Positions 1 through 64,000 of a stretch of 64,000 nucleotides of DNA are shown one piece after another. Each line of letters opens with the position of its first letter. Position 1 is the first letter of the stretch. Below the pieces are notes generated by a model that was given only the letters and a program-made list of their open reading frames with translations, did not search any database and was not told the origin of the DNA. The DNA comes from an uncultured Porphyromonadaceae bacterium (lineage in GTDB: Bacteria > Bacteroidota > Bacteroidia > Bacteroidales > Muribaculaceae), in contig CAMWLC010000005.1 in the NCBI GenBank assembly GCA_947174995.1, positions 18,122 through 82,121 of the forward strand. Direction: 5' to 3'. The position numbers and the translations under genes are program-made.

Positions 1-614
1 GTCACGCTGTCAACCGCTGCGACGGTCACGCTGTCGCAGGGCGCGACGATACCTTTCTCCACAGCCTCAGTCTCCGTCGCGTCACGGATGGAATCGGCAA
101 ATACGGACATCGCATTTCTTTCGTTGGATCCCACAACTGCGGACACCGCATCCATGTCTTCCTTACCCGGGTTGACCGGGCCTTCGACATTCACGATGCT
201 CACCTTCACCAAGCTGCAGTCTCCGGGATGATTCCGCGTTATGAAATTATCCTCCTTAAGGCGCTTGCGGGTGATGAGTTCCGACTTCACGCGATTGGAA
301 CGTGTGCGGGCCTTCCCGGGATTCTCGGCATTGCTCCCCTGAGAAACATAATATCCGTCTACCTTGAGCGATATTTTCCGGTCTTCAATCTTCCCCTTGT
401 TAAGCTCCACGTAGTCACAGAGCCTCTCCAACTCTTCGCCATTGTTGAAAACCGGCACTATAAACATATCTTTTCCCGACGTGAACTGAAACGTGAACAC
501 GCTGTCGCCCCTTTCCTCGGCGCATACGGGAAACGCCAGTGCTGCAAGCATGCCCACCGTCACAATCACCTTTTTGGGACTGAACCTATGTAATATGTCT
601 GCAATAGTCGCCAT
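1..614 (-). CDS. DUF3575-like surface protein, N-terminal part (3' end beyond window)
   Basis: Open minus-strand frame running off the window edge, about 204 residues visible; it is missing from the ORF track because it has no stop here. A hydrophobic stretch (VIVTVGMLAALAFPVCA) near residue 20-35 looks like a signal peptide. The following segment (DMFIVPVFNNGEELERL, VDGYYVSQGS, RTRSNRVKSELITRK) resembles the OmpA-like N-terminal region of Bacteroidales DUF3575 proteins, which often sit in fimbrial (Mfa/Fim-type) loci. The sequence DSVTV occurs twice close to the window edge and may begin a repeat tract. The family match is from memory of the pattern; function is unknown. Confidence 0.6.
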   Translation of the reverse strand, partial: MATIADILHRFSPKKVIVTVGMLAALAFPVCAEERGDSVFTFQFTSGKDMFIVPVFNNGEELERLCDYVELNKGKIEDRKISLKVDGYYVSQGSNAENPGKARTRSNRVKSELITRKRLKEDNFITRNHPGDCSLVKVSIVNVEGPVNPGKEDMDAVSAVVGSNERNAMSVFADSIRDATETEAVEKGIVAPCDSVTVAAVDSV

Positions 615-744
615 AAGCGTCACAAGGTTGTCAGATAACTCTGTATTTTCAGATACCTCGTAAGTGATATATATTCAACAGGATAATGTCGTTCTATAAT
701 CGGAGGAACGCTCTATGAGATACCGTTCGATAATGTTAGTTATA

Positions 745-752
745 CAAAATTA
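745..752 (-). promoter_or_regulatory. Bacteroidetes-type -7 box for the DUF3575-like gene
   Basis: On the minus strand TAATTTTG matches TAnnTTTG, and a TTG lies 20 bases upstream at the -33 position. It predicts a leader of about 120 nt. Confidence 0.5.
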
Positions 753-826
753 CAAAGTTTTTAGAGATTGTGCAACAAAATTCTTGATTAAATTCAAATT
801 TTAACATCTCCGGCAGAAAAAATCAA

Positions 827-853
827 AAAGAGCGTTTGAATCAAACGCTCTTT
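827..853 (-). terminator. Terminator of the DUF4293 gene
   Basis: Perfect 13-bp inverted repeat (AAAGAGCGTTTGA and its complement) starting 4 bases after the minus-strand stop and followed on that strand by a T-rich run. Confidence 0.8.
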
Positions 854-857
854 GTAA

Positions 858-1313
858 TCACCGGAGACGGTCCGCCGATTCGAGAAGACGCTTGTCGGCA
901 TTGATTCTCTGCCAGGCCATGATGGTGGCCACGATTGCAAGGAAGGGAGCGCAGGCCATCTGTTTCCACACCACGTTTCCCCCCTCTATCACCTGATAGC
1001 CCAGATAAAGGCCGTAGCACACCACAGCCAGGTCAAGCACTATGCCGAACACGCACATATTCTTCTGCAAAGAGAGCTTCTTGAAGAGGAAAATCGTGAC
1101 GAGAGGCACGGCCGCGGCGAGAATGGAGAGTACGAAAAATGCCGTGGTGGCGACGGGAGTTGCACCCGGCAGGCCGATGGATTCAAAACCCGAGGGTGAG
1201 AAAATCACCGTCTGTGTGGCCGTGTTGATCTGGGCGATCTCAGTGAAACTGAAAACACCCATCACCACGGCGGCTGTGAGAAGCAGTACTGACTGCCAGC
1301 GTTGTATAACCAT
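858..1313 (-). CDS. DUF4293 family membrane protein
   Basis: 151-residue protein with four hydrophobic segments (about residues 7-25, 53-75, 83-105 and 115-135), beginning MVIQRWQSVLLLTAA, the usual opening of Bacteroidetes DUF4293 integral membrane proteins. The ORF track extends it to 1382, but a good -7 box at 1343-1350 lies inside that extension, so the transcript would start downstream of 1382 and ATG 1313 is preferred. It is divergent from the TPR gene and ends at its own terminator. Function of the family is unknown. Confidence 0.8.
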   Translation of the reverse strand: MVIQRWQSVLLLTAAVVMGVFSFTEIAQINTATQTVIFSPSGFESIGLPGATPVATTAFFVLSILAAAVPLVTIFLFKKLSLQKNMCVFGIVLDLAVVCYGLYLGYQVIEGGNVVWKQMACAPFLAIVATIMAWQRINADKRLLESADRLR

Positions 1314-1342
1314 TTGACGAGAGTTTTTAACTACAATATGTG

Positions 1343-1350
1343 CAAAGTTA
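1343..1350 (-). promoter_or_regulatory. Promoter of the DUF4293 gene
   Basis: Minus-strand TAACTTTG fits TAnnTTTG exactly, with TTG 19 bases upstream. It decides the start codon of the downstream gene (1313 rather than 1382). Confidence 0.6.
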
Positions 1351-1465
1351 AACAATTCTTTTGGTTTCTCAATCATTATCAAAGTGATTTTTGGCCTACT
1401 GTTTGTTGTAATTGTATGAGGCGGCGGTTCCTGCTGTCTTATTGATTGTCACGAATTATAAAAAT

Positions 1466-3676
1466 ATGAGCCAATATTCCAAAAACTCTCCCGTTTACAG
1501 CGCCGAGATTTCCCGGCGCCTCGGCGAACACCGCATCGCGGATTCCATCACGTTGCTCCGCAAGGCTGTCGCAGCCGAAGAATTTTCCGACTTACGACGC
1601 CCGCTTGATAATATTGAAACCACTTACCGCCACCTTCTGAGGTATCTGATTCAGGGACTGCCGGACGAGGGGCGACGCGATATGCTGACGGATTTAAAGG
1701 GAGATCTCCGCGACATTGCGCAGGAGATCGACCGCCGGATAGCCATGGTGGATGATTCCCGCCTTTATTACTCCACGGCACGTCTGCTCGACTTGCGCAA
1801 CACCGATCTGAGGGAGGTGCTCGCAAAGGGACGCGAACACTCCGCCACCATCGCGCTGGCGGTCTCGGCCGGTTCGGTCTCGCCCGACTTGTTGAAGGAA
1901 AAGGAGGCGGCATACGATGAGATATTCAATCGCATCTGGACTCTCGGGCCCGCCCGCAGGAGCGACCTCACGGTGTTGGCCGATACCGTCGTTGACCCCG
2001 ACTCACCTTTTGATCTGAGTTGTCTTGTAATCTCGGCCCTTATGCTCGGGCTTTTGCAATATTACGACAGATCCAAACTCATGGCCCTGCTCGACATATA
2101 CGAGCGGGTGGGAAACGAGCGCCTCAGCGCCCGCTCTCTCACGTCCATAGTGCTTGCCGTGAGAAGATGGAGCGAGCGAGTAAGACTCGACAGACGCGTT
2201 ATGACACGCCTCGAAGCTCTTCAGGACTCCCTGGTGAGCTACCGCCGGCTGCGCGAGATCATTCTGAGCATAATTCGCACGCGGGACACCGACCGTGTCT
2301 CCCAAAAGATGCGTGATGAAGTGATACCGGGGCTGATGAAGATGGGACCCGACATGCTCAGGAAAATGAAAGACAAGGCCGAGGACGGTCTGCTCTCCGA
2401 CATCGAAGACAACCCCGAATGGGAAGAGATGATGGCGAAAACAGGTCTGTCGGAGCGTATGCAGGAACTCTCCGAGATGCAGAGCCAGGGGGCGGACGTG
2501 ATGATGGTAGCTTTCGCCAACCTCAAGTCATTCCCCTTCTTCCGCACGATGACCAACTGGTTTCTCCCCTACACCTACTATCATTCCCAGATTCACGGAG
2601 CAGACGGTCTCGGCGAGGAGAGCATGTCGGTGCTTCTTGAGTCGGACGGCGTGATGTGTGACAGCGACAAGTTCTCTTTCGCTCTCTCCATCGCCGCGAT
2701 GCCCGAGGCAAGCCGCAAAATGGCCGTGAGCCAACTGGAGGGCAACATGACGCAGATGAAGGAGCAGCTCGAAGCCCGGCGCATGGCGAGCACCACTCCT
2801 AAGTTTGACGAGGAGGTGACCCGCTACGTGCACAACCTCTACCGGTTCTACAAACTCTTTCAGCGTCACGGAGATTTCTCGGATCCCTTCGCAAAATCAT
2901 TCAATATCGCCGAGCTCCCCGTGATCGGCGACATGATGGCCGAACCCGAGATACTTCGTCTCGTGGGCGAGTTCTATTTCAAACGCGGCTATTACAATGA
3001 GGCCCTCCCCCTTCTCATGCGTCTCACGGCTGAGGATGGAGTAGACGGTCATCTCTGGCAGAAGATAGGATATTGCCGCGAGACCACCGGAGATTTTACC
3101 GGAGCGCTCGAGAGCTATCTCAAGGCCGAGCTTTTCAGTCCCGACAGCCTTTGGGTGGTGCGAAGGCTTTGCGCAGCATACAAGGCCCTGGGAAGATATG
3201 AGGAGGCCCTCCCCTACGCCGGCCGCATCGTCGGCGAGGGGGCGGAGTCGGAAAACATAGCGGATCTGCTCGACTACGCCGACATCCTGGAGCATCTCGG
3301 AAGACATGACGAGGCCCTCAAGGTCATGTATAAGGCCGACTACATATCGGACTGTGACATAGACGTGCGTCGGCGTATAGTCCGCGCGGAAATGAAAGCC
3401 GGGAGATACCTGAAGGCCTCGGAAAGCATAGGGCGCGTGCTCGCCTACGCTCCAACCGCTGCCGACTATATGCTCGCGGCGCATTTGCAGATGGTGCTCG
3501 GTGACCTTCAGGAGGCCTCCTCGCTATATCATCAGTCGATGGATCCGGGAGTGCCCGTGGAGGCATGGCGCAAAAAGGCTGTGGAAGATGCCCTGAAGGC
3601 TACCGGAGGGAAAATTGACATGGAAATCCTGATGCTGCTCATAGACAACCTCGTCTACAACTACGCCGGGGAATAA
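1466..3676 (+). CDS. Large TPR-repeat protein
   Basis: 736 residues from ATG 1466 (the ORF track start at 1412 is a TTG). The first ~480 residues are helical, charged and without a recognisable domain. From about residue 500 to 715 there are degenerate tetratricopeptide repeats (for example YYNEALPLLMRL, GDFTGALESYLKA, GRYEEALPYAGRIV, GRHDEALKVMYKA). No signal peptide, so probably cytoplasmic. TPR arrays bind other proteins; the partner is not evident. It converges on dnaA with only a weak hairpin between them. Confidence 0.75.
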   Translation: MSQYSKNSPVYSAEISRRLGEHRIADSITLLRKAVAAEEFSDLRRPLDNIETTYRHLLRYLIQGLPDEGRRDMLTDLKGDLRDIAQEIDRRIAMVDDSRLYYSTARLLDLRNTDLREVLAKGREHSATIALAVSAGSVSPDLLKEKEAAYDEIFNRIWTLGPARRSDLTVLADTVVDPDSPFDLSCLVISALMLGLLQYYDRSKLMALLDIYERVGNERLSARSLTSIVLAVRRWSERVRLDRRVMTRLEALQDSLVSYRRLREIILSIIRTRDTDRVSQKMRDEVIPGLMKMGPDMLRKMKDKAEDGLLSDIEDNPEWEEMMAKTGLSERMQELSEMQSQGADVMMVAFANLKSFPFFRTMTNWFLPYTYYHSQIHGADGLGEESMSVLLESDGVMCDSDKFSFALSIAAMPEASRKMAVSQLEGNMTQMKEQLEARRMASTTPKFDEEVTRYVHNLYRFYKLFQRHGDFSDPFAKSFNIAELPVIGDMMAEPEILRLVGEFYFKRGYYNEALPLLMRLTAEDGVDGHLWQKIGYCRETTGDFTGALESYLKAELFSPDSLWVVRRLCAAYKALGRYEEALPYAGRIVGEGAESENIADLLDYADILEHLGRHDEALKVMYKADYISDCDIDVRRRIVRAEMKAGRYLKASESIGRVLAYAPTAADYMLAAHLQMVLGDLQEASSLYHQSMDPGVPVEAWRKKAVEDALKATGGKIDMEILMLLIDNLVYNYAGE

Positions 3677-3693
3677 ACCCTCCCGATGTCATA

Positions 3694-3731
3694 AGACCCC
3701 ATCTCATAAAATTTCATAGTCACCGGGGTCT
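3694..3731. terminator. Weak hairpin between convergent TPR gene and dnaA
   Basis: AGACCCC pairs with GGGGTCT across a long AT-rich loop. It resembles the hairpin at 10893-10925 in arm sequence. No strong T-run follows. Confidence 0.35.
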
Positions 3732-3748
3732 AATAATTGAACGGAAGC

Positions 3749-5170
3749 TCAACGGCGGAGGGAGGCCTCGATGGTCTCCGCCGCCTGGGCTATCTCGCGG
3801 CTGAACGGAAGACGGTCTTTCACAGCGGAAATTCCGTGGAGCACCGTGGCATGGCGGCGATTGAGCTTGAAGCCGATGGCCGAGGAGGATAGTCCCGTGA
3901 GTTTGTTGCTCAGATACATGATCATCTGCCTTGCGTCAGCTATATCCCTGACCCTGCTCTTTGAGAATATTACGTCGGGATTGAGATGGTAATACTCCGC
4001 CGTGGCATCCACGATCATCTCGAAATTAAGGGGCTTCTCAGCCGCAGGCTTGCGGATGGAATTTGCCATCACTGCCTTCGCGAGATCCACCGTGATGGGC
4101 ACGTTGAGCGTTATGGAGCGTGTCAGAATACCCATCACCACACCCTCTATCTCACGCACAGAGTTAGTGGCCGTGTCGGCCACTACCGAAATCACATCCT
4201 CCGGGAGATGAAGGCCGTTCTTCTCCGACTTGAATGTAAGGATCTTGCGCCGTAGTGTGGCATCCGGCTTCTCGAGCTTCTCGGTGATACCCCATTTGAA
4301 ACGGTCGATGAGACGGTCGGCTATACCCTCTAATGCCATAGGGGGACGGTCGCAAGTGAATACGAGCTGCTTGCCGTTCTGGTGCAGGTGATTGAACACC
4401 GGGAAGAGGGCGTCATCGCCCGTCTTGGTCTTGAGGGAGAGTTCCTGGAGATCGTCGAAGAGGAGCACGTCCATCTGCTGAAACCAGTTGATGAACCCCG
4501 GCACCTTCTTCTGTATCACGGCATTGGCATATAGATTCTGGAACTGTCTCAGAGTCGTGAAAAGCACCTTAGCGTTGGGATTGCGCTCCTTGATGCGTAT
4601 TCCGATGGCCTGAATCAGGTGCGTCTTTCCCACTCCGACATCACCATAGAGGAAGAAGGGGTTGAAGTCAGACTTGTCGGGATGGTTGGCGATGTATTCC
4701 GCGATGGTGAAGGGGAGGCGGTTACTGTCGCCCACACAATAGTTCTCGAAGTTGAGCGAGGAATTGAGCTGAGGGTCGAAGCTGCGTCCACCCGAGGCGC
4801 CCTGCGTGCGCTGCGTCCGCATGGCGTCCGGCTGCTGGAGTGACTGAATGAAGCGACCGTTGACGGCCTGACTCTTCGATGGACTCGAAAGCGTGACGCG
4901 GGCTGCGGAGTCGTCCGCTATTATACCCACCTCATAATTGAGCTTGATACCCTCTCCGAACACCCTGCGAAGCGCCGAACTGAGGAGATTGTAGAAATCA
5001 TCCTCATATTTCTCATAGAAAAACTGGCTCGGGAGTCCGATGGTCAGACGGTTGCCTTCAAACTTCAACGCCTTGGCACAAGCGAACCATGCGTCATAGC
5101 GGGCCTGCCCGATATTATCGCGGATAATATCGAGACAATGCTGCCATTTCATTTTGAAGTCTTCCGTCAT
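3749..5170 (-). CDS. dnaA: Chromosomal replication initiator DnaA
   Basis: 473 residues, normal for the family. Domain I (about residues 8-80, RYDAWFACAKALKFEGNRLTIGLP) is the helicase-loading and oligomerisation domain. A Gln/Ser-rich linker follows to about residue 140. The AAA+ domain has Walker A GDVGVGKT near residue 176 and Walker B LLFDDLQEL. Domain IV ends in the DnaA-box binding signature (FKLNRRHATVLHG). It opens oriC and loads DnaB. No cluster of DnaA boxes is visible upstream, and the neighbours are not replication genes, so this may not be the origin. Confidence 0.97.
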   Translation of the reverse strand: MTEDFKMKWQHCLDIIRDNIGQARYDAWFACAKALKFEGNRLTIGLPSQFFYEKYEDDFYNLLSSALRRVFGEGIKLNYEVGIIADDSAARVTLSSPSKSQAVNGRFIQSLQQPDAMRTQRTQGASGGRSFDPQLNSSLNFENYCVGDSNRLPFTIAEYIANHPDKSDFNPFFLYGDVGVGKTHLIQAIGIRIKERNPNAKVLFTTLRQFQNLYANAVIQKKVPGFINWFQQMDVLLFDDLQELSLKTKTGDDALFPVFNHLHQNGKQLVFTCDRPPMALEGIADRLIDRFKWGITEKLEKPDATLRRKILTFKSEKNGLHLPEDVISVVADTATNSVREIEGVVMGILTRSITLNVPITVDLAKAVMANSIRKPAAEKPLNFEMIVDATAEYYHLNPDVIFSKSRVRDIADARQMIMYLSNKLTGLSSSAIGFKLNRRHATVLHGISAVKDRLPFSREIAQAAETIEASLRR

Positions 5171-5403
5171 CGTTGAATTTTGGAGTTTGAGTGATTATGT
5201 GGTCTCCGCGCGGAGACATTCGGAGTATCCAACTCCTACCCTCCCCTTCGTGTCCCTGACACAGCTGTGGCCCCTTGTTTTGCCTACGGGGGAACGTCAC
5301 TGCAAAATAACAACAAAAATTCTTATAAAAAAAATGCTCCGCAGCTTGCAAATTTCGTCTCATTCGCAATATGGCTGATTTTCAATTGCAGTGTAAAAAT
5401 ATG
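5171..5403. other. Non-coding region upstream of dnaA
   Basis: 233 bases holding the presumed dnaA leader and promoter. A near-consensus minus-strand -7 box (TATTTTG, one base short) lies near 5300 beside an A-rich tract. No TTATNCACA-type DnaA box and no gene were found. Confidence 0.4.
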
Positions 5404-5441
5404 ACAGGCGTTATTTAGATTTTTTTCTAAACAACGCCTGT
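5404..5441 (-). terminator. Terminator downstream of the MCE gene
   Basis: ACAGGCGTT and AACGCCTGT form a 9-bp stem extended by partly paired ATTTAG/CTAAAC; AT-rich flanks on both sides. A second small hairpin (AACCCC, loop, GGGGTT) at 5460-5476 is closer to the stop codon. Confidence 0.65.
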
Positions 5442-5481
5442 TTGCATTTCAGCCTCGGAAACCCCGTGTCGGGGTTCGTTA

Positions 5482-6384
5482 TCAGAGCAACTTGATGCTG
5501 ATGTATCGCTTGGGATTCTTCTTAATGTCCACGATCAGTGAGTCGACGTCCGCCGCCACACGGTTGAGACGGTTGTAGAGCTCGGGATCATTCGTCATCA
5601 TGCCGAGAGTGGAATTGGGGTCGTTGAGCCGGGCGGAGAATTTGGAGAGGTTTTCCGTAAGCTCGTTCACATTATCCACCGTAGTCTGGAGAGGAAGCGT
5701 CTTAAGCTGATAAGAGAGGGCACCTAAATTTCCGGTCACCGTGTCGAGCGTGGCCGTGATCCGGCGTGCATTCCCCATGATGGCCGGTAGCTGTCCACCC
5801 ACGCTCCTGTCCAGGCCCTGGGTGAGTGAGGCCGCCGAGGCAGTTATCTGATCCAGACGCTTGATGGAATTTGCCAGGGCCGGATCGGCCACGAGCATAT
5901 TTATATTGTAAAGTATTGAATCCAGCTTGGGAAGCAAAGTCGTGATTTGAGGCATCACGTCCGTGCTCAGCGAACTCATGAGGTCGGAGGCGCGCCCGGC
6001 CTCCACCGTACCGCCGACGGGAAGCATCTTGCTTCCGCTGCCCAGGATGAGATCCACGTTGGGCCCGCTCATAAGTGTGGGCGTCAGCACCGCTTTCGTT
6101 CCCTCGGGTACGCGGAGGTTCTTGTCAAGAGCCATGACCACCTCGATCTTGCCGGGATGCTCATAATTGAACTTGATTTCCCTCACTTGTCCCACCTTGA
6201 ATCCCTGTATGCTCACTGGTGCCGACACCGCAAGGCCGTCCACCTGGTCATAATAGGCCACATAAAAGTTGGCGGGCTTGAAAAGATTTATTCCCTTCAG
6301 ATAGTCGATTCCGAAAATCAGAATCAGTATGGCGATTACTACGGAGAGACCGATAGTCAGCTCCTTGGTAAACATTTTTTTCAT
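5482..6384 (-). CDS. MlaD/MCE-domain lipid transport protein
   Basis: 300 residues. One N-terminal membrane anchor (about 9-26, IGLSVVIAILILIFGIDYL) precedes an MCE domain (about 38-115, YYDQVDGLAVSAPVSIQGFKVGQV). A long helical tail fits the usual periplasmic bundle. In the family this is the substrate-binding part of an ABC system moving phospholipids between inner and outer membranes. The ATPase and permease are not in the window, which is common in Bacteroidetes. It lies 119 bases after the amidase gene with a hairpin between, so it probably has its own promoter. Confidence 0.88.
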   Translation of the reverse strand: MKKMFTKELTIGLSVVIAILILIFGIDYLKGINLFKPANFYVAYYDQVDGLAVSAPVSIQGFKVGQVREIKFNYEHPGKIEVVMALDKNLRVPEGTKAVLTPTLMSGPNVDLILGSGSKMLPVGGTVEAGRASDLMSSLSTDVMPQITTLLPKLDSILYNINMLVADPALANSIKRLDQITASAASLTQGLDRSVGGQLPAIMGNARRITATLDTVTGNLGALSYQLKTLPLQTTVDNVNELTENLSKFSARLNDPNSTLGMMTNDPELYNRLNRVAADVDSLIVDIKKNPKRYISIKLL

Positions 6385-6452
6385 CTTGCCTCGGTATTGA
6401 TAATTTTATAGTGGTTGTCCGGCGACAAAAGGCCGCCATATATATAACGCAA

Positions 6453-6491
6453 AAAAAGGGACATCGGTTAAAAAAGATTGATTCCCTTTTT
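6453..6491 (-). terminator. Possible terminator after the amidase gene
   Basis: AAAAAGGGA and TCCCTTTTT can pair across a 21-base loop, leaving a T-run on the minus strand just after the amidase stop. Confidence 0.45.
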
Positions 6492-6503
6492 CTCGGTGCG
6501 GAG

Positions 6504-7289
6504 TCACTCGCACTCCTCGCGGTATTCCTTCACAGCCTTGAAGATGGCGTCCGCCATACTGTCGACACCCTCCTCGGAGGTCATGAAAGCAGCCGATTCA
6601 GGATTGCATATAAAGTCGAGTTCCACAAGCACGGCGGGCATACACGTGGCCCAAAGCACCCAGAAGCCGGCCTGATGCACTCCCCGGTCCTTGCGCCCGG
6701 CCACACCCACAAGATGTTTCTGCGCCTTCTCCGCGAAGGAAAAGCTCCGGCTGAGGTTGGACTTCTGGGCCATCTCGAAGATTATGTAGGATTCATCGCG
6801 CAGAGGGTCGAAGCCGCTATATTTCGTCTTGAAATCCTTCTCGTACTCTATCACCGAGTTCTCGCGCCGCGCCACCTCCATATTGTTGCCGTCTTTATGA
6901 AGGCCGAGCACATACACCGAGGCACCGGCTACATTTTTGCGGTTCTTGTTTTTCTCGTCGACGGAATTGGTGTGTATGCTCACGAAGAGATCACCCTTGC
7001 TTTCATTAGCCACGGCCGCACGCTCCTGGAGAGAGAGGAAAGTGTCATCATCCCTTGTATAGACCACCTTCACTCCCTTGAGCTTCTTTTTCAGCTTCTC
7101 CCCCAGGCGACGGGCCACGGAGAGATTTATATCCTTCTCTCTTGCACTGTTGTCGATGGCTCCATGGTCCTTTCCGCCGTGGCCGGGGTCGAGGACTATG
7201 GTGAAATCGGTCGCCACAGCCCGCATATTCGGAAGCGGAGAGGCAATCAGGGAGAGAGCGAGCAGCGAACGGAAGAAAAAATTCCTCAT
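6504..7289 (-). CDS. N-acetylmuramoyl-L-alanine amidase (AmiC-like, Amidase_3)
   Basis: 261 residues from ATG 7289, one base after the exonuclease stop, giving a clean signal peptide (MRNFFFRSLLALSLIASPL). The ORF track start at 7457 lies inside the upstream gene. The Amidase_3 zinc-site motifs are all present: DPGHGG (His), REKDIN (Glu), SIHTN (His) and the catalytic Glu in VELDF. It cleaves the amide bond between MurNAc and the stem peptide in the periplasm during cell separation. Coupling with the exonuclease is by position only. Confidence 0.92.
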   Translation of the reverse strand: MRNFFFRSLLALSLIASPLPNMRAVATDFTIVLDPGHGGKDHGAIDNSAREKDINLSVARRLGEKLKKKLKGVKVVYTRDDDTFLSLQERAAVANESKGDLFVSIHTNSVDEKNKNRKNVAGASVYVLGLHKDGNNMEVARRENSVIEYEKDFKTKYSGFDPLRDESYIIFEMAQKSNLSRSFSFAEKAQKHLVGVAGRKDRGVHQAGFWVLWATCMPAVLVELDFICNPESAAFMTSEEGVDSMADAIFKAVKEYREECE

Positions 7290-7290
7290 A

Positions 7291-7785
7291 TCAAAGTATT
7301 TTAATGGCGATTGCGGCGCAGGCTTCGGCGTCGGCGAGGGCGTGATGGTGGTCCTTAAGATCGAATCCGCAACGTGCCGCCACGGTGTCGAGTTTGTGGT
7401 TCGGAAGGGTGTGTCCGAATGTACGCCGGGAGCCGGTGCAGGTGCAGTGAAACTCATATTCCGGATATGTCATGCCGTATCGGGCGAATGCGGCGCGGAG
7501 GCACCCTTCGTCAAACCGGCTGAAATGCGCCACGAGCGGCAGACCTTCGATCAACTGCTCCACTTCCGCCCATACCTCCGGGAAAGTGTCCGCGCTGTCG
7601 GTGTCCTCGCGCGTGAGTCCGTGTACCCTCACGTTGCCGGGGCTGTAATAATTGGGAGCCGGATGGATGAGACTGTAATACTTGTCCGTCACCTTGCCGT
7701 CCCTGACAACGACCACCCCTACGCTGCACACGCTCGAGCGGTAGTCGTTGGCCGTCTCGAAATCTATAGCTGCAAAATCTTTCAC
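7291..7785 (-). CDS. DEDDh 3'-5' exonuclease (DnaQ-like)
   Basis: 164 residues from a GTG at 7785, giving VKDFAAIDFETAN, the usual N-terminus of this family. The track start (TTG 7860) overlaps the predicted -7 box and cannot be in the mRNA. Exo motifs: DFE (I), VAHFSRFD with Asp (II), HHALADA (III, His-x4-Asp). The short stand-alone form is common in Bacteroidetes as an epsilon-like or RNase T-like exonuclease; the substrate cannot be told. Confidence 0.85.
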   Translation of the reverse strand: MKDFAAIDFETANDYRSSVCSVGVVVVRDGKVTDKYYSLIHPAPNYYSPGNVRVHGLTREDTDSADTFPEVWAEVEQLIEGLPLVAHFSRFDEGCLRAAFARYGMTYPEYEFHCTCTGSRRTFGHTLPNHKLDTVAARCGFDLKDHHHALADAEACAAIAIKIL

Positions 7786-7857
7786 GCTGCAAATGTTGAC
7801 CTCATAGCGCAGGAAAAAGAAATGCCTGCATCTGTAAGGTATATTCAAATTTTTCTG

Positions 7858-7865
7858 CAAAAATA
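7858..7865 (-). promoter_or_regulatory. Promoter of the exonuclease-amidase pair
   Basis: Minus-strand TATTTTTG matches TAnnTTTG; it would start transcription near 7850, about 65 nt before the GTG start. Confidence 0.5.
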
Positions 7866-7909
7866 ATAATTTTTCAGAGAGAATCCCAATATGTGACTTT
7901 AGATTTTGC

Positions 7910-7917
7910 TAACTTTG
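7910..7917 (+). promoter_or_regulatory. -7 box immediately before the methyltransferase start
   Basis: TAACTTTG matches TAnnTTTG. Its end is only 6 bases before ATG 7924, so transcription would begin at or next to the start codon. Confidence 0.55.
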
Positions 7918-7923
7918 CACATT

Positions 7924-9132
7924 ATGACTTCATATCCCGACCAATTCTATTCATTCATCAATAATCATCTCAATGCCGATCCCCGGACGCTTCTACTCAC
8001 CGCTCACGGTAAGGAATATCCTTTTCCTGTGGATTTCGCCATAACGCAGATCGAGGCACGCCGGAAGTCAGGGGCAAAGTTAGCTCCCTTCACCGCCTCG
8101 GAGCGCTTTCTGTTTCCCACCCTGCTCAGCGCGGAGCAGGCCAGCGACTGGCGGGTGGCCTGCTTTCATGCCTCGCTTCTGGAGGATAAGCGTGTGCTCG
8201 ACCTCACAGCGGGATTGGGAATCGACGCGATTACAATTGCCGGAGAGGCGCTCCGCGTCACCGCCGTAGAGATAGATGAAGGGAAATGTGAGACTCTTCG
8301 CCACAATTGCGAGGTTATGGGCAAAGCGGTAGAAGTCTTGCATGATTCGGCTGAAAATGTGATTGAGAGAGTCGGGGATAATGAGTATGACGCTATTTTC
8401 ATCGACCCGGCCCGCAGGAGCGCGGATGGGAAAAAGGTGCACGCTTTCACGGATTGCTCGCCCGACGTAATTTCCCTTATGCCACGGATGCTGGAGATAG
8501 CACCGGAAATCTTGATAAAGTCCTCCCCTATGCTTGATGTCAGGGCTGTCCTCAGAATCTTTCCTCGGACTTCCGACATTTATGTTGTGAGTCTCAACGG
8601 AGAGGTGAAGGAGGTTCTTGTCAGGGTAAAGGGATCCGCCATCGGTAGCACTCCAACGGCACACTGCGTAATGATAAAAGGAGATGAGGTGCGAAGCCTT
8701 CTGGTGCCCTTGGGAAACAGCAGGTCTTCCGGACCCGATTCCGAGAAGTATGCGGCCGCCGATGCACCCGCTCCCGGGAAGTGGCTTTACGAGCCGGACG
8801 CGGCGCTGATGAAGTTAGGACCGTGGCAGACTCTGCAAAGTCTCTATCCCGGTCTGAGGAAAATCGCACGCGACACCCATCTCTTTATCAGCGATGAAGA
8901 GTTGCCCGGATTTCCCGGACGCGGCGTCAGGATAAAAGATGTAATTGACAAAAAAAGCAGCCGCGCCCTCAAGGGCACGACTGCCAATGTCGCTGTCAGA
9001 AACTATCCTCTCGGAGCGGAGGTCCTGCGAAAGAAACTCGGAGTGAAAGACGGAGGCGATACTTTCATATATGCGTTTCGCAACTCCGATGCAAAACCTG
9101 TAATGCTCCTTTGCGAAAGGCCCGGTCTCTAA
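7924..9132 (+). CDS. Class I SAM-dependent methyltransferase with THUMP-like C-terminal part
   Basis: 402 residues from ATG 7924; the track start at 7906 lies upstream of the -7 box. The SAM-binding motif I is VLDLTAGLGIDAITIA (about residue 91), followed by VTAVEID and the DPARR loop (IFIDPARRSADGKK). The C-terminal 150 residues resemble the THUMP-like extension found on this conserved Bacteroidetes family. Substrate, probably RNA or protein, is unknown. Divergent from the exonuclease operon. Confidence 0.8.
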   Translation: MTSYPDQFYSFINNHLNADPRTLLLTAHGKEYPFPVDFAITQIEARRKSGAKLAPFTASERFLFPTLLSAEQASDWRVACFHASLLEDKRVLDLTAGLGIDAITIAGEALRVTAVEIDEGKCETLRHNCEVMGKAVEVLHDSAENVIERVGDNEYDAIFIDPARRSADGKKVHAFTDCSPDVISLMPRMLEIAPEILIKSSPMLDVRAVLRIFPRTSDIYVVSLNGEVKEVLVRVKGSAIGSTPTAHCVMIKGDEVRSLLVPLGNSRSSGPDSEKYAAADAPAPGKWLYEPDAALMKLGPWQTLQSLYPGLRKIARDTHLFISDEELPGFPGRGVRIKDVIDKKSSRALKGTTANVAVRNYPLGAEVLRKKLGVKDGGDTFIYAFRNSDAKPVMLLCERPGL

Positions 9133-9166
9133 GGCCCCATCTCCCGCAGAGTATCATGTCTCGGAC

Positions 9167-10870
9167 TTAAAACTTGAATCCCATGGTGAGCACCACCTGA
9201 TTGTTGTTGTTGCTGACCTTGGCCGAGGGGCTGATGTATTCCGATCCGGGATCCACGGTGTAGGCATGCCACACCGACTTGCGGGTCTTGTACATATAGG
9301 CTGCATCCACATAGAAGCTCTTGAAGTTGTATCCCAGGCCGCACGATACATAGTGCGTGGCGTCGTCAAAGGAATACTGCGTCAGTGTGCCGGAGGTCTG
9401 GATTATTTCCTTGTCATCACGGGCCTTCTCCTTTACCGGGGATGAAGTGTAGGCGTAACCGGCACGCACGCTGAAACGGGGAGTGACGCGAAACTCAGCG
9501 CCTATTCTCAATGTGCCGGATGTCTTGTAATACTGCTTGATTTCGGAATTGGTGACTCCGAAGGGACCGTTATATGCCCCGTTGATTCCCGCGCGTGTGC
9601 CCGTGTCGGCAGTGTTGGCGGCCGGTGCTCCCCAGAACCAGGGATCATCCCACCATCCTCCATCCCAGGAATAGCCGGGATTGTAGGCCGAGAAATTCAT
9701 GTACTGATATGACTGCCAGTCATAGTCTGCCGAGACTATGAAGCGTCCTCCTATCACTCCTGCGACACTGGCGATGAATCTCCAGGGAGTACGGAAGTTG
9801 TAGCTGTTTTCCCCAGTCGGAGTCTCGGATGAAGTGACGCGGAGCTCATCGCCATACACGAATCCGGTCTTGGCGTAATAGTTCTCCGTAATGCTGTACC
9901 ATGTCGGGGTGTGGAAAGCGAATCCGAGTCTTAGTTCCTGAATGGGCTTCACTATCACTCCGAGCTTGTAGTTGAAACCGCTCCCCGAAGCCCAGTAATC
10001 GTTGTCGAGGGCTATGTTGGAACTCATGCGACGCACGACTCCGCTGCCTGTGTCGACGTATGCGTTGTTCATCCTCTCGCCCCAGCGGGAATAGAGTGAA
10101 TAGTCCAGGTCAATGATTCCGAAATCCATGCCCCAGTAAACGAGGTTACGGAAGTTACCTCCGAGCGCGATGTTATACTCGTTGACCGCACCCTGGATAG
10201 TCTCGTTAAACTGTGCGCTTCCCGAGGTGCCCTCGCCGAACTGGCCCTCCCACGCGGGATAATCGGGATCGCCCGTGGGGGTGATGAAATAGCTGTCGTA
10301 TCCGAGCACATCCATCCAGGGGGCCGCTATGCCGCCGTCGTTGGGGTAATAGGCGTCGAAACTTCCGGTGGACTCCACATCCCCCACGGTGAGATCGCAG
10401 GAGTTGGCCACGCCCGCCATATAGTTGGTGATGGAGTTGCGCAGGGATGGGATCACACCGGTGGTCACACGGTTGAAAGACACCGACTTGTTGTAGGTGA
10501 AGCCCACGTTGACGTTGGGCAAAAATGAACTGCCGAGCATGAATGTAGCCACACCTCCGATATTGTTCAGAAGGAACTTTGTGTCGGTCTCCGAGCCCTT
10601 GGCTCCGCCTGAGAGGGCCGACGAACTCTGGCAATCGAGATTGAGCGTCAACCCTATGTCGGAGGAGCGGTAGACACCTATTCCGGCCGGATTGTAGGAG
10701 AGTGTAGTCATGTCGGCGCCCAAAGCTCCGAACGCACCGCCCATACCCATGAAGCGGGCCGTACCCTTGATGTCTGTCTGCGAAAAGCGGAATCCGTCTA
10801 TTGCGCTCTGGGCCATCATCGGCGCCACGCCTAAGGAGGCACAAGTAAGCAATATGTATAGTTTTTTCAT
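9167..10870 (-). CDS. OmpP1/FadL-like outer membrane transporter
   Basis: 567 residues with signal peptide (MKKLYILLTCASLGVAPMMAQ). The N-terminal segment (SQTDIKGTARFMGMGGAFGALGADMTTLSYNPAG) is typical of FadL/OmpP1 proteins, whose hatch domain plugs the barrel. The rest is rich in Tyr, Trp and alternating hydrophobics, ending in a barrel-type terminal Phe (TMGFKF). FadL relatives pass hydrophobic compounds through the outer membrane; the substrate here is unknown. A hairpin separates it from the upstream tryptophan-rich gene. Confidence 0.85.
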   Translation of the reverse strand: MKKLYILLTCASLGVAPMMAQSAIDGFRFSQTDIKGTARFMGMGGAFGALGADMTTLSYNPAGIGVYRSSDIGLTLNLDCQSSSALSGGAKGSETDTKFLLNNIGGVATFMLGSSFLPNVNVGFTYNKSVSFNRVTTGVIPSLRNSITNYMAGVANSCDLTVGDVESTGSFDAYYPNDGGIAAPWMDVLGYDSYFITPTGDPDYPAWEGQFGEGTSGSAQFNETIQGAVNEYNIALGGNFRNLVYWGMDFGIIDLDYSLYSRWGERMNNAYVDTGSGVVRRMSSNIALDNDYWASGSGFNYKLGVIVKPIQELRLGFAFHTPTWYSITENYYAKTGFVYGDELRVTSSETPTGENSYNFRTPWRFIASVAGVIGGRFIVSADYDWQSYQYMNFSAYNPGYSWDGGWWDDPWFWGAPAANTADTGTRAGINGAYNGPFGVTNSEIKQYYKTSGTLRIGAEFRVTPRFSVRAGYAYTSSPVKEKARDDKEIIQTSGTLTQYSFDDATHYVSCGLGYNFKSFYVDAAYMYKTRKSVWHAYTVDPGSEYISPSAKVSNNNNQVVLTMGFKF

Positions 10871-10892
10871 GAGTAGTTCTTATCTTTAGATC

Positions 10893-10925
10893 AGACCCCA
10901 TCCCACGATATGTCAAATGGGGTCT
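10893..10925 (-). terminator. Hairpin after the tryptophan-rich gene
   Basis: Perfect 9-bp stem AGACCCCAT/ATGGGGTCT with a 15-base loop, between two minus-strand genes. The arm sequence recurs at 3694-3731. Confidence 0.55.
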
Positions 10926-10940
10926 TAGTCAAGTTTCAAA

Positions 10941-12266
10941 TTAACGGCGTCCGCCTCGTCCGCCACCACCACCGGAGCTACGTCCGCCTCCGCTTGAACG
11001 GCCTCCACCTCCCATTGAGCGTGAACCGCTGCCGCTGTTAAAGGAACCGCTGTTGAAGGAGTTTCTGTTGCTGTTAGTCCGCGTGGTACCGTTGTTGTAG
11101 GTGGTGCCGCTTGAGCGATGGTTATTGGTGCTTCCGCCGTCGTAGCTGTTACCGCTATTGTATGTGCTGCCGCTTGAGCGGTGATTGTTGGTGCCTCCAC
11201 TGTTGTAGCTGCCCGAACCGTTCTGATTGCGACTCGGATTGGCGTTGGTGAGACCGGTGCTATTGGAGTTGCCGCTGCGGCGATGTCCGTCAGACTGCAC
11301 TGTGCGGTTGATCGTGCCTCCGTTGAATCCTCCGAGCTGACTGCCCACACGGTTGCCTGAGGTGACCCCTGTGCGTGTGCCGTTCAGATCCACGCCATGC
11401 TGACGGTGGTGGTTGGTGGTGCCGACCGCCGAACCGTGATTGCTGTTCGCGGGTGCCGAAAGACCGGGACGCGTCGAGCCGGTGTAGCGGTGCGAACCGC
11501 CGTAGCCGTTGGTGATATGGCCCGGACGCGTGTTGGCAGACCATCCCTTGTTGGGACCGACGGGGCCACGTCCGCCGGGACGCCTCCAGTCAGTGCCGGG
11601 ACGATAAGCCCACGAGGGACCCCAATCCCACGATGGGCCCCATCCCCATGACGGCCCCCATGAGGGTCCCCATGCCCAACAGGGGCCCCAGCCCCATGAC
11701 CAGCCACCCCAGCCCCAGGAAAGACCCCAGCTCCAGGAGGGGCCCCAACTCCATGACGGCCCCCAGGCGTATGACCAGTTCCATCCGCCCCAACCGAAGC
11801 CGTAAGAGGGACCCCAGTACGAGGGCCACCAGTCCATGTAGGCGTATGAGGGTGCGAAATATGGCGCTCCTTTAATGTTGAACTCTATGTTCACGTTGCC
11901 GTAGGCATTGTCGAGCACATCTTCAAGCACATCGGCATTGTCAACTACAATCGTTGGATTATAGAATTTCTGAATCTTCTGGGTATAGACGAAATCCTCG
12001 CCCCCCTCAGCGTAATTTCCTATGGTGTCGACGGGAGACGCGTAGTACTGTCCGCGAAGATTGTACTCATCCACATCCATGTTCTCGAAGTCCGCGATGT
12101 AATTGGACTTGCGGTTTTTCTTCGACGTTTGAGCGGGCTTGTCCTTATTCTTCTTGGGATTATAATAGAGATCATCCACATAATCGTCCGCGAGAATGCA
12201 GGGAGCCCCCAGAGTCAGGGCTATCGCCAGGAGTATGCCTCTTTGGGTATATTTGCTTCTCTTCAT
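10941..12266 (-). CDS. Secreted Trp/Gly-rich low-complexity protein
   Basis: 441 residues from ATG 12266 (MKRSKYTQRGILLAIALTLGAPCILADD, a signal peptide); the track start at 12293 is 9 codons earlier and non-canonical. Three parts are visible. Residues ~25-145 are acidic, with DDYVDDLYYNP. Residues ~150-235 are built on WGPSW/WGWG units, with 25 Trp in about 83 residues. A long Asn/Ser/Gly/Thr-rich tail ends in a Gly/Arg tract. The N-terminal part resembles secreted Bacteroidales hypothetical proteins. Function is unknown; a surface or matrix role is only a guess. Confidence 0.7.
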   Translation of the reverse strand: MKRSKYTQRGILLAIALTLGAPCILADDYVDDLYYNPKKNKDKPAQTSKKNRKSNYIADFENMDVDEYNLRGQYYASPVDTIGNYAEGGEDFVYTQKIQKFYNPTIVVDNADVLEDVLDNAYGNVNIEFNIKGAPYFAPSYAYMDWWPSYWGPSYGFGWGGWNWSYAWGPSWSWGPSWSWGLSWGWGGWSWGWGPCWAWGPSWGPSWGWGPSWDWGPSWAYRPGTDWRRPGGRGPVGPNKGWSANTRPGHITNGYGGSHRYTGSTRPGLSAPANSNHGSAVGTTNHHRQHGVDLNGTRTGVTSGNRVGSQLGGFNGGTINRTVQSDGHRRSGNSNSTGLTNANPSRNQNGSGSYNSGGTNNHRSSGSTYNSGNSYDGGSTNNHRSSGTTYNNGTTRTNSNRNSFNSGSFNSGSGSRSMGGGGRSSGGGRSSGGGGGRGGRR

Positions 12267-12298
12267 AGGATGGTTATTCAGGTGTATATTCAAATTTC

Positions 12299-12493
12299 TA
12301 AGTGAGTGTTCAAATTTAATTTATACAATATGCGAGTTTATTTTTTAGTCGATTTCAGTGCGGAGAGAGGGAGCATAGCAAGCTATGCGACTGAGCGACA
12401 AGCTGAAAGCGGCAAAAAAGAAGCCGCAGATTGTATAAAAGATTCAGTGAGCACTTGCTTTTGATGTTATCGTATAATTTGAACACTTACTTA
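12299..12493. repeat. MITE-like intergenic element, copy A
   Basis: 195-bp element bounded by ~21-bp inverted ends (TAAGTGAGTGTTCAAATTTA on the left, near-complement on the right). Copy B (14605-14798) is the same sequence in reverse orientation with scattered substitutions, and copy C starts at 63947. Internal palindromes are GCATAGCaaGCTATGC (12373-12388) and GCGGC...GCCGC (12409-12427). The left end carries a minus-strand TAAATTTG -7 box (12311-12318) pointing at the tryptophan-rich gene 45 bases away. Confidence 0.85.
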
Positions 12494-12530
12494 TAATTTT
12501 GACAATCAGCAACGGAATTGGTTTAGAAAA

Positions 12531-12545
12531 ATTGACAGAGTCAAT
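12531..12545 (-). terminator. Terminator of the nadC-yraN-trmN6 operon
   Basis: ATTGAC/GTCAAT stem with a 3-base loop, followed on the minus strand by TTTTTCT; it lies 27 bases beyond the trmN6 stop. Confidence 0.6.
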
Positions 12546-12571
12546 ATTTTTTAACATTTTCCCCGCGAATG

Positions 12572-13324
12572 TCAAAATTTAAGATAGAATTCGCGGCATA
12601 ATGCGCGGTATTCATCTGCGGGGATTCCCGGAGCCTTTTCCAATATAAGTTTCTTTATCTCCGGACACGGGCCCCGACGCTCCGCTTCAAGCTCTGCGAT
12701 ACCTTCCCGCCCTACAATCGCAAGCGGCGTGGCCGTCACTACGATTCTTTTCACCGGAGCCTGCGAATGACCGCTGATTCTGACCACCGTCAGCACTTGC
12801 AGCCCCTCTCGGCAAGCGTGCTCCTTCACCTCTTCCTCGAACCACGACGGGCAGACAAAGCAAAGCCTCCCTCCGGGATTGAGAAGCCGACGGGCTTCGT
12901 GCAGCAATACGAAGGGCGAGAGCGAGGCTTGGTGTCTCGCCGCGAGTCTCGCGGAATCCGGAGATGTTATGCCGCTTCTGAAAAAGGGGGGATTGGAAAC
13001 TATCAGGTCATAACGCGAACTCTCTTCAGAGAAGTCAGCACACTCCGCCTCCAGGCGTGCGCCCCACGGAGATTTGAGGAAATTTTCACGCGCTTCGTTA
13101 ACGGAGGCCTCATCCGTGTCAATGGCACGGATACGCGCCCCCGGGGCACGCTGCGCCAGCATGAGGGCTATCACGCCGCATCCGCAACCTGCGTCAAGCA
13201 CGGTAGTGACACCCTCCACCGGAGCAAGCGCCCCGGTAAGCACGGCGTCCACACCTACCTTCATCGAGCTCATGTCGTGACTGACCTCGAAGTGCTTGAA
13301 ACGAAAAGGTCCGGATTTCTTCAT
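12572..13324 (-). CDS. trmN6: tRNA1(Val) adenine-37 N6-methyltransferase (TrmN6/YfiC family)
   Basis: 250 residues from ATG 13324, giving MKKSGPFRFKHFEVSHDMSSMKVGVDAVLTG, the family's usual N-terminus; the track start (TTG 13354) overlaps the upstream stop. SAM motif VLDAGCGCGVIALML and the catalytic N6-adenine motif NPPF (VSNPPFFRSG) are both present. It methylates A37 in tRNA1(Val) in E. coli; the target here is inferred from family. Last gene of the nadC operon, 26 bases after yraN. Confidence 0.88.
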   Translation of the reverse strand: MKKSGPFRFKHFEVSHDMSSMKVGVDAVLTGALAPVEGVTTVLDAGCGCGVIALMLAQRAPGARIRAIDTDEASVNEARENFLKSPWGARLEAECADFSEESSRYDLIVSNPPFFRSGITSPDSARLAARHQASLSPFVLLHEARRLLNPGGRLCFVCPSWFEEEVKEHACREGLQVLTVVRISGHSQAPVKRIVVTATPLAIVGREGIAELEAERRGPCPEIKKLILEKAPGIPADEYRALCREFYLKF

Positions 13325-13350
13325 TGCATCATTTTGTCTTGCACTCTGCG

Positions 13351-13743
13351 TCAATATCCCAAAGGAGGCAGGTACGCGTCCTGAAGATGTTCAAGGGTGT
13401 AATGGTGCTTGTTTCCCGTGATGGCTATGATGTCAAACCTGTATTCGTAAGGCTGGTCAAGACCTCTGAGATAACGGTCGGCGGCCTTTGAAATGCGCCG
13501 TTGTTTGGTAAGGTTAACCGCGCCGGCGGCATCCTCGCCTCCGGCGCCGCGGGCCTTGACCTCCACAAAGACAATGGTGCCCGGAATCTCGGCGATTATA
13601 TCCACTTCCAGCTTGGATGACTGCGGCGACCAATTGCGCTCCCTCACCACATAACCCTCCTTGACGAGATAATCGCGGGCAATCTCCTCGGCGAGCTTGC
13701 CCCACTCAGATTTCTCACCGCCTCCCGGGGAACAGCTGTTCAT
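13351..13743 (-). CDS. YraN family protein (UPF0102)
   Basis: 130 residues from ATG 13743, four bases after the nadC stop. The endonuclease-like fold motif of the family is visible: EWGKLAEEIARDYLVKEGY, then SKLEVDIIAEIPGTIVFVEVKAR, a PD-(D/E)XK-type core. Family members are predicted nucleases of unknown role. Tightly packed in the nadC-yraN-trmN6 operon. Confidence 0.88.
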   Translation of the reverse strand: MNSCSPGGGEKSEWGKLAEEIARDYLVKEGYVVRERNWSPQSSKLEVDIIAEIPGTIVFVEVKARGAGGEDAAGAVNLTKQRRISKAADRYLRGLDQPYEYRFDIIAITGNKHHYTLEHLQDAYLPPLGY

Positions 13744-13747
13744 AAGC

Positions 13748-14599
13748 TCAATAGGCCTTGAACGACATATCGAGACCCTTGACACTATGGGTCAACGCCC
13801 CAACGGAGATAAAATCCACTCCGGCCTCGCCATATTTGCGTAGATTTTCGAGGGTGATGCCTCCGGAAGACTCGGTCTCCATGCGGCCGTCCACGAGTTT
13901 CACCGCCTCGCGGGTGAGTTCGGGAGTGAAATTGTCAAACATGATCCGGTCCACGCCACCGATGGCGAGCACCCTGCGGATATCGTCGAGGCTTCTCACC
14001 TCCACCTCGATTTTCAGGTCTTCTTTTCCGTTGGCACGGCAGTATTCGCGCGCTCTTTCGATGGCCTTCTCGATACCTCCGGCGAAATCTATGTGGTTGT
14101 CCTTGATGAGGATCATGTCGTAGAGACCTATGCGATGGTTGGTGCCTCCACCGGTCTTGACACCCTCCTTCTCAAGCATTCTCATTCCCGGAGTGGTCTT
14201 GCGCGTGTCGAGCACGCGGGTGTGGAGACCCTCCAGCTCATCCTGGTAGCGGCGCGTCATGGTAGCCACGCCGCTCATGCGCTGCATTATATTGAGCATC
14301 GTGCGCTCCGCCACGAGCAGACTGCGCACGGGGCCTTCAGCCGTGAATGCGATGTCGCCCGGCTTCACATGGGCACCGTCCTCTATCATAACGGTCATCT
14401 TGATGGAGGGATCCACCTTGGCCAGCACCTTCCGTGCCACCTCTACGCCGGAGAGCACTCCCTCCTCCTTTATTATCAGTCGAGACCGCCCCATGGCGTC
14501 AGCCGGTATAGTGGAGAGCGTGGTGTGGTCGCCGTCGCCGAGGTCTTCGGCAAAAGCGAGGTCGAGCAGGTCGTCGATGAGTTCGTCTTTTGTCTTCAT
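13748..14599 (-). CDS. nadC: Nicotinate-nucleotide pyrophosphorylase (quinolinate phosphoribosyltransferase)
   Basis: 283 residues from ATG 14599 (MKTKDELIDDLLDLAFAEDLGDGDHTT). The track's longer start runs into repeat copy B and is rejected. Family motifs: RTMLNIMQRMSGVAT, DTRKTTPGMRMLEK, GGTNHRIGLYDMILIKDNH, and the phosphate-binding SSGGITLENL. It makes nicotinate mononucleotide from quinolinate and PRPP for NAD synthesis. First gene of its operon; the start codon is five bases from repeat copy B, whose end carries the only evident promoter. Confidence 0.96.
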   Translation of the reverse strand: MKTKDELIDDLLDLAFAEDLGDGDHTTLSTIPADAMGRSRLIIKEEGVLSGVEVARKVLAKVDPSIKMTVMIEDGAHVKPGDIAFTAEGPVRSLLVAERTMLNIMQRMSGVATMTRRYQDELEGLHTRVLDTRKTTPGMRMLEKEGVKTGGGTNHRIGLYDMILIKDNHIDFAGGIEKAIERAREYCRANGKEDLKIEVEVRSLDDIRRVLAIGGVDRIMFDNFTPELTREAVKLVDGRMETESSGGITLENLRKYGEAGVDFISVGALTHSVKGLDMSFKAY

Positions 14600-14604
14600 T
14601 TGAA

Positions 14605-14798
14605 TAAGTAAGCGTTCAAATTTAATCGATATCACCAAAAGCAAGTGTCTACTTAATCTTTTTAACAACCTGCGGCTTCTTTTTTGCCCTTTCAGCTTGT
14701 TGCTCAGTCGCATAGCCCGCTATGCGACTTCACTCCGCACCAAAATCGGCTAAAAAATAAGCACGCATATCGTATAAATTAAATTTGAACACTTACTT
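14605..14798. repeat. MITE-like intergenic element, copy B
   Basis: 194 bp, reverse orientation relative to copy A, with the same inverted ends and internal palindromes. Both ends carry an outward-facing TAAATTTG: 14617-14624 on the minus strand toward nadC and 14780-14787 on the plus strand toward rlmH. It fills most of the nadC-rlmH divergent gap; the remaining 123 bases to rlmH show nothing else recognisable. Confidence 0.88.
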
Positions 14799-14921
14799 AG
14801 GTCTTAATTTTCCGCGAAGATAGCAATTTTTATCCGCATCGCCAACATAAACGACAGATTTATCCGTTTTATAAGGAGAAATATTTTTACAAGGAGATAC
14901 TTTTCCCCAAACACCTGTTTC

Positions 14922-15395
14922 ATGGAAATCCAGTTGCTGACCGTCGGCAAGACATCCACTTCGTATATAATCGCCGGAATAGAGGAATACTGTCGGCGTC
15001 TCAAGCACTATGTGCCCTTTTCACTTGTCTCCCTTCCCGACATCAAAAATACGCGCAATCTCTCGGAGGATCGCCAGAAGCAGTCGGAGGGGGAGCTTAT
15101 ACTCGGCCACCTCTCCACGTCTGACCTCGTGGTACTTCTCGATGAGGCGGGACGCGAGTTCACCTCACGGGAATTTGCAGGATGGCTGGAGCGCGGCATG
15201 GCCACGGGACGCAAGCGGCTTGTCTTTGTGGTGGGAGGTCCGTATGGGTTCTCCAAGGCCGTGTATGACAGGGCCGACACCAAGATCTCCCTCTCGCGCA
15301 TGACTTTCAGCCACGAGATGGTGCGCCTCTTCTTCGTGGAGCAGGTCTACCGCGCCATGACAATCCTCCGGGGTGAGCCCTATCATCACGACTGA
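14922..15395 (+). CDS. rlmH: 23S rRNA pseudouridine-1915 N3-methyltransferase RlmH
   Basis: 157 residues, the full family length. SPOUT-class signatures: VLLDEAGREFTSREFAGWL, FVVGGPYGFS and the C-terminal knot SRMTFSHEMVRLFFVEQVYRAMTILRGEPYHHD. It methylates pseudouridine 1915 of 23S rRNA on the assembled ribosome. Transcription probably starts at the outward promoter in repeat copy B. Confidence 0.97.
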   Translation: MEIQLLTVGKTSTSYIIAGIEEYCRRLKHYVPFSLVSLPDIKNTRNLSEDRQKQSEGELILGHLSTSDLVVLLDEAGREFTSREFAGWLERGMATGRKRLVFVVGGPYGFSKAVYDRADTKISLSRMTFSHEMVRLFFVEQVYRAMTILRGEPYHHD

Positions 15396-15452
15396 CCGCC
15401 ACTCCCCGGCCAATCTTCCCCTGCAAGCGGACTTAAACCTAAATCAATTTAT

Positions 15453-16373
15453 ATGGACAACAGAGAGTATGAATATGGCGGACTGTGCATCAACGGATTC
15501 GCAATGATTTTCTTCACCTTTATCCTCGTGCCGGCTATCGGGATATGGATAGCGTTGAATTTCTGGCATGTAAGCGAGGTAATGGTCGGCCTCTCGGTGG
15601 CCGTGCTTCTCGTGATTTTCATTCTCGGATGCGTGGGCTATTTCGAACAGGAGCCCAATGTGGCCCGCGTGATGATTTTCTTCGGAAAATACAAGGGCAC
15701 ATGCCGCAAGACCGGTTTCTACTGGGTCAATCCCTTCATGAGCCGCAAGAAACTCTCCCTGCGCATACGCAACATGGACATCGACCCCATAAAGGTGAAT
15801 GACAAGACCGGAAATCCCGTGATGATAGGCATGGTGCTCGTGTGGAAAATCAGCGACACCTACCGCGTGGTTTTCGACCTTGACTCCCAGTCGCTGGGTG
15901 CCGGGGCTCAGGGCATCAACAATAGCGCTCTCGAACGCTTCGTGCGCATACAGAGCGACGCCGCCCTGCGCGAGGTGACGAGCCAGTTCGCCTACGACAA
16001 CGCCCCGGGCCATCATGATGACATTACCCTCCGCGACGGATCCGAGACCATCAACGACCTTCTCGAATCCAAAATCAACGACCGCCTCGCAATGGCCGGA
16101 CTGGAAGCCGTGGAGGCACGCATCAACTATCTCGCATACGCTCCCGAAATCGCAGCGGTGATGCTCCGCCGCCAGCAGGCCGATGCGATCATCACCGCAC
16201 GCGAGAAAATCGTGGAGGGTGCTGTATCCATGGTGGAAATGGCTCTCGACCGTCTGGAGCGCCGCAACGTGGTGGATCTTACTCCTGCGCAGAAGGCCCA
16301 GATGGTGAGCAATCTCCTTGTGGTGCTTTGCGGCGACGAGCCTGCGACACCCGTCGTGAATACCTCCGAATGA
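15453..16373 (+). CDS. SPFH/band-7 domain membrane protein
   Basis: 306 residues. Two adjacent hydrophobic segments (about 13-35 and 42-65) anchor an SPFH domain (about 70-235, beginning EQEPNVARVMIFFGKYKGTCRKTGFYWVNPF). A helical tail rich in Ala/Glu (RRQQADAIITAREKIVEGA) follows. The family forms stomatin/prohibitin-like oligomers in membrane microdomains. The last 95 bases overlap the 3' end of the convergent DoxX-like gene. Confidence 0.88.
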   Translation: MDNREYEYGGLCINGFAMIFFTFILVPAIGIWIALNFWHVSEVMVGLSVAVLLVIFILGCVGYFEQEPNVARVMIFFGKYKGTCRKTGFYWVNPFMSRKKLSLRIRNMDIDPIKVNDKTGNPVMIGMVLVWKISDTYRVVFDLDSQSLGAGAQGINNSALERFVRIQSDAALREVTSQFAYDNAPGHHDDITLRDGSETINDLLESKINDRLAMAGLEAVEARINYLAYAPEIAAVMLRRQQADAIITAREKIVEGAVSMVEMALDRLERRNVVDLTPAQKAQMVSNLLVVLCGDEPATPVVNTSE

Positions 16374-17634
16374 ACAGGGACAGGTTAGCCAACAGCAGGG
16401 TGCCCATCAGGATACCATACCACAATGCTGCCTTGCGCCACATCTTCTCCCCAAGCCCGGGCCTGAGGTCCGGCATCTTCCCGACCGCCTCGACGACTCC
16501 TCCGTCGAGGCGGCTGCCGTCTATGGCGGTGAGAGAGCATTTCCACTCTAAGACTCCATCCTTCATCTTAACCACGCCCGGATTACCCCTCACTACCTCC
16601 TTGAGCAGTGTGTCCTCGGCAGTATATATGGGATACTCGGCCATCGAGAGGTCGCGCCACGCCTCGATACCATCGGCATCCGAGGCTACGGCGGCAAACA
16701 TCTCCACATCGTGGGCGCTGCATAGGTCATAAAGTCCGTTCAGCTTCCAGGCGGTGGACATCGAGAGACTTTTCAGGTCTGGCACGACCACTATGAAGAT
16801 CTCACCCTCGGGAGTCAGGACATCGTCGGTAAGGTCCTCCTCCCCCTCCTCATCCCAAAGACGCAACCCTGCCGACTCGCCCTCATTTCGCGCTTTCCTT
16901 ATATCGGGGCCTCCGGTGTATCTGCGCTCCACGAACACCCATCCTTCCCGCTCGTCAGGGAGGGTATCATCGGCGGTGAAGGCTACTTCCTTTCCATCCT
17001 TGCTGTATATGAAAAGCATATCCGAAGCATCCGGACCGGCCGAGGATTCATCGCTCAACCGCGTGCCGGTCTTGTAAGGGCGGAAATCCACTATCGGCTG
17101 CTCGAAGTATCCTATCCAGTTTACGCACAACACAAACGCCATACTCCCCACAAACGCTATCCATTGCAGATAAGGATGCATCACGGATACACACCGCGTG
17201 TTGCGCCACAGTAATACCCCGCACCCCGCTCCGAGAATCACGTTTTTACAAAACGTGGCCCAGTTGGACAGGAGGATGAAGTCGCCGAAACATCCGCAGT
17301 CGCTGACAGGATTAGCCACCGCTATCCAGAGCGAGAGTGGGAGCATGAAGGCCATGAGGGCAGATGCGGTCCATACGCTCACCTTGCGGTAGCATCCGAG
17401 AAGGAGCATTGCTCCGGCCAGAAATTCCACCGAACTCAACGCCACGGCTCCGAATAGGGGTATCCCCTCCCCCAAGTCCAAATGCCAGGCTGTCAGATAG
17501 GCCGAAATCTTGTAGACCGTGCCCCACGGGTCGATAGCCTTGGCGATTCCCGAGACGATGAACGTGCCCCCGACTATTATGCGGGCTGCCCACACTGCCC
17601 CCTTTATCAGCATCTCCCTGCCCCGCTCAGTCAT
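16279..17634 (-). CDS. BT_3928-like DoxX/MauE-type membrane protein
   Basis: 451 residues from ATG 17634, overlapping the DUF1599 stop by 8 bases; the track start is a GTG one codon earlier. Four N-terminal membrane helices (about residues 10-140) form a DoxX/MauE-like unit with the conserved motif DCGCFGD. A further hydrophobic segment near 150-175, a soluble domain (about 190-415) and a last membrane helix follow. The C-terminal Arg-rich tail overlaps the SPFH gene. MauE-type proteins are linked to thiol redox in the periplasm; the role here is inferred only. Confidence 0.75.
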   Translation of the reverse strand: MTERGREMLIKGAVWAARIIVGGTFIVSGIAKAIDPWGTVYKISAYLTAWHLDLGEGIPLFGAVALSSVEFLAGAMLLLGCYRKVSVWTASALMAFMLPLSLWIAVANPVSDCGCFGDFILLSNWATFCKNVILGAGCGVLLWRNTRCVSVMHPYLQWIAFVGSMAFVLCVNWIGYFEQPIVDFRPYKTGTRLSDESSAGPDASDMLFIYSKDGKEVAFTADDTLPDEREGWVFVERRYTGGPDIRKARNEGESAGLRLWDEEGEEDLTDDVLTPEGEIFIVVVPDLKSLSMSTAWKLNGLYDLCSAHDVEMFAAVASDADGIEAWRDLSMAEYPIYTAEDTLLKEVVRGNPGVVKMKDGVLEWKCSLTAIDGSRLDGGVVEAVGKMPDLRPGLGEKMWRKAALWYGILMGTLLLANLSLFIRRYSRRVSQARRRKAPQGDCSPSGPSAQE

Positions 17635-18184
17635 CACACGTCAGCTTGATGAGGGCGAAGAGGGCGTAGTTGATCATATCCATGTAATTGGCTGATATTC
17701 CTTCGCTTATGAGCGTCTTCCCGTCGTGGCTCTCTATCTCCTTCGTGCGCAGCAGTTTCTGAAGTATGATGTCCGTGAAACTCGACACACGCATCATTCT
17801 CCATGCTTCGTCGTAGTCATGGTTTTTGTCGGCCATAAGCGAGGTAGCCTCGGCAAGCATGTCGTCATACAGTCTCACGGCCTCTTCCGAGGGTATCTGC
17901 GGGCCGGTGCCCAGACGAAGCTGGATAAGGGCTATGGCACAATAGTTGACGATGCCGATAAACTCCGGCACCACACCCTCCTCCACGGCGTGACACCCCT
18001 TCTCTTCGATGGAACGTATGCGGCACGCCTTGATGTAGATCTGGTCGGTGAGGCTGGAGGGGCGCATGATGCGCCAGGATGTGCCGTAGTCCATGAGTTT
18101 CTTTACATATATGTCGCGGCACATAGCCTTGACTTCGGCAAACTGGGCCGCAGTGTCGGGATGCTTCTTCTCTTGTATGTCCAT
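17627..18184 (-). CDS. DUF1599 family protein (tandem duplicated domain)
   Basis: 185 residues made of two similar halves. MDYGTSWRIMRPSSLTDQIYIKACRIRSIEEKG matches HDYDEAWRMMRVSSFTDIILQKLLRTKEIESHDG, each followed by an (I/N)Y-A-ALI(Q/K)L helix. DUF1599 has been proposed to be nucleotide-modification related; no activity is evident from the sequence. Translationally coupled to the DoxX-like gene downstream. Confidence 0.85.
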   Translation of the reverse strand: MDIQEKKHPDTAAQFAEVKAMCRDIYVKKLMDYGTSWRIMRPSSLTDQIYIKACRIRSIEEKGCHAVEEGVVPEFIGIVNYCAIALIQLRLGTGPQIPSEEAVRLYDDMLAEATSLMADKNHDYDEAWRMMRVSSFTDIILQKLLRTKEIESHDGKTLISEGISANYMDMINYALFALIKLTCDD

Positions 18185-18292
18185 TTTGGGATTGTAAGTG
18201 GTTCTTCGGCAAAGTTAGCAATTTCCCCGCTATTTCTTGGGCGGTTCTATGATTTTTCACACTAAAAATTAGAAAAATTCGCCGATTTGTCT

Positions 18293-18300
18293 TATCTTTG
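18293..18300 (+). promoter_or_regulatory. Promoter of the agmatine catabolism operon
   Basis: TATCTTTG matches TAnnTTTG. Transcription would begin near 18307, giving a leader of about 48 nt that is mostly occupied by a hairpin. Confidence 0.55.
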
Positions 18301-18314
18301 CCCGATTATTGTGA

Positions 18315-18334
18315 GTCGGGGTCTGAACCCCGAC
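18315..18334 (+). promoter_or_regulatory. Leader hairpin before agmatine deiminase
   Basis: GTCGGGGT pairs perfectly with ACCCCGAC around the loop CTGA, 20 bases before the start codon. It could affect translation or mRNA stability; no T-run follows. Confidence 0.5.
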
Positions 18335-18354
18335 ACGTGATTACAGCAACCGTT

Positions 18355-19404
18355 ATGACAGACAATCGAACAAGGTTCCCTGCCGAATGGGAAGAGGCCT
18401 CGGACGTGCTTCTCGCTCTTCCCGATTCCCATACCGACTGGGCATATATTCTCGAAGAGGCGCGCCAGCAGTATGTCAGGCTTATAGGGGCCATCGCAGG
18501 CGAGGGTCTCGCCGCCACGGTGCTCTGCCGCGACATCAAGGAGGCGGAGAGCCTCCTTGCCGGCGTGATGACTCCGCGGGTAAGACTCGTCCAGGCAGAC
18601 TACAATGACACCTGGACTCGCGATTACGGACCGCTGACCGTGGTGCGTGACGGCGAAAGAATCCGTCTTCTCGACTTCGGATTCAACGGATGGGGGCTTA
18701 AGTTTGCCTCTGACAAGGACAATCTGGTCAACATGCACCTCGCTTCTGACCTGGTGATACATCCCGACCTCTACCGCAATAACCGCGACTACGTCCTCGA
18801 GGGAGGCTCGGTGGAGAGCAACGGTGCGGGCACCATACTGACCACTACCCGATGCCTCTGCTCTCCCAACCGCAACGGGGGCCGAAGCAAAGGGGAAATC
18901 AACCATATTCTCGCCGAGCGCCTCGGCGCGGACCACGTGCTCTGGCTCGACCACGGATACCTGGCCGGCGACGACACCGATTCGCATATCGACACTCTGG
19001 CCCGTCTTGCTCCGGACGACATAATCCTCTTCACGGGATGCCGCGATATGGACGATGAGCATTTCGAGGAACTCCTGAAAATGCGTGCCCAGCTCTCGCT
19101 GATGCGCACGGCGGAGGGAAACCCGTTCAATCTCGTGGAACTCCCGCTCCCCTCCCCCATATACGATGAGGAGGGACAGCGTCTGCCGGCTACATACGCC
19201 AACTATCTGGTGTATGGCGACTGCATCTTCATGCCCGTCTACAACCAGCCGGAAAACGATCTTCTGGCCTGCCGCACGATCAAGGTGGCCTATCCCGCGC
19301 ACAAAGTAGTGCCGGTTGACTGCACCACGCTCATCAAGCAGCATGGTTCGTTGCACTGCGCCACGATGCAGCTTTACGAAACCTTTAACAAGAAACAGGA
19401 ATGA
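18355..19404 (+). CDS. aguA: Agmatine deiminase / peptidyl-arginine deiminase family
   Basis: 349 residues from ATG 18355; the track start is a TTG inside the promoter. The guanidine-modifying fold motifs are present: DTWTRDYGPL, GGSVESNG, the His-Asp site in GDDTDSHIDTL, and the nucleophilic Cys in HGSLHCATMQ near the C-terminus. It converts agmatine to N-carbamoylputrescine. The next gene hydrolyses that product and overlaps by 4 bases, which supports the agmatine rather than the peptidyl-arginine assignment. Confidence 0.92.
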   Translation: MTDNRTRFPAEWEEASDVLLALPDSHTDWAYILEEARQQYVRLIGAIAGEGLAATVLCRDIKEAESLLAGVMTPRVRLVQADYNDTWTRDYGPLTVVRDGERIRLLDFGFNGWGLKFASDKDNLVNMHLASDLVIHPDLYRNNRDYVLEGGSVESNGAGTILTTTRCLCSPNRNGGRSKGEINHILAERLGADHVLWLDHGYLAGDDTDSHIDTLARLAPDDIILFTGCRDMDDEHFEELLKMRAQLSLMRTAEGNPFNLVELPLPSPIYDEEGQRLPATYANYLVYGDCIFMPVYNQPENDLLACRTIKVAYPAHKVVPVDCTTLIKQHGSLHCATMQLYETFNKKQE

Positions 19405-20300
19405 AAAACAAGATACCGCGCGTAATCCGCACCGGCATTGTCCAGCACTTCTTCACCGGGGATGTGGAGGCAAACCGCCGGCGCAATATCGCCGCCATAG
19501 AGAATCTCGCGGCCGAGGGTGCCCGCCTCATAGTACTCTCCGAACTACATGACTCCCTCTATTTCTGCCAGACCGAGGATGTGGAAAATTTTGATCTCGC
19601 CGTAGCCCTGACGGACGAGTTTGCTGACGTATACGCTCCCGTGGCCGCAGAAAACGGCGTGGTCATTGTGGCGAGTGCCTTTGAACGCCGCTCCACAGGC
19701 CTGTATCACAACACGGCCGTGGTCTTCGACGCCGACGGCTCTATCGCCGGTACGTTCCGCAAGATGCACATTCCGGACGACCCCGGTTTTTATGAAAAGT
19801 TCTATTTCGCTCCCGGCGACAAGGGTTTCGAGCCGGTGGAGACATCCCTGGGGCGTCTCGGGGTGCTCGTGTGCTGGGACCAGTGGTATCCCGAGGCTGC
19901 AAGGCTCATGGCCCTGCGGGGAGCCGAGATGCTGATATATCCCACGGCCATCGGCTGGAACCCCGACGATCCCGAGGATGAGAAGGAGCGACAGCGCGAG
20001 GCTTGGACCGTGGTGCAACGCGCCCATGCCGTGGCCAACGGCATCCCGGTCGTGAGCGTGAACCGTGTCGGATTCGAGGAGGATCCCTCGGGAGCCTCTT
20101 CGGGCATAGATTTCTGGGGGTCGAGTTTCGTGGCCGGACCGCAGGGAGAATTCCTTTTCCGCGCTCCCTGCGATGCCCCATGCGAACACGTGGTGGACAT
20201 CGACATGGACCGCAGCGAGAATGTGCGCCGCTGGTGGCCCTTCCTCCGCGACCGCCGCATCGACTATTATTCAGGACTCACCTCCAGATTCCTGGATTGA
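19401..20300 (+). CDS. aguB: N-carbamoylputrescine amidase (nitrilase superfamily)
   Basis: 299 residues. The nitrilase triad is visible as Glu48 (LSELHDSLYF), Lys121 (FRKMHIPDD) and Cys158 (LVCWDQWYPEAAR). The substrate-specificity segment HIPDDPGFYEKFYFAPGD is typical of AguB. It releases putrescine, CO2 and ammonia. With aguA it completes arginine-decarboxylation-derived polyamine synthesis; an arginine decarboxylase is not in the window. Confidence 0.95.
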   Translation: MKNKIPRVIRTGIVQHFFTGDVEANRRRNIAAIENLAAEGARLIVLSELHDSLYFCQTEDVENFDLAVALTDEFADVYAPVAAENGVVIVASAFERRSTGLYHNTAVVFDADGSIAGTFRKMHIPDDPGFYEKFYFAPGDKGFEPVETSLGRLGVLVCWDQWYPEAARLMALRGAEMLIYPTAIGWNPDDPEDEKERQREAWTVVQRAHAVANGIPVVSVNRVGFEEDPSGASSGIDFWGSSFVAGPQGEFLFRAPCDAPCEHVVDIDMDRSENVRRWWPFLRDRRIDYYSGLTSRFLD

Positions 20301-20324
20301 GTCCCCCAGACTGAGACTTAGGAT

Positions 20325-21107
20325 ATGCAGACACAGATAGAGGGCGTGACCCTCGAATATGAAGATTCAGGTGAGAAGAATCTCCCGGCCGTCCTCATAA
20401 TGCACGGCTGGGGATGCGACCACACTACCGTGGCCTCCATCGCCGCCCTTTTCCACGGGAAGATGCGGGTGGTGAATGTGGACCTCCCCGGCCACGGCAA
20501 GAGCAGCGAGCCCCCGGCTGTGTGGAGCATCGAGGATTTCACTCGGGCGATGGAAAAGTTTATCGACTTTCTCGGGCTCGAAAAACCGGCTCTTATAGGC
20601 CACAGTTTCGGCGGGAGAATATCCATACTGATGTCCTCGCGCAGGGAGGTCTCGAAAGTCGTGCTGGTGGATTCGGCCGGCATCAGACCCTCGCGTCCGC
20701 TGAAATACTATCTCAAAGTGTATTCATTCAAGGCCGCCAAACGTATTCTTCCCCTGCTGCTCGGCAAAGAGCGGGGAAGCAGGGCGATAGACGCGTGGCG
20801 AGGCAAGGCCGGCTCTGCCGATTACCGCAATTCATCCCCGCTGATGCGTGCCGTGATGAGCAAATGTGTCAATGAAGACCTCAAGTCGGTCATGCCCTAC
20901 ATCAAGGCCCCCGTGCTGCTGGTGTGGGGCGAAAACGACACCGCCACACCCCTATCCGATGCCAAGACGATGGAGAGACTTATCCCCGACGCCGGACTCG
21001 TGGCCTTCCCGGGATGCGGACACTACAGTTTCCTCGACAATCCCCGGGGATTCAAGGCCGTTATCAATGAATTTTTCAAACCGGAGTTCACCTCCGCAGT
21101 CTCCTGA
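20325..21107 (+). CDS. Alpha/beta hydrolase
   Basis: 260 residues with the oxyanion segment MHGWGCDH, nucleophile elbow GHSFGG (Ser), acid GENDTATP (Asp) and catalytic His GCGHYSFLDNP, so the triad is complete. No signal peptide. It sits 24 bases after aguB and 33 bases before the MurF-like gene in the same direction, so an operon is likely. Substrate unknown; pairing with a Mur-type ligase suggests a cell-envelope role. Confidence 0.88.
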   Translation: MQTQIEGVTLEYEDSGEKNLPAVLIMHGWGCDHTTVASIAALFHGKMRVVNVDLPGHGKSSEPPAVWSIEDFTRAMEKFIDFLGLEKPALIGHSFGGRISILMSSRREVSKVVLVDSAGIRPSRPLKYYLKVYSFKAAKRILPLLLGKERGSRAIDAWRGKAGSADYRNSSPLMRAVMSKCVNEDLKSVMPYIKAPVLLVWGENDTATPLSDAKTMERLIPDAGLVAFPGCGHYSFLDNPRGFKAVINEFFKPEFTSAVS

Positions 21108-21140
21108 CGATACCGCAGTTATTAACGCCGTTTATTGACA

Positions 21141-22742
21141 ATGAGCGCTTTTACAATTACAATCTACGTGATTTGCGGCATATATATGCTGCTCAACTTC
21201 AAGCATGACATCCACATGCTCCAGCAGAACTCCTACCGTCCCGAACGATACTGGAGGTATCTGCGCAAAAACGACCTCACCTCTCCCTGGAGGATGGTGG
21301 ATGTGGCCATGCTGCTTTTCCTCCTCTCCACTCTGCTCAACCCCGTGCTGAGGGTTCTACTCATCGCGCTGGTGTGTGTGGCGAAATGCTTCATTATATC
21401 GCGCAGGAAGTTCAAGAAACCGCTGGTGTTCACGTCTCGCGTGAAGCGAATCTACGGGGTTATAGGCGTCATCTCCGCCGGGGCCGTTCTGGCCGAGGCC
21501 CTTACGCTCGGTGTCCGGAAGGATGTGCTGGCCTACTACTCAGGCGTAGATGTCACGCTCGGCACCCTACTGCTGATCTGCATTTTCTCATGGGCAGTTG
21601 TCATGCTCGCCATCCTGATTCTCTCTCCGGTGGAAAAGAGCATCAACGCGCGATACCGCAACGAGGCGGTCTCAATCCTCAGCTCCATGCCTGACCTCAC
21701 AGTCGTGGGTATCACCGGTTCGTATGGCAAGACCTCAACCAAGCATTATCTCCACCGCATCCTCTCCGAAAGCTACGATGTGCTCATGACACCCGGCAGC
21801 TACAACACCCCCATGGGAGTGATTCGCACGGTGCGCGAGATGATGAAGCCCTACTACAAGGTATTCATTTGCGAGATGGGAGCGAAGCAGAAGGGCGACA
21901 TCAAGGAGATATGCGACATGGTGCATCCCTCCATCGGCATTGTCACCGCCGTGGGTCCCATGCACCTCGAAACCTTCAAGAGTATCGAAAACGTGCAGTC
22001 CACAAAGTTTGAACTGATCGATGCCCTCCCCGCCGAAGGATTCGCGGTGGTCAACGATGATTTCGAGTATTGCGCCAACCGATCGGTGAATAATGTCGGC
22101 ATCGTGCGTTACGCCGTCTCCAACACCGGAGCGGCAGACTACCGCGCCGAAGACATACGTTATTCTCCGCGAGGCACTACTTTCACGGTTGTCGGGCCCG
22201 ATAACCTCCGCTTGCCCCTCAACACCAAACTTGTCGGCGAGTGTAATATTTCCAACCTTCTCGCAGCCGTGGCAGTGGCCATTCATCTCAAGGTGCCGCA
22301 CGACAAGATACAGTACGCCGTGGCGTCGATCGAGCAGGTGGAGCATCGCCTCAACATCAAGCGTACCCCCGGCGGAGTCACCATCATCGATGACGCCTTC
22401 AATTCCAACCCCTCCGGATCTCGCATGGCTGTCGATGTGCTCAGCGGCTTCACCGACGGACGCCGCGTCATTGTCACGCCGGGCATGATCGAGCTTGGCG
22501 ACAGGCAGTTCGAGCTTAACAAGGAACTGGGACGCCACATCGCCTCCGGAGTCGACACGGCGATTATCGTGGGCGAATACAACCGCGAAGCGCTCGTTGC
22601 CGGAGCTCGCGAAGGGGGCATGGACGAGAGCGGCATCATACCCGTAGCCTCATTCGGCGAGGCCCAGCAGGTGCTGTCAACCATGCTCAAGGCCGGCGAC
22701 ACTGTGCTCTACGAAAACGACCTCCCCGACTCCTTCAAGTGA
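21141..22742 (+). CDS. Membrane-anchored MurF-like Mur ligase
   Basis: 533 residues from ATG 21141; the track start is a TTG two codons earlier. The first ~170 residues hold about four membrane helices where MurF normally has its UDP-MurNAc binding domain. Then come the ATP loop GITGSYGKTSTK, the central-domain motif ICEMGAKQKGDI, and the C-terminal segment IIDDAFNSNPSGSRMAVDVL, close to MurF. It probably joins an amino acid or peptide to a carboxylate using ATP at the membrane. Too divergent to be assumed the housekeeping MurF. Confidence 0.8.
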   Translation: MSAFTITIYVICGIYMLLNFKHDIHMLQQNSYRPERYWRYLRKNDLTSPWRMVDVAMLLFLLSTLLNPVLRVLLIALVCVAKCFIISRRKFKKPLVFTSRVKRIYGVIGVISAGAVLAEALTLGVRKDVLAYYSGVDVTLGTLLLICIFSWAVVMLAILILSPVEKSINARYRNEAVSILSSMPDLTVVGITGSYGKTSTKHYLHRILSESYDVLMTPGSYNTPMGVIRTVREMMKPYYKVFICEMGAKQKGDIKEICDMVHPSIGIVTAVGPMHLETFKSIENVQSTKFELIDALPAEGFAVVNDDFEYCANRSVNNVGIVRYAVSNTGAADYRAEDIRYSPRGTTFTVVGPDNLRLPLNTKLVGECNISNLLAAVAVAIHLKVPHDKIQYAVASIEQVEHRLNIKRTPGGVTIIDDAFNSNPSGSRMAVDVLSGFTDGRRVIVTPGMIELGDRQFELNKELGRHIASGVDTAIIVGEYNREALVAGAREGGMDESGIIPVASFGEAQQVLSTMLKAGDTVLYENDLPDSFK

Positions 22743-22749
22743 TTTTTAA

Positions 22750-22938
22750 GTACCCGATAACGTACCCGATAAAACTGAACAAAACATATTGACTCTACTC
22801 GCGGACAACCCGCACCTTACTCGCTGAGAGCTTGCCGAAAAGATTGGAATATCGGAGAATGGCATAAAGAAGATAATGACGACACTGAAAGCCTTGGGAT
22901 GGATAGAACGCATTGGCAGCAATAAGACTGGATATTAA
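22750..22938 (+). pseudogene. Remnant of an AlbA_2/ATP-binding protein C-terminus (winged helix)
   Basis: In frame from 22750 the sequence reads VPDNVPDKTEQNILTLLADNPHLTR, a TGA stop (22825-22827), then ELAEKIGISENGIKKIMTTLKALGWIERIGS and a terminal stop. The VPDNVPD motif and winged-helix tail are typical of the C-terminus of Bacteroidales Schlafen-AlbA_2 ATP-binding proteins. The rest of the gene is gone. It directly follows the MurF-like stop and is followed by a strong terminator. Confidence 0.65.
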
Positions 22939-22976
22939 TAAGAATCGGCGGCTTGTTCAAGCTGCCGATTCTTATT
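22937..22976. terminator. Strong terminator after the aguA operon and remnant
   Basis: AATAAGAATCGGCGGCTTG pairs with its complement (one G-U) around a 2-base spacer; A- and T-rich ends make it usable on both strands, serving also the convergent ion-channel gene. Confidence 0.8.
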
Positions 22977-23006
22977 GTGAGTATATTATACGGTTTCTCG
23001 TCGGAA

Positions 23007-23819
23007 TCAACTGGCGCCATTTTCTTGTGTGCTGTCTGATGAGGGTGCCGCGCCATTTGAGGATGCGGACTTCGACTTGCCACCGACGGGATTGGTGATA
23101 AGGAAGGGGGATTCTCCCGATTCCTTGTCGCGGTTCTGTATCAGATTGGTGACATAGACAGTGAAGATCGGAAACATCATCATGCCCAAGGCTGCCAGCA
23201 GCACGGAAAGCACTTTGCCCACCGGCGTTACGGCCACGATGTTCGAGCCTACCGTAGTGGCATCCATGAAGCCCCACCAGAGTGCGCTGTAATAATCCTT
23301 TACCAGCGGGTTCACTCCCTTTTCAAAGACGAAGAATACCAACGAACCGAAATAGATCGAAGCGAAAAGAGTTACGAGATATGTCATGAAGAGACTCGTC
23401 GCACGATTGTACGTGAACCATCCCACCACTATCGCCAGAGCATATCCTCCGCGCACAAGCGGGATAAAGCGGAGCAGGTATCCGATCTTCGGGTCGAAAT
23501 GCCATCCGTAATACTGAATTATCGACAGATAGGGTATTGACACGAGCAGAAACACGAAGCGAGTCTTGAGATAGTGCCATTTTCTCGGCGCCATTATCCA
23601 CTCAATGAAAAAATCCGCAAGGAAAGCCACGCAGATAAGAAATTGCGTGTGCATGAATTTCGACTGGTGATAAAACGGAATGTTCTTGAAAGTGTCGATC
23701 GAAATGGCCACAACGAGATATACCGCAAGTCCCAGCACAATGATATGCAGGATATTGTATACCCATTGTTTCCCTTTTGAGGGCCGAAGGTTGTCGGTGA
23801 CTGATGTGGAAGTGTTCAT
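23007..23819 (-). CDS. Voltage-gated-like ion channel with atypical selectivity filter
   Basis: 270 residues with hydrophobic segments at about 20-42, 55-75, 85-103, 115-133 (with Arg as in an S4-like helix), 140-165 and 203-225. The pore loop SALWWGFMDATTVGSNIVAVTPVGK lies at about 179-202. It aligns with the K+-channel pore, but the filter reads TTVGSN instead of TVGYG. The C-terminal tail is polar and disordered. Family placement is good; ion selectivity is uncertain because of the filter. Confidence 0.78.
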   Translation of the reverse strand: MNTSTSVTDNLRPSKGKQWVYNILHIIVLGLAVYLVVAISIDTFKNIPFYHQSKFMHTQFLICVAFLADFFIEWIMAPRKWHYLKTRFVFLLVSIPYLSIIQYYGWHFDPKIGYLLRFIPLVRGGYALAIVVGWFTYNRATSLFMTYLVTLFASIYFGSLVFFVFEKGVNPLVKDYYSALWWGFMDATTVGSNIVAVTPVGKVLSVLLAALGMMMFPIFTVYVTNLIQNRDKESGESPFLITNPVGGKSKSASSNGAAPSSDSTQENGAS

Positions 23820-23910
23820 AGTATTTGTGAGTTTAGTCTATATTCATTACAATTCCACCCCCGTCAATGTTCAGGTATCATGAACCATTCATGGTTATCG
23901 CAGGTTTAAA

Positions 23911-23950
23911 TAATGTTAACTTAACGTTCTCTTCAAGACATAATGTTAAC
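23911..23950 (+). promoter_or_regulatory. Direct repeats upstream of the urea transporter
   Basis: TAATGTTAAC occurs at 23911-23920 and 23941-23950, exactly 30 bases apart (about three helical turns), each containing the palindrome GTTAAC. A small inverted repeat AACCATtcATGGTT lies just upstream. A regulator-binding role is inferred. Confidence 0.4.
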
Positions 23951-23982
23951 GACAACCTTATAACCAAAAACCTCAAAATACT

Positions 23983-24966
23983 ATGGCAGCATCCTCTACC
24001 CCCACGGCATCAGGCTACACAGTGGCCGGTGTAATCAAGGAATTTCCACGCACAGTTGCACGCGGAGTCGGTCAGGTCATGTTTCAGGACAGTGCCTGGA
24101 CCGGACTATTGTTCTTAATCGGAATCTTCTGGGGCGCATACGCCGAAGGCTCTCCCCTCGTTGCCTGGGGAGCTCTCACAGGTGTGGTCGTCTCCACTCT
24201 GACCGGCTATCTATCCGGACTTCAGGATGAAAACGGGGCCCAGGGTCTCTGGGGATTCAACGGCGTCCTGGTAGGATGCGCCTTCCCCACCTTCCTCGGC
24301 AACACCATCTGGATGTGGCTCGCCCTTATCTTCTGCTCCGCTCTCACGACCTGGGTGCGCAATGCGTTCAATAACATCACGGGCAAATGGGGGGTCAGCT
24401 CGTTCACGTTCCCCTTCGTGTTCTGCACGTGGTGCTTCCTCCTTGCCGCCCGTCAGTTTCACGGTATGCCCGACACCGGGATGTCGACTCCGGAGATAGT
24501 TTACAATGTACCCGCAAGCATCGACATGGGCCTCGGCGACCTCGTGGTCTACTGGCTCAAGGGCATCGCCCAGGTATTCCTCATCAACAACTGGGTCACC
24601 GGAATCTTCTTCCTCATCGGCCTTGCGCTGTGTAGCGTACGAGCAGCTGTCTGGGCCGCGATAGCCTCCGCCATCTCGCTGCTCATCGCCCTATGTTTCC
24701 ATGCTCCCGGAGCAAGCGTGGCCGAAGGCCTCTACGGCTTCAGTGCAGTGCTGACCGGCATCGCGCTTGGCGCCACTTTCTGCCGCTTCACCTGGCAGAC
24801 AGCCGTATGGAGCGTATGCGGTATCATCGCCACAGTCTTCATCCAGGCCGGTATGAACTCCTTCATGGCACCCCTTGGACTCGCCACGCTGACCGGTCCC
24901 TTCTGCATCGGCACATGGCTTTTCCTGCTCCCCGCTTACAAATGGTTTGAACCCAAAAACTCATGA
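23983..24966 (+). CDS. Urea transporter (UT family)
   Basis: 327 residues, strongly hydrophobic, with the internal two-fold repeat of the urea transporter fold: GLWGFNGVLVGCAFPTF in the first half and GLYGFSAVLTGIALGATF in the second. These loops line the urea selectivity filter. It would allow facilitated urea uptake through the inner membrane. No urease genes are in the window. The next gene overlaps by 4 bases. Confidence 0.92.
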   Translation: MAASSTPTASGYTVAGVIKEFPRTVARGVGQVMFQDSAWTGLLFLIGIFWGAYAEGSPLVAWGALTGVVVSTLTGYLSGLQDENGAQGLWGFNGVLVGCAFPTFLGNTIWMWLALIFCSALTTWVRNAFNNITGKWGVSSFTFPFVFCTWCFLLAARQFHGMPDTGMSTPEIVYNVPASIDMGLGDLVVYWLKGIAQVFLINNWVTGIFFLIGLALCSVRAAVWAAIASAISLLIALCFHAPGASVAEGLYGFSAVLTGIALGATFCRFTWQTAVWSVCGIIATVFIQAGMNSFMAPLGLATLTGPFCIGTWLFLLPAYKWFEPKNS

Positions 24967-26372
24967 AAACCCAATCCAACCCCACACAGACCTCTCCCTC
25001 GACGGGTGAGGTCTGTCTTTCTACCATGCCGCTGGGATGGCGGCATTACAGGATAGTGTTCACCGCCTCCCTCGGACAGCTCATAGGCACGGCCCTCGCT
25101 ACAATGGTGAGCGTCATGATTCCGATGATCCAGATTGTCTCCCATCCCGAACTCTCCTCCTTCATGCAGGGACTCATGGGAGCCATGGACCTAATAGGCA
25201 TCGCTGCAGGCTCTGTGGTGATAGGCAAGCTCACCGACCGTTACGGATACCTGCTCTTCTTCCGGCTCTGCCCGGTGATGATACTCCTCGCAGCCGTGAT
25301 GGGGCTTATCTGGCCCACGGTGGCAGTAACATTGGTATCACTCTTCTTAATGGGATTCGCCATCGGCGGGGAATACAGTCTTGATTCCGACTACGTCTCC
25401 GAACTCCTGCCAATAAAATGGCGCTCCACCATGGTGGGCGTAACCAAAGCAGCCAGTGCCCTGGGCAACATACTCGTGGCCGGAGCCTGCTGGGCGTTGC
25501 TACTGTATTGGAACGCGGCCACGGCATGGCCCAAGCTCCTGTGGATGATGGTGCTTATATCCGGCATCATGATAGCAAGCCGCATACACTTCGCCGGAAG
25601 CCCCTACTGGCTCGCCGAGCACGGGCGCCTCAAGGAGGGGGAAGCTGCCGCCAAATATCTGCTTGGAGACGACGTGACACTCGACTTAGCACAGATCGAG
25701 GCCGATGAGAAAAAAAAGGCCGAGGAGAAAAGTAACCGCACCGGCCTCCGGAGCTTCATCGCAAAAAACGGCAGGAAAATCATACTCACCGGTGTGCCTT
25801 GGGCCTGCGAGGGACTCGGAGTCTACGGTATCGGGGTCTTCCTCCCTATCCTGCTCCTCGCCCTCGGCATAGGACATGAAAGCCCCGGCGCATCGCAATA
25901 CATGCACGTCACCTATTCCGTGAAGATGACCTTCTGGATCAGTTGCGTCATGCTCCCAGGATTCATCATCGGCCTGGTGCTCATTCCGAAAATGAGATCG
26001 GTGAAGATACTGTCATGGGGCTTTTATCTGAGCGCCGCCTCCCTGGTGCTCCTATGGCTCGGATATGACCTCAAATGGCACGCGGCCATCACGGTCGTAG
26101 CCTTCATGCTCTTCGAGCTGTTTCTCAACGCAGGGCCTCACTTAATCACCTACGTGCTTCCTCCCGAAGTCTATCCCGTCAAGGACAGAAGTCTCGGCAG
26201 CGGCATCGCCGCCTGTCTCGGCAAGGTCGGAGCCGTGCTCGCAGTATTCTTCATTCCTCTGATGCTGAAATGGGGAGGCGTGAATCTGGTGCTTATCGTC
26301 TCCACCGTAACGATGATTGTCGGCGGACTGATCACCACGGTTTTCAGCTCCCTCGTAACGAAAAAATCCTGA
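24963..26372 (+). CDS. Major facilitator superfamily transporter
   Basis: 469 residues, about 12 membrane helices with a charged central loop (about 225-255, ADEKKKAEEKSNRTG). MFS motif A appears as GKLTDRYGYLLFFR. GGEYSLDSDYVSELLPIKWR after helix 4 and YVLPPEVYPVKDRS in the second half resemble the sugar/metabolite:H+ porter group. Start overlaps the urea transporter stop (ATGA), so the two are translated together; the cargo is not evident, though nitrogen-related uptake would fit the context. Confidence 0.88.
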   Translation: MKTQSNPTQTSPSTGEVCLSTMPLGWRHYRIVFTASLGQLIGTALATMVSVMIPMIQIVSHPELSSFMQGLMGAMDLIGIAAGSVVIGKLTDRYGYLLFFRLCPVMILLAAVMGLIWPTVAVTLVSLFLMGFAIGGEYSLDSDYVSELLPIKWRSTMVGVTKAASALGNILVAGACWALLLYWNAATAWPKLLWMMVLISGIMIASRIHFAGSPYWLAEHGRLKEGEAAAKYLLGDDVTLDLAQIEADEKKKAEEKSNRTGLRSFIAKNGRKIILTGVPWACEGLGVYGIGVFLPILLLALGIGHESPGASQYMHVTYSVKMTFWISCVMLPGFIIGLVLIPKMRSVKILSWGFYLSAASLVLLWLGYDLKWHAAITVVAFMLFELFLNAGPHLITYVLPPEVYPVKDRSLGSGIAACLGKVGAVLAVFFIPLMLKWGGVNLVLIVSTVTMIVGGLITTVFSSLVTKKS

Positions 26373-26383
26373 CAAAAGCAGCA

Positions 26384-26425
26384 AAAAGAAGTGGACTTGA
26401 CAGCTCTGTCAAGTCCACTTCTTTT
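26384..26425. terminator. Bidirectional terminator, MFS gene / flavin reductase gene
   Basis: 20-bp perfect inverted repeat (AAAAGAAGTGGACTTGACAG and complement) with a 2-base spacer between convergent genes. Confidence 0.88.
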
Positions 26426-26459
26426 GCTCAAACGCAGACGCGCTGCTTTGTTACGCACC

Positions 26460-27023
26460 TTACTTCAGGGCGGCTCCGGCCGAGAAAGCATCGCCCACCC
26501 TTTCTCCGAGAGCGATGTAGCCGTTGTGGACAGGATCGAAAGTTATCAGCTTCATCTTCTCCACGTCAGGCTTGCCATCGGCTGCCAGATATTTCTCGTC
26601 ACAGACGATATTCACGATCTCCGCTATGAGAAAGAAACCGGACGGCGACTCATTTATTTTCTCCTTGACGCGACATTCCATCGTCATCGGGAAAACATCA
26701 AACACAGGAGCGTCGACGTGCTCACCCTTGACGACATTCCATCCTGTCTTAGCGATTTTGTCGTGACACTTCCGTCCGCTCACGATCCCCACGAAATCCG
26801 AAGCCACGAGGGTATCCGAAGTGGCGAAGGCAAGAGTGAACTCTCCGTTACGGTTGAGGTTATCCGTGGTGGCATGGGAGCCCAAAGATATCATAATATC
26901 ATGCATATCCCATTGGCCACCCCATGCTGCATTCATCGCATTGGGTGTGCCGTCGGCATCATACGTGCCGATGATAAGCACAGGCTGAGGGAGCAGCCAG
27001 GCTCTCGGTTGAAAATTCTTCAT
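26460..27023 (-). CDS. Flavin reductase / flavoredoxin family protein
   Basis: 187 residues with the flavin reductase-like split-barrel pattern: PQPVLIIGTYDADGTPNAMNAAWGG, then SLGSHATTDNLNRNGEFTLAFAT, and HNGYIALGERVGDAFSAG at the end. Family members bind FMN and reduce flavin or act as electron carriers. Five bases downstream of the acetyltransferase gene, so the two are probably co-transcribed. Confidence 0.88.
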   Translation of the reverse strand: MKNFQPRAWLLPQPVLIIGTYDADGTPNAMNAAWGGQWDMHDIMISLGSHATTDNLNRNGEFTLAFATSDTLVASDFVGIVSGRKCHDKIAKTGWNVVKGEHVDAPVFDVFPMTMECRVKEKINESPSGFFLIAEIVNIVCDEKYLAADGKPDVEKMKLITFDPVHNGYIALGERVGDAFSAGAALK

Positions 27024-27028
27024 GGAAA

Positions 27029-27562
27029 TTAATTTTTTGGAGGAATACGTTTGATTAATCTTGCCGGATTCCCGGCCACGATAGTGTCCGCCTCCACATC
27101 CTTCGTGACGACGCTCGCCGCCCCGACCACGGCATTGTCACCTACGGTCACACCGGGGAGAATGGTGGCACCGGCACCGATCCATGCGTTTTTGCCTATA
27201 TGTACCGGCTTGCAGGTTATCACCTGACGCTCGTAAAGGTCGTGGTTATTGGAGATGAGCTGCACATTCGCCGCAATCATCGCTCCGTCGTCAACGGTGA
27301 TACCCCCTGCCGCCATCATCAGGCATCCGGGCATGATCACTACGTTCCGCCCGATTCTGACGTTGTGCGGTCTGACCGCCGTGAGGGGGATCTCGACGCG
27401 GCTTCCTTCGCCGATAGATGGGAAAATACGGTGCATGAGATCCTTGCTTTCGGGAGTGCCCGGCAAGGTATGATTGAATTTGAACACGAGCTGCGCGTGA
27501 GTCTCGGCAAGCGCCAGTTCCTCCCGCGTCTGCTTCGTAACATCGATTCTTATTTCCTTCAT
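27029..27562 (-). CDS. Hexapeptide-repeat O-acetyltransferase (Maa/LacA-like)
   Basis: 177 residues. A short helical N-terminus leads into a left-handed beta-helix (about 65-165) with hexapeptide units (VRIGRNVVIMPGCLMMA, VHIGKNAWIGAGATILPGVTVGDNAVVGAASVVTKDV). NNHDLYER contains the catalytic His region and AGNPARLIKRI is the standard ending. It acetylates a sugar or similar hydroxyl using acetyl-CoA; the acceptor is unknown. Confidence 0.9.
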   Translation of the reverse strand: MKEIRIDVTKQTREELALAETHAQLVFKFNHTLPGTPESKDLMHRIFPSIGEGSRVEIPLTAVRPHNVRIGRNVVIMPGCLMMAAGGITVDDGAMIAANVQLISNNHDLYERQVITCKPVHIGKNAWIGAGATILPGVTVGDNAVVGAASVVTKDVEADTIVAGNPARLIKRIPPKN

Positions 27563-27656
27563 ATTACTATAACACCGTCAAACCGAGGATTGGTCATTTT
27601 TTTTGTACGATGGGGCCTAATTTTGGAATTCGCTTGCAGGAATAAAAAAAAATTGC

Positions 27657-27664
27657 TAAATTTG
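27657..27664 (+). promoter_or_regulatory. Promoter of the primary sigma factor gene
   Basis: TAAATTTG matches TAnnTTTG, with TTG 20 bases upstream; leader of about 14 nt to ATG 27685. Confidence 0.65.
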
Positions 27665-27684
27665 CATAATTTAGGAAAAATTTT

Positions 27685-28545
27685 ATGCGGCAGCTAAAGA
27701 TAACCAAATCCATCACCAATCGCGAGAGCGCCTCGCTTGACAAGTACCTTCAGGAAATAGGCCGCGAGGAACTGATTTCCGTGGCTGAAGAGGTCGAACT
27801 CGCACAGCGCATCAAGAAGGGTGACAAAAAGGCGCTTGAGAAACTCACCCGCGCAAATCTCCGCTTCGTGGTCTCCGTGGCCAAGCAATACCAGAACCAG
27901 GGCCTCTCCCTCCCCGACCTTATCAACGAGGGAAACCTCGGTCTGATCCGCGCGGCCCAGAAGTTTGACGAGACCCGCGGCTTCAAGTTCATCTCTTACG
28001 CCGTGTGGTGGATTCGCCAGTCTATCCTCCAGGCCCTTGCCGAACAGTCGAGAATAGTGCGTCTGCCCCTCAACCAGGTAGGTTCGCTCAACAAGATCTC
28101 CAAGGAGCTCTCCCGCTTCGAGCAGGAAAACGAGCGCCGCCCCTCCCCCGAGGAACTCGCCGAGCGCCTTGACATCCCCGTGGACAAGATCTCGGATACC
28201 CTCAAGGTGTCTGGCCGGCATATTTCCGTGGACGCCCCCTTCGTCGACGGCGAGGACAATTCCCTGCTTGACGTGCTCCCTAACGATTCGAGCCCGATGG
28301 CCGACTCCTCACTCAATCAGGAATCACTCTCACGCGAGGTGGACCGCGCCCTAAAGCAGCTCTACGACCGCGAGCGCGAAATCCTGAAAATGTTTTTCGG
28401 TATCGGATGCCAGGAGATGACCCTCGAGGAAATCGGAGCGCAGTTCGATCTCACCCGCGAGCGCGTGCGCCAGATTAAGGAGAAAGCTATCCGACGTCTC
28501 AAGGGGCAGAAAAGCAAGCTCCTCAAAAGCTATCTCGGAGAATAA
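27685..28545 (+). CDS. rpoD: Primary RNA polymerase sigma factor (sigma-70, RpoD/SigA)
   Basis: 286 residues, the short form usual in Bacteroidetes, lacking region 1.1. Region 1.2 ([26 protein letters not shown]), region 2 ([37 protein letters not shown]... [14 protein letters not shown]), region 3 and region 4.2 ([29 protein letters not shown]) are complete. It directs housekeeping transcription from the TAnnTTTG promoters seen in this window. Own promoter directly upstream. Confidence 0.97.
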
Positions 28546-28569
28546 CATTCCCTACCACTTTTCGGGCGT

Positions 28570-29127
28570 ATGACACGAAAAATACTCAAGACCGTCGCGT
28601 CGCTTGCGTTCCTGTGCTGTTGCGGTAATGCCGGTGCAGCCATTGATGTCGACGATGAGCATACGGACTCCCCGCGACACGTGATGATCACAACGGAACT
28701 CGGCAGTTCAATCGACCTCGGGAGCCACGACATGTCGACTTTCGACGTCGACCTGGCGGCCGCATACACCAATCCATTCATCCGTGCCCTCGGACTTGGA
28801 ATCGGAGTGCACCGCTCGTTTGGGTCTGACAACACCTTCATTCCCATCTATGCGCTTTTCCAAAGCTCCTTCCGCACCCGCCCCTCGCTATTCTTCCTGA
28901 GCCTGAAAGTAGGTTACAGTTTTTCCACCGTCGGCAATTCAGCCATGTATGGCGACACCAGCGCCATGGCCGGACTCGGCATCAATCTCATGACGCGGCG
29001 CAACTTCCGGAGCCACATCATCTTCGGCTTCGGATTCCGCCACTACAACCGAAAGCACCAGACGGCCATCAGCCTCGACACCCAGAACGTGGGGCTTGCC
29101 AACCTTTCGTTCGGGGTGTCGTTCTGA
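28570..29127 (+). CDS. Predicted outer-membrane beta-barrel protein
   Basis: 185 residues with a signal peptide (MTRKILKTVASLAFLCCCGNAGA) and alternating amphipathic strands ending in Phe (LANLSFGVSF), as in small outer-membrane barrels. No specific family recognised. It lies 24 bases after rpoD on the same strand, but co-transcription is uncertain. Confidence 0.65.
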   Translation: MTRKILKTVASLAFLCCCGNAGAAIDVDDEHTDSPRHVMITTELGSSIDLGSHDMSTFDVDLAAAYTNPFIRALGLGIGVHRSFGSDNTFIPIYALFQSSFRTRPSLFFLSLKVGYSFSTVGNSAMYGDTSAMAGLGINLMTRRNFRSHIIFGFGFRHYNRKHQTAISLDTQNVGLANLSFGVSF

Positions 29128-29139
29128 CAGAGTGTAAAT

Positions 29140-30516
29140 TCACTTCTTCATGCGATGGCGCAGAGCTATCGTGCGCAGCGTGTCCTTGTACAGGTTGTGC
29201 GCGTTGACCTGCTCCACACTCAACGCCGCATCGCTGTTGCCTTTCCAGCGGCGGCAATGGTAAAGCGACTCGTAGATGCGCCCCACGTAATAGCGAGACG
29301 ATATGGTCAGGGCCATGGCGTAATCCTCGCCGTAGCTGACATTCGGGAAGAGAATATGGCGTGCCAGCGGGGTGTAGAAAGCACGCGGTGCTCCCATGCC
29401 GTTGATGCGCAGGAGGTTGTTGCGTCCGTTAAGCGGGGTCCACTCCTTATGGGCTATCAGGCCCGGCTCAATCTCATTGAGCTCATTATCCGTGAGCGTG
29501 TAGCTTCCCACCACCATTCCGCACTTCTCGATATGAAACTTGTTGACGATGCGCTTGAGCACCCCCTCTCCGTCATACACGTCGTCGCTGTCAAGCTGCA
29601 CGGCGAAACGTCCGCAGTGTTCCGACATCAGAGCGCGGTTCCAGCAGCCCCCTATGCCCAGACCCTCTTCAGCGGCCACTTCGTAGATATAAAGACGGTC
29701 ATCCTCCTGCGCGAGTTTGCTCAGAATTTCCGAGGTGCCGTCCGTGCTGGCATTGTCCACCACAATTACGTTGAAGATGAAATCCGTCTTCTGTGACAAT
29801 GCGCTCCTAACGGCATCAGCTATCGTGCCGACACGGTTGCGCACCGGGATGATCACCGATGCTTCGAATTCAAAATGCCCCTCGGTGACGTTCACGCGCA
29901 GGGGGCGGCTCTTGAGCAGGGCCCCGAGATAATTAAGATAGGCGGTGAACTCGCTCTCCATGTCGCGCTGATACTCTCGGGAGGCGGGACTGACGTAATC
30001 ATGCTGTTTCGCCCCCGAATCACGCGCATCCTTGAGTTTGAGCCTGTAAAGCGTTTCCGGAAGCATGATGACGCCGTTGCCCTCATGGCGCATCATAAGC
30101 CACCAGAGATACTGACCTTTGTCGGCCGTGATAGACAGTGATTTTCCGAAACTCTTGTAGTATACCGCCTCAGCCTTCTTCATGGCGTCCGCGGCCAAGG
30201 CCTTGTCCACACAAAGGAGTGCCCCGAAATCAAAATCATCTCTCACTGATCCGAAAAGGTGCTCTCCCGCGGGATGCTGCCTCTCGGAGCCATCCTCAAG
30301 CACGTCTATATAGGAGCCGTACACCATCGAAGCTCCGGACATGCGCAGGGCCTGGCTCATGCGGTTTTGCGCGTATGGAAGCCACTCCACATCGTCCGAT
30401 GTGAAGCCGTATCTGACCACCATCGCCGTTTCCGCCACTTTGCGCTCCTCCTTCGCGTCATCAGGCCGCACCTGCGCACGCGCACGAGAGCTCGTGTATG
30501 CCTTGCTGTATTTCAT
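29140..30516 (-). CDS. Family 2 glycosyltransferase with N-terminal extension
   Basis: 458 residues. An N-terminal ~210-residue region (VVRYGFTSDDVEWLPYAQNRM) itself looks like a degenerate GT-A unit. It is followed by a canonical GT2 domain (about 215-340): ASVIIPVRNRVGTIADAVRSAL, VVDNASTDGTSEIL and the metal-binding VQLDSDDVYDG. Cytoplasmic and probably involved in surface polysaccharide or glycoprotein synthesis; sugar unknown. Convergent with the preceding barrel gene, 12 bases apart. Confidence 0.87.
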   Translation of the reverse strand: MKYSKAYTSSRARAQVRPDDAKEERKVAETAMVVRYGFTSDDVEWLPYAQNRMSQALRMSGASMVYGSYIDVLEDGSERQHPAGEHLFGSVRDDFDFGALLCVDKALAADAMKKAEAVYYKSFGKSLSITADKGQYLWWLMMRHEGNGVIMLPETLYRLKLKDARDSGAKQHDYVSPASREYQRDMESEFTAYLNYLGALLKSRPLRVNVTEGHFEFEASVIIPVRNRVGTIADAVRSALSQKTDFIFNVIVVDNASTDGTSEILSKLAQEDDRLYIYEVAAEEGLGIGGCWNRALMSEHCGRFAVQLDSDDVYDGEGVLKRIVNKFHIEKCGMVVGSYTLTDNELNEIEPGLIAHKEWTPLNGRNNLLRINGMGAPRAFYTPLARHILFPNVSYGEDYAMALTISSRYYVGRIYESLYHCRRWKGNSDAALSVEQVNAHNLYKDTLRTIALRHRMKK

Positions 30517-30578
30517 TCCTTGGTTTTGTTGATTGATTGTCGATTGATTTTATACATCCTCTTTCGGGTATGCACCTG

Positions 30579-30586
30579 CAAAATTA
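30579..30586 (-). promoter_or_regulatory. Promoter of the glycosyltransferase gene
   Basis: Minus-strand TAATTTTG matches TAnnTTTG; leader of about 55 nt. Confidence 0.5.
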
Positions 30587-30704
30587 GCAATAATATTCAT
30601 TACTGCAAAATGCGGCTCACCCAACCTTATCACCCCTGGAGACGTTTATAACATAAAAGATAAAGAATAAAAAAGTAAAGTAGATTTATTAAAACGTTAA
30701 TACT

Positions 30705-31223
30705 ATGATCAGACCGGAAAAAATACTGGTAGCATACTTCGTGCAGAAGGGCAAGGAGGCTACCTCCAAGAGTGCGGCAGTAGCCCGCCAGGCAGTGGAT
30801 ATGCTCAAAGCCAAGGGTGTCGACACCGATAGTTTCGCCATCACACCGGTGGAGGAATATCCTGCTGACGAGGCCAATCTCGAGTTGGCAACGAAGGCGG
30901 AGCGTGACTCCCACGCACGTCCCGCGCTTGTAGGGAAATACAGTGGCATGAAAGATATTACGGGTGTGATGCTTGTATCGCCCAACTGGTGGGATTCGTT
31001 CCCGCAGGCAGTGTTCTCATTTCTCGATGACTATGATTTCGCGCAGACCCGCGTGGTGCCTGTCATCGTGACACGTGACGACGCCCGCAACGTGCGTGCA
31101 CAACTCCGCGACTTCCTCGGCAACTGGGTTCTCCCGGGCGTGGATGTGAAGGAGGATGCCGCGTCAGACGCTTCGGTCCGGCTCTCCGAGGCGATATCCC
31201 AACTTTTCGAGCCTTCGAAATAA
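30705..31223 (+). CDS. Flavodoxin-like protein
   Basis: 172 residues of Rossmann-like alternation: KILVAYFVQKGKEATSKSAAVARQAVDML resembles the phosphate-binding start of a flavodoxin, and LVSPNWWDSFPQAVFSFLDDYDF resembles the loop flanking the isoalloxazine ring. The match to known flavodoxins is loose. Eleven bases upstream of the thioredoxin gene, suggesting a redox pair. Confidence 0.68.
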   Translation: MIRPEKILVAYFVQKGKEATSKSAAVARQAVDMLKAKGVDTDSFAITPVEEYPADEANLELATKAERDSHARPALVGKYSGMKDITGVMLVSPNWWDSFPQAVFSFLDDYDFAQTRVVPVIVTRDDARNVRAQLRDFLGNWVLPGVDVKEDAASDASVRLSEAISQLFEPSK

Positions 31224-31234
31224 AAGACAACAAT

Positions 31235-31525
31235 ATGAAATACGACGAGTTTATAAAATCCAACACGAAAGTGCTGATTGAGTTCTACGCCGAATGGTGT
31301 GGTCCCTGCCAGACGATGGGACCCATCATGGAGGAGGTGCAGGGCATGGTCGGCGAAGACGTGAGCATCGCCCAGATCGACATCGACAAGAACGAGGCCG
31401 AGGCCAAAGCCCTGGGCATCGAGATCGTGCCGACATTCATCATCTACAAAAACGGCAAGGAGGCCTGGCGATACAGCGGCCTCATGACCCGCGGGGAGCT
31501 CATGGAGAAAATAGAAAATATCTGA
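31235..31525 (+). CDS. Thioredoxin
   Basis: 96 residues with the redox motif WCGPC (Cys22 and Cys25) in EFYAEWCGPCQTMGPIM and the cis-proline segment IVPTFIIYKNG. No signal peptide, so cytoplasmic disulfide reductase. Slightly shorter than E. coli thioredoxin at the N-terminus. Ends before a very strong terminator shared with the convergent symporter gene. Confidence 0.93.
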   Translation: MKYDEFIKSNTKVLIEFYAEWCGPCQTMGPIMEEVQGMVGEDVSIAQIDIDKNEAEAKALGIEIVPTFIIYKNGKEAWRYSGLMTRGELMEKIENI

Positions 31526-31534
31526 CAGTTTCCG

Positions 31535-31588
31535 ATATACAGCACAAGCGGAGGAGGCCCGTAAGCCTCCTCCGCTTGTGCTGTATAT
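31535..31588. terminator. Very strong bidirectional terminator
   Basis: 24-bp perfect stem (ATATACAGCACAAGCGGAGG and beyond) with loop CCGTAA, between convergent thioredoxin and symporter genes. Confidence 0.88.
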
Positions 31589-31603
31589 ACGTATCAGTGA
31601 AAA

Positions 31604-32803
31604 CTACATTGCGGCTTCCTTCGGAATGGGATTCTTGTGGTTGCCGAAGAAACGGTCCACTATCTGGGCTATGGCGCCATCGCCGGTCACGTTGCAGGCC
31701 GTGCCGAAGGAGTCCATGGCAATATAGAGGGCTATCATCAGGGCCTGGTTGGCCGAGTCAAATCCCAGATATGTGGCCAACAGTCCGAGAGCTGCCATGA
31801 TCGCACCCCCGGGCACCCCCGGGGCCGCTACCATGGAAATACCCATCATGCAGATGAAACCAATGAACTCCCCGGTGGTGTAAGGCATACCCTCCATTAT
31901 CATTAGCGCCACCGCGCAAGCGGTGATCTTCATGGCACTCCCGGACATGTGGATGGTGGCGCACAGCGGCACGGTGAAGCCCGCTATATCCTCGCTCACA
32001 CCCATCTTGATACACTGCCTGAGTGTGACGGGAATCGTGGCGGCGGAAGATTGCGTTCCTAAAGCCGTGAAATAGGCCGGGAGCATCGTGAAAAGCATCT
32101 TGAAGGGGTTCCTTCCCACAAAGAGTGCGGCAATACAGTACTGAAGCACCAACAGCAACACGTGCATTGCGAATATTATCAAGATGATGCGCATGAAGGC
32201 CGCCAATACGGAAGCCACCTGCCCCGTGAGCGTCATGTCAAGGAATATTCCGAAAATATAGATGGGAAGCAAAGGTATGATGACCTTTCCGATCGACATC
32301 GAGATGATGTCACGAAACTCGTTAAACCCCTTCGTAAGGCCCGGCGTCGGGAGATACGCCATGCAGATGCCGAGAAGGAAGGCGAGCACGAGAGCCGACA
32401 TGACATCCATCAGCGGAGGCATGGTTATCGTGAAAAAGGGCTCTATCACCCTGCCGGCCGTCTGCTCCACCGCCGCGGCGTCCCGGGCGGAGAGAAGATG
32501 CGGAAACCAGGTGTCGCCCACGAAATAGGCACCCAGCCCGGCCAAAGTGGTTGATATATACGCGAGGGCAACCGTCAGCACGAGCACCTTGCCCGCCTTG
32601 TTGCCTACCTCGGAGATGGCCGGAGCCACAAACCCTAAGATAAGCAGCGGTATGAGGAAGCCCAAAAACTGGCTGAAGATGGCATTGAACGTTGAAAATA
32701 CTCTCGCTCCCCACTCTGGCATGAAGTAGCCGAACCCGATTCCCAGGCCAATGGCCACGAGAATCTGAAACAGCAGATTGCCGGTGATTTTCTTTAGTTT
32801 CAT
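31604..32803 (-). CDS. Dicarboxylate/amino acid:cation symporter (DAACS family)
   Basis: 399 residues with the family's hairpins and core motifs: ALGTQSSAATIPVTL (HP1 serine-rich tip), VPLCATIHMSGSAM (helix 7 region), VAAPGVPGGAIMAAL (HP2) and DSFGTACNVTGDG (helix 8 substrate and sodium site). It imports dicarboxylates or acidic/neutral amino acids with sodium or protons. Divergent in substrate, so no gene name is given. Confidence 0.92.
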   Translation of the reverse strand: MKLKKITGNLLFQILVAIGLGIGFGYFMPEWGARVFSTFNAIFSQFLGFLIPLLILGFVAPAISEVGNKAGKVLVLTVALAYISTTLAGLGAYFVGDTWFPHLLSARDAAAVEQTAGRVIEPFFTITMPPLMDVMSALVLAFLLGICMAYLPTPGLTKGFNEFRDIISMSIGKVIIPLLPIYIFGIFLDMTLTGQVASVLAAFMRIILIIFAMHVLLLVLQYCIAALFVGRNPFKMLFTMLPAYFTALGTQSSAATIPVTLRQCIKMGVSEDIAGFTVPLCATIHMSGSAMKITACAVALMIMEGMPYTTGEFIGFICMMGISMVAAPGVPGGAIMAALGLLATYLGFDSANQALMIALYIAMDSFGTACNVTGDGAIAQIVDRFFGNHKNPIPKEAAM

Positions 32804-32839
32804 ATTGTCGAGTTTTTTATGGTTGTCTTTAGATCATAG

Positions 32840-34954
32840 TCATCTTGCTTTCCTGACCATATACACTTGAATGAGGGCTTTCAGGCGCGTTTCCATTTCC
32901 TTTATCACGGGGGCCTTGGCCGGGTCATTAATCATGTTGTGCGCCATCAGATGATCGTCAATCCCATACAGTCCGATGCTCTTCTTGCCGTCAAACTGGA
33001 GCAGGTAGTCGCCGCGTGTCAGCTGGTAGATATCGTTGATGTAGCTCACGGCCCACTCGTCGCCCGGTTGCGCAGAGGTGAGGTCCATGCCGTAAGCCGT
33101 ATATGGAGCATCATGACCGACAAGGGAGAGCACGGTCGGCATTATGTCGATCTGCTGCGCTATTCCCTCCCTTTCTCCGCTTCCAAGTCTGCCGGAGGGA
33201 TCGAATATAAGCAGAGGGCCGTGGAAAGCCCCGGCATCGCTGCGGTATTCATCGTAGGCGCGGGCATTGGTGTGGTCGTTTGTGACGATGAAGAGCGTGT
33301 TCCCATACCAGGGCTGCTTCGAGGCCGTCTCGAAAAACCGTCTGAGGGCATGGTCACTGTATCCTATGGTTTGATGTATGGGGAGAGTTCCTTTGTCAAA
33401 CTTCCCCTCATACTCCTCAGGCACCCGGAAAGGATGATGACTCGAGGCTGAGAAAAGGGCCGTCATGAAGGGTTGCTTCATCTCCGACATCTTCAGTGCA
33501 TAATACTGCATGAAGGGTTCGTCCCAGATGGCCCAGTAACCGTCGAAGTCCTTGTCGCCGCCGAATCTTGCGTCTTCATCGAAATTCTCACGTCCGTAGT
33601 AACGCTCAAACCCCACAAGCCGGGCGAAACCATCGAATCCCATGCTTCCGGTGCGAGCTCCATGGAAGAAGGCCGTTTCGTAGCCATGTTTCCGGAGTAA
33701 TGCGGGGAGAGCGTCAATGGGATTCATGGCGGAGGAGGTAAGCACGAAAGGTTTGCCGAGTTTCGGAATGGATGCTAAAATCGAGGGCATGGCGTCAATG
33801 CTTTTCGTGCCGTTGTCCAGTGTGTGTACCCAACGAGTGCTCACCCTCGCAAGGGAATCCATAAAGGGCGCGTACCCCTTCGACCTATCCCCTAACACTC
33901 TGCGGTTAAGCTCGGCGATATACTCCTCCCCGAAACTCTCCATGATGATTATGACCACATTGTGCCCCTTCAACAGTGCGCTGTCGGCGGCGACAGGCAC
34001 ACGCACCGGAGAGAATATTCTCTCTGCCTCCTCATCACTCTTGAAATAATGGGGATTGACGTAGGCCTGGGAATTTATAGTGCGGATCATGGCAAACGGG
34101 GTGTTGAGTATGGCCGATACCTCCACGGGCCGTCCGGCGTGGGCGTTGGCATTTGAAAGGGCTATCGGACGTATGTCGCGGTGACGCCATCCCCCTATCG
34201 GGGCTAAAGCAACCATGATCACAGCCGCAACTGCGCAGAGCGTGGCGAAGAGGGTCCTTCGGCTTTTGTAAGCACGCCATCCCGCATACCATGCGGCGAG
34301 GGCAGCGAAATATAGATACCAGTGATTGAGCCAGCCCCCGCGTATGCCTCCCGCCACAGTGCAGCCCGCAACAATAAGCCCTATCACGGAGCATACGTAG
34401 TATTTCACACCTCCCCTGCGCGTGGCCGTCGTGCCGGGCATGGCATACAGTTTCCACATACCCCATATCAGAATCGCCACGAAAAGCACCAGATACCAAT
34501 GTCGAAGCATCTCTATTCCGAATACGCCGATCAGATTGCTTTCATGGCTGAACTCGCCGAGTGTGTCCCACGTGGTGCGTTTCATCGTGTACGGGAAATA
34601 CACCGAGTCGGCCACATTGGCTATCAGGGCGATGGAATTGACGACGATGAAAAGCCACTTGCACACCGCGTAGAATCCCGGACGCTCCTTCAAATGGAGC
34701 GGAAGGAGCATCAGTAGAATGTAGAGGAGATTGGTATAGAAAATACCGGGAGTATCGAAAGCGGCACCGGCGGCGAAGATATTCCAGAGATTACCCTCGC
34801 GCAAGGACTCCGCGAAATAGCTGCCGTTTTCGAGCATGAACTCGGCCCGCGCCAAAGCGTATACCACATAAAGAAGCAACACATTGAGGGCCGTGGCAAA
34901 CCACGGCGACAACACGGATTCCCTCCATCCCAGACGTTTCATCAAATAATCCAT
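32840..34954 (-). CDS. LtaS-like membrane sulfatase / phosphoglycerol-type transferase
   Basis: 704 residues from ATG 34954 (MDYLMKRLGWRES); the longer track start precedes the promoter-proximal leader. Five N-terminal membrane helices (to about residue 240) are followed by a periplasmic sulfatase-fold domain: VVIIIMESFGEEY (metal ligand), DNGTKSIDAMPSILAS (Thr nucleophile), FFHGARTGSMGFDGF, SASSHHPF and TNDHTN. Relatives transfer phosphoglycerol or phosphoethanolamine to envelope polymers; Bacteroidota lack lipoteichoic acid, so the acceptor is likely another envelope component. Own promoter at 35036-35043. Confidence 0.88.
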   Translation of the reverse strand: MDYLMKRLGWRESVLSPWFATALNVLLLYVVYALARAEFMLENGSYFAESLREGNLWNIFAAGAAFDTPGIFYTNLLYILLMLLPLHLKERPGFYAVCKWLFIVVNSIALIANVADSVYFPYTMKRTTWDTLGEFSHESNLIGVFGIEMLRHWYLVLFVAILIWGMWKLYAMPGTTATRRGGVKYYVCSVIGLIVAGCTVAGGIRGGWLNHWYLYFAALAAWYAGWRAYKSRRTLFATLCAVAAVIMVALAPIGGWRHRDIRPIALSNANAHAGRPVEVSAILNTPFAMIRTINSQAYVNPHYFKSDEEAERIFSPVRVPVAADSALLKGHNVVIIIMESFGEEYIAELNRRVLGDRSKGYAPFMDSLARVSTRWVHTLDNGTKSIDAMPSILASIPKLGKPFVLTSSAMNPIDALPALLRKHGYETAFFHGARTGSMGFDGFARLVGFERYYGRENFDEDARFGGDKDFDGYWAIWDEPFMQYYALKMSEMKQPFMTALFSASSHHPFRVPEEYEGKFDKGTLPIHQTIGYSDHALRRFFETASKQPWYGNTLFIVTNDHTNARAYDEYRSDAGAFHGPLLIFDPSGRLGSGEREGIAQQIDIMPTVLSLVGHDAPYTAYGMDLTSAQPGDEWAVSYINDIYQLTRGDYLLQFDGKKSIGLYGIDDHLMAHNMINDPAKAPVIKEMETRLKALIQVYMVRKAR

Positions 34955-35035
34955 ATCTTCAGAGCGCTTGTAATGAGCGATTCTCAAAAAGCATCGAGGA
35001 TTGATATACTCGCTATTTTCTAAGAAGCCCGTGTG

Positions 35036-35043
35036 CAAAATTA
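35036..35043 (-). promoter_or_regulatory. Promoter of the LtaS-like gene
   Basis: Minus-strand TAATTTTG fits TAnnTTTG, with a leader of about 75 nt to ATG 34954. The gap 35044-35178 is AT-rich with no gene. Confidence 0.5.
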
Positions 35044-35178
35044 ATGAAATTTCCCAATATCCCCCCTATCCTCACTGATTTTTCACTCCACCCCTCCCCG
35101 ACAGATAAGATATTCGGTAAAAAACATCAAGATATCAATATAAATCATGATATGGTATTCCGGGGAGCCGTTTGCAAA

Positions 35179-35215
35179 AGCCGCCTGTACTCCCGTTTTG
35201 GGGGTGCAGGCGGCT
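35179..35215 (-). terminator. Strong terminator, probably the displaced native guaA terminator
   Basis: AGCCGCCTGTACTCCC pairs with GGGGGTGCAGGCGGCT around GTTTT. On the minus strand the stem is followed by TTTTG. It lies 40 bases beyond the guaA-like stop at 35255 and no complete gene reads into it today, which fits a terminator separated from guaA by the island. Confidence 0.75.
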
Positions 35216-35254
35216 GTGAGTCGGGCTGGTGTGGCCGGAATCGGGATACGGGGA

Positions 35255-35269
35255 TCACTCCCATTCGAT
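35255..35269 (-). other. Candidate attachment site, left (guaA 3'-end remnant)
   Basis: On the minus strand ATC GAA TGG GAG TGA encodes IEWE-stop, the same last residues as guaA at 47252 (ATC GAG TGG GAA TAA), with synonymous differences. 12 of 15 bases agree. Upstream codons do not resemble guaA. Confidence 0.55.
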
Positions 35270-35764
35270 TAAGCGTTTGCCCTGCGAGCAGGTTGATATA
35301 TTGCGAGTTATATGTTTATTCTGTTTCATCGGGGATGGAATACGGGGTTGTTTTTGATTTTGCAGGCGCGCTGTAGGACAGTCAGTTAAGCTGAAAATTC
35401 CGTGCTGTCTGCTGGGATTTTCTCTGTCTCTTCCGTTTCAGTTGGCTTTGCGACTGCAAAGTTACAAAAATTTTGTAATTCTCACAACCTCAATGTGCTA
35501 CACTTTTAGCGCATCCTCTAAGGCTGTAGCAGAGAAGCCTGGGAGTGTTGTAATCAGATGTTTGAAACGCTTAAAGGATTGAAAGACCGTGATATAGGTA
35601 ACCCTCCATACCCCCTTCCTCCCTCCATGCCTTAAGGGGCGCACATCCGTGTCCCGTATAAAGGTAAAAATTTTCCTGGGAATTCCAGAGAACTGTACCA
35701 ACTGTTGATGTGTGCCATTTTAATCTTACTGAGCGCATTTGATACACCATCAAAGTGTGACAGC
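35270..35764. other. Non-coding left end of the island
   Basis: About 495 bases with no convincing gene. It holds a minus-strand TAACTTTG -7 box at 35457-35464 directed out of the island toward the att site. A short ATG frame (24 codons, MKQNKHITRN...) ends in the IEWE remnant. TCATCGGGGATGGAATA at 35326-35342 is nearly repeated at the other end (47079-47094). The ORF track entries here look spurious. Confidence 0.5.
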
Positions 35765-36544
35765 CTAATCTTTTAGATTATTCTGTCGCAACTGATGCAG
35801 GAATCGGTCAATTTCGGACTGGTTGCGAGTGTTGCGCGGATATCCGTTCTCTTCAAACCATGGATTCATTTCTTTGGTTATAATTCCCAGTTTCTCGTAT
35901 AGACCTCTGAACGAGTAAACGTAGAGGTCATTCACAAACCAGCCTACGAAGAGTCGTCCTTCATCTAACCAAACATCCAAATCTATTGGGTACTTAAAGG
36001 TACTGGGTACTTCCAGTTTCTTTTCTGCTTCTACCAGTTGAGGTATGATGGCTTGTTGTATAAGGGCTAACTCTTCGCTGTAATCATCGAAAGAATAACA
36101 GCGTCGAGGGTTCTTCGCATCCATACCCATAAGCCGACGTGAAAGATAATAGCGCACCCGCCATGCTGAATAGCCGTCATGGTAAAACGCAGCGTCCAGT
36201 ATAGCAAATCTTTCGGCAATGGTGGAGAAGGCTCGGTAGTCCTGCCGTTGAGCGAACCAACGATATGCGCTTATATTCTCGAAGAGGTGCCAGTCGATGA
36301 AGCGAAAGAGTTTGATGTAATGCTTTGGGGGATTCGGACTATTCTTGAATGAAAAGTCATCATAATCGCATAGTCCCAAACGTATAAGTTGTGCAATAGC
36401 TTTGTGCGGTATGTTGAAGACAAGGACACAGTTGTGTTCATAATCTATGGCATGAATATAATGTGCATGAGTCAGCCAGTTTGAAACTTCAACTACTGAC
36501 GTGGAATCAAATGGAATGGTAAGGAAGTTGTGAATATGTTCCAT
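35765..36544 (-). CDS. Unrecognised island protein, downstream of NADAR gene
   Basis: 259 residues, rich in aromatic residues (WHLFENISAYRWFAQRQDYRAF, YSAWRVRYYLSRRLMG), no signal peptide or membrane segment, no family recognised. Third gene of the minus-strand set NADAR, 125-aa protein, this one; a hairpin 30 bases upstream may limit or attenuate its transcription. A role together with NADAR is only a positional guess. Confidence 0.6.
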   Translation of the reverse strand: MEHIHNFLTIPFDSTSVVEVSNWLTHAHYIHAIDYEHNCVLVFNIPHKAIAQLIRLGLCDYDDFSFKNSPNPPKHYIKLFRFIDWHLFENISAYRWFAQRQDYRAFSTIAERFAILDAAFYHDGYSAWRVRYYLSRRLMGMDAKNPRRCYSFDDYSEELALIQQAIIPQLVEAEKKLEVPSTFKYPIDLDVWLDEGRLFVGWFVNDLYVYSFRGLYEKLGIITKEMNPWFEENGYPRNTRNQSEIDRFLHQLRQNNLKD

Positions 36545-36573
36545 ACTATATAATGTGTAGATTGCTTAAGTTA

Positions 36574-36606
36574 ATTGGGTTGCGCTGAGGGGATACGCAA
36601 CCCAAT
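36574..36606 (-). terminator. Hairpin between the 125-aa and 259-aa genes
   Basis: Perfect 11-bp stem ATTGGGTTGCG/CGCAACCCAAT with an 11-base loop. On the minus strand it is followed by TAACTTAAG, only weakly T-rich, so it may be a processing or attenuation site rather than a full terminator. Confidence 0.5.
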
Positions 36607-36633
36607 CTCCGTCGTTTGTGGTGAGCGCAGATG

Positions 36634-37011
36634 TTATCTTTTTATTACGATATGTTTGTTAAGTGCAGGGATGAGGCTCAAAAGAGAGCTGAAAGTATTA
36701 GTGACTTGTGATGGAGTAGTTGGATTCCATTTGAAACCTAACGTATTTGAGATATTGTACAACCTTATGTTGAGACCAATAGCAAGCCCAATCCCTATTG
36801 TTCTATTCATTGTGGTTGCAAGGTCATAATCCCACACCCACATTACCTTAAGACCTGTTATAATGCTGTCGTCAGAAACGATGGATGCAGAAATGCGTAT
36901 AGGGAGCTGAAAGTGTCCTTCGTTGAAAACCCACTCCTCAATGAGCTGTTCTGTCTCACGAGGTGAATTGGGAAGTAGGCGCACCACTGGCGCGCACTCA
37001 TGGCTATTCAT
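36634..37011 (-). CDS. Unrecognised small island protein, next to NADAR gene
   Basis: 125 residues, no recognised family. It has a mildly hydrophobic centre (TIGIGLAIGLNIRLYNI) that is too short and glycine-rich to call a membrane helix, and a C-terminal LLSLIPALNKH segment. It begins 19 bases after the NADAR stop, so the two are almost certainly co-transcribed. Confidence 0.6.
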   Translation of the reverse strand: MNSHECAPVVRLLPNSPRETEQLIEEWVFNEGHFQLPIRISASIVSDDSIITGLKVMWVWDYDLATTMNRTIGIGLAIGLNIRLYNISNTLGFKWNPTTPSQVTNTFSSLLSLIPALNKHIVIKR

Positions 37012-37030
37012 AAGCGAAATTGTTTTGCGG

Positions 37031-37798
37031 TTAGAATGTTAAATGATTGCCCAATATGGTGATATTGGCTGAGTTGAGAAGAGCGCGGTCGAAGGGCGGC
37101 TCTATACCATCAATGAGGCAGCATCGGCAAATCATAAGGATTTTGCCCATGTTGTTCTGCCCTTCAAATATTCCAATGTTGCGGACTTTGTTAGTTTCAA
37201 TGTTGATTTTGAGGTCGAGTGCCTTTTGGGTGAGGTCAGCACCACTCCACCTATTTATCCGCTCTGTGAGCTTCCTGCGCTCGGCTATCAACTCTTTATT
37301 CTTGCAGCCCCAAACGGTAGCCGTGCCACCAGTGTCACGAGTGGTCTCTTCAACCAGTATCACCCCCTCGGGGATGGAGAGCAGCTTGGCTCGGAAATCG
37401 GCATTGCCGAGGCACTTCTGCCATACTACAAACAGCATCCAGTGCAAACGGAATGTCGGAAAATCCTCACGGACTTGTGATTTATACTTCGCTTTAGTGA
37501 AACGCTTGGCGGCGTAACCGCTTGTTTGTGAGATGAGTTCGCGCTGAATTGCCACATCTGTAAACTCCCCACAAAGGTAAAGTTGCTCCGATGTCGGCCA
37601 GTTGGCACCTGCAAACTCAAACGGATAGCCACCTGCCATATTGGAGAGCCTAAGCTCAATGCCTTCGACAATGTCAGTGACTTTCTTGAAGCACCACACA
37701 GGCGGCAGTTCAGACGCAACAAGTCGCTCCTCACGCCCCAGGGACGCAACGAGTTCAGACACGGAAGATGTGGTGGAAAGGAAATTGGAATTGCTCAT
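37031..37798 (-). CDS. NADAR-domain protein (YbiA/DUF1768-like N-glycosidase)
   Basis: 255 residues. NADAR motifs are visible in order: LSNMAGGYPFEFAGANWPTSEQLYLCGEF (about 51-79, with the conserved Glu), a central AAKRFTKAKYK, EETTRDTGGTATVWGCKN and the closing NNMGKILMICRCCL. NADAR enzymes cleave N-glycosidic bonds in NAD/ADP-ribose-type substrates, and some remove ADP-ribose from guanine in DNA as antitoxins to DarT-like toxins. No DarT-like gene is recognisable beside it. First gene of a three-gene minus-strand unit with its own promoter. Confidence 0.8.
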   Translation of the reverse strand: MSNSNFLSTTSSVSELVASLGREERLVASELPPVWCFKKVTDIVEGIELRLSNMAGGYPFEFAGANWPTSEQLYLCGEFTDVAIQRELISQTSGYAAKRFTKAKYKSQVREDFPTFRLHWMLFVVWQKCLGNADFRAKLLSIPEGVILVEETTRDTGGTATVWGCKNKELIAERRKLTERINRWSGADLTQKALDLKINIETNKVRNIGIFEGQNNMGKILMICRCCLIDGIEPPFDRALLNSANITILGNHLTF

Positions 37799-37920
37799 AA
37801 CATCTTGTTTTATAGGTTATACTATCGTGTCATTTTCCCACCGTGGCTTGCTATATAGCTCGGTTGGAGCGGCTCATACGTCCGTCTCTTGACACTGAGG
37901 GATTCCCCCTCTTTAGACCG

Positions 37921-37928
37921 CAAAGTTA
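37921..37928 (-). promoter_or_regulatory. Promoter of the NADAR operon
   Basis: Minus-strand TAACTTTG matches TAnnTTTG; leader of about 115 nt. The rest of the gap 37799-38010 holds no gene. Confidence 0.55.
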
Positions 37929-38010
37929 CAACATCCACCCACCCCCTGTCAAGTTTTCGATGTTAAAAATTGATAAGAATATGGTAGTAATAATTGACAG
38001 GAGCGACCAC

Positions 38011-38040
38011 AAAAATAGGAGACCGAAGCCTCCTATTTTT
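38011..38040 (-). terminator. Terminator of the zinc-ribbon/WG gene pair
   Basis: 11-bp perfect stem AAAAATAGGAG/CTCCTATTTTT with an 8-base loop, 13 bases beyond the stop codon. Confidence 0.8.
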
Positions 38041-38052
38041 GTCTCTATGAGA

Positions 38053-39723
38053 TTATAATCCCATGCTTCTGAATATCTGTTGTAGTTGTAATTTTTTCTG
38101 TTGATATTCGCGAACCAAATCATAATCACCTAAATTCTGAGCTAATCCTATCTGTTCATCTTTAATGCACAGCAATCGCTGTTTATACCACATAGCATTC
38201 ATGGGGTCGAGTTGACCTCTCAGCTGGTACGTTCTGAACTCATCCAGTAAAGAGTTGTGTTCATCCGTTAATGATTTTAGTTGGTTTCTCCATCGCATCT
38301 CTTTACTATTTGACGAACTATAAGAACTTGAGTTATTAGATGAATAACTATCGACTGATGAAGATGAAATTTTTGAGAAGTATTTCCCTCTTTCAAATTC
38401 AATTCTATGAGAATCGGAGTCAAATTTGATTACTAAATCATTCCTACTGCCATACTTTATTGTCTCATTATCATGTATCTCATAAGAGCCATTATATGAT
38501 AATACTCCATTCAAATAGAGACGTAGATTATATTCTGAAATGATTAATGTAGCTGAAACCTTTTTAACTCCTCCTAAGTAAACGCCCATATCCCTTGTGC
38601 CGCTATATTCCCATGTGCCATAAAGCCATTCTTTTTGCTTTTGACGTTCTTCTTCCTCGCGTCTTTGACGTTCCTCTTCGGCAGCTCGTTGAAGTTGTTC
38701 ATTATGCTCATCCAACAGTGAAGCCATCAATCCATTTAGATGCTGCTCCATGGCTTTCTGCTGTGTAGAGGTCAAAGTGGAGTTGCCATGATTATCTATG
38801 AAGTATTGGATAGTTTTCTCGTTAGTTTGATAAGGATAATTGTTTACATCCAATATTTGCCAAGTTACTAATCTCGCTCCATTATCACATTCAACCGTAT
38901 CGCGAGCAACAGTGACAGCATAATCGTCGTAGACCTTTTTCTCTTCACGTGTATTGGCGATATCTTTATAGGGAACTGTATATAGGTAGGGGCGATACAC
39001 AATCATCTTATACCCAACAGAATCGGGTGTTTCATGGATAGTTCCTTTGGTATCGACTAATTTTATTTCGTTGTCGTCAAAGACTTCCTGTGTTCCAGTA
39101 TTCCATACCGCACATTTGCCATCTTTGAAGGATGGTAATTTATGACTCACTTCTTCCCAAACAGACCCTATATTTGGACTCTCAGTAAAGTAATCTCCCG
39201 TCAACACCCATTCTCCCTTCGTGTTGATGAAACCGACGCGCTTATTCCATAGTTCTTTATCTGCCTCGTTACGGTCATCGACCACACAAGCCAAACCTTC
39301 GGAGAACTGACCAGGAGGAAAATCATCTGAGAATTGACATGGAATAACCTCTTCTCCTTGGAGATTAATATATCCCCATTTCCCATCACGACGCACAGCA
39401 GCAAGACCTTCGGAAAAAGCATCTATTTGGTCGTAACGTTCAAGTGCTTTAGTAAATTCGGGGGTGATTTTCAGAGTTGGTTTTCCGAAAGTGCTATTAC
39501 CGAGAAGGAAGAAAACACCTGCAAAGACCGCTAATGCACCTACTACTACAAGAGAAAGCCATAATCTTTTATAGGTTTTTCTCGGTTTATGCTGTTGGGG
39601 TTGCAGATTCTGAGACTTGAATGTTTCCTCAATCTGAAATTCAATGGGACAGCCACAGTGGGGGCATTCCGTTGCGCGGTCTGACATCTGACCTCCACAA
39701 TCTTTACAAATTATTAGAGCCAT
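38053..39723 (-). CDS. Zinc-ribbon, membrane-anchored WG-repeat protein (second of pair)
   Basis: 556 residues from ATG 39723. An N-terminal zinc ribbon (CKDCGGQ...CPHCGCP) precedes one membrane helix (about 54-76) and then WG-type repeats (FSEGLAAVRRDGKWGYINLQGEEVIP, VGFINTKGEW). A charged Glu/Arg coiled coil (EEERQRREEEERQKQKEW), a lipocalin-like strand-rich part and a Ser-rich linker follow. Two bases after its paralogue 39726-40910, so the pair is translated together. Function unknown; such proteins may sense or bind envelope ligands, but this is conjecture. Confidence 0.72.
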   Translation of the reverse strand: MALIICKDCGGQMSDRATECPHCGCPIEFQIEETFKSQNLQPQQHKPRKTYKRLWLSLVVVGALAVFAGVFFLLGNSTFGKPTLKITPEFTKALERYDQIDAFSEGLAAVRRDGKWGYINLQGEEVIPCQFSDDFPPGQFSEGLACVVDDRNEADKELWNKRVGFINTKGEWVLTGDYFTESPNIGSVWEEVSHKLPSFKDGKCAVWNTGTQEVFDDNEIKLVDTKGTIHETPDSVGYKMIVYRPYLYTVPYKDIANTREEKKVYDDYAVTVARDTVECDNGARLVTWQILDVNNYPYQTNEKTIQYFIDNHGNSTLTSTQQKAMEQHLNGLMASLLDEHNEQLQRAAEEERQRREEEERQKQKEWLYGTWEYSGTRDMGVYLGGVKKVSATLIISEYNLRLYLNGVLSYNGSYEIHDNETIKYGSRNDLVIKFDSDSHRIEFERGKYFSKISSSSVDSYSSNNSSSYSSSNSKEMRWRNQLKSLTDEHNSLLDEFRTYQLRGQLDPMNAMWYKQRLLCIKDEQIGLAQNLGDYDLVREYQQKKLQLQQIFRSMGL

Positions 39724-39725
39724 AA

Positions 39726-40910
39726 TCAATATGTCGTTATTCTATTTTGCACATTATAGGATTGAATTTTTTGTCGTTCCCATCTGTCTGGAGAGAAAGT
39801 ATCTTCGCCATTAAGATTGACAAAACCAAAATAGGAAGCCTCAGACGATTCGTCCATAAATCTATTATTGTCTACATTTTTTAGATAAGATGGAGATTCC
39901 TCCAGTCTAACTAAAAAGAGTCCATAGCTCGGATTTACATACGACTTTTGGGCTTCTGCATCATAAATTTCATTATGAAAGTACCATTCCTTTGCAGGCA
40001 CAACAATATTTCCTTGCCTATCTTTTATTCCTCTTAAGGTCATGCTATTATCAGAGACACCCCGTGTTTCTTCAAAAACTACATATTCAAATTTGGATGG
40101 GTCAACTTCGTTTACTTGCTCCAACTTATTCCCTTGAAAATCATATAGGAAATATTGATAGTCAACTTGCAGTATAAAACCACGCTCATTGACTTTTACA
40201 GGTCCCGCAACATCACCACCAATCCCATCCCAAATAAGATTGGCTCTAGCTGGGATTGGAATTTCTGTTATCGTTTCGCCTTTCTTATTGATGACACGAA
40301 AATTCTTACTTATTGTGAAACTATAATCTTCATTTTCGTGTGCAGAATAGACTACGGCTTTATCATTGACAAAGTTAGATGCTACATCATCTTTGGAGAG
40401 TTTTATTACTACCTTTCCATCTATATCTATAAAAGATTTACTCTGCTCATTTTCCACAAAGGCAAGCCCATCGTTAAATTTGGGAGCAGTGGGCCAGCCT
40501 GAATATAAGGCAGGAATTATCAAATCTCCCTTTGTGTTGATAAATCCCCACTTATAATCATCAGTCATTACGGGTGCTCTACCATCTGAGAACTCACCAA
40601 TTTGCAAAAATCTGGAGATTTTCTCTGAAAACTCTGGTGTTATTTCAACCAGCTCATCTTCTGAATCTGTTGCCGTGGTCCCAGAGATGTTAGAAGTAGA
40701 AACAGAAACGGAACGTTTTGTGGAAAGAAATACTACCACTCCAATAACCGTTATCATCAAAATACCGCAAACGAGCCATAACCAGTAATTTTTCTTCGTA
40801 GTTATTCCGTTCTTTGCATTATAGGAGGAAAGAACATATCCGCAATGCGGACATTTTTTTGCGCGGTCAGAAACTTGTTGACCGCACTCGTGACATTTAG
40901 TAAGAGCCAT
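39726..40910 (-). CDS. Zinc-ribbon, membrane-anchored WG-repeat protein (first of pair)
   Basis: 394 residues: zinc ribbon (CHECGQQ...CPHCGYV), membrane helix (about 42-64, WLWLVCGILMITVIGVVVFL), then WG repeats (FSDGRAPVMTDDYKWGFINTKGDLIIPALY, FNDGLAFVENEQSKSFIDIDGKVVI). Same architecture as the next gene in its first ~200 residues, including the ITPEF lead into the repeats, so the two arose by duplication. The region outside the membrane is inferred to be periplasmic. No partner is evident. Confidence 0.72.
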   Translation of the reverse strand: MALTKCHECGQQVSDRAKKCPHCGYVLSSYNAKNGITTKKNYWLWLVCGILMITVIGVVVFLSTKRSVSVSTSNISGTTATDSEDELVEITPEFSEKISRFLQIGEFSDGRAPVMTDDYKWGFINTKGDLIIPALYSGWPTAPKFNDGLAFVENEQSKSFIDIDGKVVIKLSKDDVASNFVNDKAVVYSAHENEDYSFTISKNFRVINKKGETITEIPIPARANLIWDGIGGDVAGPVKVNERGFILQVDYQYFLYDFQGNKLEQVNEVDPSKFEYVVFEETRGVSDNSMTLRGIKDRQGNIVVPAKEWYFHNEIYDAEAQKSYVNPSYGLFLVRLEESPSYLKNVDNNRFMDESSEASYFGFVNLNGEDTFSPDRWERQKIQSYNVQNRITTY

Positions 40911-40974
40911 AAGGATGATTATAAAGTTAAAGACACGAGGCCTCCATTATAGAAGTCCCGCGTCTTTTTGACAT

Positions 40975-41490
40975 TTAGATTTGAGTATAGTCGCAAACGA
41001 GTGAGCCGTTGATGGTGACTGTCTTGTTGTCATCATCGGCAATTTTTAGGTTATCAAAGTTTAAGGTAATGGTTGACCCTTTAACTTCAGAAACCGTGAT
41101 TTTCCCACTCTTGATTTCATCATACTTGTCCCCTTCCATCACGTCTGTTATCATCTCTACATAACCGTCGTTGAGTGTTAGGGTTATCCCCTTGGAAAGT
41201 GTTTCGGATTTAGCTTCAAGAGAGATGTGTGCGCGAGGGTAAAAGTTGGTTTCATCAGATTTGGCAGGATAGAGTTCCGCATCTATCTTAATGCCAAGTC
41301 GAGTCCCATAGTCAGTGAGAGTCGAAGTTGCTCCAGTTGTGGGGTGTTCCTTGTAGCCTTGACCGTTGATGGTGAGAGATGCTTTTGAGCTACCTCCATC
41401 GGGTTCGTCGTTGTCATCGCCACAACTGGTGAGTGCAAATGACAGTGTGGCGAAGAGAGCCACGAAAAGAAGTGAAAGATACTTTTTCAT
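40975..41490 (-). CDS. Hypothetical lipoprotein
   Basis: 171 residues with a lipoprotein signal (MKKYLSLLFVALFATLSFALTSCGDD; lipobox Cys at about residue 23) and an acidic DDNDEPDGG linker as in surface-exposed Bacteroidales lipoproteins. The remainder is a strand-rich domain (ITLTLNDGYVEMI, STITLNFDNLKI) of no recognised family. Its leader appears unusually long (about 320 nt). Confidence 0.7.
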   Translation of the reverse strand: MKKYLSLLFVALFATLSFALTSCGDDNDEPDGGSSKASLTINGQGYKEHPTTGATSTLTDYGTRLGIKIDAELYPAKSDETNFYPRAHISLEAKSETLSKGITLTLNDGYVEMITDVMEGDKYDEIKSGKITVSEVKGSTITLNFDNLKIADDDNKTVTINGSLVCDYTQI

Positions 41491-41817
41491 TGCTGAAAAG
41501 TGATTTTGTTGCCCTTAGTGGCTCAGTTGGGGCGGTGGTGATTCGTTAGTTCTGGAGACACAATAAAAAAGAGTGAGCCACCTTAGCGTTTAATCTCACT
41601 AACGCGCTCACCACAAGCGAAGAAATAAGATGTTACGATTACGGCAGCTCACCCAGTCTGCCGTATATATCATTGTTGATGTATATGCGCGACTGAGGGA
41701 ACAGCGTCTTTCGCTTCATCTCTGATTTCTTACTATACGAGGTGGTGATTCGTTAGTCAGAGAAAGCTAAAACACTTTCCATTATGTCTGTCAAAGCCTT
41801 TTACGGCAATAACGATG
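41491..41817 (-). promoter_or_regulatory. Long repeat-containing leader of the lipoprotein gene
   Basis: If transcription starts at the -7 box 41818-41825, this whole stretch is 5' leader. GGTGGTGATTCGTTAGT occurs at 41534-41550 and 41741-41757, and its near-complement ACTAACGCGCTCACCAC at 41598-41614. The copies can form alternative long stems. No gene is seen here on either strand. Confidence 0.45.
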
Positions 41818-41825
41818 CAAATTTA
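41818..41825 (-). promoter_or_regulatory. -7 box of the lipoprotein gene
   Basis: Minus-strand TAAATTTG matches TAnnTTTG. Confidence 0.45.
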
Positions 41826-41880
41826 CGAAAAAATTCTAAGATTCCCAGTATAACATCCTGATAATTTGTAGAAATATGAT

Positions 41881-41888
41881 TACCTTTG
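41881..41888 (+). promoter_or_regulatory. -7 box of the 293-aa gene
   Basis: TACCTTTG matches TAnnTTTG, 19 bases before ATG 41908. Confidence 0.5.
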
Positions 41889-41907
41889 CAGGTTAAAATC
41901 CCCGATA

Positions 41908-42789
41908 ATGCCTATAACTCTTGATACATATCCCCATCCTCAACTTCGCTACACGGTGAGATTGCGATATATCTGCCCCATTTATGGTGAGCTGATAACT
42001 GATTATATCTTTATGAGCAAAGATGAACATGATGAGGAAACATCTTATCGACGGATTTTGGAGGACAAGAAGCGGGAGATAAATACTTTGGTGTATGATG
42101 GTGATGAGAAAATAGCGGAATGGGAAACCATTGCAGAAATTGAGAACACCTTCTATGAGAGTGAAATTCTTTCCGATGCTGTTCTGTCTCTTCTTAAAGA
42201 TGGGAAGGTATCTTTTATAGATGAGTGTGCTACCGAGGAGGACATAAGATTGGCATTATATTACCTTTACTCAATCTGCGACCAGTATAGTAAAGCAAGA
42301 GTTAAGAAGGAATTTAAGCGTCTGCCTTTCGCTCCGTTAAAGAATATAGTTGATAGAATCCTCTCGATATGTAATACTTCAACGAGAACGAAAAGTCAGA
42401 AGAATGGTAGAATTGAAACCGCATGGAGTAAGAAAGACCAGGAACTATCTCGACTGCTCTCGGAACAGTCAAAAGAGGCAGTTGATATGTTTCGTAAGGA
42501 TTTAATCAAGCTAAATGAAAAATGGGGAATCCGTGCCGAGGAAGACAATTATAGAAGAGCCGTAATCATTGCTAAGTTTTTATGTGATTATCCTGCTACC
42601 AAAGGGCTTAATGTGGGCTTTTCTGAGGGGATGAGAATCCTATGTAATTATTTTCGCGTGCCACAAACCACTTATAAGAGAAGGGTGCTGATGCCGTCTC
42701 CCGAAGTTCTTGAAACATTATCAAAGCCTCAACGTGCATTCCAAGAGCAAATTATAGAGCCGTGGAAGAACTTCATCAGTAAATTCTGA
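41908..42789 (+). CDS. Unrecognised island protein (293 aa)
   Basis: Soluble, charged protein (ERILEDKKREIN-type helices) with no recognised domain or signal. The centre is Lys/Arg-rich (RTKSQKNGRIETAWSKKDQELSRLLSEQ) and the C-terminal part (LCNYFRVPQTTYKRRVLMPSPEVLETL) looks helical. Lower GC than chromosomal genes. It stands alone between two promoters; nothing in the context assigns a role. Confidence 0.6.
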   Translation: MPITLDTYPHPQLRYTVRLRYICPIYGELITDYIFMSKDEHDEETSYRRILEDKKREINTLVYDGDEKIAEWETIAEIENTFYESEILSDAVLSLLKDGKVSFIDECATEEDIRLALYYLYSICDQYSKARVKKEFKRLPFAPLKNIVDRILSICNTSTRTKSQKNGRIETAWSKKDQELSRLLSEQSKEAVDMFRKDLIKLNEKWGIRAEEDNYRRAVIIAKFLCDYPATKGLNVGFSEGMRILCNYFRVPQTTYKRRVLMPSPEVLETLSKPQRAFQEQIIEPWKNFISKF

Positions 42790-42896
42790 CCCCGTTCCCG
42801 AATCGTTCCAAAAATATAAGTTATAAAAGGCTGATATAGTGTCAACTATGTCGGCCTGTTTTTTATTGACACCCGATAAATCGGGGTTGGTGGTGC

Positions 42897-42904
42897 TAAC
42901 TTTG
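42897..42904 (+). promoter_or_regulatory. -7 box of the 170-aa gene
   Basis: TAACTTTG matches TAnnTTTG, about 58 bases before ATG 42963. A small hairpin (CCCGATaaATCGGGG) lies just upstream. Confidence 0.5.
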
Positions 42905-42962
42905 CGGTGTCAAATCGCTAAGGATAATCCGAAAGCGAGGATTGACACAATGCTATATACAA

Positions 42963-43475
42963 ATGACACAGACCAAATCCAACATCTCCGAAATCTCCAA
43001 GTTCTTCATCAATGAAGAATCTCAAACCGACCTCGCAGACTTCCTCACTTTCACTGCGGATGAGATAGAGGATGCAGTATGCCCGCTTAAGGACATCGAC
43101 CTCGACGATTTCGATAATCTTGATGATGAGGAAAGAGATTATGCAATCAACGGTTTATGGTTTGCTGCTAATATCACTGCCGATGAGGTTTGTCGACTCT
43201 TAGATGAATGTGAGAGAGTTGTGGCTGATTATCGCAGGCTCTCCTCAGCTCTTCGCAGATGGAAGCATGGAGACCCTAATCCACTCATCGACTCAAATCT
43301 CGTGTCCTCATTTCACTGGCTTCAAAGAAAGAGCAAAGAATGTATCATCTACGAATTGCAGCATGAGAATGTAAACGTTCTTTCCAATTATATGATTGAG
43401 GATTTATCCCCTTATTTCGGTGAAGCATACTTTACCGAGGATGCTCTCGACTATATCAACGAAACTATTCATTGA
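42963..43475 (+). CDS. Unrecognised acidic island protein (170 aa)
   Basis: 170 residues from ATG 42963 (track start 42942 is a TTG). Very acidic N-terminal half (ADEIEDAVCPLKDIDLDDFDNLDDEERDYAIN), then a basic segment (YRRLSSALRRWKHGD) and SSFHWLQRKSKECIIYELQHENVNVLSNY. No family recognised. Strong acidity recalls DNA-mimic or anti-defence proteins of mobile elements, but no specific evidence exists. Its 3' end overlaps the convergent XRE gene by 7 bases. Confidence 0.6.
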   Translation: MTQTKSNISEISKFFINEESQTDLADFLTFTADEIEDAVCPLKDIDLDDFDNLDDEERDYAINGLWFAANITADEVCRLLDECERVVADYRRLSSALRRWKHGDPNPLIDSNLVSSFHWLQRKSKECIIYELQHENVNVLSNYMIEDLSPYFGEAYFTEDALDYINETIH

Positions 43476-43771
43476 TTTATCCAATCCTTCAATTCCGACT
43501 TACTATGAAACAGATAAGTTTTCCCTTCCTCAACTACCATAGCCGTAAAATCCGAGGTCAGCTGTTCATACGCCCCCCCACCAGTTAGCAACTCGGCTAC
43601 TCCAACTTCAAGGGCATTGGCGATATTCTCCAAGGTAGAGAGTTGAGGATTGCCACCGAGGGCACGACTTAGGCTTTCGGGTTTTATCCCCATGGTCTCA
43701 GCCAGTTGTTTGAGCGTCAGCCCACGCTCTGAGCAGAGTTCTTTGACTCGGATTGAAAGTGTCTTATCCAT
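43469..43771 (-). CDS. XRE-family transcriptional regulator
   Basis: 100 residues with a Cro/C1-type helix-turn-helix at about 12-60 (RGLTLKQLAETMGIKPESLSRALGGNPQLSTLENIANALEV) and a short C-terminal segment. Probably represses its own promoter and the divergent one driving the recombinase side of the island. Two identical palindromes in the divergent gap are candidate operators. Confidence 0.87.
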   Translation of the reverse strand: MDKTLSIRVKELCSERGLTLKQLAETMGIKPESLSRALGGNPQLSTLENIANALEVGVAELLTGGGAYEQLTSDFTAMVVEEGKTYLFHSKSELKDWINQ

Positions 43772-43790
43772 ATTTGTTGAGATTACACTG

Positions 43791-43890
43791 CAAAGGTAGT
43801 GAAATTAACTCATACTATCAATTTTGTAGGTGGAATTAACTTTAGTTAGCTGTAATAATTTGGATTCTCATAACTTTAGTTGTAATTTTG
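43791..43890. promoter_or_regulatory. Divergent promoter-operator region of the island switch
   Basis: Minus promoter: -7 TACCTTTG (43791-43798 complement) with TTG 20 bases upstream. Plus promoter: TTTG at 43859-43862, 20-base spacer, TAATTTTG at 43883-43890. The palindrome AACTTTAGTT occurs at 43838-43847 and 43872-43881, the second between the plus -33 and -7 boxes. A half-site TTAACT sits in the minus promoter spacer. Confidence 0.6.
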
Positions 43891-43922
43891 TAGCGTAATT
43901 ATTAACCCATAATATCAATAGT

Positions 43923-44150
43923 ATGGCTGAATATATCCTTTCAATCCTCCGCTCTCAACTGATGGTAATGTGGAGCTGGGGTTTCAACTCTCCGACTCGC
44001 CTTTCCGACAATCGAGGCCTCGCCTTCAAAGTGCAGGGCTTTAAGTACAAAGGATGGGTTGAGGTTGTTTATGATAAAAGTCTCGATACATTCAGCGTCA
44101 TTCTCAAGAAAACTGGCAAGACTGTTGAAGATGTGTATTTCGATGAATAG
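43923..44150 (+). CDS. Small island protein with in-frame TAG; frame continues to 44231
   Basis: 75 residues (MAEYILSILRSQLMVMWSWGFNSPTRLSDNRG...). After the TAG at 44148-44150 the same frame continues without a gap as VNVIDSLVERTEDYEKRVNDEYGFIA and stops at 44231. Related small proteins of Bacteroidales mobile elements, as I recall them, are about 100 residues and end in a similar DVID..V...EDY..RV..EYG tail, so this copy appears interrupted by a nonsense codon. Function unknown. Confidence 0.6.
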   Translation: MAEYILSILRSQLMVMWSWGFNSPTRLSDNRGLAFKVQGFKYKGWVEVVYDKSLDTFSVILKKTGKTVEDVYFDE

Positions 44151-44242
44151 GTGAATGTAATTGACTCGCTCGTAGAGCGCACCGAAGACTACGAGAAGAG
44201 AGTTAATGACGAGTATGGTTTCATTGCCTAATATGCACAAAT

Positions 44243-44890
44243 ATGGAAAAGACCAAGACTATTATCTATGCTCGTGTTTCCACAAGTAGTCAAGATTATG
44301 ACCGCCAGCTTCACGACCTCCGCGAGTATGCCTCCCGCCAAGGCTATGAGGTGGTAAAGGTGTTCAGCGAGAAGATTAGTGGAGCAAAGAAGGTAGAAGA
44401 ACGTCAAGCCATGAGTGAACTACTGGATTACACCAGTAAGCATAAGATTGACAAAATCCTAATCTATGAGTGTAGCCGTCTCTCTCGTCGAGCTGTTGAC
44501 TTCCTCCAACTGGTAGAGACTTTCACTGAGCAGGGCATTTCACTCTATATCTTACAGAACGGACTTGAAACGATGCTCCCCGATGGAAAGGTGAATCCCA
44601 TAGCTACCCTCGTCCTCGGCATATTAGCTCAATTCAACTCCATGGAGAGAGGTCTTATCCGAAGCCGTATGGAAAGCGGATATCGAAATTACCGAGCTAA
44701 CGGAGGGAAAGTAGGTAGAAAGGACGGTTACAACAAACCGCTCGAAGCCTACAAAGAGGAGTATGCCGAGGAGTTACGACTCTTAAAACGAGGCTACAGC
44801 CTTAGAAACATTTCAAAAATCACTGGCACCAGCGTGACTACAATCCGAAAGGTAGCCGATTTAATCAACAAAGAAAAGAAAGCTGTATGA
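44243..44890 (+). CDS. Serine recombinase (resolvase/invertase family)
   Basis: 215 residues. Catalytic Ser13 in IIYARVSTSSQDYDRQ, the ECSRLSRR segment and the long E-helix region are typical of small serine recombinases. A C-terminal helix-turn-helix (about 185-205, RGYSLRNISKITGTSVTTIRKV) binds the site. It could resolve or invert DNA within the element. Four-base overlap with the tyrosine recombinase gene. Confidence 0.93.
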   Translation: MEKTKTIIYARVSTSSQDYDRQLHDLREYASRQGYEVVKVFSEKISGAKKVEERQAMSELLDYTSKHKIDKILIYECSRLSRRAVDFLQLVETFTEQGISLYILQNGLETMLPDGKVNPIATLVLGILAQFNSMERGLIRSRMESGYRNYRANGGKVGRKDGYNKPLEAYKEEYAEELRLLKRGYSLRNISKITGTSVTTIRKVADLINKEKKAV

Positions 44891-46218
44891 AGATACGTTT
44901 TAACTTGCAATATCCAAATCGCGAAAAGTCATTAATAATGGCGATAATTCGTGATAAAGGGCAGCAGACTAAAAAATCCATAGGAGTCTCTATCCCGACC
45001 CATCTATGGGATAAGTCAAAGCAACGATGCAATGAGGAAGGAGGTTCTACAGTCCGCGAAAAACGCGAATTGCACAAAATCAACAAGCAACTCGATGAGA
45101 TAGAAAAACGATGTTCCCAAGTAGGTAACTTTTGTCTATTTGGCTCAATAAAAATGTCAGACATAGACTTTACCCCTGCTTTCGACAATGCTGTAAAATC
45201 AGCTAAAAGAAAGGTGGATGAGGTGGAAGCCAAGTCTCAGCGCACCCCTACGCAGTTCTTTCAAGAGTACATTGAAAGAATACCTACGATGATATGTAAG
45301 GGTACAAAGCGAAATATCAGCGTTAAGACGCAGGGACATCATAGAGTAATTCTTAAACGGCTTGAGACTTTTATGAGAGATACTCGTACACCTGATAGTT
45401 TCGAGATGTTCAATGAGAAATTTAATGACCGCTTCACTAACTGGGCATATCATATAGCTCGCCCTGGTCGTGGTTATAGCCTCAACTCGGTGTGTGCTAC
45501 TTTTTCAATATTGAAATTGTGGTTAAATGCAGCAACAAAAGAAGGATTGCTTACAACGACTTGTTATAAAGACCTACCAACCAAGGAAGAAACGGAGAAG
45601 AAAATTTCCCTTACAGAAGATGAGATAACGGCTCTATATAATCTTGACATTTCTCAGTTGATGGAAGATGGTCTTATTGACTCGAAATCAACAATGGAAG
45701 TATCGCGTGATTTGTTCATAATTGGCTGTTGGACTGGGCTGAGACGTGCGGACTTGAATCGTATTAACGAGGCAATATTTGACTTTCCAAAGAACATTCT
45801 CACCATCCAAACCCAAAAAACAAAAGCGATGGTTACAATTCCCCTCCATCCTTATGTGAAGGCATTATATGCAAAATACAATGGGAAGTTCCCCAAACTG
45901 GTGGATAAAAGCAAAAGTAATGCACACCTCAAAGAACTGGGACGGCTCGCAGGTCTTAATGATATAGTTCAGCAATCTCAAACGGTTTGTGGTGATAGGG
46001 TATCAAAGAAATATTTGAAGTACCAATGTATAGGTTTCCATACTGCTCGACGAAGTTTCGCGACTAACCTTTATCGCAAGGGTATGCAAACACTCGCAAT
46101 TATGAGCATGACAGGTCACACCACAGAAGAAAACTTCTTGAAATATATCAAAATTGAAAAAGAAGAATATGCGGAAAGGAATCAGGAATTTTTCACTGGT
46201 AACAAGACAGTCGTATGA
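44887..46218 (+). CDS. Tyrosine recombinase / integrase
   Basis: 443 residues of the Bacteroidetes phage_int_SAM_5 type: N-terminal arm-binding part, SAM-like core-binding domain (about 130-230) and catalytic domain. The catalytic set is complete: Arg in CWTGLRRADLNRI, His-x-x-Arg in GFHTARRSFATNL, His in MTGHTTEENFL and Tyr in LKYIKIE. It is the likely integrase for insertion at guaA. Overlaps both neighbouring genes by 4 bases. Confidence 0.93.
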   Translation: MKIRFNLQYPNREKSLIMAIIRDKGQQTKKSIGVSIPTHLWDKSKQRCNEEGGSTVREKRELHKINKQLDEIEKRCSQVGNFCLFGSIKMSDIDFTPAFDNAVKSAKRKVDEVEAKSQRTPTQFFQEYIERIPTMICKGTKRNISVKTQGHHRVILKRLETFMRDTRTPDSFEMFNEKFNDRFTNWAYHIARPGRGYSLNSVCATFSILKLWLNAATKEGLLTTTCYKDLPTKEETEKKISLTEDEITALYNLDISQLMEDGLIDSKSTMEVSRDLFIIGCWTGLRRADLNRINEAIFDFPKNILTIQTQKTKAMVTIPLHPYVKALYAKYNGKFPKLVDKSKSNAHLKELGRLAGLNDIVQQSQTVCGDRVSKKYLKYQCIGFHTARRSFATNLYRKGMQTLAIMSMTGHTTEENFLKYIKIEKEEYAERNQEFFTGNKTVV

Positions 46219-47060
46219 AGAAGAACGAACACAAATATCAGTTTACGGCTATGCCCGTGAACTTGACCGCGTGTATGGATGTAAATTGTAGGAGTATGCT
46301 TTTTACGCTCCTGCAATTATCATCATATTACGCAGATGAAGAAGGTTGGTTCTTTCGGTCAAACGCAGACCTTCAAGCACAGAGCCGACTGAGTGAGAAC
46401 TTAGTCAGAGCCACAATCAGCACACTCTACCGATTAGGTGTTATTGACGTTAGGGTGGATGCTAAATCCAAAAATCAATCTTCCAACCGCTTTAAGGTAA
46501 ATGAAACGGCAATGCTAAAATGGGAGAAGTATAGCATTGAAGATTGCATTAAGAACCCCGACTATGCAATAATAACCGACCAGTATAGAACAACTGGATG
46601 GAAGCCATCTTATCTTGACAAATCAGCTAAGGCAACCTCTCAATCACAACAGTCTCTCCCCGAAATTGAGGACAATATAGATAATGCAGCAAATGAAGAG
46701 AATACAGTTAATATACTCTCTGCAGGGGCGCATGAGAGAACTTCTACTCGACCGAAGGAGTTTCACTCACCAGCAATGGCTGAATACAAGAAAGAGGAGG
46801 ATGCCATAATGGAACGGTTGCAAAAGGTTACATCCTGGCTTGATTTTGACAAGATAACCAGGGATGTTGACAAAATACTTATTAACCCACCAAGCGAGAA
46901 AGCAAAGGAATGCACATACCAACGCTTACAAGCCTTGACAGCCTCTAAGATTCCATACTTCACTAAGAAGTACCAGTCAGAACCCGATAACCCAATAGGA
47001 ATGCGTTTTTTCAAGTGGTTGGATGATGTTTGGGGAAAGCTCCATGGTGACGCTACATGA
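46215..47060 (+). CDS. Winged-helix-like protein associated with the recombinases
   Basis: 281 residues. The first ~110 residues (MPVNLTACMDVNCRSMLFTLLQLSSYYADEEGWFFRSNADLQAQSRLSENLVRATISTLYRLGVIDV) read as a winged helix like those of replication or helix-turn-helix accessory proteins of mobile elements. A disordered Asn/Ser/Gln linker and a helical C-terminal domain follow. It may act as an excision or replication factor; this is inferred from position as third gene of the recombinase operon. Confidence 0.7.
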   Translation: MKKNEHKYQFTAMPVNLTACMDVNCRSMLFTLLQLSSYYADEEGWFFRSNADLQAQSRLSENLVRATISTLYRLGVIDVRVDAKSKNQSSNRFKVNETAMLKWEKYSIEDCIKNPDYAIITDQYRTTGWKPSYLDKSAKATSQSQQSLPEIEDNIDNAANEENTVNILSAGAHERTSTRPKEFHSPAMAEYKKEEDAIMERLQKVTSWLDFDKITRDVDKILINPPSEKAKECTYQRLQALTASKIPYFTKKYQSEPDNPIGMRFFKWLDDVWGKLHGDAT

Positions 47061-47128
47061 CATCGGGGTCATTTTCTCTCATCGGGGATGAATAGCGGGG
47101 GCGATTCTCTCAAAACTGGCAAAATAGA

Positions 47129-47199
47129 CAATCCACGGAAAACTCAGCGAGTTAACCGTGGATTGCTTGTAAGTGGTTGGTATCAATCCGTGTGGATTG
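47129..47199. repeat. CAATCC repeat cluster beside the integrase (candidate integrase arm sites)
   Basis: CAATCCACGG at 47129-47138 and its exact complement at 47156-47165 enclose AACTCagcGAGTT. CAATCCgtgtGGATTG follows at 47184-47199. Four copies of CAATCC(A/G) thus alternate in orientation within 71 bases between the integrase operon and guaA. The first pair is also a good terminator-like hairpin. Confidence 0.5.
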
Positions 47200-47251
47200 T
47201 TCCGAAGTGGTGTAATCGACTATAGTTCAGAGGGGTCTGAATGAGCCTCTA

Positions 47252-47266
47252 TTATTCCCACTCGAT
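47252..47266 (-). other. Candidate attachment site, right (guaA 3' end)
   Basis: ATC GAG TGG GAA TAA, the last codons of guaA; 12 of 15 bases match 35255-35269. No strong terminator follows guaA here, unlike at the left end. Confidence 0.5.
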
Positions 47267-48781
47267 GGTTGCCGGCGGCTTGGAGGAGATGTCGTAGACC
47301 ACGCGGTTGATGCCGCGCACCTTGTTGATGACTTCATTGCTCACCTCGGCGAGAAGCTCGTACGGGAGATGTACCCAGTCGGCCGTCATGCCGTCGGTGG
47401 ATATGACAGCTCTCAGTGCTGCACAGCTCTCGTAGGTGCGTTCGTCACCCATCACTCCAACGCTCTTTACGGGAAGAAGCATCACTCCCGCCTGCCACAC
47501 CTTGTCATACCATCCCCACTTGCGCAGGGCGTTGATGAAGATGGCATCGGCCTCCTGGAGAATGCGCACTTTCTCCGGAGTCACGTCGCCCAGTATCCTT
47601 ATGCCAAGGCCGGGACCCGGGAAGGGATGGCGTCCGAGAAGGGTCTGATCTATTCCCAAAGCACGCCCCACACGTCTCACCTCATCCTTGAAGAGCAGAC
47701 GAAGGGGTTCCACCACCTTGAGGTTCATCTCCTCGGGAAGACCGCCCACATTGTGATGGGACTTGATGGTGGCCGAAGGACCGTTGACACTCACGCTCTC
47801 GATGACGTCGGGATATATCGTGCCCTGGCCCAGCCAGCGAGCACCCTCTATCTTGCGGGCCTCCTCGTTGAACACCTCCACGAAGTCCCTGCCGATAATC
47901 TTGCGCTTGCGCTCGGGATCGGTCACGCCGGCCAGGTCGGCGTAAAACCTGTCGGAGGCATCCACGCCCGTCACGTCGAGACCCATGCCGCGATACTGCG
48001 CGAGCACATCTTCAAATTCATTCTTTCTCAGCAGTCCGTTGTTGACGAAAATACACTTCAGATTGCTGCCGATGGCGCGGTGAAGGAGCACGGCGGCGAC
48101 AGTGGAGTCAACGCCGCCCGAAAGACCGAGTATGACGCGGTCATTGCCGAGACGCTCCTTCAGGTGGGCCACGGTGGTCTCGATAAAGGAGGCGGGGCTC
48201 CAGTCGCCCGAGCATCCGCAGATACCCCGCACGAAGTTGGAGAGGAGCTGCGTGCCGTCGGTGGAGTGATACACCTCGGGGTGGAACTGTATGCCCCACG
48301 TCAGTTCCCCGGCGATATGATAGGCTGCTACGCGCACATTCTCTGTGCTGGCGATTATCTCATATTCAGCCGGCACGGAGGTGATGGTGTCGCCATGCGA
48401 CATCCACACCTGCGTGCGCGAGGGCAATCCCTGCATCAGGGGATCCTCGGGTGCCTTTACGGTCAACATGGCGCGCCCGTATTCCCTCGAGGGGGCTCCG
48501 TGCACCTCGCCGCCATACTCGCTTGCGAGCAACTGCGCTCCGTAGCACACTCCAAGCAGCGGAAGGTGTCCCTTGATATGGCTGAGGTCAGGCTTCGGAG
48601 CCTCGGCGTCACGCACCGAGTAAGGACTGCCGGAGAGGATGACACCCTTCACCTCCGGTCCGGGCGCGGAGGGTATTTTATTGAAGGGGAGAATCTCGCA
48701 ATACACATTCAGCTCCCTGACGCGGCGGGCAATGAGCTGCGTGTATTGCGACCCGAAATCTATGATAAGAATTTTTTCCAT
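47252..48781 (-). CDS. guaA: GMP synthase (glutamine-hydrolysing)
   Basis: 509 residues. N-terminal class I glutamine amidotransferase domain with nucleophile Cys79 (LLGVCYGAQ) and His/Glu in [11 protein letters not shown]-pyrophosphatase domain with the P-loop [14 protein letters not shown], and C-terminal dimerisation domain ending PATIEWE. It converts XMP to GMP. Nineteen bases after guaB at the end of the purine cluster. Its 3' end is the inferred island insertion site. Confidence 0.98.
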
Positions 48782-48799
48782 TCGAGAATTATTTTGATT

Positions 48800-50272
48800 T
48801 CACTGGCCCCGGGTGTAGTTGGGCGCCTCTTTGGTGATTGTGACGTCGTGGGGATGGTTCTCGATGACTCCGGCGGAAGTGATGCGCACGAATTTGGCGT
48901 CGTGGAGCGTCTCGATGTCAGGCGCTCCGCAGTATCCCATACCGCTGCGCAGACCGCCGATGAGTTGGTATACCGTCTCGCTCAGAGTGCCCTTGTAGGG
49001 GACGCGGGCCACTATACCCTCCGGCACGAACTTGCTTGAGTCCACTTTCTCGGACTGGAAATAGCGGTCTTTCGACCCGGCCTGCATCGCCTCTATGGAA
49101 CCCATTCCGCGATACGCCTTGAATTTGCGGCCGTTGTATATGATGGTCTCGCCCGGCGACTCCTCCACTCCTGCGAGCATGGAACCCATCATCACGGCAT
49201 CTCCTCCTGCGGCGAGTGCCTTCACGATGTCTCCCGAATAGCGCAGGCCTCCGTCGGCGATGACGGGGACACCTCGGCGGTGGGCCACTTTGGCGGCCTC
49301 GAAGATAGCCGTCAACTGGGGTACGCCCACTCCGGCCACGATGCGTGTGGTGCATATCGAACCCGGGCCTATGCCCACCTTGATGCCGTCCGCGCCGGCA
49401 TCGATGAGATATTCTGCAGCTTCGGCAGTGGCGATATTGCCCACCAGCACGTCAATCTGCGGGAAAACCTCCTTGACAGCCTTGAGCGTATTGACAACAT
49501 TGGCCGAATGTCCGTGGGCCGTATCGATGACCACAGCGTCCACGCCGGCCTCTACAAGCGCTTTTACCCTCTGGAGAGTGTCGCTTGTGACACCCACTCC
49601 GGCAGCCACGCGCAGACGACCCTTCGAGTCCTTGCAGGCATTGGGGTAATCCTGAATCTTGGTGATGTCCCGGTATGTGATGAGGCCCACGAGATGATTG
49701 TCTCCATCTACCACCGGAAGTTTTTCGATCTTGTGACGCAGCAGGATCTCGCTGGCCTCGGATAGGGAGGGTGAGGTAGTCGTGACAAGATTGTCCTTGG
49801 TCATGACCTCCTCCACGGGCATCTCCATATCCGACTGGAAACGGAGGTCGCGGTTGGTGACTATACCGATGAGGCGGTTGTCCTCATCCACCACCGGGAT
49901 ACCACCGATGCTGTTTTCGTGCATCAGCTGCAGGGCATCCCCCACTGTGGCGGTCTTGCGGATGGTAACGGGATCGTAGATCATACCGCTCTCGGCACGT
50001 TTCACCTTGCGCACCATGGCGGCCTGGGCATCTATCGACATATTTTTATGAATCACGCCGATACCCCCCTCGCGGGCTATGGCGATGGCCATATCGACTT
50101 CAGTGACGGTGTCCATCGCTGCCGACACCATGGGAATATTCAGATTGATGTTGCGCGAGAATCGGCTTCCGAGCTTCACCATGTTGGGTGTGACTTCGGA
50201 ATATGCGGGAATGAGGAGCACGTCGTCAAACGTCATCCCCTCCTGCACTATCTTTTCATCTATGAATGACAT
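48800..50272 (-). CDS. guaB: Inosine-5'-monophosphate dehydrogenase
   Basis: 490 residues. The TIM barrel is interrupted by two CBS domains (about 95-215, [16 protein letters not shown] and [16 protein letters not shown]). The catalytic loop [17 protein letters not shown] holds the nucleophilic Cys, and the flap segment [10 protein letters not shown] is present. It oxidises IMP to XMP with NAD, the committed step to GMP; the CBS pair commonly binds adenine/guanine nucleotides for control. Directly upstream of guaA. Confidence 0.98.
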
Positions 50273-50320
50273 ATATTCTGCTTGTTGAGTAGTTTCAGCT
50301 TGTTGAGTATTCAGGTCTTA

Positions 50321-51616
50321 TCAGAAGTCCTTCAGTTTCTCGGAAAGGATGATGGTCTGGCTGCGGTCCGGGCCCACGGAGATGATACCGACCTCCACGC
50401 CGGTGACTTCCTCGATCTTCCTGACGTAGTTTTTTGCTGCTTCGGGCAGATCATCCCAGGAGCGGGCTCCGGTGATATCCTCTTTCCATCCCTCCACCTC
50501 TATGAGCACGGGCTTGCAACGCGAAAGGCGGCTGATGGTGGAGGGCGGAGTGGTCATCACCTTTCCGTCACACTCATATCCGGTGCAGATACACACCTTG
50601 TCGAGTCCCGAGAGGACATCGAAGAGCATCAGCGCCCAATAGTCCGTACCGGCGAGTCGGGCCGTATAGCGGGCCACTACGGCGTCAAACCATCCTATGC
50701 GGCGCGGACGCCCCGTGACAGTGCCGTATTCATGGCCCCGCTCGCGGATTTCATGGGCCAGTTCGCCCTGCAGTTCCGTGGGGAAAGGACCCTCCCCCAC
50801 CCGGGTGCAGTAGGCCTTGGCCACACCCACCACGTTGTCGATCCATTTCGGGGAGATTCCAGCTCCTACCGGAACACTCGAAGCCGAGGGAGTAGAAGAG
50901 GTCACGAAGGGATACGTGCCATGGTCGATGCAGAGCATCATGCCTTGCGCCCCCTCGAAGAGAATCTTCTTGTCGGGCATCCTCAGATAGCTGTTGATCA
51001 GCTCCGAAGTGTCGCAGATACGGGGCCCGAGTATGGCGGCCAGTTCCATATAGCGGCCATACACCTCCTCGAAGCGGAATTCCGGCAGTCCCAGGCTCTT
51101 CAGCTCTATATTCTTCTGTTCCAGGGCGGCGCGGAGTCGCTCCGCGAAATACTCCGGTTCCAGAAGATCGCCCATGCGGAGACCCGTACGGCTGTACTTA
51201 TCGCTGTACGCAGGGCCGATTCCCTTCTTAGTGGTGCCGATCTTCTCGCCTCCCTTCATGGCTTCGTATGCGCCATCGAGCGCGGAATGCCAGGGCATCA
51301 CCATGGCGGCGCGGTCGGAGATATAAAGCTGATAATCGTTGATGCCCTGCTCATGGAGACGCTCAAGCTCGGCCACCACGGACTCGGGATTGACAACCAT
51401 GCCGTTGGCCATGACATTCACCGTAGCGGGATTGAAAATTCCCGAGGGTATGCTCTGCAAGGAGTACTTGTGGCCGTCGAACACCACGGTGTGTCCCGCA
51501 TTGTTGCCCCCCTGGTAGCGCACCACCATATCGGCGCGGCACGCGAACCAGTCCGTTATCTTCCCCTTTCCCTCGTCACCCCACTGGGAGCCGGTAACTA
51601 CTAATCTCTCAGACAT
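50321..51616 (-). CDS. purA: Adenylosuccinate synthetase
   Basis: 431 residues from ATG 51616, which shares one base with the purB stop (TGATG); the track's extra residue is a GTG. GTP-binding and IMP motifs: GSQWGDEGKGKITDW, GGNNAGHTV, KKGIGPAYSDK and FEGAQGMMLCIDHGTYPFVT. It makes adenylosuccinate from IMP and aspartate. Forty-eight bases before guaB, so both branches from IMP lie side by side. Confidence 0.98.
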   Translation of the reverse strand: MSERLVVTGSQWGDEGKGKITDWFACRADMVVRYQGGNNAGHTVVFDGHKYSLQSIPSGIFNPATVNVMANGMVVNPESVVAELERLHEQGINDYQLYISDRAAMVMPWHSALDGAYEAMKGGEKIGTTKKGIGPAYSDKYSRTGLRMGDLLEPEYFAERLRAALEQKNIELKSLGLPEFRFEEVYGRYMELAAILGPRICDTSELINSYLRMPDKKILFEGAQGMMLCIDHGTYPFVTSSTPSASSVPVGAGISPKWIDNVVGVAKAYCTRVGEGPFPTELQGELAHEIRERGHEYGTVTGRPRRIGWFDAVVARYTARLAGTDYWALMLFDVLSGLDKVCICTGYECDGKVMTTPPSTISRLSRCKPVLIEVEGWKEDITGARSWDDLPEAAKNYVRKIEEVTGVEVGIISVGPDRSQTIILSEKLKDF

Positions 51617-52914
51617 CACTCACAAAGATTATTGCGTTTATAGATATGGTCCACATTCTTCATGTAGTATTCAAGCGTGAAGCAGGCGTCAAGTTCCTCC
51701 TCCGTCATGGCCCCCATCACTGTCTCGTTCTGCTTCAGGAGATCCTGGTATGCCAGGCCGTTGGCCATAGCCGCCATCGCTACGGGCTGCACGGTGTCGT
51801 AAGCCTTCTCGCGCGAGAAACCCTTGTCGATGAGGCCGTTCATCACCCGCTGGGCGAAGATCACGCCGTTGGTCATGTAGATGTTCTGCTTCATGCGGTC
51901 CTCGAACACCACGAGATTCTCGAGGATGCCCATCATGCGGTTGAGCATATAGTCGAGCAGGATAGTGGCGTCGGGCATTATGATGCGCTCCGTAGCGGAA
52001 TGGGAGATGTCACGCTCATGCCAGAGGGCCACGTTCTCGTAAGCCGTCACCATGTATCCGCGCATCACGCGGGCGCAGCCGCAAATGTTCTCGCTGCTGA
52101 CCGGATTGCGCTTGTGGGGCATCGCGCTCGAACCCTTCTGGCCCTTGCCGAAAGCCTCCTCCACCTCATGCACCTCCGTGCGCTGGAGATTGCGCACCTC
52201 GAGAGCCATCTGCTCCAGGGAGGAGGCTATGAGGGCGAGAGTGGCCATATAGTATGCGTGGCGGTCGCGCTGTATCACCTGGGTAGACACCTTGGAGGAA
52301 TCTATGCCGAGATGCTCGCACACGTAGTCCTGCACGAAGGGAGGGATGTTGGCGAAATTGCCTACGGCCCCGCTTATCTTGCCCACTTCCACACCACGTG
52401 CGGCCCTGTCGAAGCGCTCCATGTTGCGGCGCATCTCCTCCAGCCAGAGCACCCACTTCAGGCCGAAGCAGGTGATGTCGGCGTGTATGCCGTGGGTGCG
52501 TCCTATGCAGGGAGTGTTGCGGAACCTGAGGGCCTGCTTCACGAGCATCGCCTCAAACTTTCGCAGATCCTCGCGCAGGATGTCGTCGGCCTGTCGGAAC
52601 AGGTAGCCGTTGGCCGTGTCCACCACATCGGTGCTTGTCAAGCCATAATGCACCCACTTGCGCTCCTCTCCCAGCGACTCGCTGACGGCACGCGTGAACG
52701 CCACGATGTCATGGCGTGTCTGCTGCTCTATCTCCTTGATGCGGTCTATGTCGAAAGTGGCGTTTTTCCAAAGGAGTTCTATGTCTTCCGCCGGCACGAC
52801 TCCGAGTTCGCGCCACGCCTCGGCCGAAAGCAGTTCCACTTTCAGGTAGGCGTTGAATTTATTCTGTTCGGTCCAGACATCACGCATTATGTCGCGTCCG
52901 TATCTTTCAATCAT
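51616..52914 (-). CDS. purB: Adenylosuccinate lyase
   Basis: 432 residues of the fumarase/aspartase superfamily with the signature GSSAMPHKRNPVSSENI (flexible catalytic loop) and TRHDIVAF near residue 68. It acts twice in purine synthesis: SAICAR to AICAR and adenylosuccinate to AMP. Stop overlaps the purA start, so the two are translationally coupled. Confidence 0.97.
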   Translation of the reverse strand: MIERYGRDIMRDVWTEQNKFNAYLKVELLSAEAWRELGVVPAEDIELLWKNATFDIDRIKEIEQQTRHDIVAFTRAVSESLGEERKWVHYGLTSTDVVDTANGYLFRQADDILREDLRKFEAMLVKQALRFRNTPCIGRTHGIHADITCFGLKWVLWLEEMRRNMERFDRAARGVEVGKISGAVGNFANIPPFVQDYVCEHLGIDSSKVSTQVIQRDRHAYYMATLALIASSLEQMALEVRNLQRTEVHEVEEAFGKGQKGSSAMPHKRNPVSSENICGCARVMRGYMVTAYENVALWHERDISHSATERIIMPDATILLDYMLNRMMGILENLVVFEDRMKQNIYMTNGVIFAQRVMNGLIDKGFSREKAYDTVQPVAMAAMANGLAYQDLLKQNETVMGAMTEEELDACFTLEYYMKNVDHIYKRNNLCE

Positions 52915-52973
52915 TGTATTTGTGTGAATATGAGGTTTGTCAGTTATTATTTGGAAAAACCGTATGGTGTGAT

Positions 52974-53864
52974 TCAGAAGCCCTGCGTGTAGATGTCGCG
53001 GTCATCATCCGTGCGCGGGTCGATATGGTCAAGATAGCAGTCCACGGTGTTCTGCATCAGGCTGGCTATCGTCATGGGGCCCACTCCTCCGGGCACCGGG
53101 GTGATGTAGGAGGCCTTGGGAGCCACTTCGGCATAATCAACGTCGCCTACATACTTCCCTGTCTCGGGGTCGCGCGAAATGCCGACATCCACCACTACGC
53201 ACCCCTCCTTGACCATGTCACCCTTGATGAGATGGGGCTGCCCTATTGCCACGACCAGAATGTCAGCCTGACGCGTTATGGCGCCCAGGTCGGGAGTGTG
53301 ACTGTGCGCCACGGTGACAGTGGCGTTGCGGTCCAGGAGCATCTTCGAGACGGGATAGCCCACGAGACTGCTGCGTCCCACCACCACTGCATGCCGTCCC
53401 TCTATGCGGATTCCGTTGTCAAGAAGCATCGTGATGATACCCCGCGGCGTGCAGGCCTCCACACACGGGAGTTTCTGCCACATGGCCGCGACGTTGAGCG
53501 GATGGAATCCGTCGACATCCTTGCGATGGTCGAGATGTGCCAGTGTCTGGCGCTTGCGGATATGCCTGGGTAGGGGGAGCTGCACGAGGATGCCGTCCAC
53601 AGCCGGGTCTGCGTTGAGACGCTCTATCTCGGCGATAAGTTCATCTTGAGTGATACTTTCCGGCAGACGGATGGTGGTGTTGCGGATTCCTACCTCCACA
53701 CACGCTTTCGCCTTCCCCGCCACGTATGACACGCTCGAGGGATCATCTCCCACGAGTATCACGGCAAGCTGGGGCTCGCGTCCCGAGCGCGCAATACCCT
53801 CCTTCACCCTCTTCGCAAGGTCGCGCTTGATGCGTCCCGCGAGTGCTTTTCCATCAATATCCAT
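52974..53864 (-). CDS. folD: Bifunctional methylene-THF dehydrogenase / methenyl-THF cyclohydrolase
   Basis: 296 residues from ATG 53864; the track's long N-terminus runs through purD and is rejected. Family motifs: YVAGKAKACVEVGI (catalytic Lys), VDGILVQLPLP, VDGFHPLNVAA, the nucleotide-binding VVGRSSLVGYPVSKMLL and TPVPGGVGPMTIASLM. It makes 10-formyl-THF, the one-carbon donor for PurN and PurH encoded just upstream. Confidence 0.97.
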   Translation of the reverse strand: MDIDGKALAGRIKRDLAKRVKEGIARSGREPQLAVILVGDDPSSVSYVAGKAKACVEVGIRNTTIRLPESITQDELIAEIERLNADPAVDGILVQLPLPRHIRKRQTLAHLDHRKDVDGFHPLNVAAMWQKLPCVEACTPRGIITMLLDNGIRIEGRHAVVVGRSSLVGYPVSKMLLDRNATVTVAHSHTPDLGAITRQADILVVAIGQPHLIKGDMVKEGCVVVDVGISRDPETGKYVGDVDYAEVAPKASYITPVPGGVGPMTIASLMQNTVDCYLDHIDPRTDDDRDIYTQGF

Positions 53865-53881
53865 ACTCTGTCGCTTTGGGT

Positions 53882-55144
53882 CTAAAGTGAATGATGTCCT
53901 ATGTCGGTGCGGTGAAAAAGGCCCTCGGCATCCGCTTTCGCCACATTCTCGAGGGCGTTGGCATTTGCCTCGGCGAGGGTGGCTCCACGCCCCGTGACCA
54001 TTATGACGCGCCCTCCAGCGCTGATATAGCGGTCGCCGTCCCGTCGTGTACCCATGTGCCACACCCCGGGAATGTCAAGCTTTCCGAGATTGATGCCCTT
54101 GGCGTAGCTCTCGGGATAACCCTCGGCTGCGAGCACCACTCCGAGGCAGTAGTCATCGCTCCATTCGAGAGGATAATCCTTCTGTTCAAGAGCCGATTCG
54201 AAGAGGGTGTAGAGGTCGCTCTCCAGGCGGGGGAGCACCACCTCCGTCTCCGGGTCTCCGAAGCGAGCGTTGAACTCTATCACCTTCGGTCCCTCCTTCG
54301 TGAGGATAAGACCTCCGTAGAGCACCCCGGTGTAGGGTATTCCCTCTTCGGCGAGTGCGTCCGCTACGGGCTGCATGATTTTCTCAAGGGCTTCGTGCTC
54401 TATCTCGGGAGTGACGAAGGGCACGGGGCTATACGCACCCATTCCCCCGGTGTTCGGACCCTTGTCGCCGTCGAAAGCGCGCTTGTGGTCCTGGGCTATC
54501 GCCAGGGGATATACCTTACGGCCCGACACCACGCACATGAACGAGAATTCCGGACCCTCCAGGAAATCCTCCACCACTACCCTTCCCTGTCCGAAGGCTG
54601 AATCGAGGAGCATATCGCCCAGGGCCTTCTCGGCCTCCTCCATGGTTATGGCCACCACGACCCCCTTTCCGGCAGCGAGACCGTCATATTTTATGACGGC
54701 GGGAAGCGGACGGCTCTTGATGTATGCGAGGGCGGCGTCAAAGTCATCGAAGGCCTGATAGCCGGCTGTGGGTATGGCATGGCGCATCATGAGCTGCTTG
54801 GCAAACTCCTTGCTGCTCTCGATGCGGGCTCCGGCACGCGTGGGGCCGAATACGGGAATACCCGCCTCGATAAGCCCATCGGCGAGACCGGCCTCCAGGG
54901 AGGCCTCCGGACCGATAACCACCATGTCCACCCCATGATAGGATGCGAACTCCACAAGCTCCTTGACATCAGTGACCGATATGTCGACACACTCGGCCAT
55001 CTCCGTGATTCCCCCGTTGCCGGGAGCGCAGAATATCTTCCCGACTCTCGGAGAACGGGCCAGACCGTCCACTATGGCGTGGCAGCGTCCGCCGCTCCCC
55101 ACCACGAGCACTTTCTTGCCTCGGGTAATATTTTCACTACTCAT
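53882..55144 (-). CDS. purD: Phosphoribosylamine-glycine ligase (GAR synthetase)
   Basis: 420 residues, ATP-grasp enzyme. N-terminal VLVVGSGGRCHAIVDGLARS, ATP-grasp elements PAVIKYDGLAAGKGVVVA and EDFLEGPEFSFMCVV, and the metal/substrate site IEFNARFGDPETEVVLPRL. It joins glycine to phosphoribosylamine, the second step of IMP synthesis. Begins five bases after the purH stop. Confidence 0.97.
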   Translation of the reverse strand: MSSENITRGKKVLVVGSGGRCHAIVDGLARSPRVGKIFCAPGNGGITEMAECVDISVTDVKELVEFASYHGVDMVVIGPEASLEAGLADGLIEAGIPVFGPTRAGARIESSKEFAKQLMMRHAIPTAGYQAFDDFDAALAYIKSRPLPAVIKYDGLAAGKGVVVAITMEEAEKALGDMLLDSAFGQGRVVVEDFLEGPEFSFMCVVSGRKVYPLAIAQDHKRAFDGDKGPNTGGMGAYSPVPFVTPEIEHEALEKIMQPVADALAEEGIPYTGVLYGGLILTKEGPKVIEFNARFGDPETEVVLPRLESDLYTLFESALEQKDYPLEWSDDYCLGVVLAAEGYPESYAKGINLGKLDIPGVWHMGTRRDGDRYISAGGRVIMVTGRGATLAEANANALENVAKADAEGLFHRTDIGHHSL

Positions 55145-55149
55145 ACGGC

Positions 55150-56679
55150 TCAGTGCTTGAAGTGTCTCATTCCGGTGAAGAGCATCGCTATCCCCTTCTC
55201 ATTGGCCTTGCGCACGGCATCCTCGTCGCGGATGCTGCCGCCGGGCTGCACTATGGCAGCGACACCATACTTGGAAGCAAGTTCCACGGTGTCGTCAAAT
55301 GGCAGGAAACCGTCGGAGGCAAGCACGAGGCCCTCCGTGGCACCGGCCGCCTTGGCCTGTTCAAGGGCTATGTGGGCCGAGCCTACGCGGTTCATCTGTC
55401 CGGCTCCGACTCCAAGAGTCGCACCGTCTTTCACCACCACGATGGCGTTTGACTTCACATGCTTCACTATGCGCCAGCCGAAATTGAGGTCTTTCAGCTC
55501 CGAGGCGGAGGGATGACGCTCGGTGACGGTCATCTCATCCGTAATCTCAAGGGTGTGCGTGTCGGCATCCTGCACGAGCAGACCTCCGGTCACGCCCACA
55601 TACTGCTTCGTCTTGCTGTCGTCACGCTCCATGTTCACCTCCAGCAGACGGAGGTTCTTCTTGGAGGCGAGCACTTCCAAAGCCTCGGGTGTGAACGAGG
55701 GGGCCATCACGATCTCCAGGAATATAGGTTTCATCATAGCCGCCACTTCGCCAGTGAGGGGACGGTTCATGGCCACGATACCTCCGTAGATGCTCACCTT
55801 GTCGGCCTCGTAAGCCTTGCACCATGCTTCGGCGAGATCCTTCCCCTCGGCTGCTCCGCAGGGGTTCATGTGCTTGAGTCCCACGCAGAAGGGAGCGTCA
55901 AATTCCCGCACGATGCTCAGGGCGGCGTTGGCATCCTGGATATTGTTGTATGAGAGTTCCTTTCCGCCGAGCTGACGGGCGAAAGCCACTGAATAGGGCA
56001 CCTCGCGAGAGGCACGGTAGAAGGCGGCCTGCTGGTGAGGGTTCTCGCCGTAGCGAAGCCCCTGCGCCAAGTCGAAGGCCAGGAAAAGTTTTTCGTCAAG
56101 TCCTGCGGCCTTACGCATGTATGTGGCTATGTGAGAGTCATATTCGGCTGTATGCGTGTAGGCCTTGGCGGAGAGTTTGAGGCGCGTCTCGGGCAAGGTG
56201 TTGCCGGTGCGGGTAATCTCATCGATTATGCCGGCGTAGTCGTCGGGATCGCACACCACCGTTACGTCACGAAAGTTCTTGGCGGCGCTGCGAAGCATGG
56301 AGGGACCCCCTATGTCGATATTCTCCACTGCGTCCTCCATCGTCACGCCCTCCTTCGCGATGGTAGCCTCGAAGGGATAGAGATTCACGCACACCATGTC
56401 GATGGTCTCGATACCGTTTTCCTTGAGCTGGGCAAGATGCTCCTCCTTGTCACGGCGTCCGAGAAGACCGCCGTGCACCTTGGGATGCAGCGTCTTCACG
56501 CGCCCTTCGCATATTTCGGGGAATCCCGTCACGTCGCTGATATTGGTAACTTTGAGTCCCGCCTCGCGCAGGGCCGTCATGGTGCCCCCGGTGGCGATAA
56601 TCTCCCAGCCGAGATTGCTAAGGGCGGTGGCAAACTCCACCACTCCCCTCTTGTCGCTTACACTTACTAATGCTCTCAT
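55150..56679 (-). CDS. purH: Bifunctional AICAR formyltransferase / IMP cyclohydrolase
   Basis: 509 residues. N-terminal MGS-like IMP cyclohydrolase domain (about 1-195, SVSDKRGVVEFATAL, IIATGGTMTAL, GRVKTLHPKVHGGLLGRRD) and C-terminal formyltransferase with the Lys-His motif (GLKHMNPCGAA) and SDGFLPFDDTVELA. It performs the last two steps to IMP. Its ATG shares one base with the purN stop, so they are coupled; both use 10-formyl-THF. Confidence 0.98.
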   Translation of the reverse strand: MRALVSVSDKRGVVEFATALSNLGWEIIATGGTMTALREAGLKVTNISDVTGFPEICEGRVKTLHPKVHGGLLGRRDKEEHLAQLKENGIETIDMVCVNLYPFEATIAKEGVTMEDAVENIDIGGPSMLRSAAKNFRDVTVVCDPDDYAGIIDEITRTGNTLPETRLKLSAKAYTHTAEYDSHIATYMRKAAGLDEKLFLAFDLAQGLRYGENPHQQAAFYRASREVPYSVAFARQLGGKELSYNNIQDANAALSIVREFDAPFCVGLKHMNPCGAAEGKDLAEAWCKAYEADKVSIYGGIVAMNRPLTGEVAAMMKPIFLEIVMAPSFTPEALEVLASKKNLRLLEVNMERDDSKTKQYVGVTGGLLVQDADTHTLEITDEMTVTERHPSASELKDLNFGWRIVKHVKSNAIVVVKDGATLGVGAGQMNRVGSAHIALEQAKAAGATEGLVLASDGFLPFDDTVELASKYGVAAIVQPGGSIRDEDAVRKANEKGIAMLFTGMRHFKH

Positions 56680-57260
56680 TATTCTTGTTTTCCTTCTTTA
56701 CTATTGATTATGCGCGAGATGGTGTCCACGTAGAGGCGGTGTTCGGCCTGGTGTATCATGGCCTCCACCTCATCTATGTCATCCCCGTCGTATGGTACGG
56801 CGGCCTGACTCACTATGGTGCCTCCGTCGATGGTCTCGTCAATGTAATGTATCGTCACGCCGTATACCTTGACCCCGTACTCGAAGGCGTCACGGATTGC
56901 GTGCGCACCCGGGAAGGCGGGAAGCAGGGCAGGATGGATATTGAGGATTCTCCCGCCGTAGCGTCCGAGAAGCTCCTCCCCCACGATCCTCATGTATCCG
57001 GCCAGACACACCAGCTCCACACCCTCCTCGTCGAGACGGTCGGCGATCATGCGCTCGAAATCGCGCTTGCCGGCGTAATCGCGCGGACGGAACTCAAGCA
57101 CCGGGACACCCAGTCGGCGCGCACGCTCCACGACTCCGGCCCCCGGACGGTCGCATACGCACACCACCACACGCGCATCGAGTCTTCCATCGGCGCAGGA
57201 CCGGGCTATGGCCTCGAAGTTGCTCCCGCTTCCGCTTGCAAATACAGCTAAATTGGTCAT
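56679..57260 (-). CDS. purN: Phosphoribosylglycinamide formyltransferase (GART)
   Basis: 193 residues. Motifs: LAVFASGSGSNFEAI (phosphate loop), CLAGYMRIVG, the catalytic NIHPALLPAFPGAHA (Asn-x-His) and VTIHYIDETIDGGTIVSQ with the catalytic Asp. It transfers formyl from 10-formyl-THF to GAR. Located between purM and purH with tight spacing. Confidence 0.97.
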   Translation of the reverse strand: MTNLAVFASGSGSNFEAIARSCADGRLDARVVVCVCDRPGAGVVERARRLGVPVLEFRPRDYAGKRDFERMIADRLDEEGVELVCLAGYMRIVGEELLGRYGGRILNIHPALLPAFPGAHAIRDAFEYGVKVYGVTIHYIDETIDGGTIVSQAAVPYDGDDIDEVEAMIHQAEHRLYVDTISRIINSKEGKQE

Positions 57261-57289
57261 GATGTATCTTCCTGATGGGAATGTATGGT

Positions 57290-58315
57290 TTACTTTATGG
57301 TGACTCCCGAGCCTTCGGTGATTCTGCCGATGACAGAGGCCTTCTCGCCGTGAGAGGCCAGAATCTCTATCACTTTCTCGGCATCCTTCTCGCTGACGGC
57401 GAGCACCATTCCGATACCCATGTTGAAGATATTGAACATCTCGCGATGAGGCACCTTCCCGAGACGCTCCAGCATTTTGAAGACGGGAAGTATCTCCCAG
57501 CTCCCCTCCTCTATCTCAACACCCATCCCCCCTCCGAGGATACGGGGTATGTTTTCGTCAAATCCTCCGCCGGTGATGTGAGCCACACCATGCACATCCA
57601 CCTTGGAAATGACGTCGAGCACGGGCTTCACATATATTCGGGTCGGGGTGAGGAGCATCTCGCCGAGAGTGCGACCTTCGGTCTCCGGCAGCACATCGGA
57701 ATAGTCGAGTCTGTTGTCGGCCACTATCTTGCGCACGAGGCTAAAACCGTTGGAGTGTACACCCGTGGAGGGTATCCCCACGAGCACATCCCCCACGGCC
57801 ACCTTCGAGCCGTCGATTAGATTATCCTTCTCCACGGCGCCGACGGTGAATCCGGCGATGTCATACTCTCCGTCGCCATACATTCCCGGCATCTCGGCGG
57901 TCTCGCCTCCTACGAGGGCACACCCCGCCTGGCGGCATCCCTCGGCCACTCCGGCCACGATGGCCTCCACGGTCTCGGGATGGTTCTTCCCCACGGCCAC
58001 GTAGTCAAGAAACACGAGGGGTTCGGCCCCCTGCGCCAGGACATCGTTGACACACATCGCCACGGCATCGATACCGATCGTGTCATGACGGTCGGTGGCG
58101 AAGGCTATCTTGAGCTTCGTGCCCACTCCGTCCGTACCGCTGACCAGCACCGGGTGACGGTAGCCCAGGGAACCTAAATCAAACATTCCTCCGAAGGCTC
58201 CTATGCCCCCCATCATACCTTTGCGCGCCGTCGAGGCCACATGCTTCTTGATGCGGCTCACCACTTCGTAGCCCGCCTCCAGACTGACGCCGGAGTCTTC
58301 ATAACTCTTTGCCAT
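57290..58315 (-). CDS. purM: Phosphoribosylformylglycinamidine cyclo-ligase (AIR synthetase)
   Basis: 341 residues. Motifs: [58 protein letters not shown] and [16 protein letters not shown]. It closes the imidazole ring to AIR with ATP and shares the PurS/PurM fold with PurL, its upstream neighbour in the cluster. Confidence 0.98.
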
Positions 58316-58381
58316 GATTGGTTAAGATTATTTCGTTGTTCTTTTTTTACTGCTTTTGATTCAGTCTGCTTCCACACGCAA

Positions 58382-61300
58382 TCATTTCTTGCGGAAATAA
58401 TCGACCGCGTTGCGGAAGAGGTTCTGCTCCTTGTTGCCGGAGATGTTCTTCATCAGCCCCTCCTCATATCTCTCGCTGTGGGCCATCTTGCCGAGCACCC
58501 TCCCGTCAGGCGAGATGATACCCTCGATGGAGAGCGTCGAGCCGTTGGGATTAGCCGGAGAGGTCATGGTGGCGTTCCCCTCGGCGTCGGCATACTGGAA
58601 GGCTATCTGCCCTCCGCGCATAAGCGTCTCGGCCAAAGATGGGGAGGCCACGAATTTACCCTCGCCATGTGAGGCGGCGACACTGTGAAGGTCGCCCACA
58701 CAGAAGCCGGAGAGCCAGGGACTGGCCACAGTGCCCACACGCGTGGAGACGATCTGCGAGATATGGCGGTTGATGTCGTTGTGGAAGAGCGTGGGACTCT
58801 CCTGCGTGAGTTCCCCTATCTTTCCGAAGGGAAGCAGACCTGACTTCACGAGAGCCTGGAAACCGTTGCAGATGCCAAGCACGAGGCCTCCGCGTCCGAG
58901 CAGACGCTCTATTGCTCCCTTAACCTTGTCGTTCATGATCACGTTGGCGATCATCTTCGCGCTTCCGTCAGGCTCATCGCCCGCCGAGAAGCCGCCGGAG
59001 AAAGCGAGTATGTGGCAGACATCGATATGCTTCACCATATCGTCTATCGAACGGTCCACATCCTCTGCCGTGAGATTGCGGAACACGGTTGTCGTCACCT
59101 CCGCGCCCTCGCGGCGGAAGGCCTTCTCCATATCGTAGTCGCAGTTGGTGCCGGGGAACACGGGCAGATACACCACAGGGTGTTCGACAGCTTCGCCGGG
59201 ATAAGGTGCGAACCCAATCTTTCCTTCCGAGTTGATGCTCTCACCTTTAAGGCCGCTTCGGTCGGGGTATACGGCATTAAATTTTCCGGAATTGGCTTCG
59301 GCAAGGCGCTCTATTGAAATTTTCTCTCCGTTTACGGTCACATCGGGTGTGGAGACGGTGACTCCGAGAGTCTCCAGCCCGGGGAGTTGCAGGTCATCGT
59401 CACACTCCATGAGAATGGAGCCGTAACGCAGTCCGAAAAGGTCGTCTTCCTCTATTCGGATGTCCGCTCCCACGCGGTTGCCGAAGCTCATTTTGGCTAT
59501 GGCTTCGGCCACGCCTCCGGCCCCGATGGCGTAGGCGGCGGTGATTTTCCCATCCTTGAGGGCCTTGTGGTAGGCATCGTATGCGGTTTTGAGAGCCTCG
59601 GTGTCAGGCATACCTCCGTCAAGGGGGGTATGGCGCAGCAGCGCCACGCGGCGACTCGGGGCCTTCAGATCGGTGCCGATGACTTCGCGTGCATCCACCG
59701 GAGCTATGCCGAAGGCTATGAGCGTGGGGGGCACGCTGATGTCGGCAAATGATCCGCTCATCGAGTCCTTGCCTCCTATGGAGGGTAGTCCGAGTTCCAC
59801 CTGCATTCTCAGGGCGCCGAGCAGGGCCGCCAGGGGCTTGCCCCACGCGCGGGGAGAGGTCATTTTCTCAAAATATTCCTGATAGGAAAAGCGCATACGG
59901 CGGAAATCGGCTCCGGCGGCCACACCCTTAGCCACGGAGTCCACCACTGCGTAGGCCGCTCCATGATAAGGGCTCCACTGCGTCAGGTCGGGATTGAAAC
60001 CGAAAGCCATCATGCTGGCCGTGTTCGTACGTCTGTTGCCGACTGGAATCTTCTGCACCGACACCTGCGTTTCACTCCCCTGGGTCTTTCCGCCGAACGG
60101 CATCAGCACCGTGGAGGCCCCGATGCTGGAGTCAAACATCTCGATGAGGCCCTTCTGGGAGGTGACGTTTGGTTCTGAGAGACGGTTGAGGATACGCTCC
60201 GTGAGACCTTCTCCGGAGGGTATCCGGTCAAAGGGATGCTCCTGAGGTATGCTCCCCACGATGGCCGAGGTGTGGCGGGCGGCTCTGGCTGAGTCGATAA
60301 ACTCGCGCGAAAGGTCAGCCACGATTTCGTCACCATAGAACATGCGCATACGCCCTTTGTCCGTGACGTCCGCCACATGCGTCACCTCGAGATTCTCCTC
60401 GGCGCAATAACGGGCGAACTCCTCCATATCCTTGCGCTCCACCACTACGGACATTCGCTCCTGCGATTCGCTGATGGCGAGTTCCGTTGCATTGAGTCCG
60501 TCATATTTCACCGGCACACGGTCAAGGTATATATCCAACCCGTCGGCAAGCTCGCCGATGGCCACGCTCACGCCTCCGGCTCCGAAGTCGTTTGATTTCT
60601 TTATAAGGCGCGTCACCTCCGGACGATGGAAAAGACGCTCGATCTTGCGCTCTTCCGGTGCGTTGCCCTTCTGCACTTCGCTGCCGCACTCCTCAAGCGA
60701 GGAGGCAGTGTGCTCCTTGGACGAACCGGTGGCCCCCCCAATGCCGTCACGACCGGTGCGTCCGCCGAACATCAGGATCGCGTCTCCCGGAACAGGGCGT
60801 TCACGCCTTACGTCGGCTGCCTTCACGGCTCCGACAACGGCTCCTACTTCGAGGCGTTTGGCCACATATCCGGGGTGGAATATCTCGCGCACATGGGTGG
60901 TAGCAAGTCCTATCTGGTTGCCGTAGGAGCTGTATCCGGCCGCCGCCCGCATCGAGATGACACGCTGCGGGAGCTTCCCCTTCATGGTCTCGGACACCGG
61001 CTGCCAGATGTCGGCCGCACCGGTGACGCGCATGGCCTGATACACGTAGCTTCGGCCGCTCAGCGGATCGCGTATGGCACCTCCCAGACAAGTGGAAGCT
61101 CCGCCGAAAGGCTCTATTTCGGTTGGATGATTATGTGTCTCGTTCTTGAACTGCAGGAGCCATCTCTCGCTCTCCCCTCCCTCTATGTCCACATCAATGA
61201 AGATGGAGCAAGCATTGTTCTCCTCGCTCTGCTCGAGATCGTCGAGAAGCCCGTGGGCCTTGAGATAGCGGGCTCCGACAGTGGCGAGGTCCATGAGGCA

Positions 61301-62089
61301 GAAAGGCTTATCCGCACGGCCCAACTCGGCGCGTATGTCGCGCCACATCTGAAGGCTTTTCCTGATGTCGTCGGCCGATGCGCCCTCCTCCACTTCGATG
61401 TCGTCGAGCCGGGTCATGAATGTGGTGTGACGGCAGTGGTCGCTCCAATACGTGTCAAGGATGCGGAGCTCGGTCTCGCGCGGGTCGCGCCCCTCCTTCT
61501 TGAAATACTCCACTGTCACCATCAGGTCATCGCCGTTCATGGCAAGTCTCCTCTCCTTGCACCATGCGTCAGCCTCCCCGGGAGTGATGTCTCGGAAGCC
61601 TGTCAGCACATCCACCCTCTTCGCCTCGGCACGCTCCGGGGGAGCGAGTACGCCGAGATCTTTCTTTCGCGACTCCACGGCGTTGATCACATATCGGGCG
61701 ATTTTTTCAAGGTCGTCTGCACTCACTCCGGGATCAAACACCATCAGGCGACCGCTACGTATCTCGACCCTCGCCGAGGGGTCGATGAGGTGCACGCAGT
61801 CCACGGCGGAAGCGGCCCGCTGGTCAAACTGCCCCGGCAGATACTCCGTGGCGAGATGGGGCAGGCCTTCGAGATTGATTTCACGCATCACGGTGTCAGT
61901 GGCCGGCTCGCCGAAGACACGCATTTCAGTTTTGTCAAGAAGCTCATCGTCAAAACCGAAAAGATCATACACGCAGAGCAGGCGCAGCGTCTTGATGTCA
62001 AGACCGAGGTTGGAATTGAGCTCACGGCGCAGACTCTTGGCCTCGATGCGGTATGGCTCGTTTTTCTCGACAAATATGCGGTGGTTCAT
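58382..62089 (-). CDS. purL: Phosphoribosylformylglycinamidine synthase (single-chain FGAMS)
   Basis: 1235 residues, the large fused form. N-terminal PurS-like part, two AIR-synthase-like halves (TFMTRLDDIEVEEGA, NETHNHPTEIEPFGGASTCLGGAIRD, GIGGATGSS; second half GLPSIGGKDSMSGSF) and a C-terminal glutaminase (VFPGTNCDYDMEKAFRREGA, nucleophile Cys in LVLGICNGFQ). It converts FGAR to FGAM using glutamine and ATP. Being single-chain, no separate purQ or purS is needed. The largest antisense ORF in the track (60626-62629) is its shadow. Confidence 0.98.
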   Translation of the reverse strand: MNHRIFVEKNEPYRIEAKSLRRELNSNLGLDIKTLRLLCVYDLFGFDDELLDKTEMRVFGEPATDTVMREINLEGLPHLATEYLPGQFDQRAASAVDCVHLIDPSARVEIRSGRLMVFDPGVSADDLEKIARYVINAVESRKKDLGVLAPPERAEAKRVDVLTGFRDITPGEADAWCKERRLAMNGDDLMVTVEYFKKEGRDPRETELRILDTYWSDHCRHTTFMTRLDDIEVEEGASADDIRKSLQMWRDIRAELGRADKPFCLMDLATVGARYLKAHGLLDDLEQSEENNACSIFIDVDIEGGESERWLLQFKNETHNHPTEIEPFGGASTCLGGAIRDPLSGRSYVYQAMRVTGAADIWQPVSETMKGKLPQRVISMRAAAGYSSYGNQIGLATTHVREIFHPGYVAKRLEVGAVVGAVKAADVRRERPVPGDAILMFGGRTGRDGIGGATGSSKEHTASSLEECGSEVQKGNAPEERKIERLFHRPEVTRLIKKSNDFGAGGVSVAIGELADGLDIYLDRVPVKYDGLNATELAISESQERMSVVVERKDMEEFARYCAEENLEVTHVADVTDKGRMRMFYGDEIVADLSREFIDSARAARHTSAIVGSIPQEHPFDRIPSGEGLTERILNRLSEPNVTSQKGLIEMFDSSIGASTVLMPFGGKTQGSETQVSVQKIPVGNRRTNTASMMAFGFNPDLTQWSPYHGAAYAVVDSVAKGVAAGADFRRMRFSYQEYFEKMTSPRAWGKPLAALLGALRMQVELGLPSIGGKDSMSGSFADISVPPTLIAFGIAPVDAREVIGTDLKAPSRRVALLRHTPLDGGMPDTEALKTAYDAYHKALKDGKITAAYAIGAGGVAEAIAKMSFGNRVGADIRIEEDDLFGLRYGSILMECDDDLQLPGLETLGVTVSTPDVTVNGEKISIERLAEANSGKFNAVYPDRSGLKGESINSEGKIGFAPYPGEAVEHPVVYLPVFPGTNCDYDMEKAFRREGAEVTTTVFRNLTAEDVDRSIDDMVKHIDVCHILAFSGGFSAGDEPDGSAKMIANVIMNDKVKGAIERLLGRGGLVLGICNGFQALVKSGLLPFGKIGELTQESPTLFHNDINRHISQIVSTRVGTVASPWLSGFCVGDLHSVAASHGEGKFVASPSLAETLMRGGQIAFQYADAEGNATMTSPANPNGSTLSIEGIISPDGRVLGKMAHSERYEEGLMKNISGNKEQNLFRNAVDYFRKK

Positions 62090-62125
62090 CGCAATAATGA
62101 ATTTGTAGGAAACGAAACTATATTA

Positions 62126-62593
62126 TCAGATTTCGGACTCGAGCACTTTCCGTGCCTGCTCGGCGCGGAACTCATCGAGGGCCCCCCGCAACGTGGGGTC
62201 CGTGACGGAAAGGATGGAGACAGCGAGCAGGGCGGCGTTCTTAGCACCGTTGATACCCACCGTGGCCACGGGGATGCCCGAGGGCATCTGCACCATCGAG
62301 AGCAGCGAGTCGAGGCCTCCGAGAGCCTTGGTCATGATGGGCACGGCTATCACGGGGAGGGTGGTGAAGGCAGCCACTACACCGGCGAGATGGGCAGCAC
62401 CCCCTGCGGCGGCTATGAAGGCTGCAATGCCGCGCTCGCGGGCTCCCTCCACCCATTTCTCCAGCTCCGAGGGCGTGCGGTGGGCGCTCAGCACCCTTTT
62501 CTCATATTCCACTCCGAATTCATCCAGAGTCGAGGCGGCCGCCTCCATCACGGGCCAGTCGCTCTTCGAGCCCATCACTATTCCGATTTTCAT
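62126..62593 (-). CDS. purE: N5-carboxyaminoimidazole ribonucleotide mutase (class I PurE)
   Basis: 155 residues. Class I signatures: [19 protein letters not shown] and [14 protein letters not shown]; all typical of the bacterial mutase acting with PurK. purK is not in the window. First gene of the purE-guaA array, with its own promoter and a hairpin in the leader. Confidence 0.96.
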
Positions 62594-62648
62594 AATATTT
62601 ATGTCGTTTTATTTTATTTGTCCGGTTGAATATACAATAAATAATTAT

Positions 62649-62679
62649 GGCCGCCAACCATCTTTCATGGTTGGCGGCC
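62649..62679 (-). promoter_or_regulatory. Leader hairpin upstream of purE (possible attenuator)
   Basis: Perfect 13-bp stem GGCCGCCAACCAT/ATGGTTGGCGGCC with a 5-base loop, downstream of the purE promoter and 56 bases before the start codon. On the minus strand it is followed by ATAATTATTTATTG. It may instead terminate pyrB read-through. Confidence 0.5.
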
Positions 62680-62757
62680 ACGTTTTATCATTGAGATATG
62701 TTTCGGGGTTTACTCATCATATTTGCTGGTTCACCTTTCGGTTATCAATATCCGGTG

Positions 62758-62765
62758 CAAAATTA
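62758..62765 (-). promoter_or_regulatory. Promoter of the purine cluster
   Basis: Minus-strand TAATTTTG matches TAnnTTTG with TTG 20 bases upstream; leader of about 155 nt to purE. The gap 62594-62835 has no gene. Confidence 0.55.
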
Positions 62766-62835
62766 CAATTTTTTTTTGTGTTGCACAACATATTTCGCTC
62801 ACTTCTCCGAAAATTTCCGAAAAAGTGAGAGTCCG

Positions 62836-63924
62836 TCACAGCTTCGGCTTGGATTCGCAGTACACGCAGCGCCACTGCCCCGGAGTGTCGGCCGAGGGGC
62901 GGAAGAGGGTATCCACGTTCTCCATGTTCGAGATGCAGCGGCGGTTGCTGCACACGTGGCGGTTGCGCACGGCGTCCTCCGGCACGAGACTGCTGTTGTG
63001 CTCCGGATCATCTGCCCATTCGAGAAGCCTTGAGATCAGGGCCATGCGCACGAACTTGCCGTTTTCTACCTGGCGGAAATAAGCGGCGCGGGGGTCGTCG
63101 TCCACCTCGACGGTGATTTCGTTGACGCGGGGCAGTGGATGCAGCACGGTCATCTCCTTGCGCGCCAGCTTCATCTTCTCGGCATCGAGTATGAAGCTGT
63201 CTTTCAGACGGTCATACTCATCCTCGTCGAGGAATCGCTCCTTCTGCACGCGGGTCATGTAGAGCACGTCAAGCTCTCCCATCACCTCCTCCATCGATTT
63301 CACCTCCTTGTAGGGGATGCCGTTGAGCTCGCACACCTCATACTTCATATAGTCGGGGAGCTTCAGCTGGTCGGGGGCGATGAGTATGACCTTTACATCC
63401 TTGTAGCGGGCCAGGGCCTTGATAAGGGAGTGGACGGTGCGTCCGAAGCGCAGGTCGCCGCAGAAGCCTATGGTTATGCCGTCGATATGCCCTATCTCGC
63501 GGCGTATGGTCAGCAGGTCGGTGAGGGTCTGCGTGGGATGGGCGTGAGAGCCGTCGCCGGCGTTGATCACCGGCACACGGGCGTTCATGGCGGCCACGAG
63601 CGCGGCCCCCTCTTCGTAATGACGCATGGCGATGACGTCGGCGAAACAGGAAATGACCTTCGTTGTGTCGGCACAGGTCTCCCCCTTGCTCACGGATGAG
63701 CTCTTGGCGTCGGAAAACCCGAGCACGTTGCCTCCCAGTTCCATCATGGCCGAGGTGAAGCTCAGGCGCGTGCGGGTGGAGGGTTCGTAGAAGAGAGTGG
63801 CGAGTTTGAGCCCCTTGCACACTTCGGAATACTTCTTGCGGTCGGCGATTATGTCGAGCGCGAGGTCAAGGATGGAGTCAAGTTCCTCCTTCGTGAGGTC
63901 GGTGGGATCTATGAGATGCTTCAT
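62836..63924 (-). CDS. pyrB: Aspartate carbamoyltransferase with fused PyrI-type zinc module
   Basis: 362 residues. The catalytic chain (to about 303) has [12 protein letters not shown] (carbamoyl phosphate site), [24 protein letters not shown] and HPLPRVNEI. It forms carbamoyl-aspartate, the first committed step of pyrimidine synthesis. The last ~55 residues are extra: Cys325-x4-Cys330-x22-Cys353-x2-Cys356, matching the zinc-binding domain of the regulatory chain PyrI (Cys-x4-Cys-x23-Cys-x2-Cys in E. coli). PyrI's nucleotide-binding domain is absent. Start lies 23 bases from repeat copy C. Confidence 0.95.
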
Positions 63925-63946
63925 TGTTTTGGAGATAAGTAGTTCT

Positions 63947-64000
63947 TAAGTAAGTGTTCAAATTTAAACGATATAATCAAAAGTAAGTGCTCACTTGATC
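63947..64000. repeat. MITE-like intergenic element, copy C (cut by window end)
   Basis: The first 54 bases (TAAGTAAGTGTTCAAATTTA then AACGATATAATCAAAAG) match the left end of copy B in the same orientation. The minus-strand TAAATTTG at 63959-63966 points at pyrB. Confidence 0.8.

Follow-up and report, generated by a model that had tools for sequence, protein, structure and literature searches.

A non-coding element of about 195 bp with inverted ends occurs three times in the 64,000-nucleotide stretch of DNA analyzed here (the window), in each case next to a gene. This raises the questions of what the element is, how it reached these sites, and whether its ends act on the neighboring genes. 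With a probability of roughly 90%, the element is an IS630/Tc1-mariner-type MITE, moved in trans by an IS630-family transposase. It also has a hairpin core and outward-facing promoter-like boxes, and both invite other explanations.

The original prediction described a three-copy inverted-repeat element (A, B in the opposite orientation, and C), and this element is real (Table 1). The predicted start of copy B is exact, while its end lies at 14799, one base beyond the predicted 14798. Copy C is incomplete because contig C5 itself ends inside it. The element, here called type 1, is 195-197 bp long, starts with TAAGTAAGTGTTCAAATTTAA and finishes with the inverse of TAAGTAAGTGTTCAAATTTAA. In copies A and B the terminal inverted repeats span 27 nt and are 89% complementary. 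As predicted, the element encodes nothing, and the sole notable open reading frame is that of nadC continuing upstream into copy B. This frame is open across 14600-14713 on the minus strand, with an ATG at 14713; if that ATG is used, NadC would gain 38 residues encoded by copy B. The glycine/tryptophan-rich protein beside copy A (10941-12266, minus strand) matched no Pfam family.

Table 1. Positions of the element copies, their parts and the adjoining genes (window coordinates unless a contig is given)
Feature	Position	Strand	Remarks
Copy A, full type 1 element	12299..12493	-	195 bp including both TA; reverse relative to copy B; locus L027
Copy A box TAnnTTTG, outward to tryptophan-rich gene	12311..12318	-	44 nt from start codon
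nadC, quinolinate phosphoribosyltransferase, adjoins copy B	13748..14599	-	Pfam PF01729, PF02749
Copy B, full type 1 element	14605..14799	+	195 bp; locus L001
Left terminal inverted repeat, copy B	14605..14631	+	
Copy B box TAnnTTTG, outward to nadC	14617..14624	-	17 nt from start codon
Conserved hairpin core of copy B	14669..14770	+	covariance model R1 (L001:1570-1671)
Right terminal inverted repeat, copy B	14773..14799	-	
Copy B box TAnnTTTG, outward to rlmH	14780..14787	+	134 nt upstream of start
Ancestral divergent -7 pair, remnant TATCTTCGCGGAAAATTA	14805..14822	-	one substitution per TTTG core relative to relatives, e.g. L199
rlmH, SPOUT methyltransferase, adjoins copy B	14922..15395	+	Pfam PF02590
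Type 2 element start TAAGTAGTTCT	63936..63946	+	host of nested copy C
Copy C, type 1 element, first 54 bp	63947..64000	+	cut at contig end
Copy C box TAnnTTTG, outward to pyrB	63959..63966	-	34 nt from start codon
32-bp palindromes, genome G000	C27:5194-5225, C3:63164-63195, C15:35979-36010, C2:50770-50801, C31:5593-5624		L073, L069, L076, L077, L078

Contig C5, to which the window belongs, is one of the 82 contigs of a 2.45 Mb genome. A survey of these contigs identified 30 full-length type 1 copies, and extra truncated copies are found at contig ends or at IS interruptions. The folding z-score of the element is about -7 relative to dinucleotide shuffles; together with the 30 full-length copies, this shows that the element is not a product of chance. 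Many type 1 copies are 100% identical though they lie at different sites, and the family has therefore moved recently. Copy B, the most diverged type 1 copy of the genome, thus probably inserted long ago. A second subfamily, type 2, has ends of the form TAAGTAGTTCT..., is present in about 20 full copies in this genome, and shares the core of type 1. The element family accounts for the recurrent assembly breaks in this genome.

Variants of the element were also observed. Each of the five 32-bp palindromes in Table 1 consists of two type 1 ends joined, with the interior absent, which fits loss of the hairpin by slippage between the AAATTT repeats of both ends. In another genome (G013; L086, L087, L088, L089, L090), elements with type 1-like ends come in sizes of about 61, 110, 156 and 233 bp, indicating that the interior hairpin comes and goes whereas the ends persist. 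At three loci (L010, L011, L030) the start codon of the following gene shares bases with the duplicated TA, and the entire leader of that gene is therefore element sequence.

Target sites and IS630-type ends

No direct repeats other than TA flank the copies. Two type 1 copies nested in type 2 copies provide related empty sites, and both show a 2-bp TA duplication. At the first (L014), the filled site reads CGA-TA-(element)-TA-TTTGTTTTA, whereas in L071, a type 2 copy with no insertion, the sequence is CGATACTTGTTTTA. At the second (L016), the filled site reads TTTTATG-TA-(element)-TA-TTCATTAATT, and its empty counterpart (L008) reads TTTTATGTATTCATTAATT. Copy C is nested as well, since the sequence flanking it opens a type 2 element, the other half of which is probably the beginning of contig C55. 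The TA duplication points to the IS630/Tc1-mariner type.

The spacing of its neighbors also fits an insertion of copy B. In 45 relatives that have no comparable element, nadC and rlmH are 26-170 bp apart (median 81), compared with 322 bp here. The relatives were identified through nadC among Muribaculaceae and other Bacteroidales, for the most part as metagenome-assembled genomes, and they are too diverged at this locus for a base-exact alignment of the empty site. One of the 45 (L191) contains a short remnant with inverted ends of the TAAGTAGCTG type between rlmH and nadC, seemingly a separate insertion event between this gene pair in another species.

Full IS630-family elements inspected in the genus are about 1.1 kb long and run from TAAGTA to TACTTA. 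Their ends resemble those of the MITE: 28 of 32 positions are identical between one element (L099) and type 2, and 25 of 32 between two others (L095, L098) and type 1. Shuffled controls averaged near 13 and reached at most 21-22 of 32. None of the IS630 elements seen has ends identical to type 1. DDE_3 transposases are present in 22 of 111 genomes of the genus, and the assembled contigs of this genome contain neither a DDE_3 match nor a complete transposase gene. Termini of the L095-type IS are nevertheless found at five contig ends, which places the IS in this genome and makes its absence from the contigs an effect of assembly. Two of these ends, on contigs C43 and C52, look like the halves of a single type 1 copy into which the IS inserted at a TA. 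A candidate parent in G013, a pair of type 1-like ends 1.8 kb apart (C69:8051-9830; L085, 752-2531) next to a type 2-like element, was rejected, as it encloses a gene that we take to be a MATE-type transporter and not a transposase.

The element is thus short and non-coding, has terminal inverted repeats and a target-site duplication, and is multicopy at unrelated sites. Its ends are homologous to those of IS630, and termini of a partner IS are found in the same genome. The original prediction of a non-autonomous element agrees with the multiple copies, the TA duplication, the IS630-like ends and the empty orthologous sites, and it had named a genome with these copies alone and no empty sites as the contrary outcome; many copies and empty sites are both present. 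In the proposed mechanism, an IS630-family transposase acting in trans would recognize the inverted ends (TAAGTAAGTGTTCAAATTTAA) and move the element, whereby the target TA would become duplicated. We infer that the transposase of this particular IS630 would be the one that moves the MITE.

A conserved hairpin core

An alignment of 33 cores, taken from the two subfamilies of this genome and from many congeners, folds into one hairpin of 27 pairs. The hairpin is imperfect, with conserved internal loops. Paired cells make up 93.7% of the alignment compared with 76.5% after shuffling, and 19 of the 27 pairs show double changes. The covariation score is 0.408 as opposed to 0.125, and sliding the partner by 1-3 columns brings it below 0.08. 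Sequence conservation is higher in the internal loops than in the covarying inner stem and tip. Pairing in the core is maintained by compensatory change.

A covariance model search found the core in 139 of 247 genomes of the family, covering 21 of 30 genera, and in 7 genomes outside the family in a sample of the order. The same search found it in 0 of 296 other genomes across the phylum. The cores of family f81 (L171, L172, L181) have unrelated ends. The weakest matches in the order (L178, L179; about 35 bits) may be due to chance, because reverse-strand matches to the palindrome score similarly. A single folded core with conserved loops thus recurs in most genera of this common gut family and on no fewer than four end types, which suggests that the core is under selection.

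MITEs are usually viewed as decayed copies of one transposon. The core may instead be a functional structured nucleic acid, either RNA or folded single-stranded DNA, within a mobile structured element conserved across Muribaculaceae and other Bacteroidales families on several end types; we put this forward tentatively, as the less probable side of the question. The likeliest readings of the hairpin interior are a DNA hairpin that would aid mobility and an RNA that would fold when the element is co-transcribed. In the stronger form of the RNA explanation, the core would be under selection as a folded transcript, such as a transcript-processing or regulatory hairpin, and the transposon ends would be mere carriers. 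This has some appeal given the strong covariation, the conserved loops, and the presence of the core on several end types and, in other families, between unrelated ends; we nevertheless consider it possible rather than probable, as a palindrome in double-stranded DNA gives identical pairing on either strand. There are few wobble pairs, and a strand bias among them, considered as a sign of RNA, lost its significance when distinct changes were counted or when new sequences were taken alone. A search of Rfam (Rfam 15) gave no match to the element at E values up to 1.

Outward -7 boxes and neighboring genes

The published Bacteroides -7 consensus is TAnnTTTG, and the median 5' UTR in Bacteroides is 32 nt (PMC7366714). 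An outward box of this form is carried by 58 of the 60 type 1 ends in this genome and by 1 of 22 type 2 ends. Since the type 1 inverted repeat itself includes the box, the box faces whichever gene comes next. The original prediction of gene-facing boxes holds for copies A, B and C, although copy A lacks an exact box at its outer end. Their distance from the start codons, predicted as 12-45 bases, measures 44, 17 and 34 nt for the tryptophan-rich gene, nadC and pyrB. The box toward rlmH does point at that gene, although at 134 nt it faces it only loosely. The box of copy C is directed toward pyrB with 11 nt of a type 2 element (TAAGTAGTTCT) in between. The predicted lack of a -33 box is confirmed, as no TTTG is found at the -33 spacing.

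The element might persist because its outward boxes drive neighboring genes, as reported for Correia elements. The frequency of boxes at type 1 ends suits this explanation, as do the box-to-start distances, which match short Bacteroides leaders (PMC7366714). We regard it as rather unlikely: the -33 box is absent, type 2 spreads equally well with almost no boxes, and placement is the same as at random TA sites. Start codons lie within 50 nt of 52% of copies compared with 45% of random intergenic TA sites (P=0.29), and many copies lie between co-directional genes. An apparent excess near start codons (P=0.0002) was due to poor gene calls (72% coding) and disappeared at 89% coding. The alignment with start codons seen in the window follows from the shortness of intergenic regions. 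A supply of promoters to housekeeping genes, as originally proposed, is therefore possible on account of the built-in box and the copy B locus, although the placement of copies is that of random TA sites.

One locus, nadC-rlmH, does speak for such an activity. Boxes between these genes are present in 41 of the 45 relatives in each direction (2.3 expected by shuffling), and only 3 lack both. In 12 relatives the boxes form an overlapping pair, e.g. TATCTTTGCGCAAAATTA. The pair beside copy B reads TATCTTCGCGGAAAATTA, with both TTTG cores broken. From this comparison, copy B may have replaced the native promoter, although the mutated boxes may still work. The case stands alone, no other locus having evolutionary support; a matched test of missing upstream boxes over the other copies gave a borderline P=0.05. 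The locus thus offers one concrete place where a mobile element may have taken over from a native promoter. The outward boxes of type 1 ends could serve as weak portable promoters, as we infer from their form, and transcription would then start just 3' of TAAATTTG at nadC, rlmH and pyrB.

An invertible promoter, in which a recombinase flips the segment between the inverted ends, has in its favor those ends and the inversion reported for Correia elements (review, PMC10969869), but it is very improbable, as most ends carry the same box, so that flipping would change little, and transposition accounts for the TA duplication and the dispersed copies.

Relation to known systems

The IS630-type MITE proposed here has counterparts in other bacteria. 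RUP (repeat unit of pneumococcus) is a 107-bp element of Streptococcus whose proposed mover is IS630-Spn1 (PMC2229807, PMC3049150). Like RUP, our element is small, non-coding and multicopy, with IS630-like inverted ends, a TA target and a tight fold with paired ends. Compared by description only, it differs from RUP in its length of 195 bp, its occurrence in Muribaculaceae, its outward -7 boxes, and a core found on multiple end types in different genera. The Correia element (NEMIS) of Neisseria is similar in its TA ends, long inverted repeats, size of about 100-200 bp, location near genes, promoter-like sequences and long stem-loop (PMC2229807, PMC10969869). However, sigma70-type promoters and an IHF site have been shown in Correia elements, whereas the boxes here are predicted, of the Bacteroides -7 type, and without -33 boxes. 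ERIC (RU-1) of enterobacteria shares the TA ends, extended hairpin and intergenic location, and differs in its 127-bp length, short inverted ends and RNase E-dependent effect (PMC2229807). MITEs of Porphyromonas gingivalis, such as BrickBuilt, come from the same order, Bacteroidales; set beside our element by description only, BrickBuilt contains a minisatellite (PMC4596501).

The open literature searched on MITEs in Muribaculaceae or in Bacteroidetes/Bacteroidales holds no description of this element. At the level of sequence, it has the features that define IS630-related MITEs, RUP among them. Its departure from the usual picture of MITEs is a conserved, covarying core carried on several end types across genera, and with it the question of how such cores are maintained becomes open to testing.
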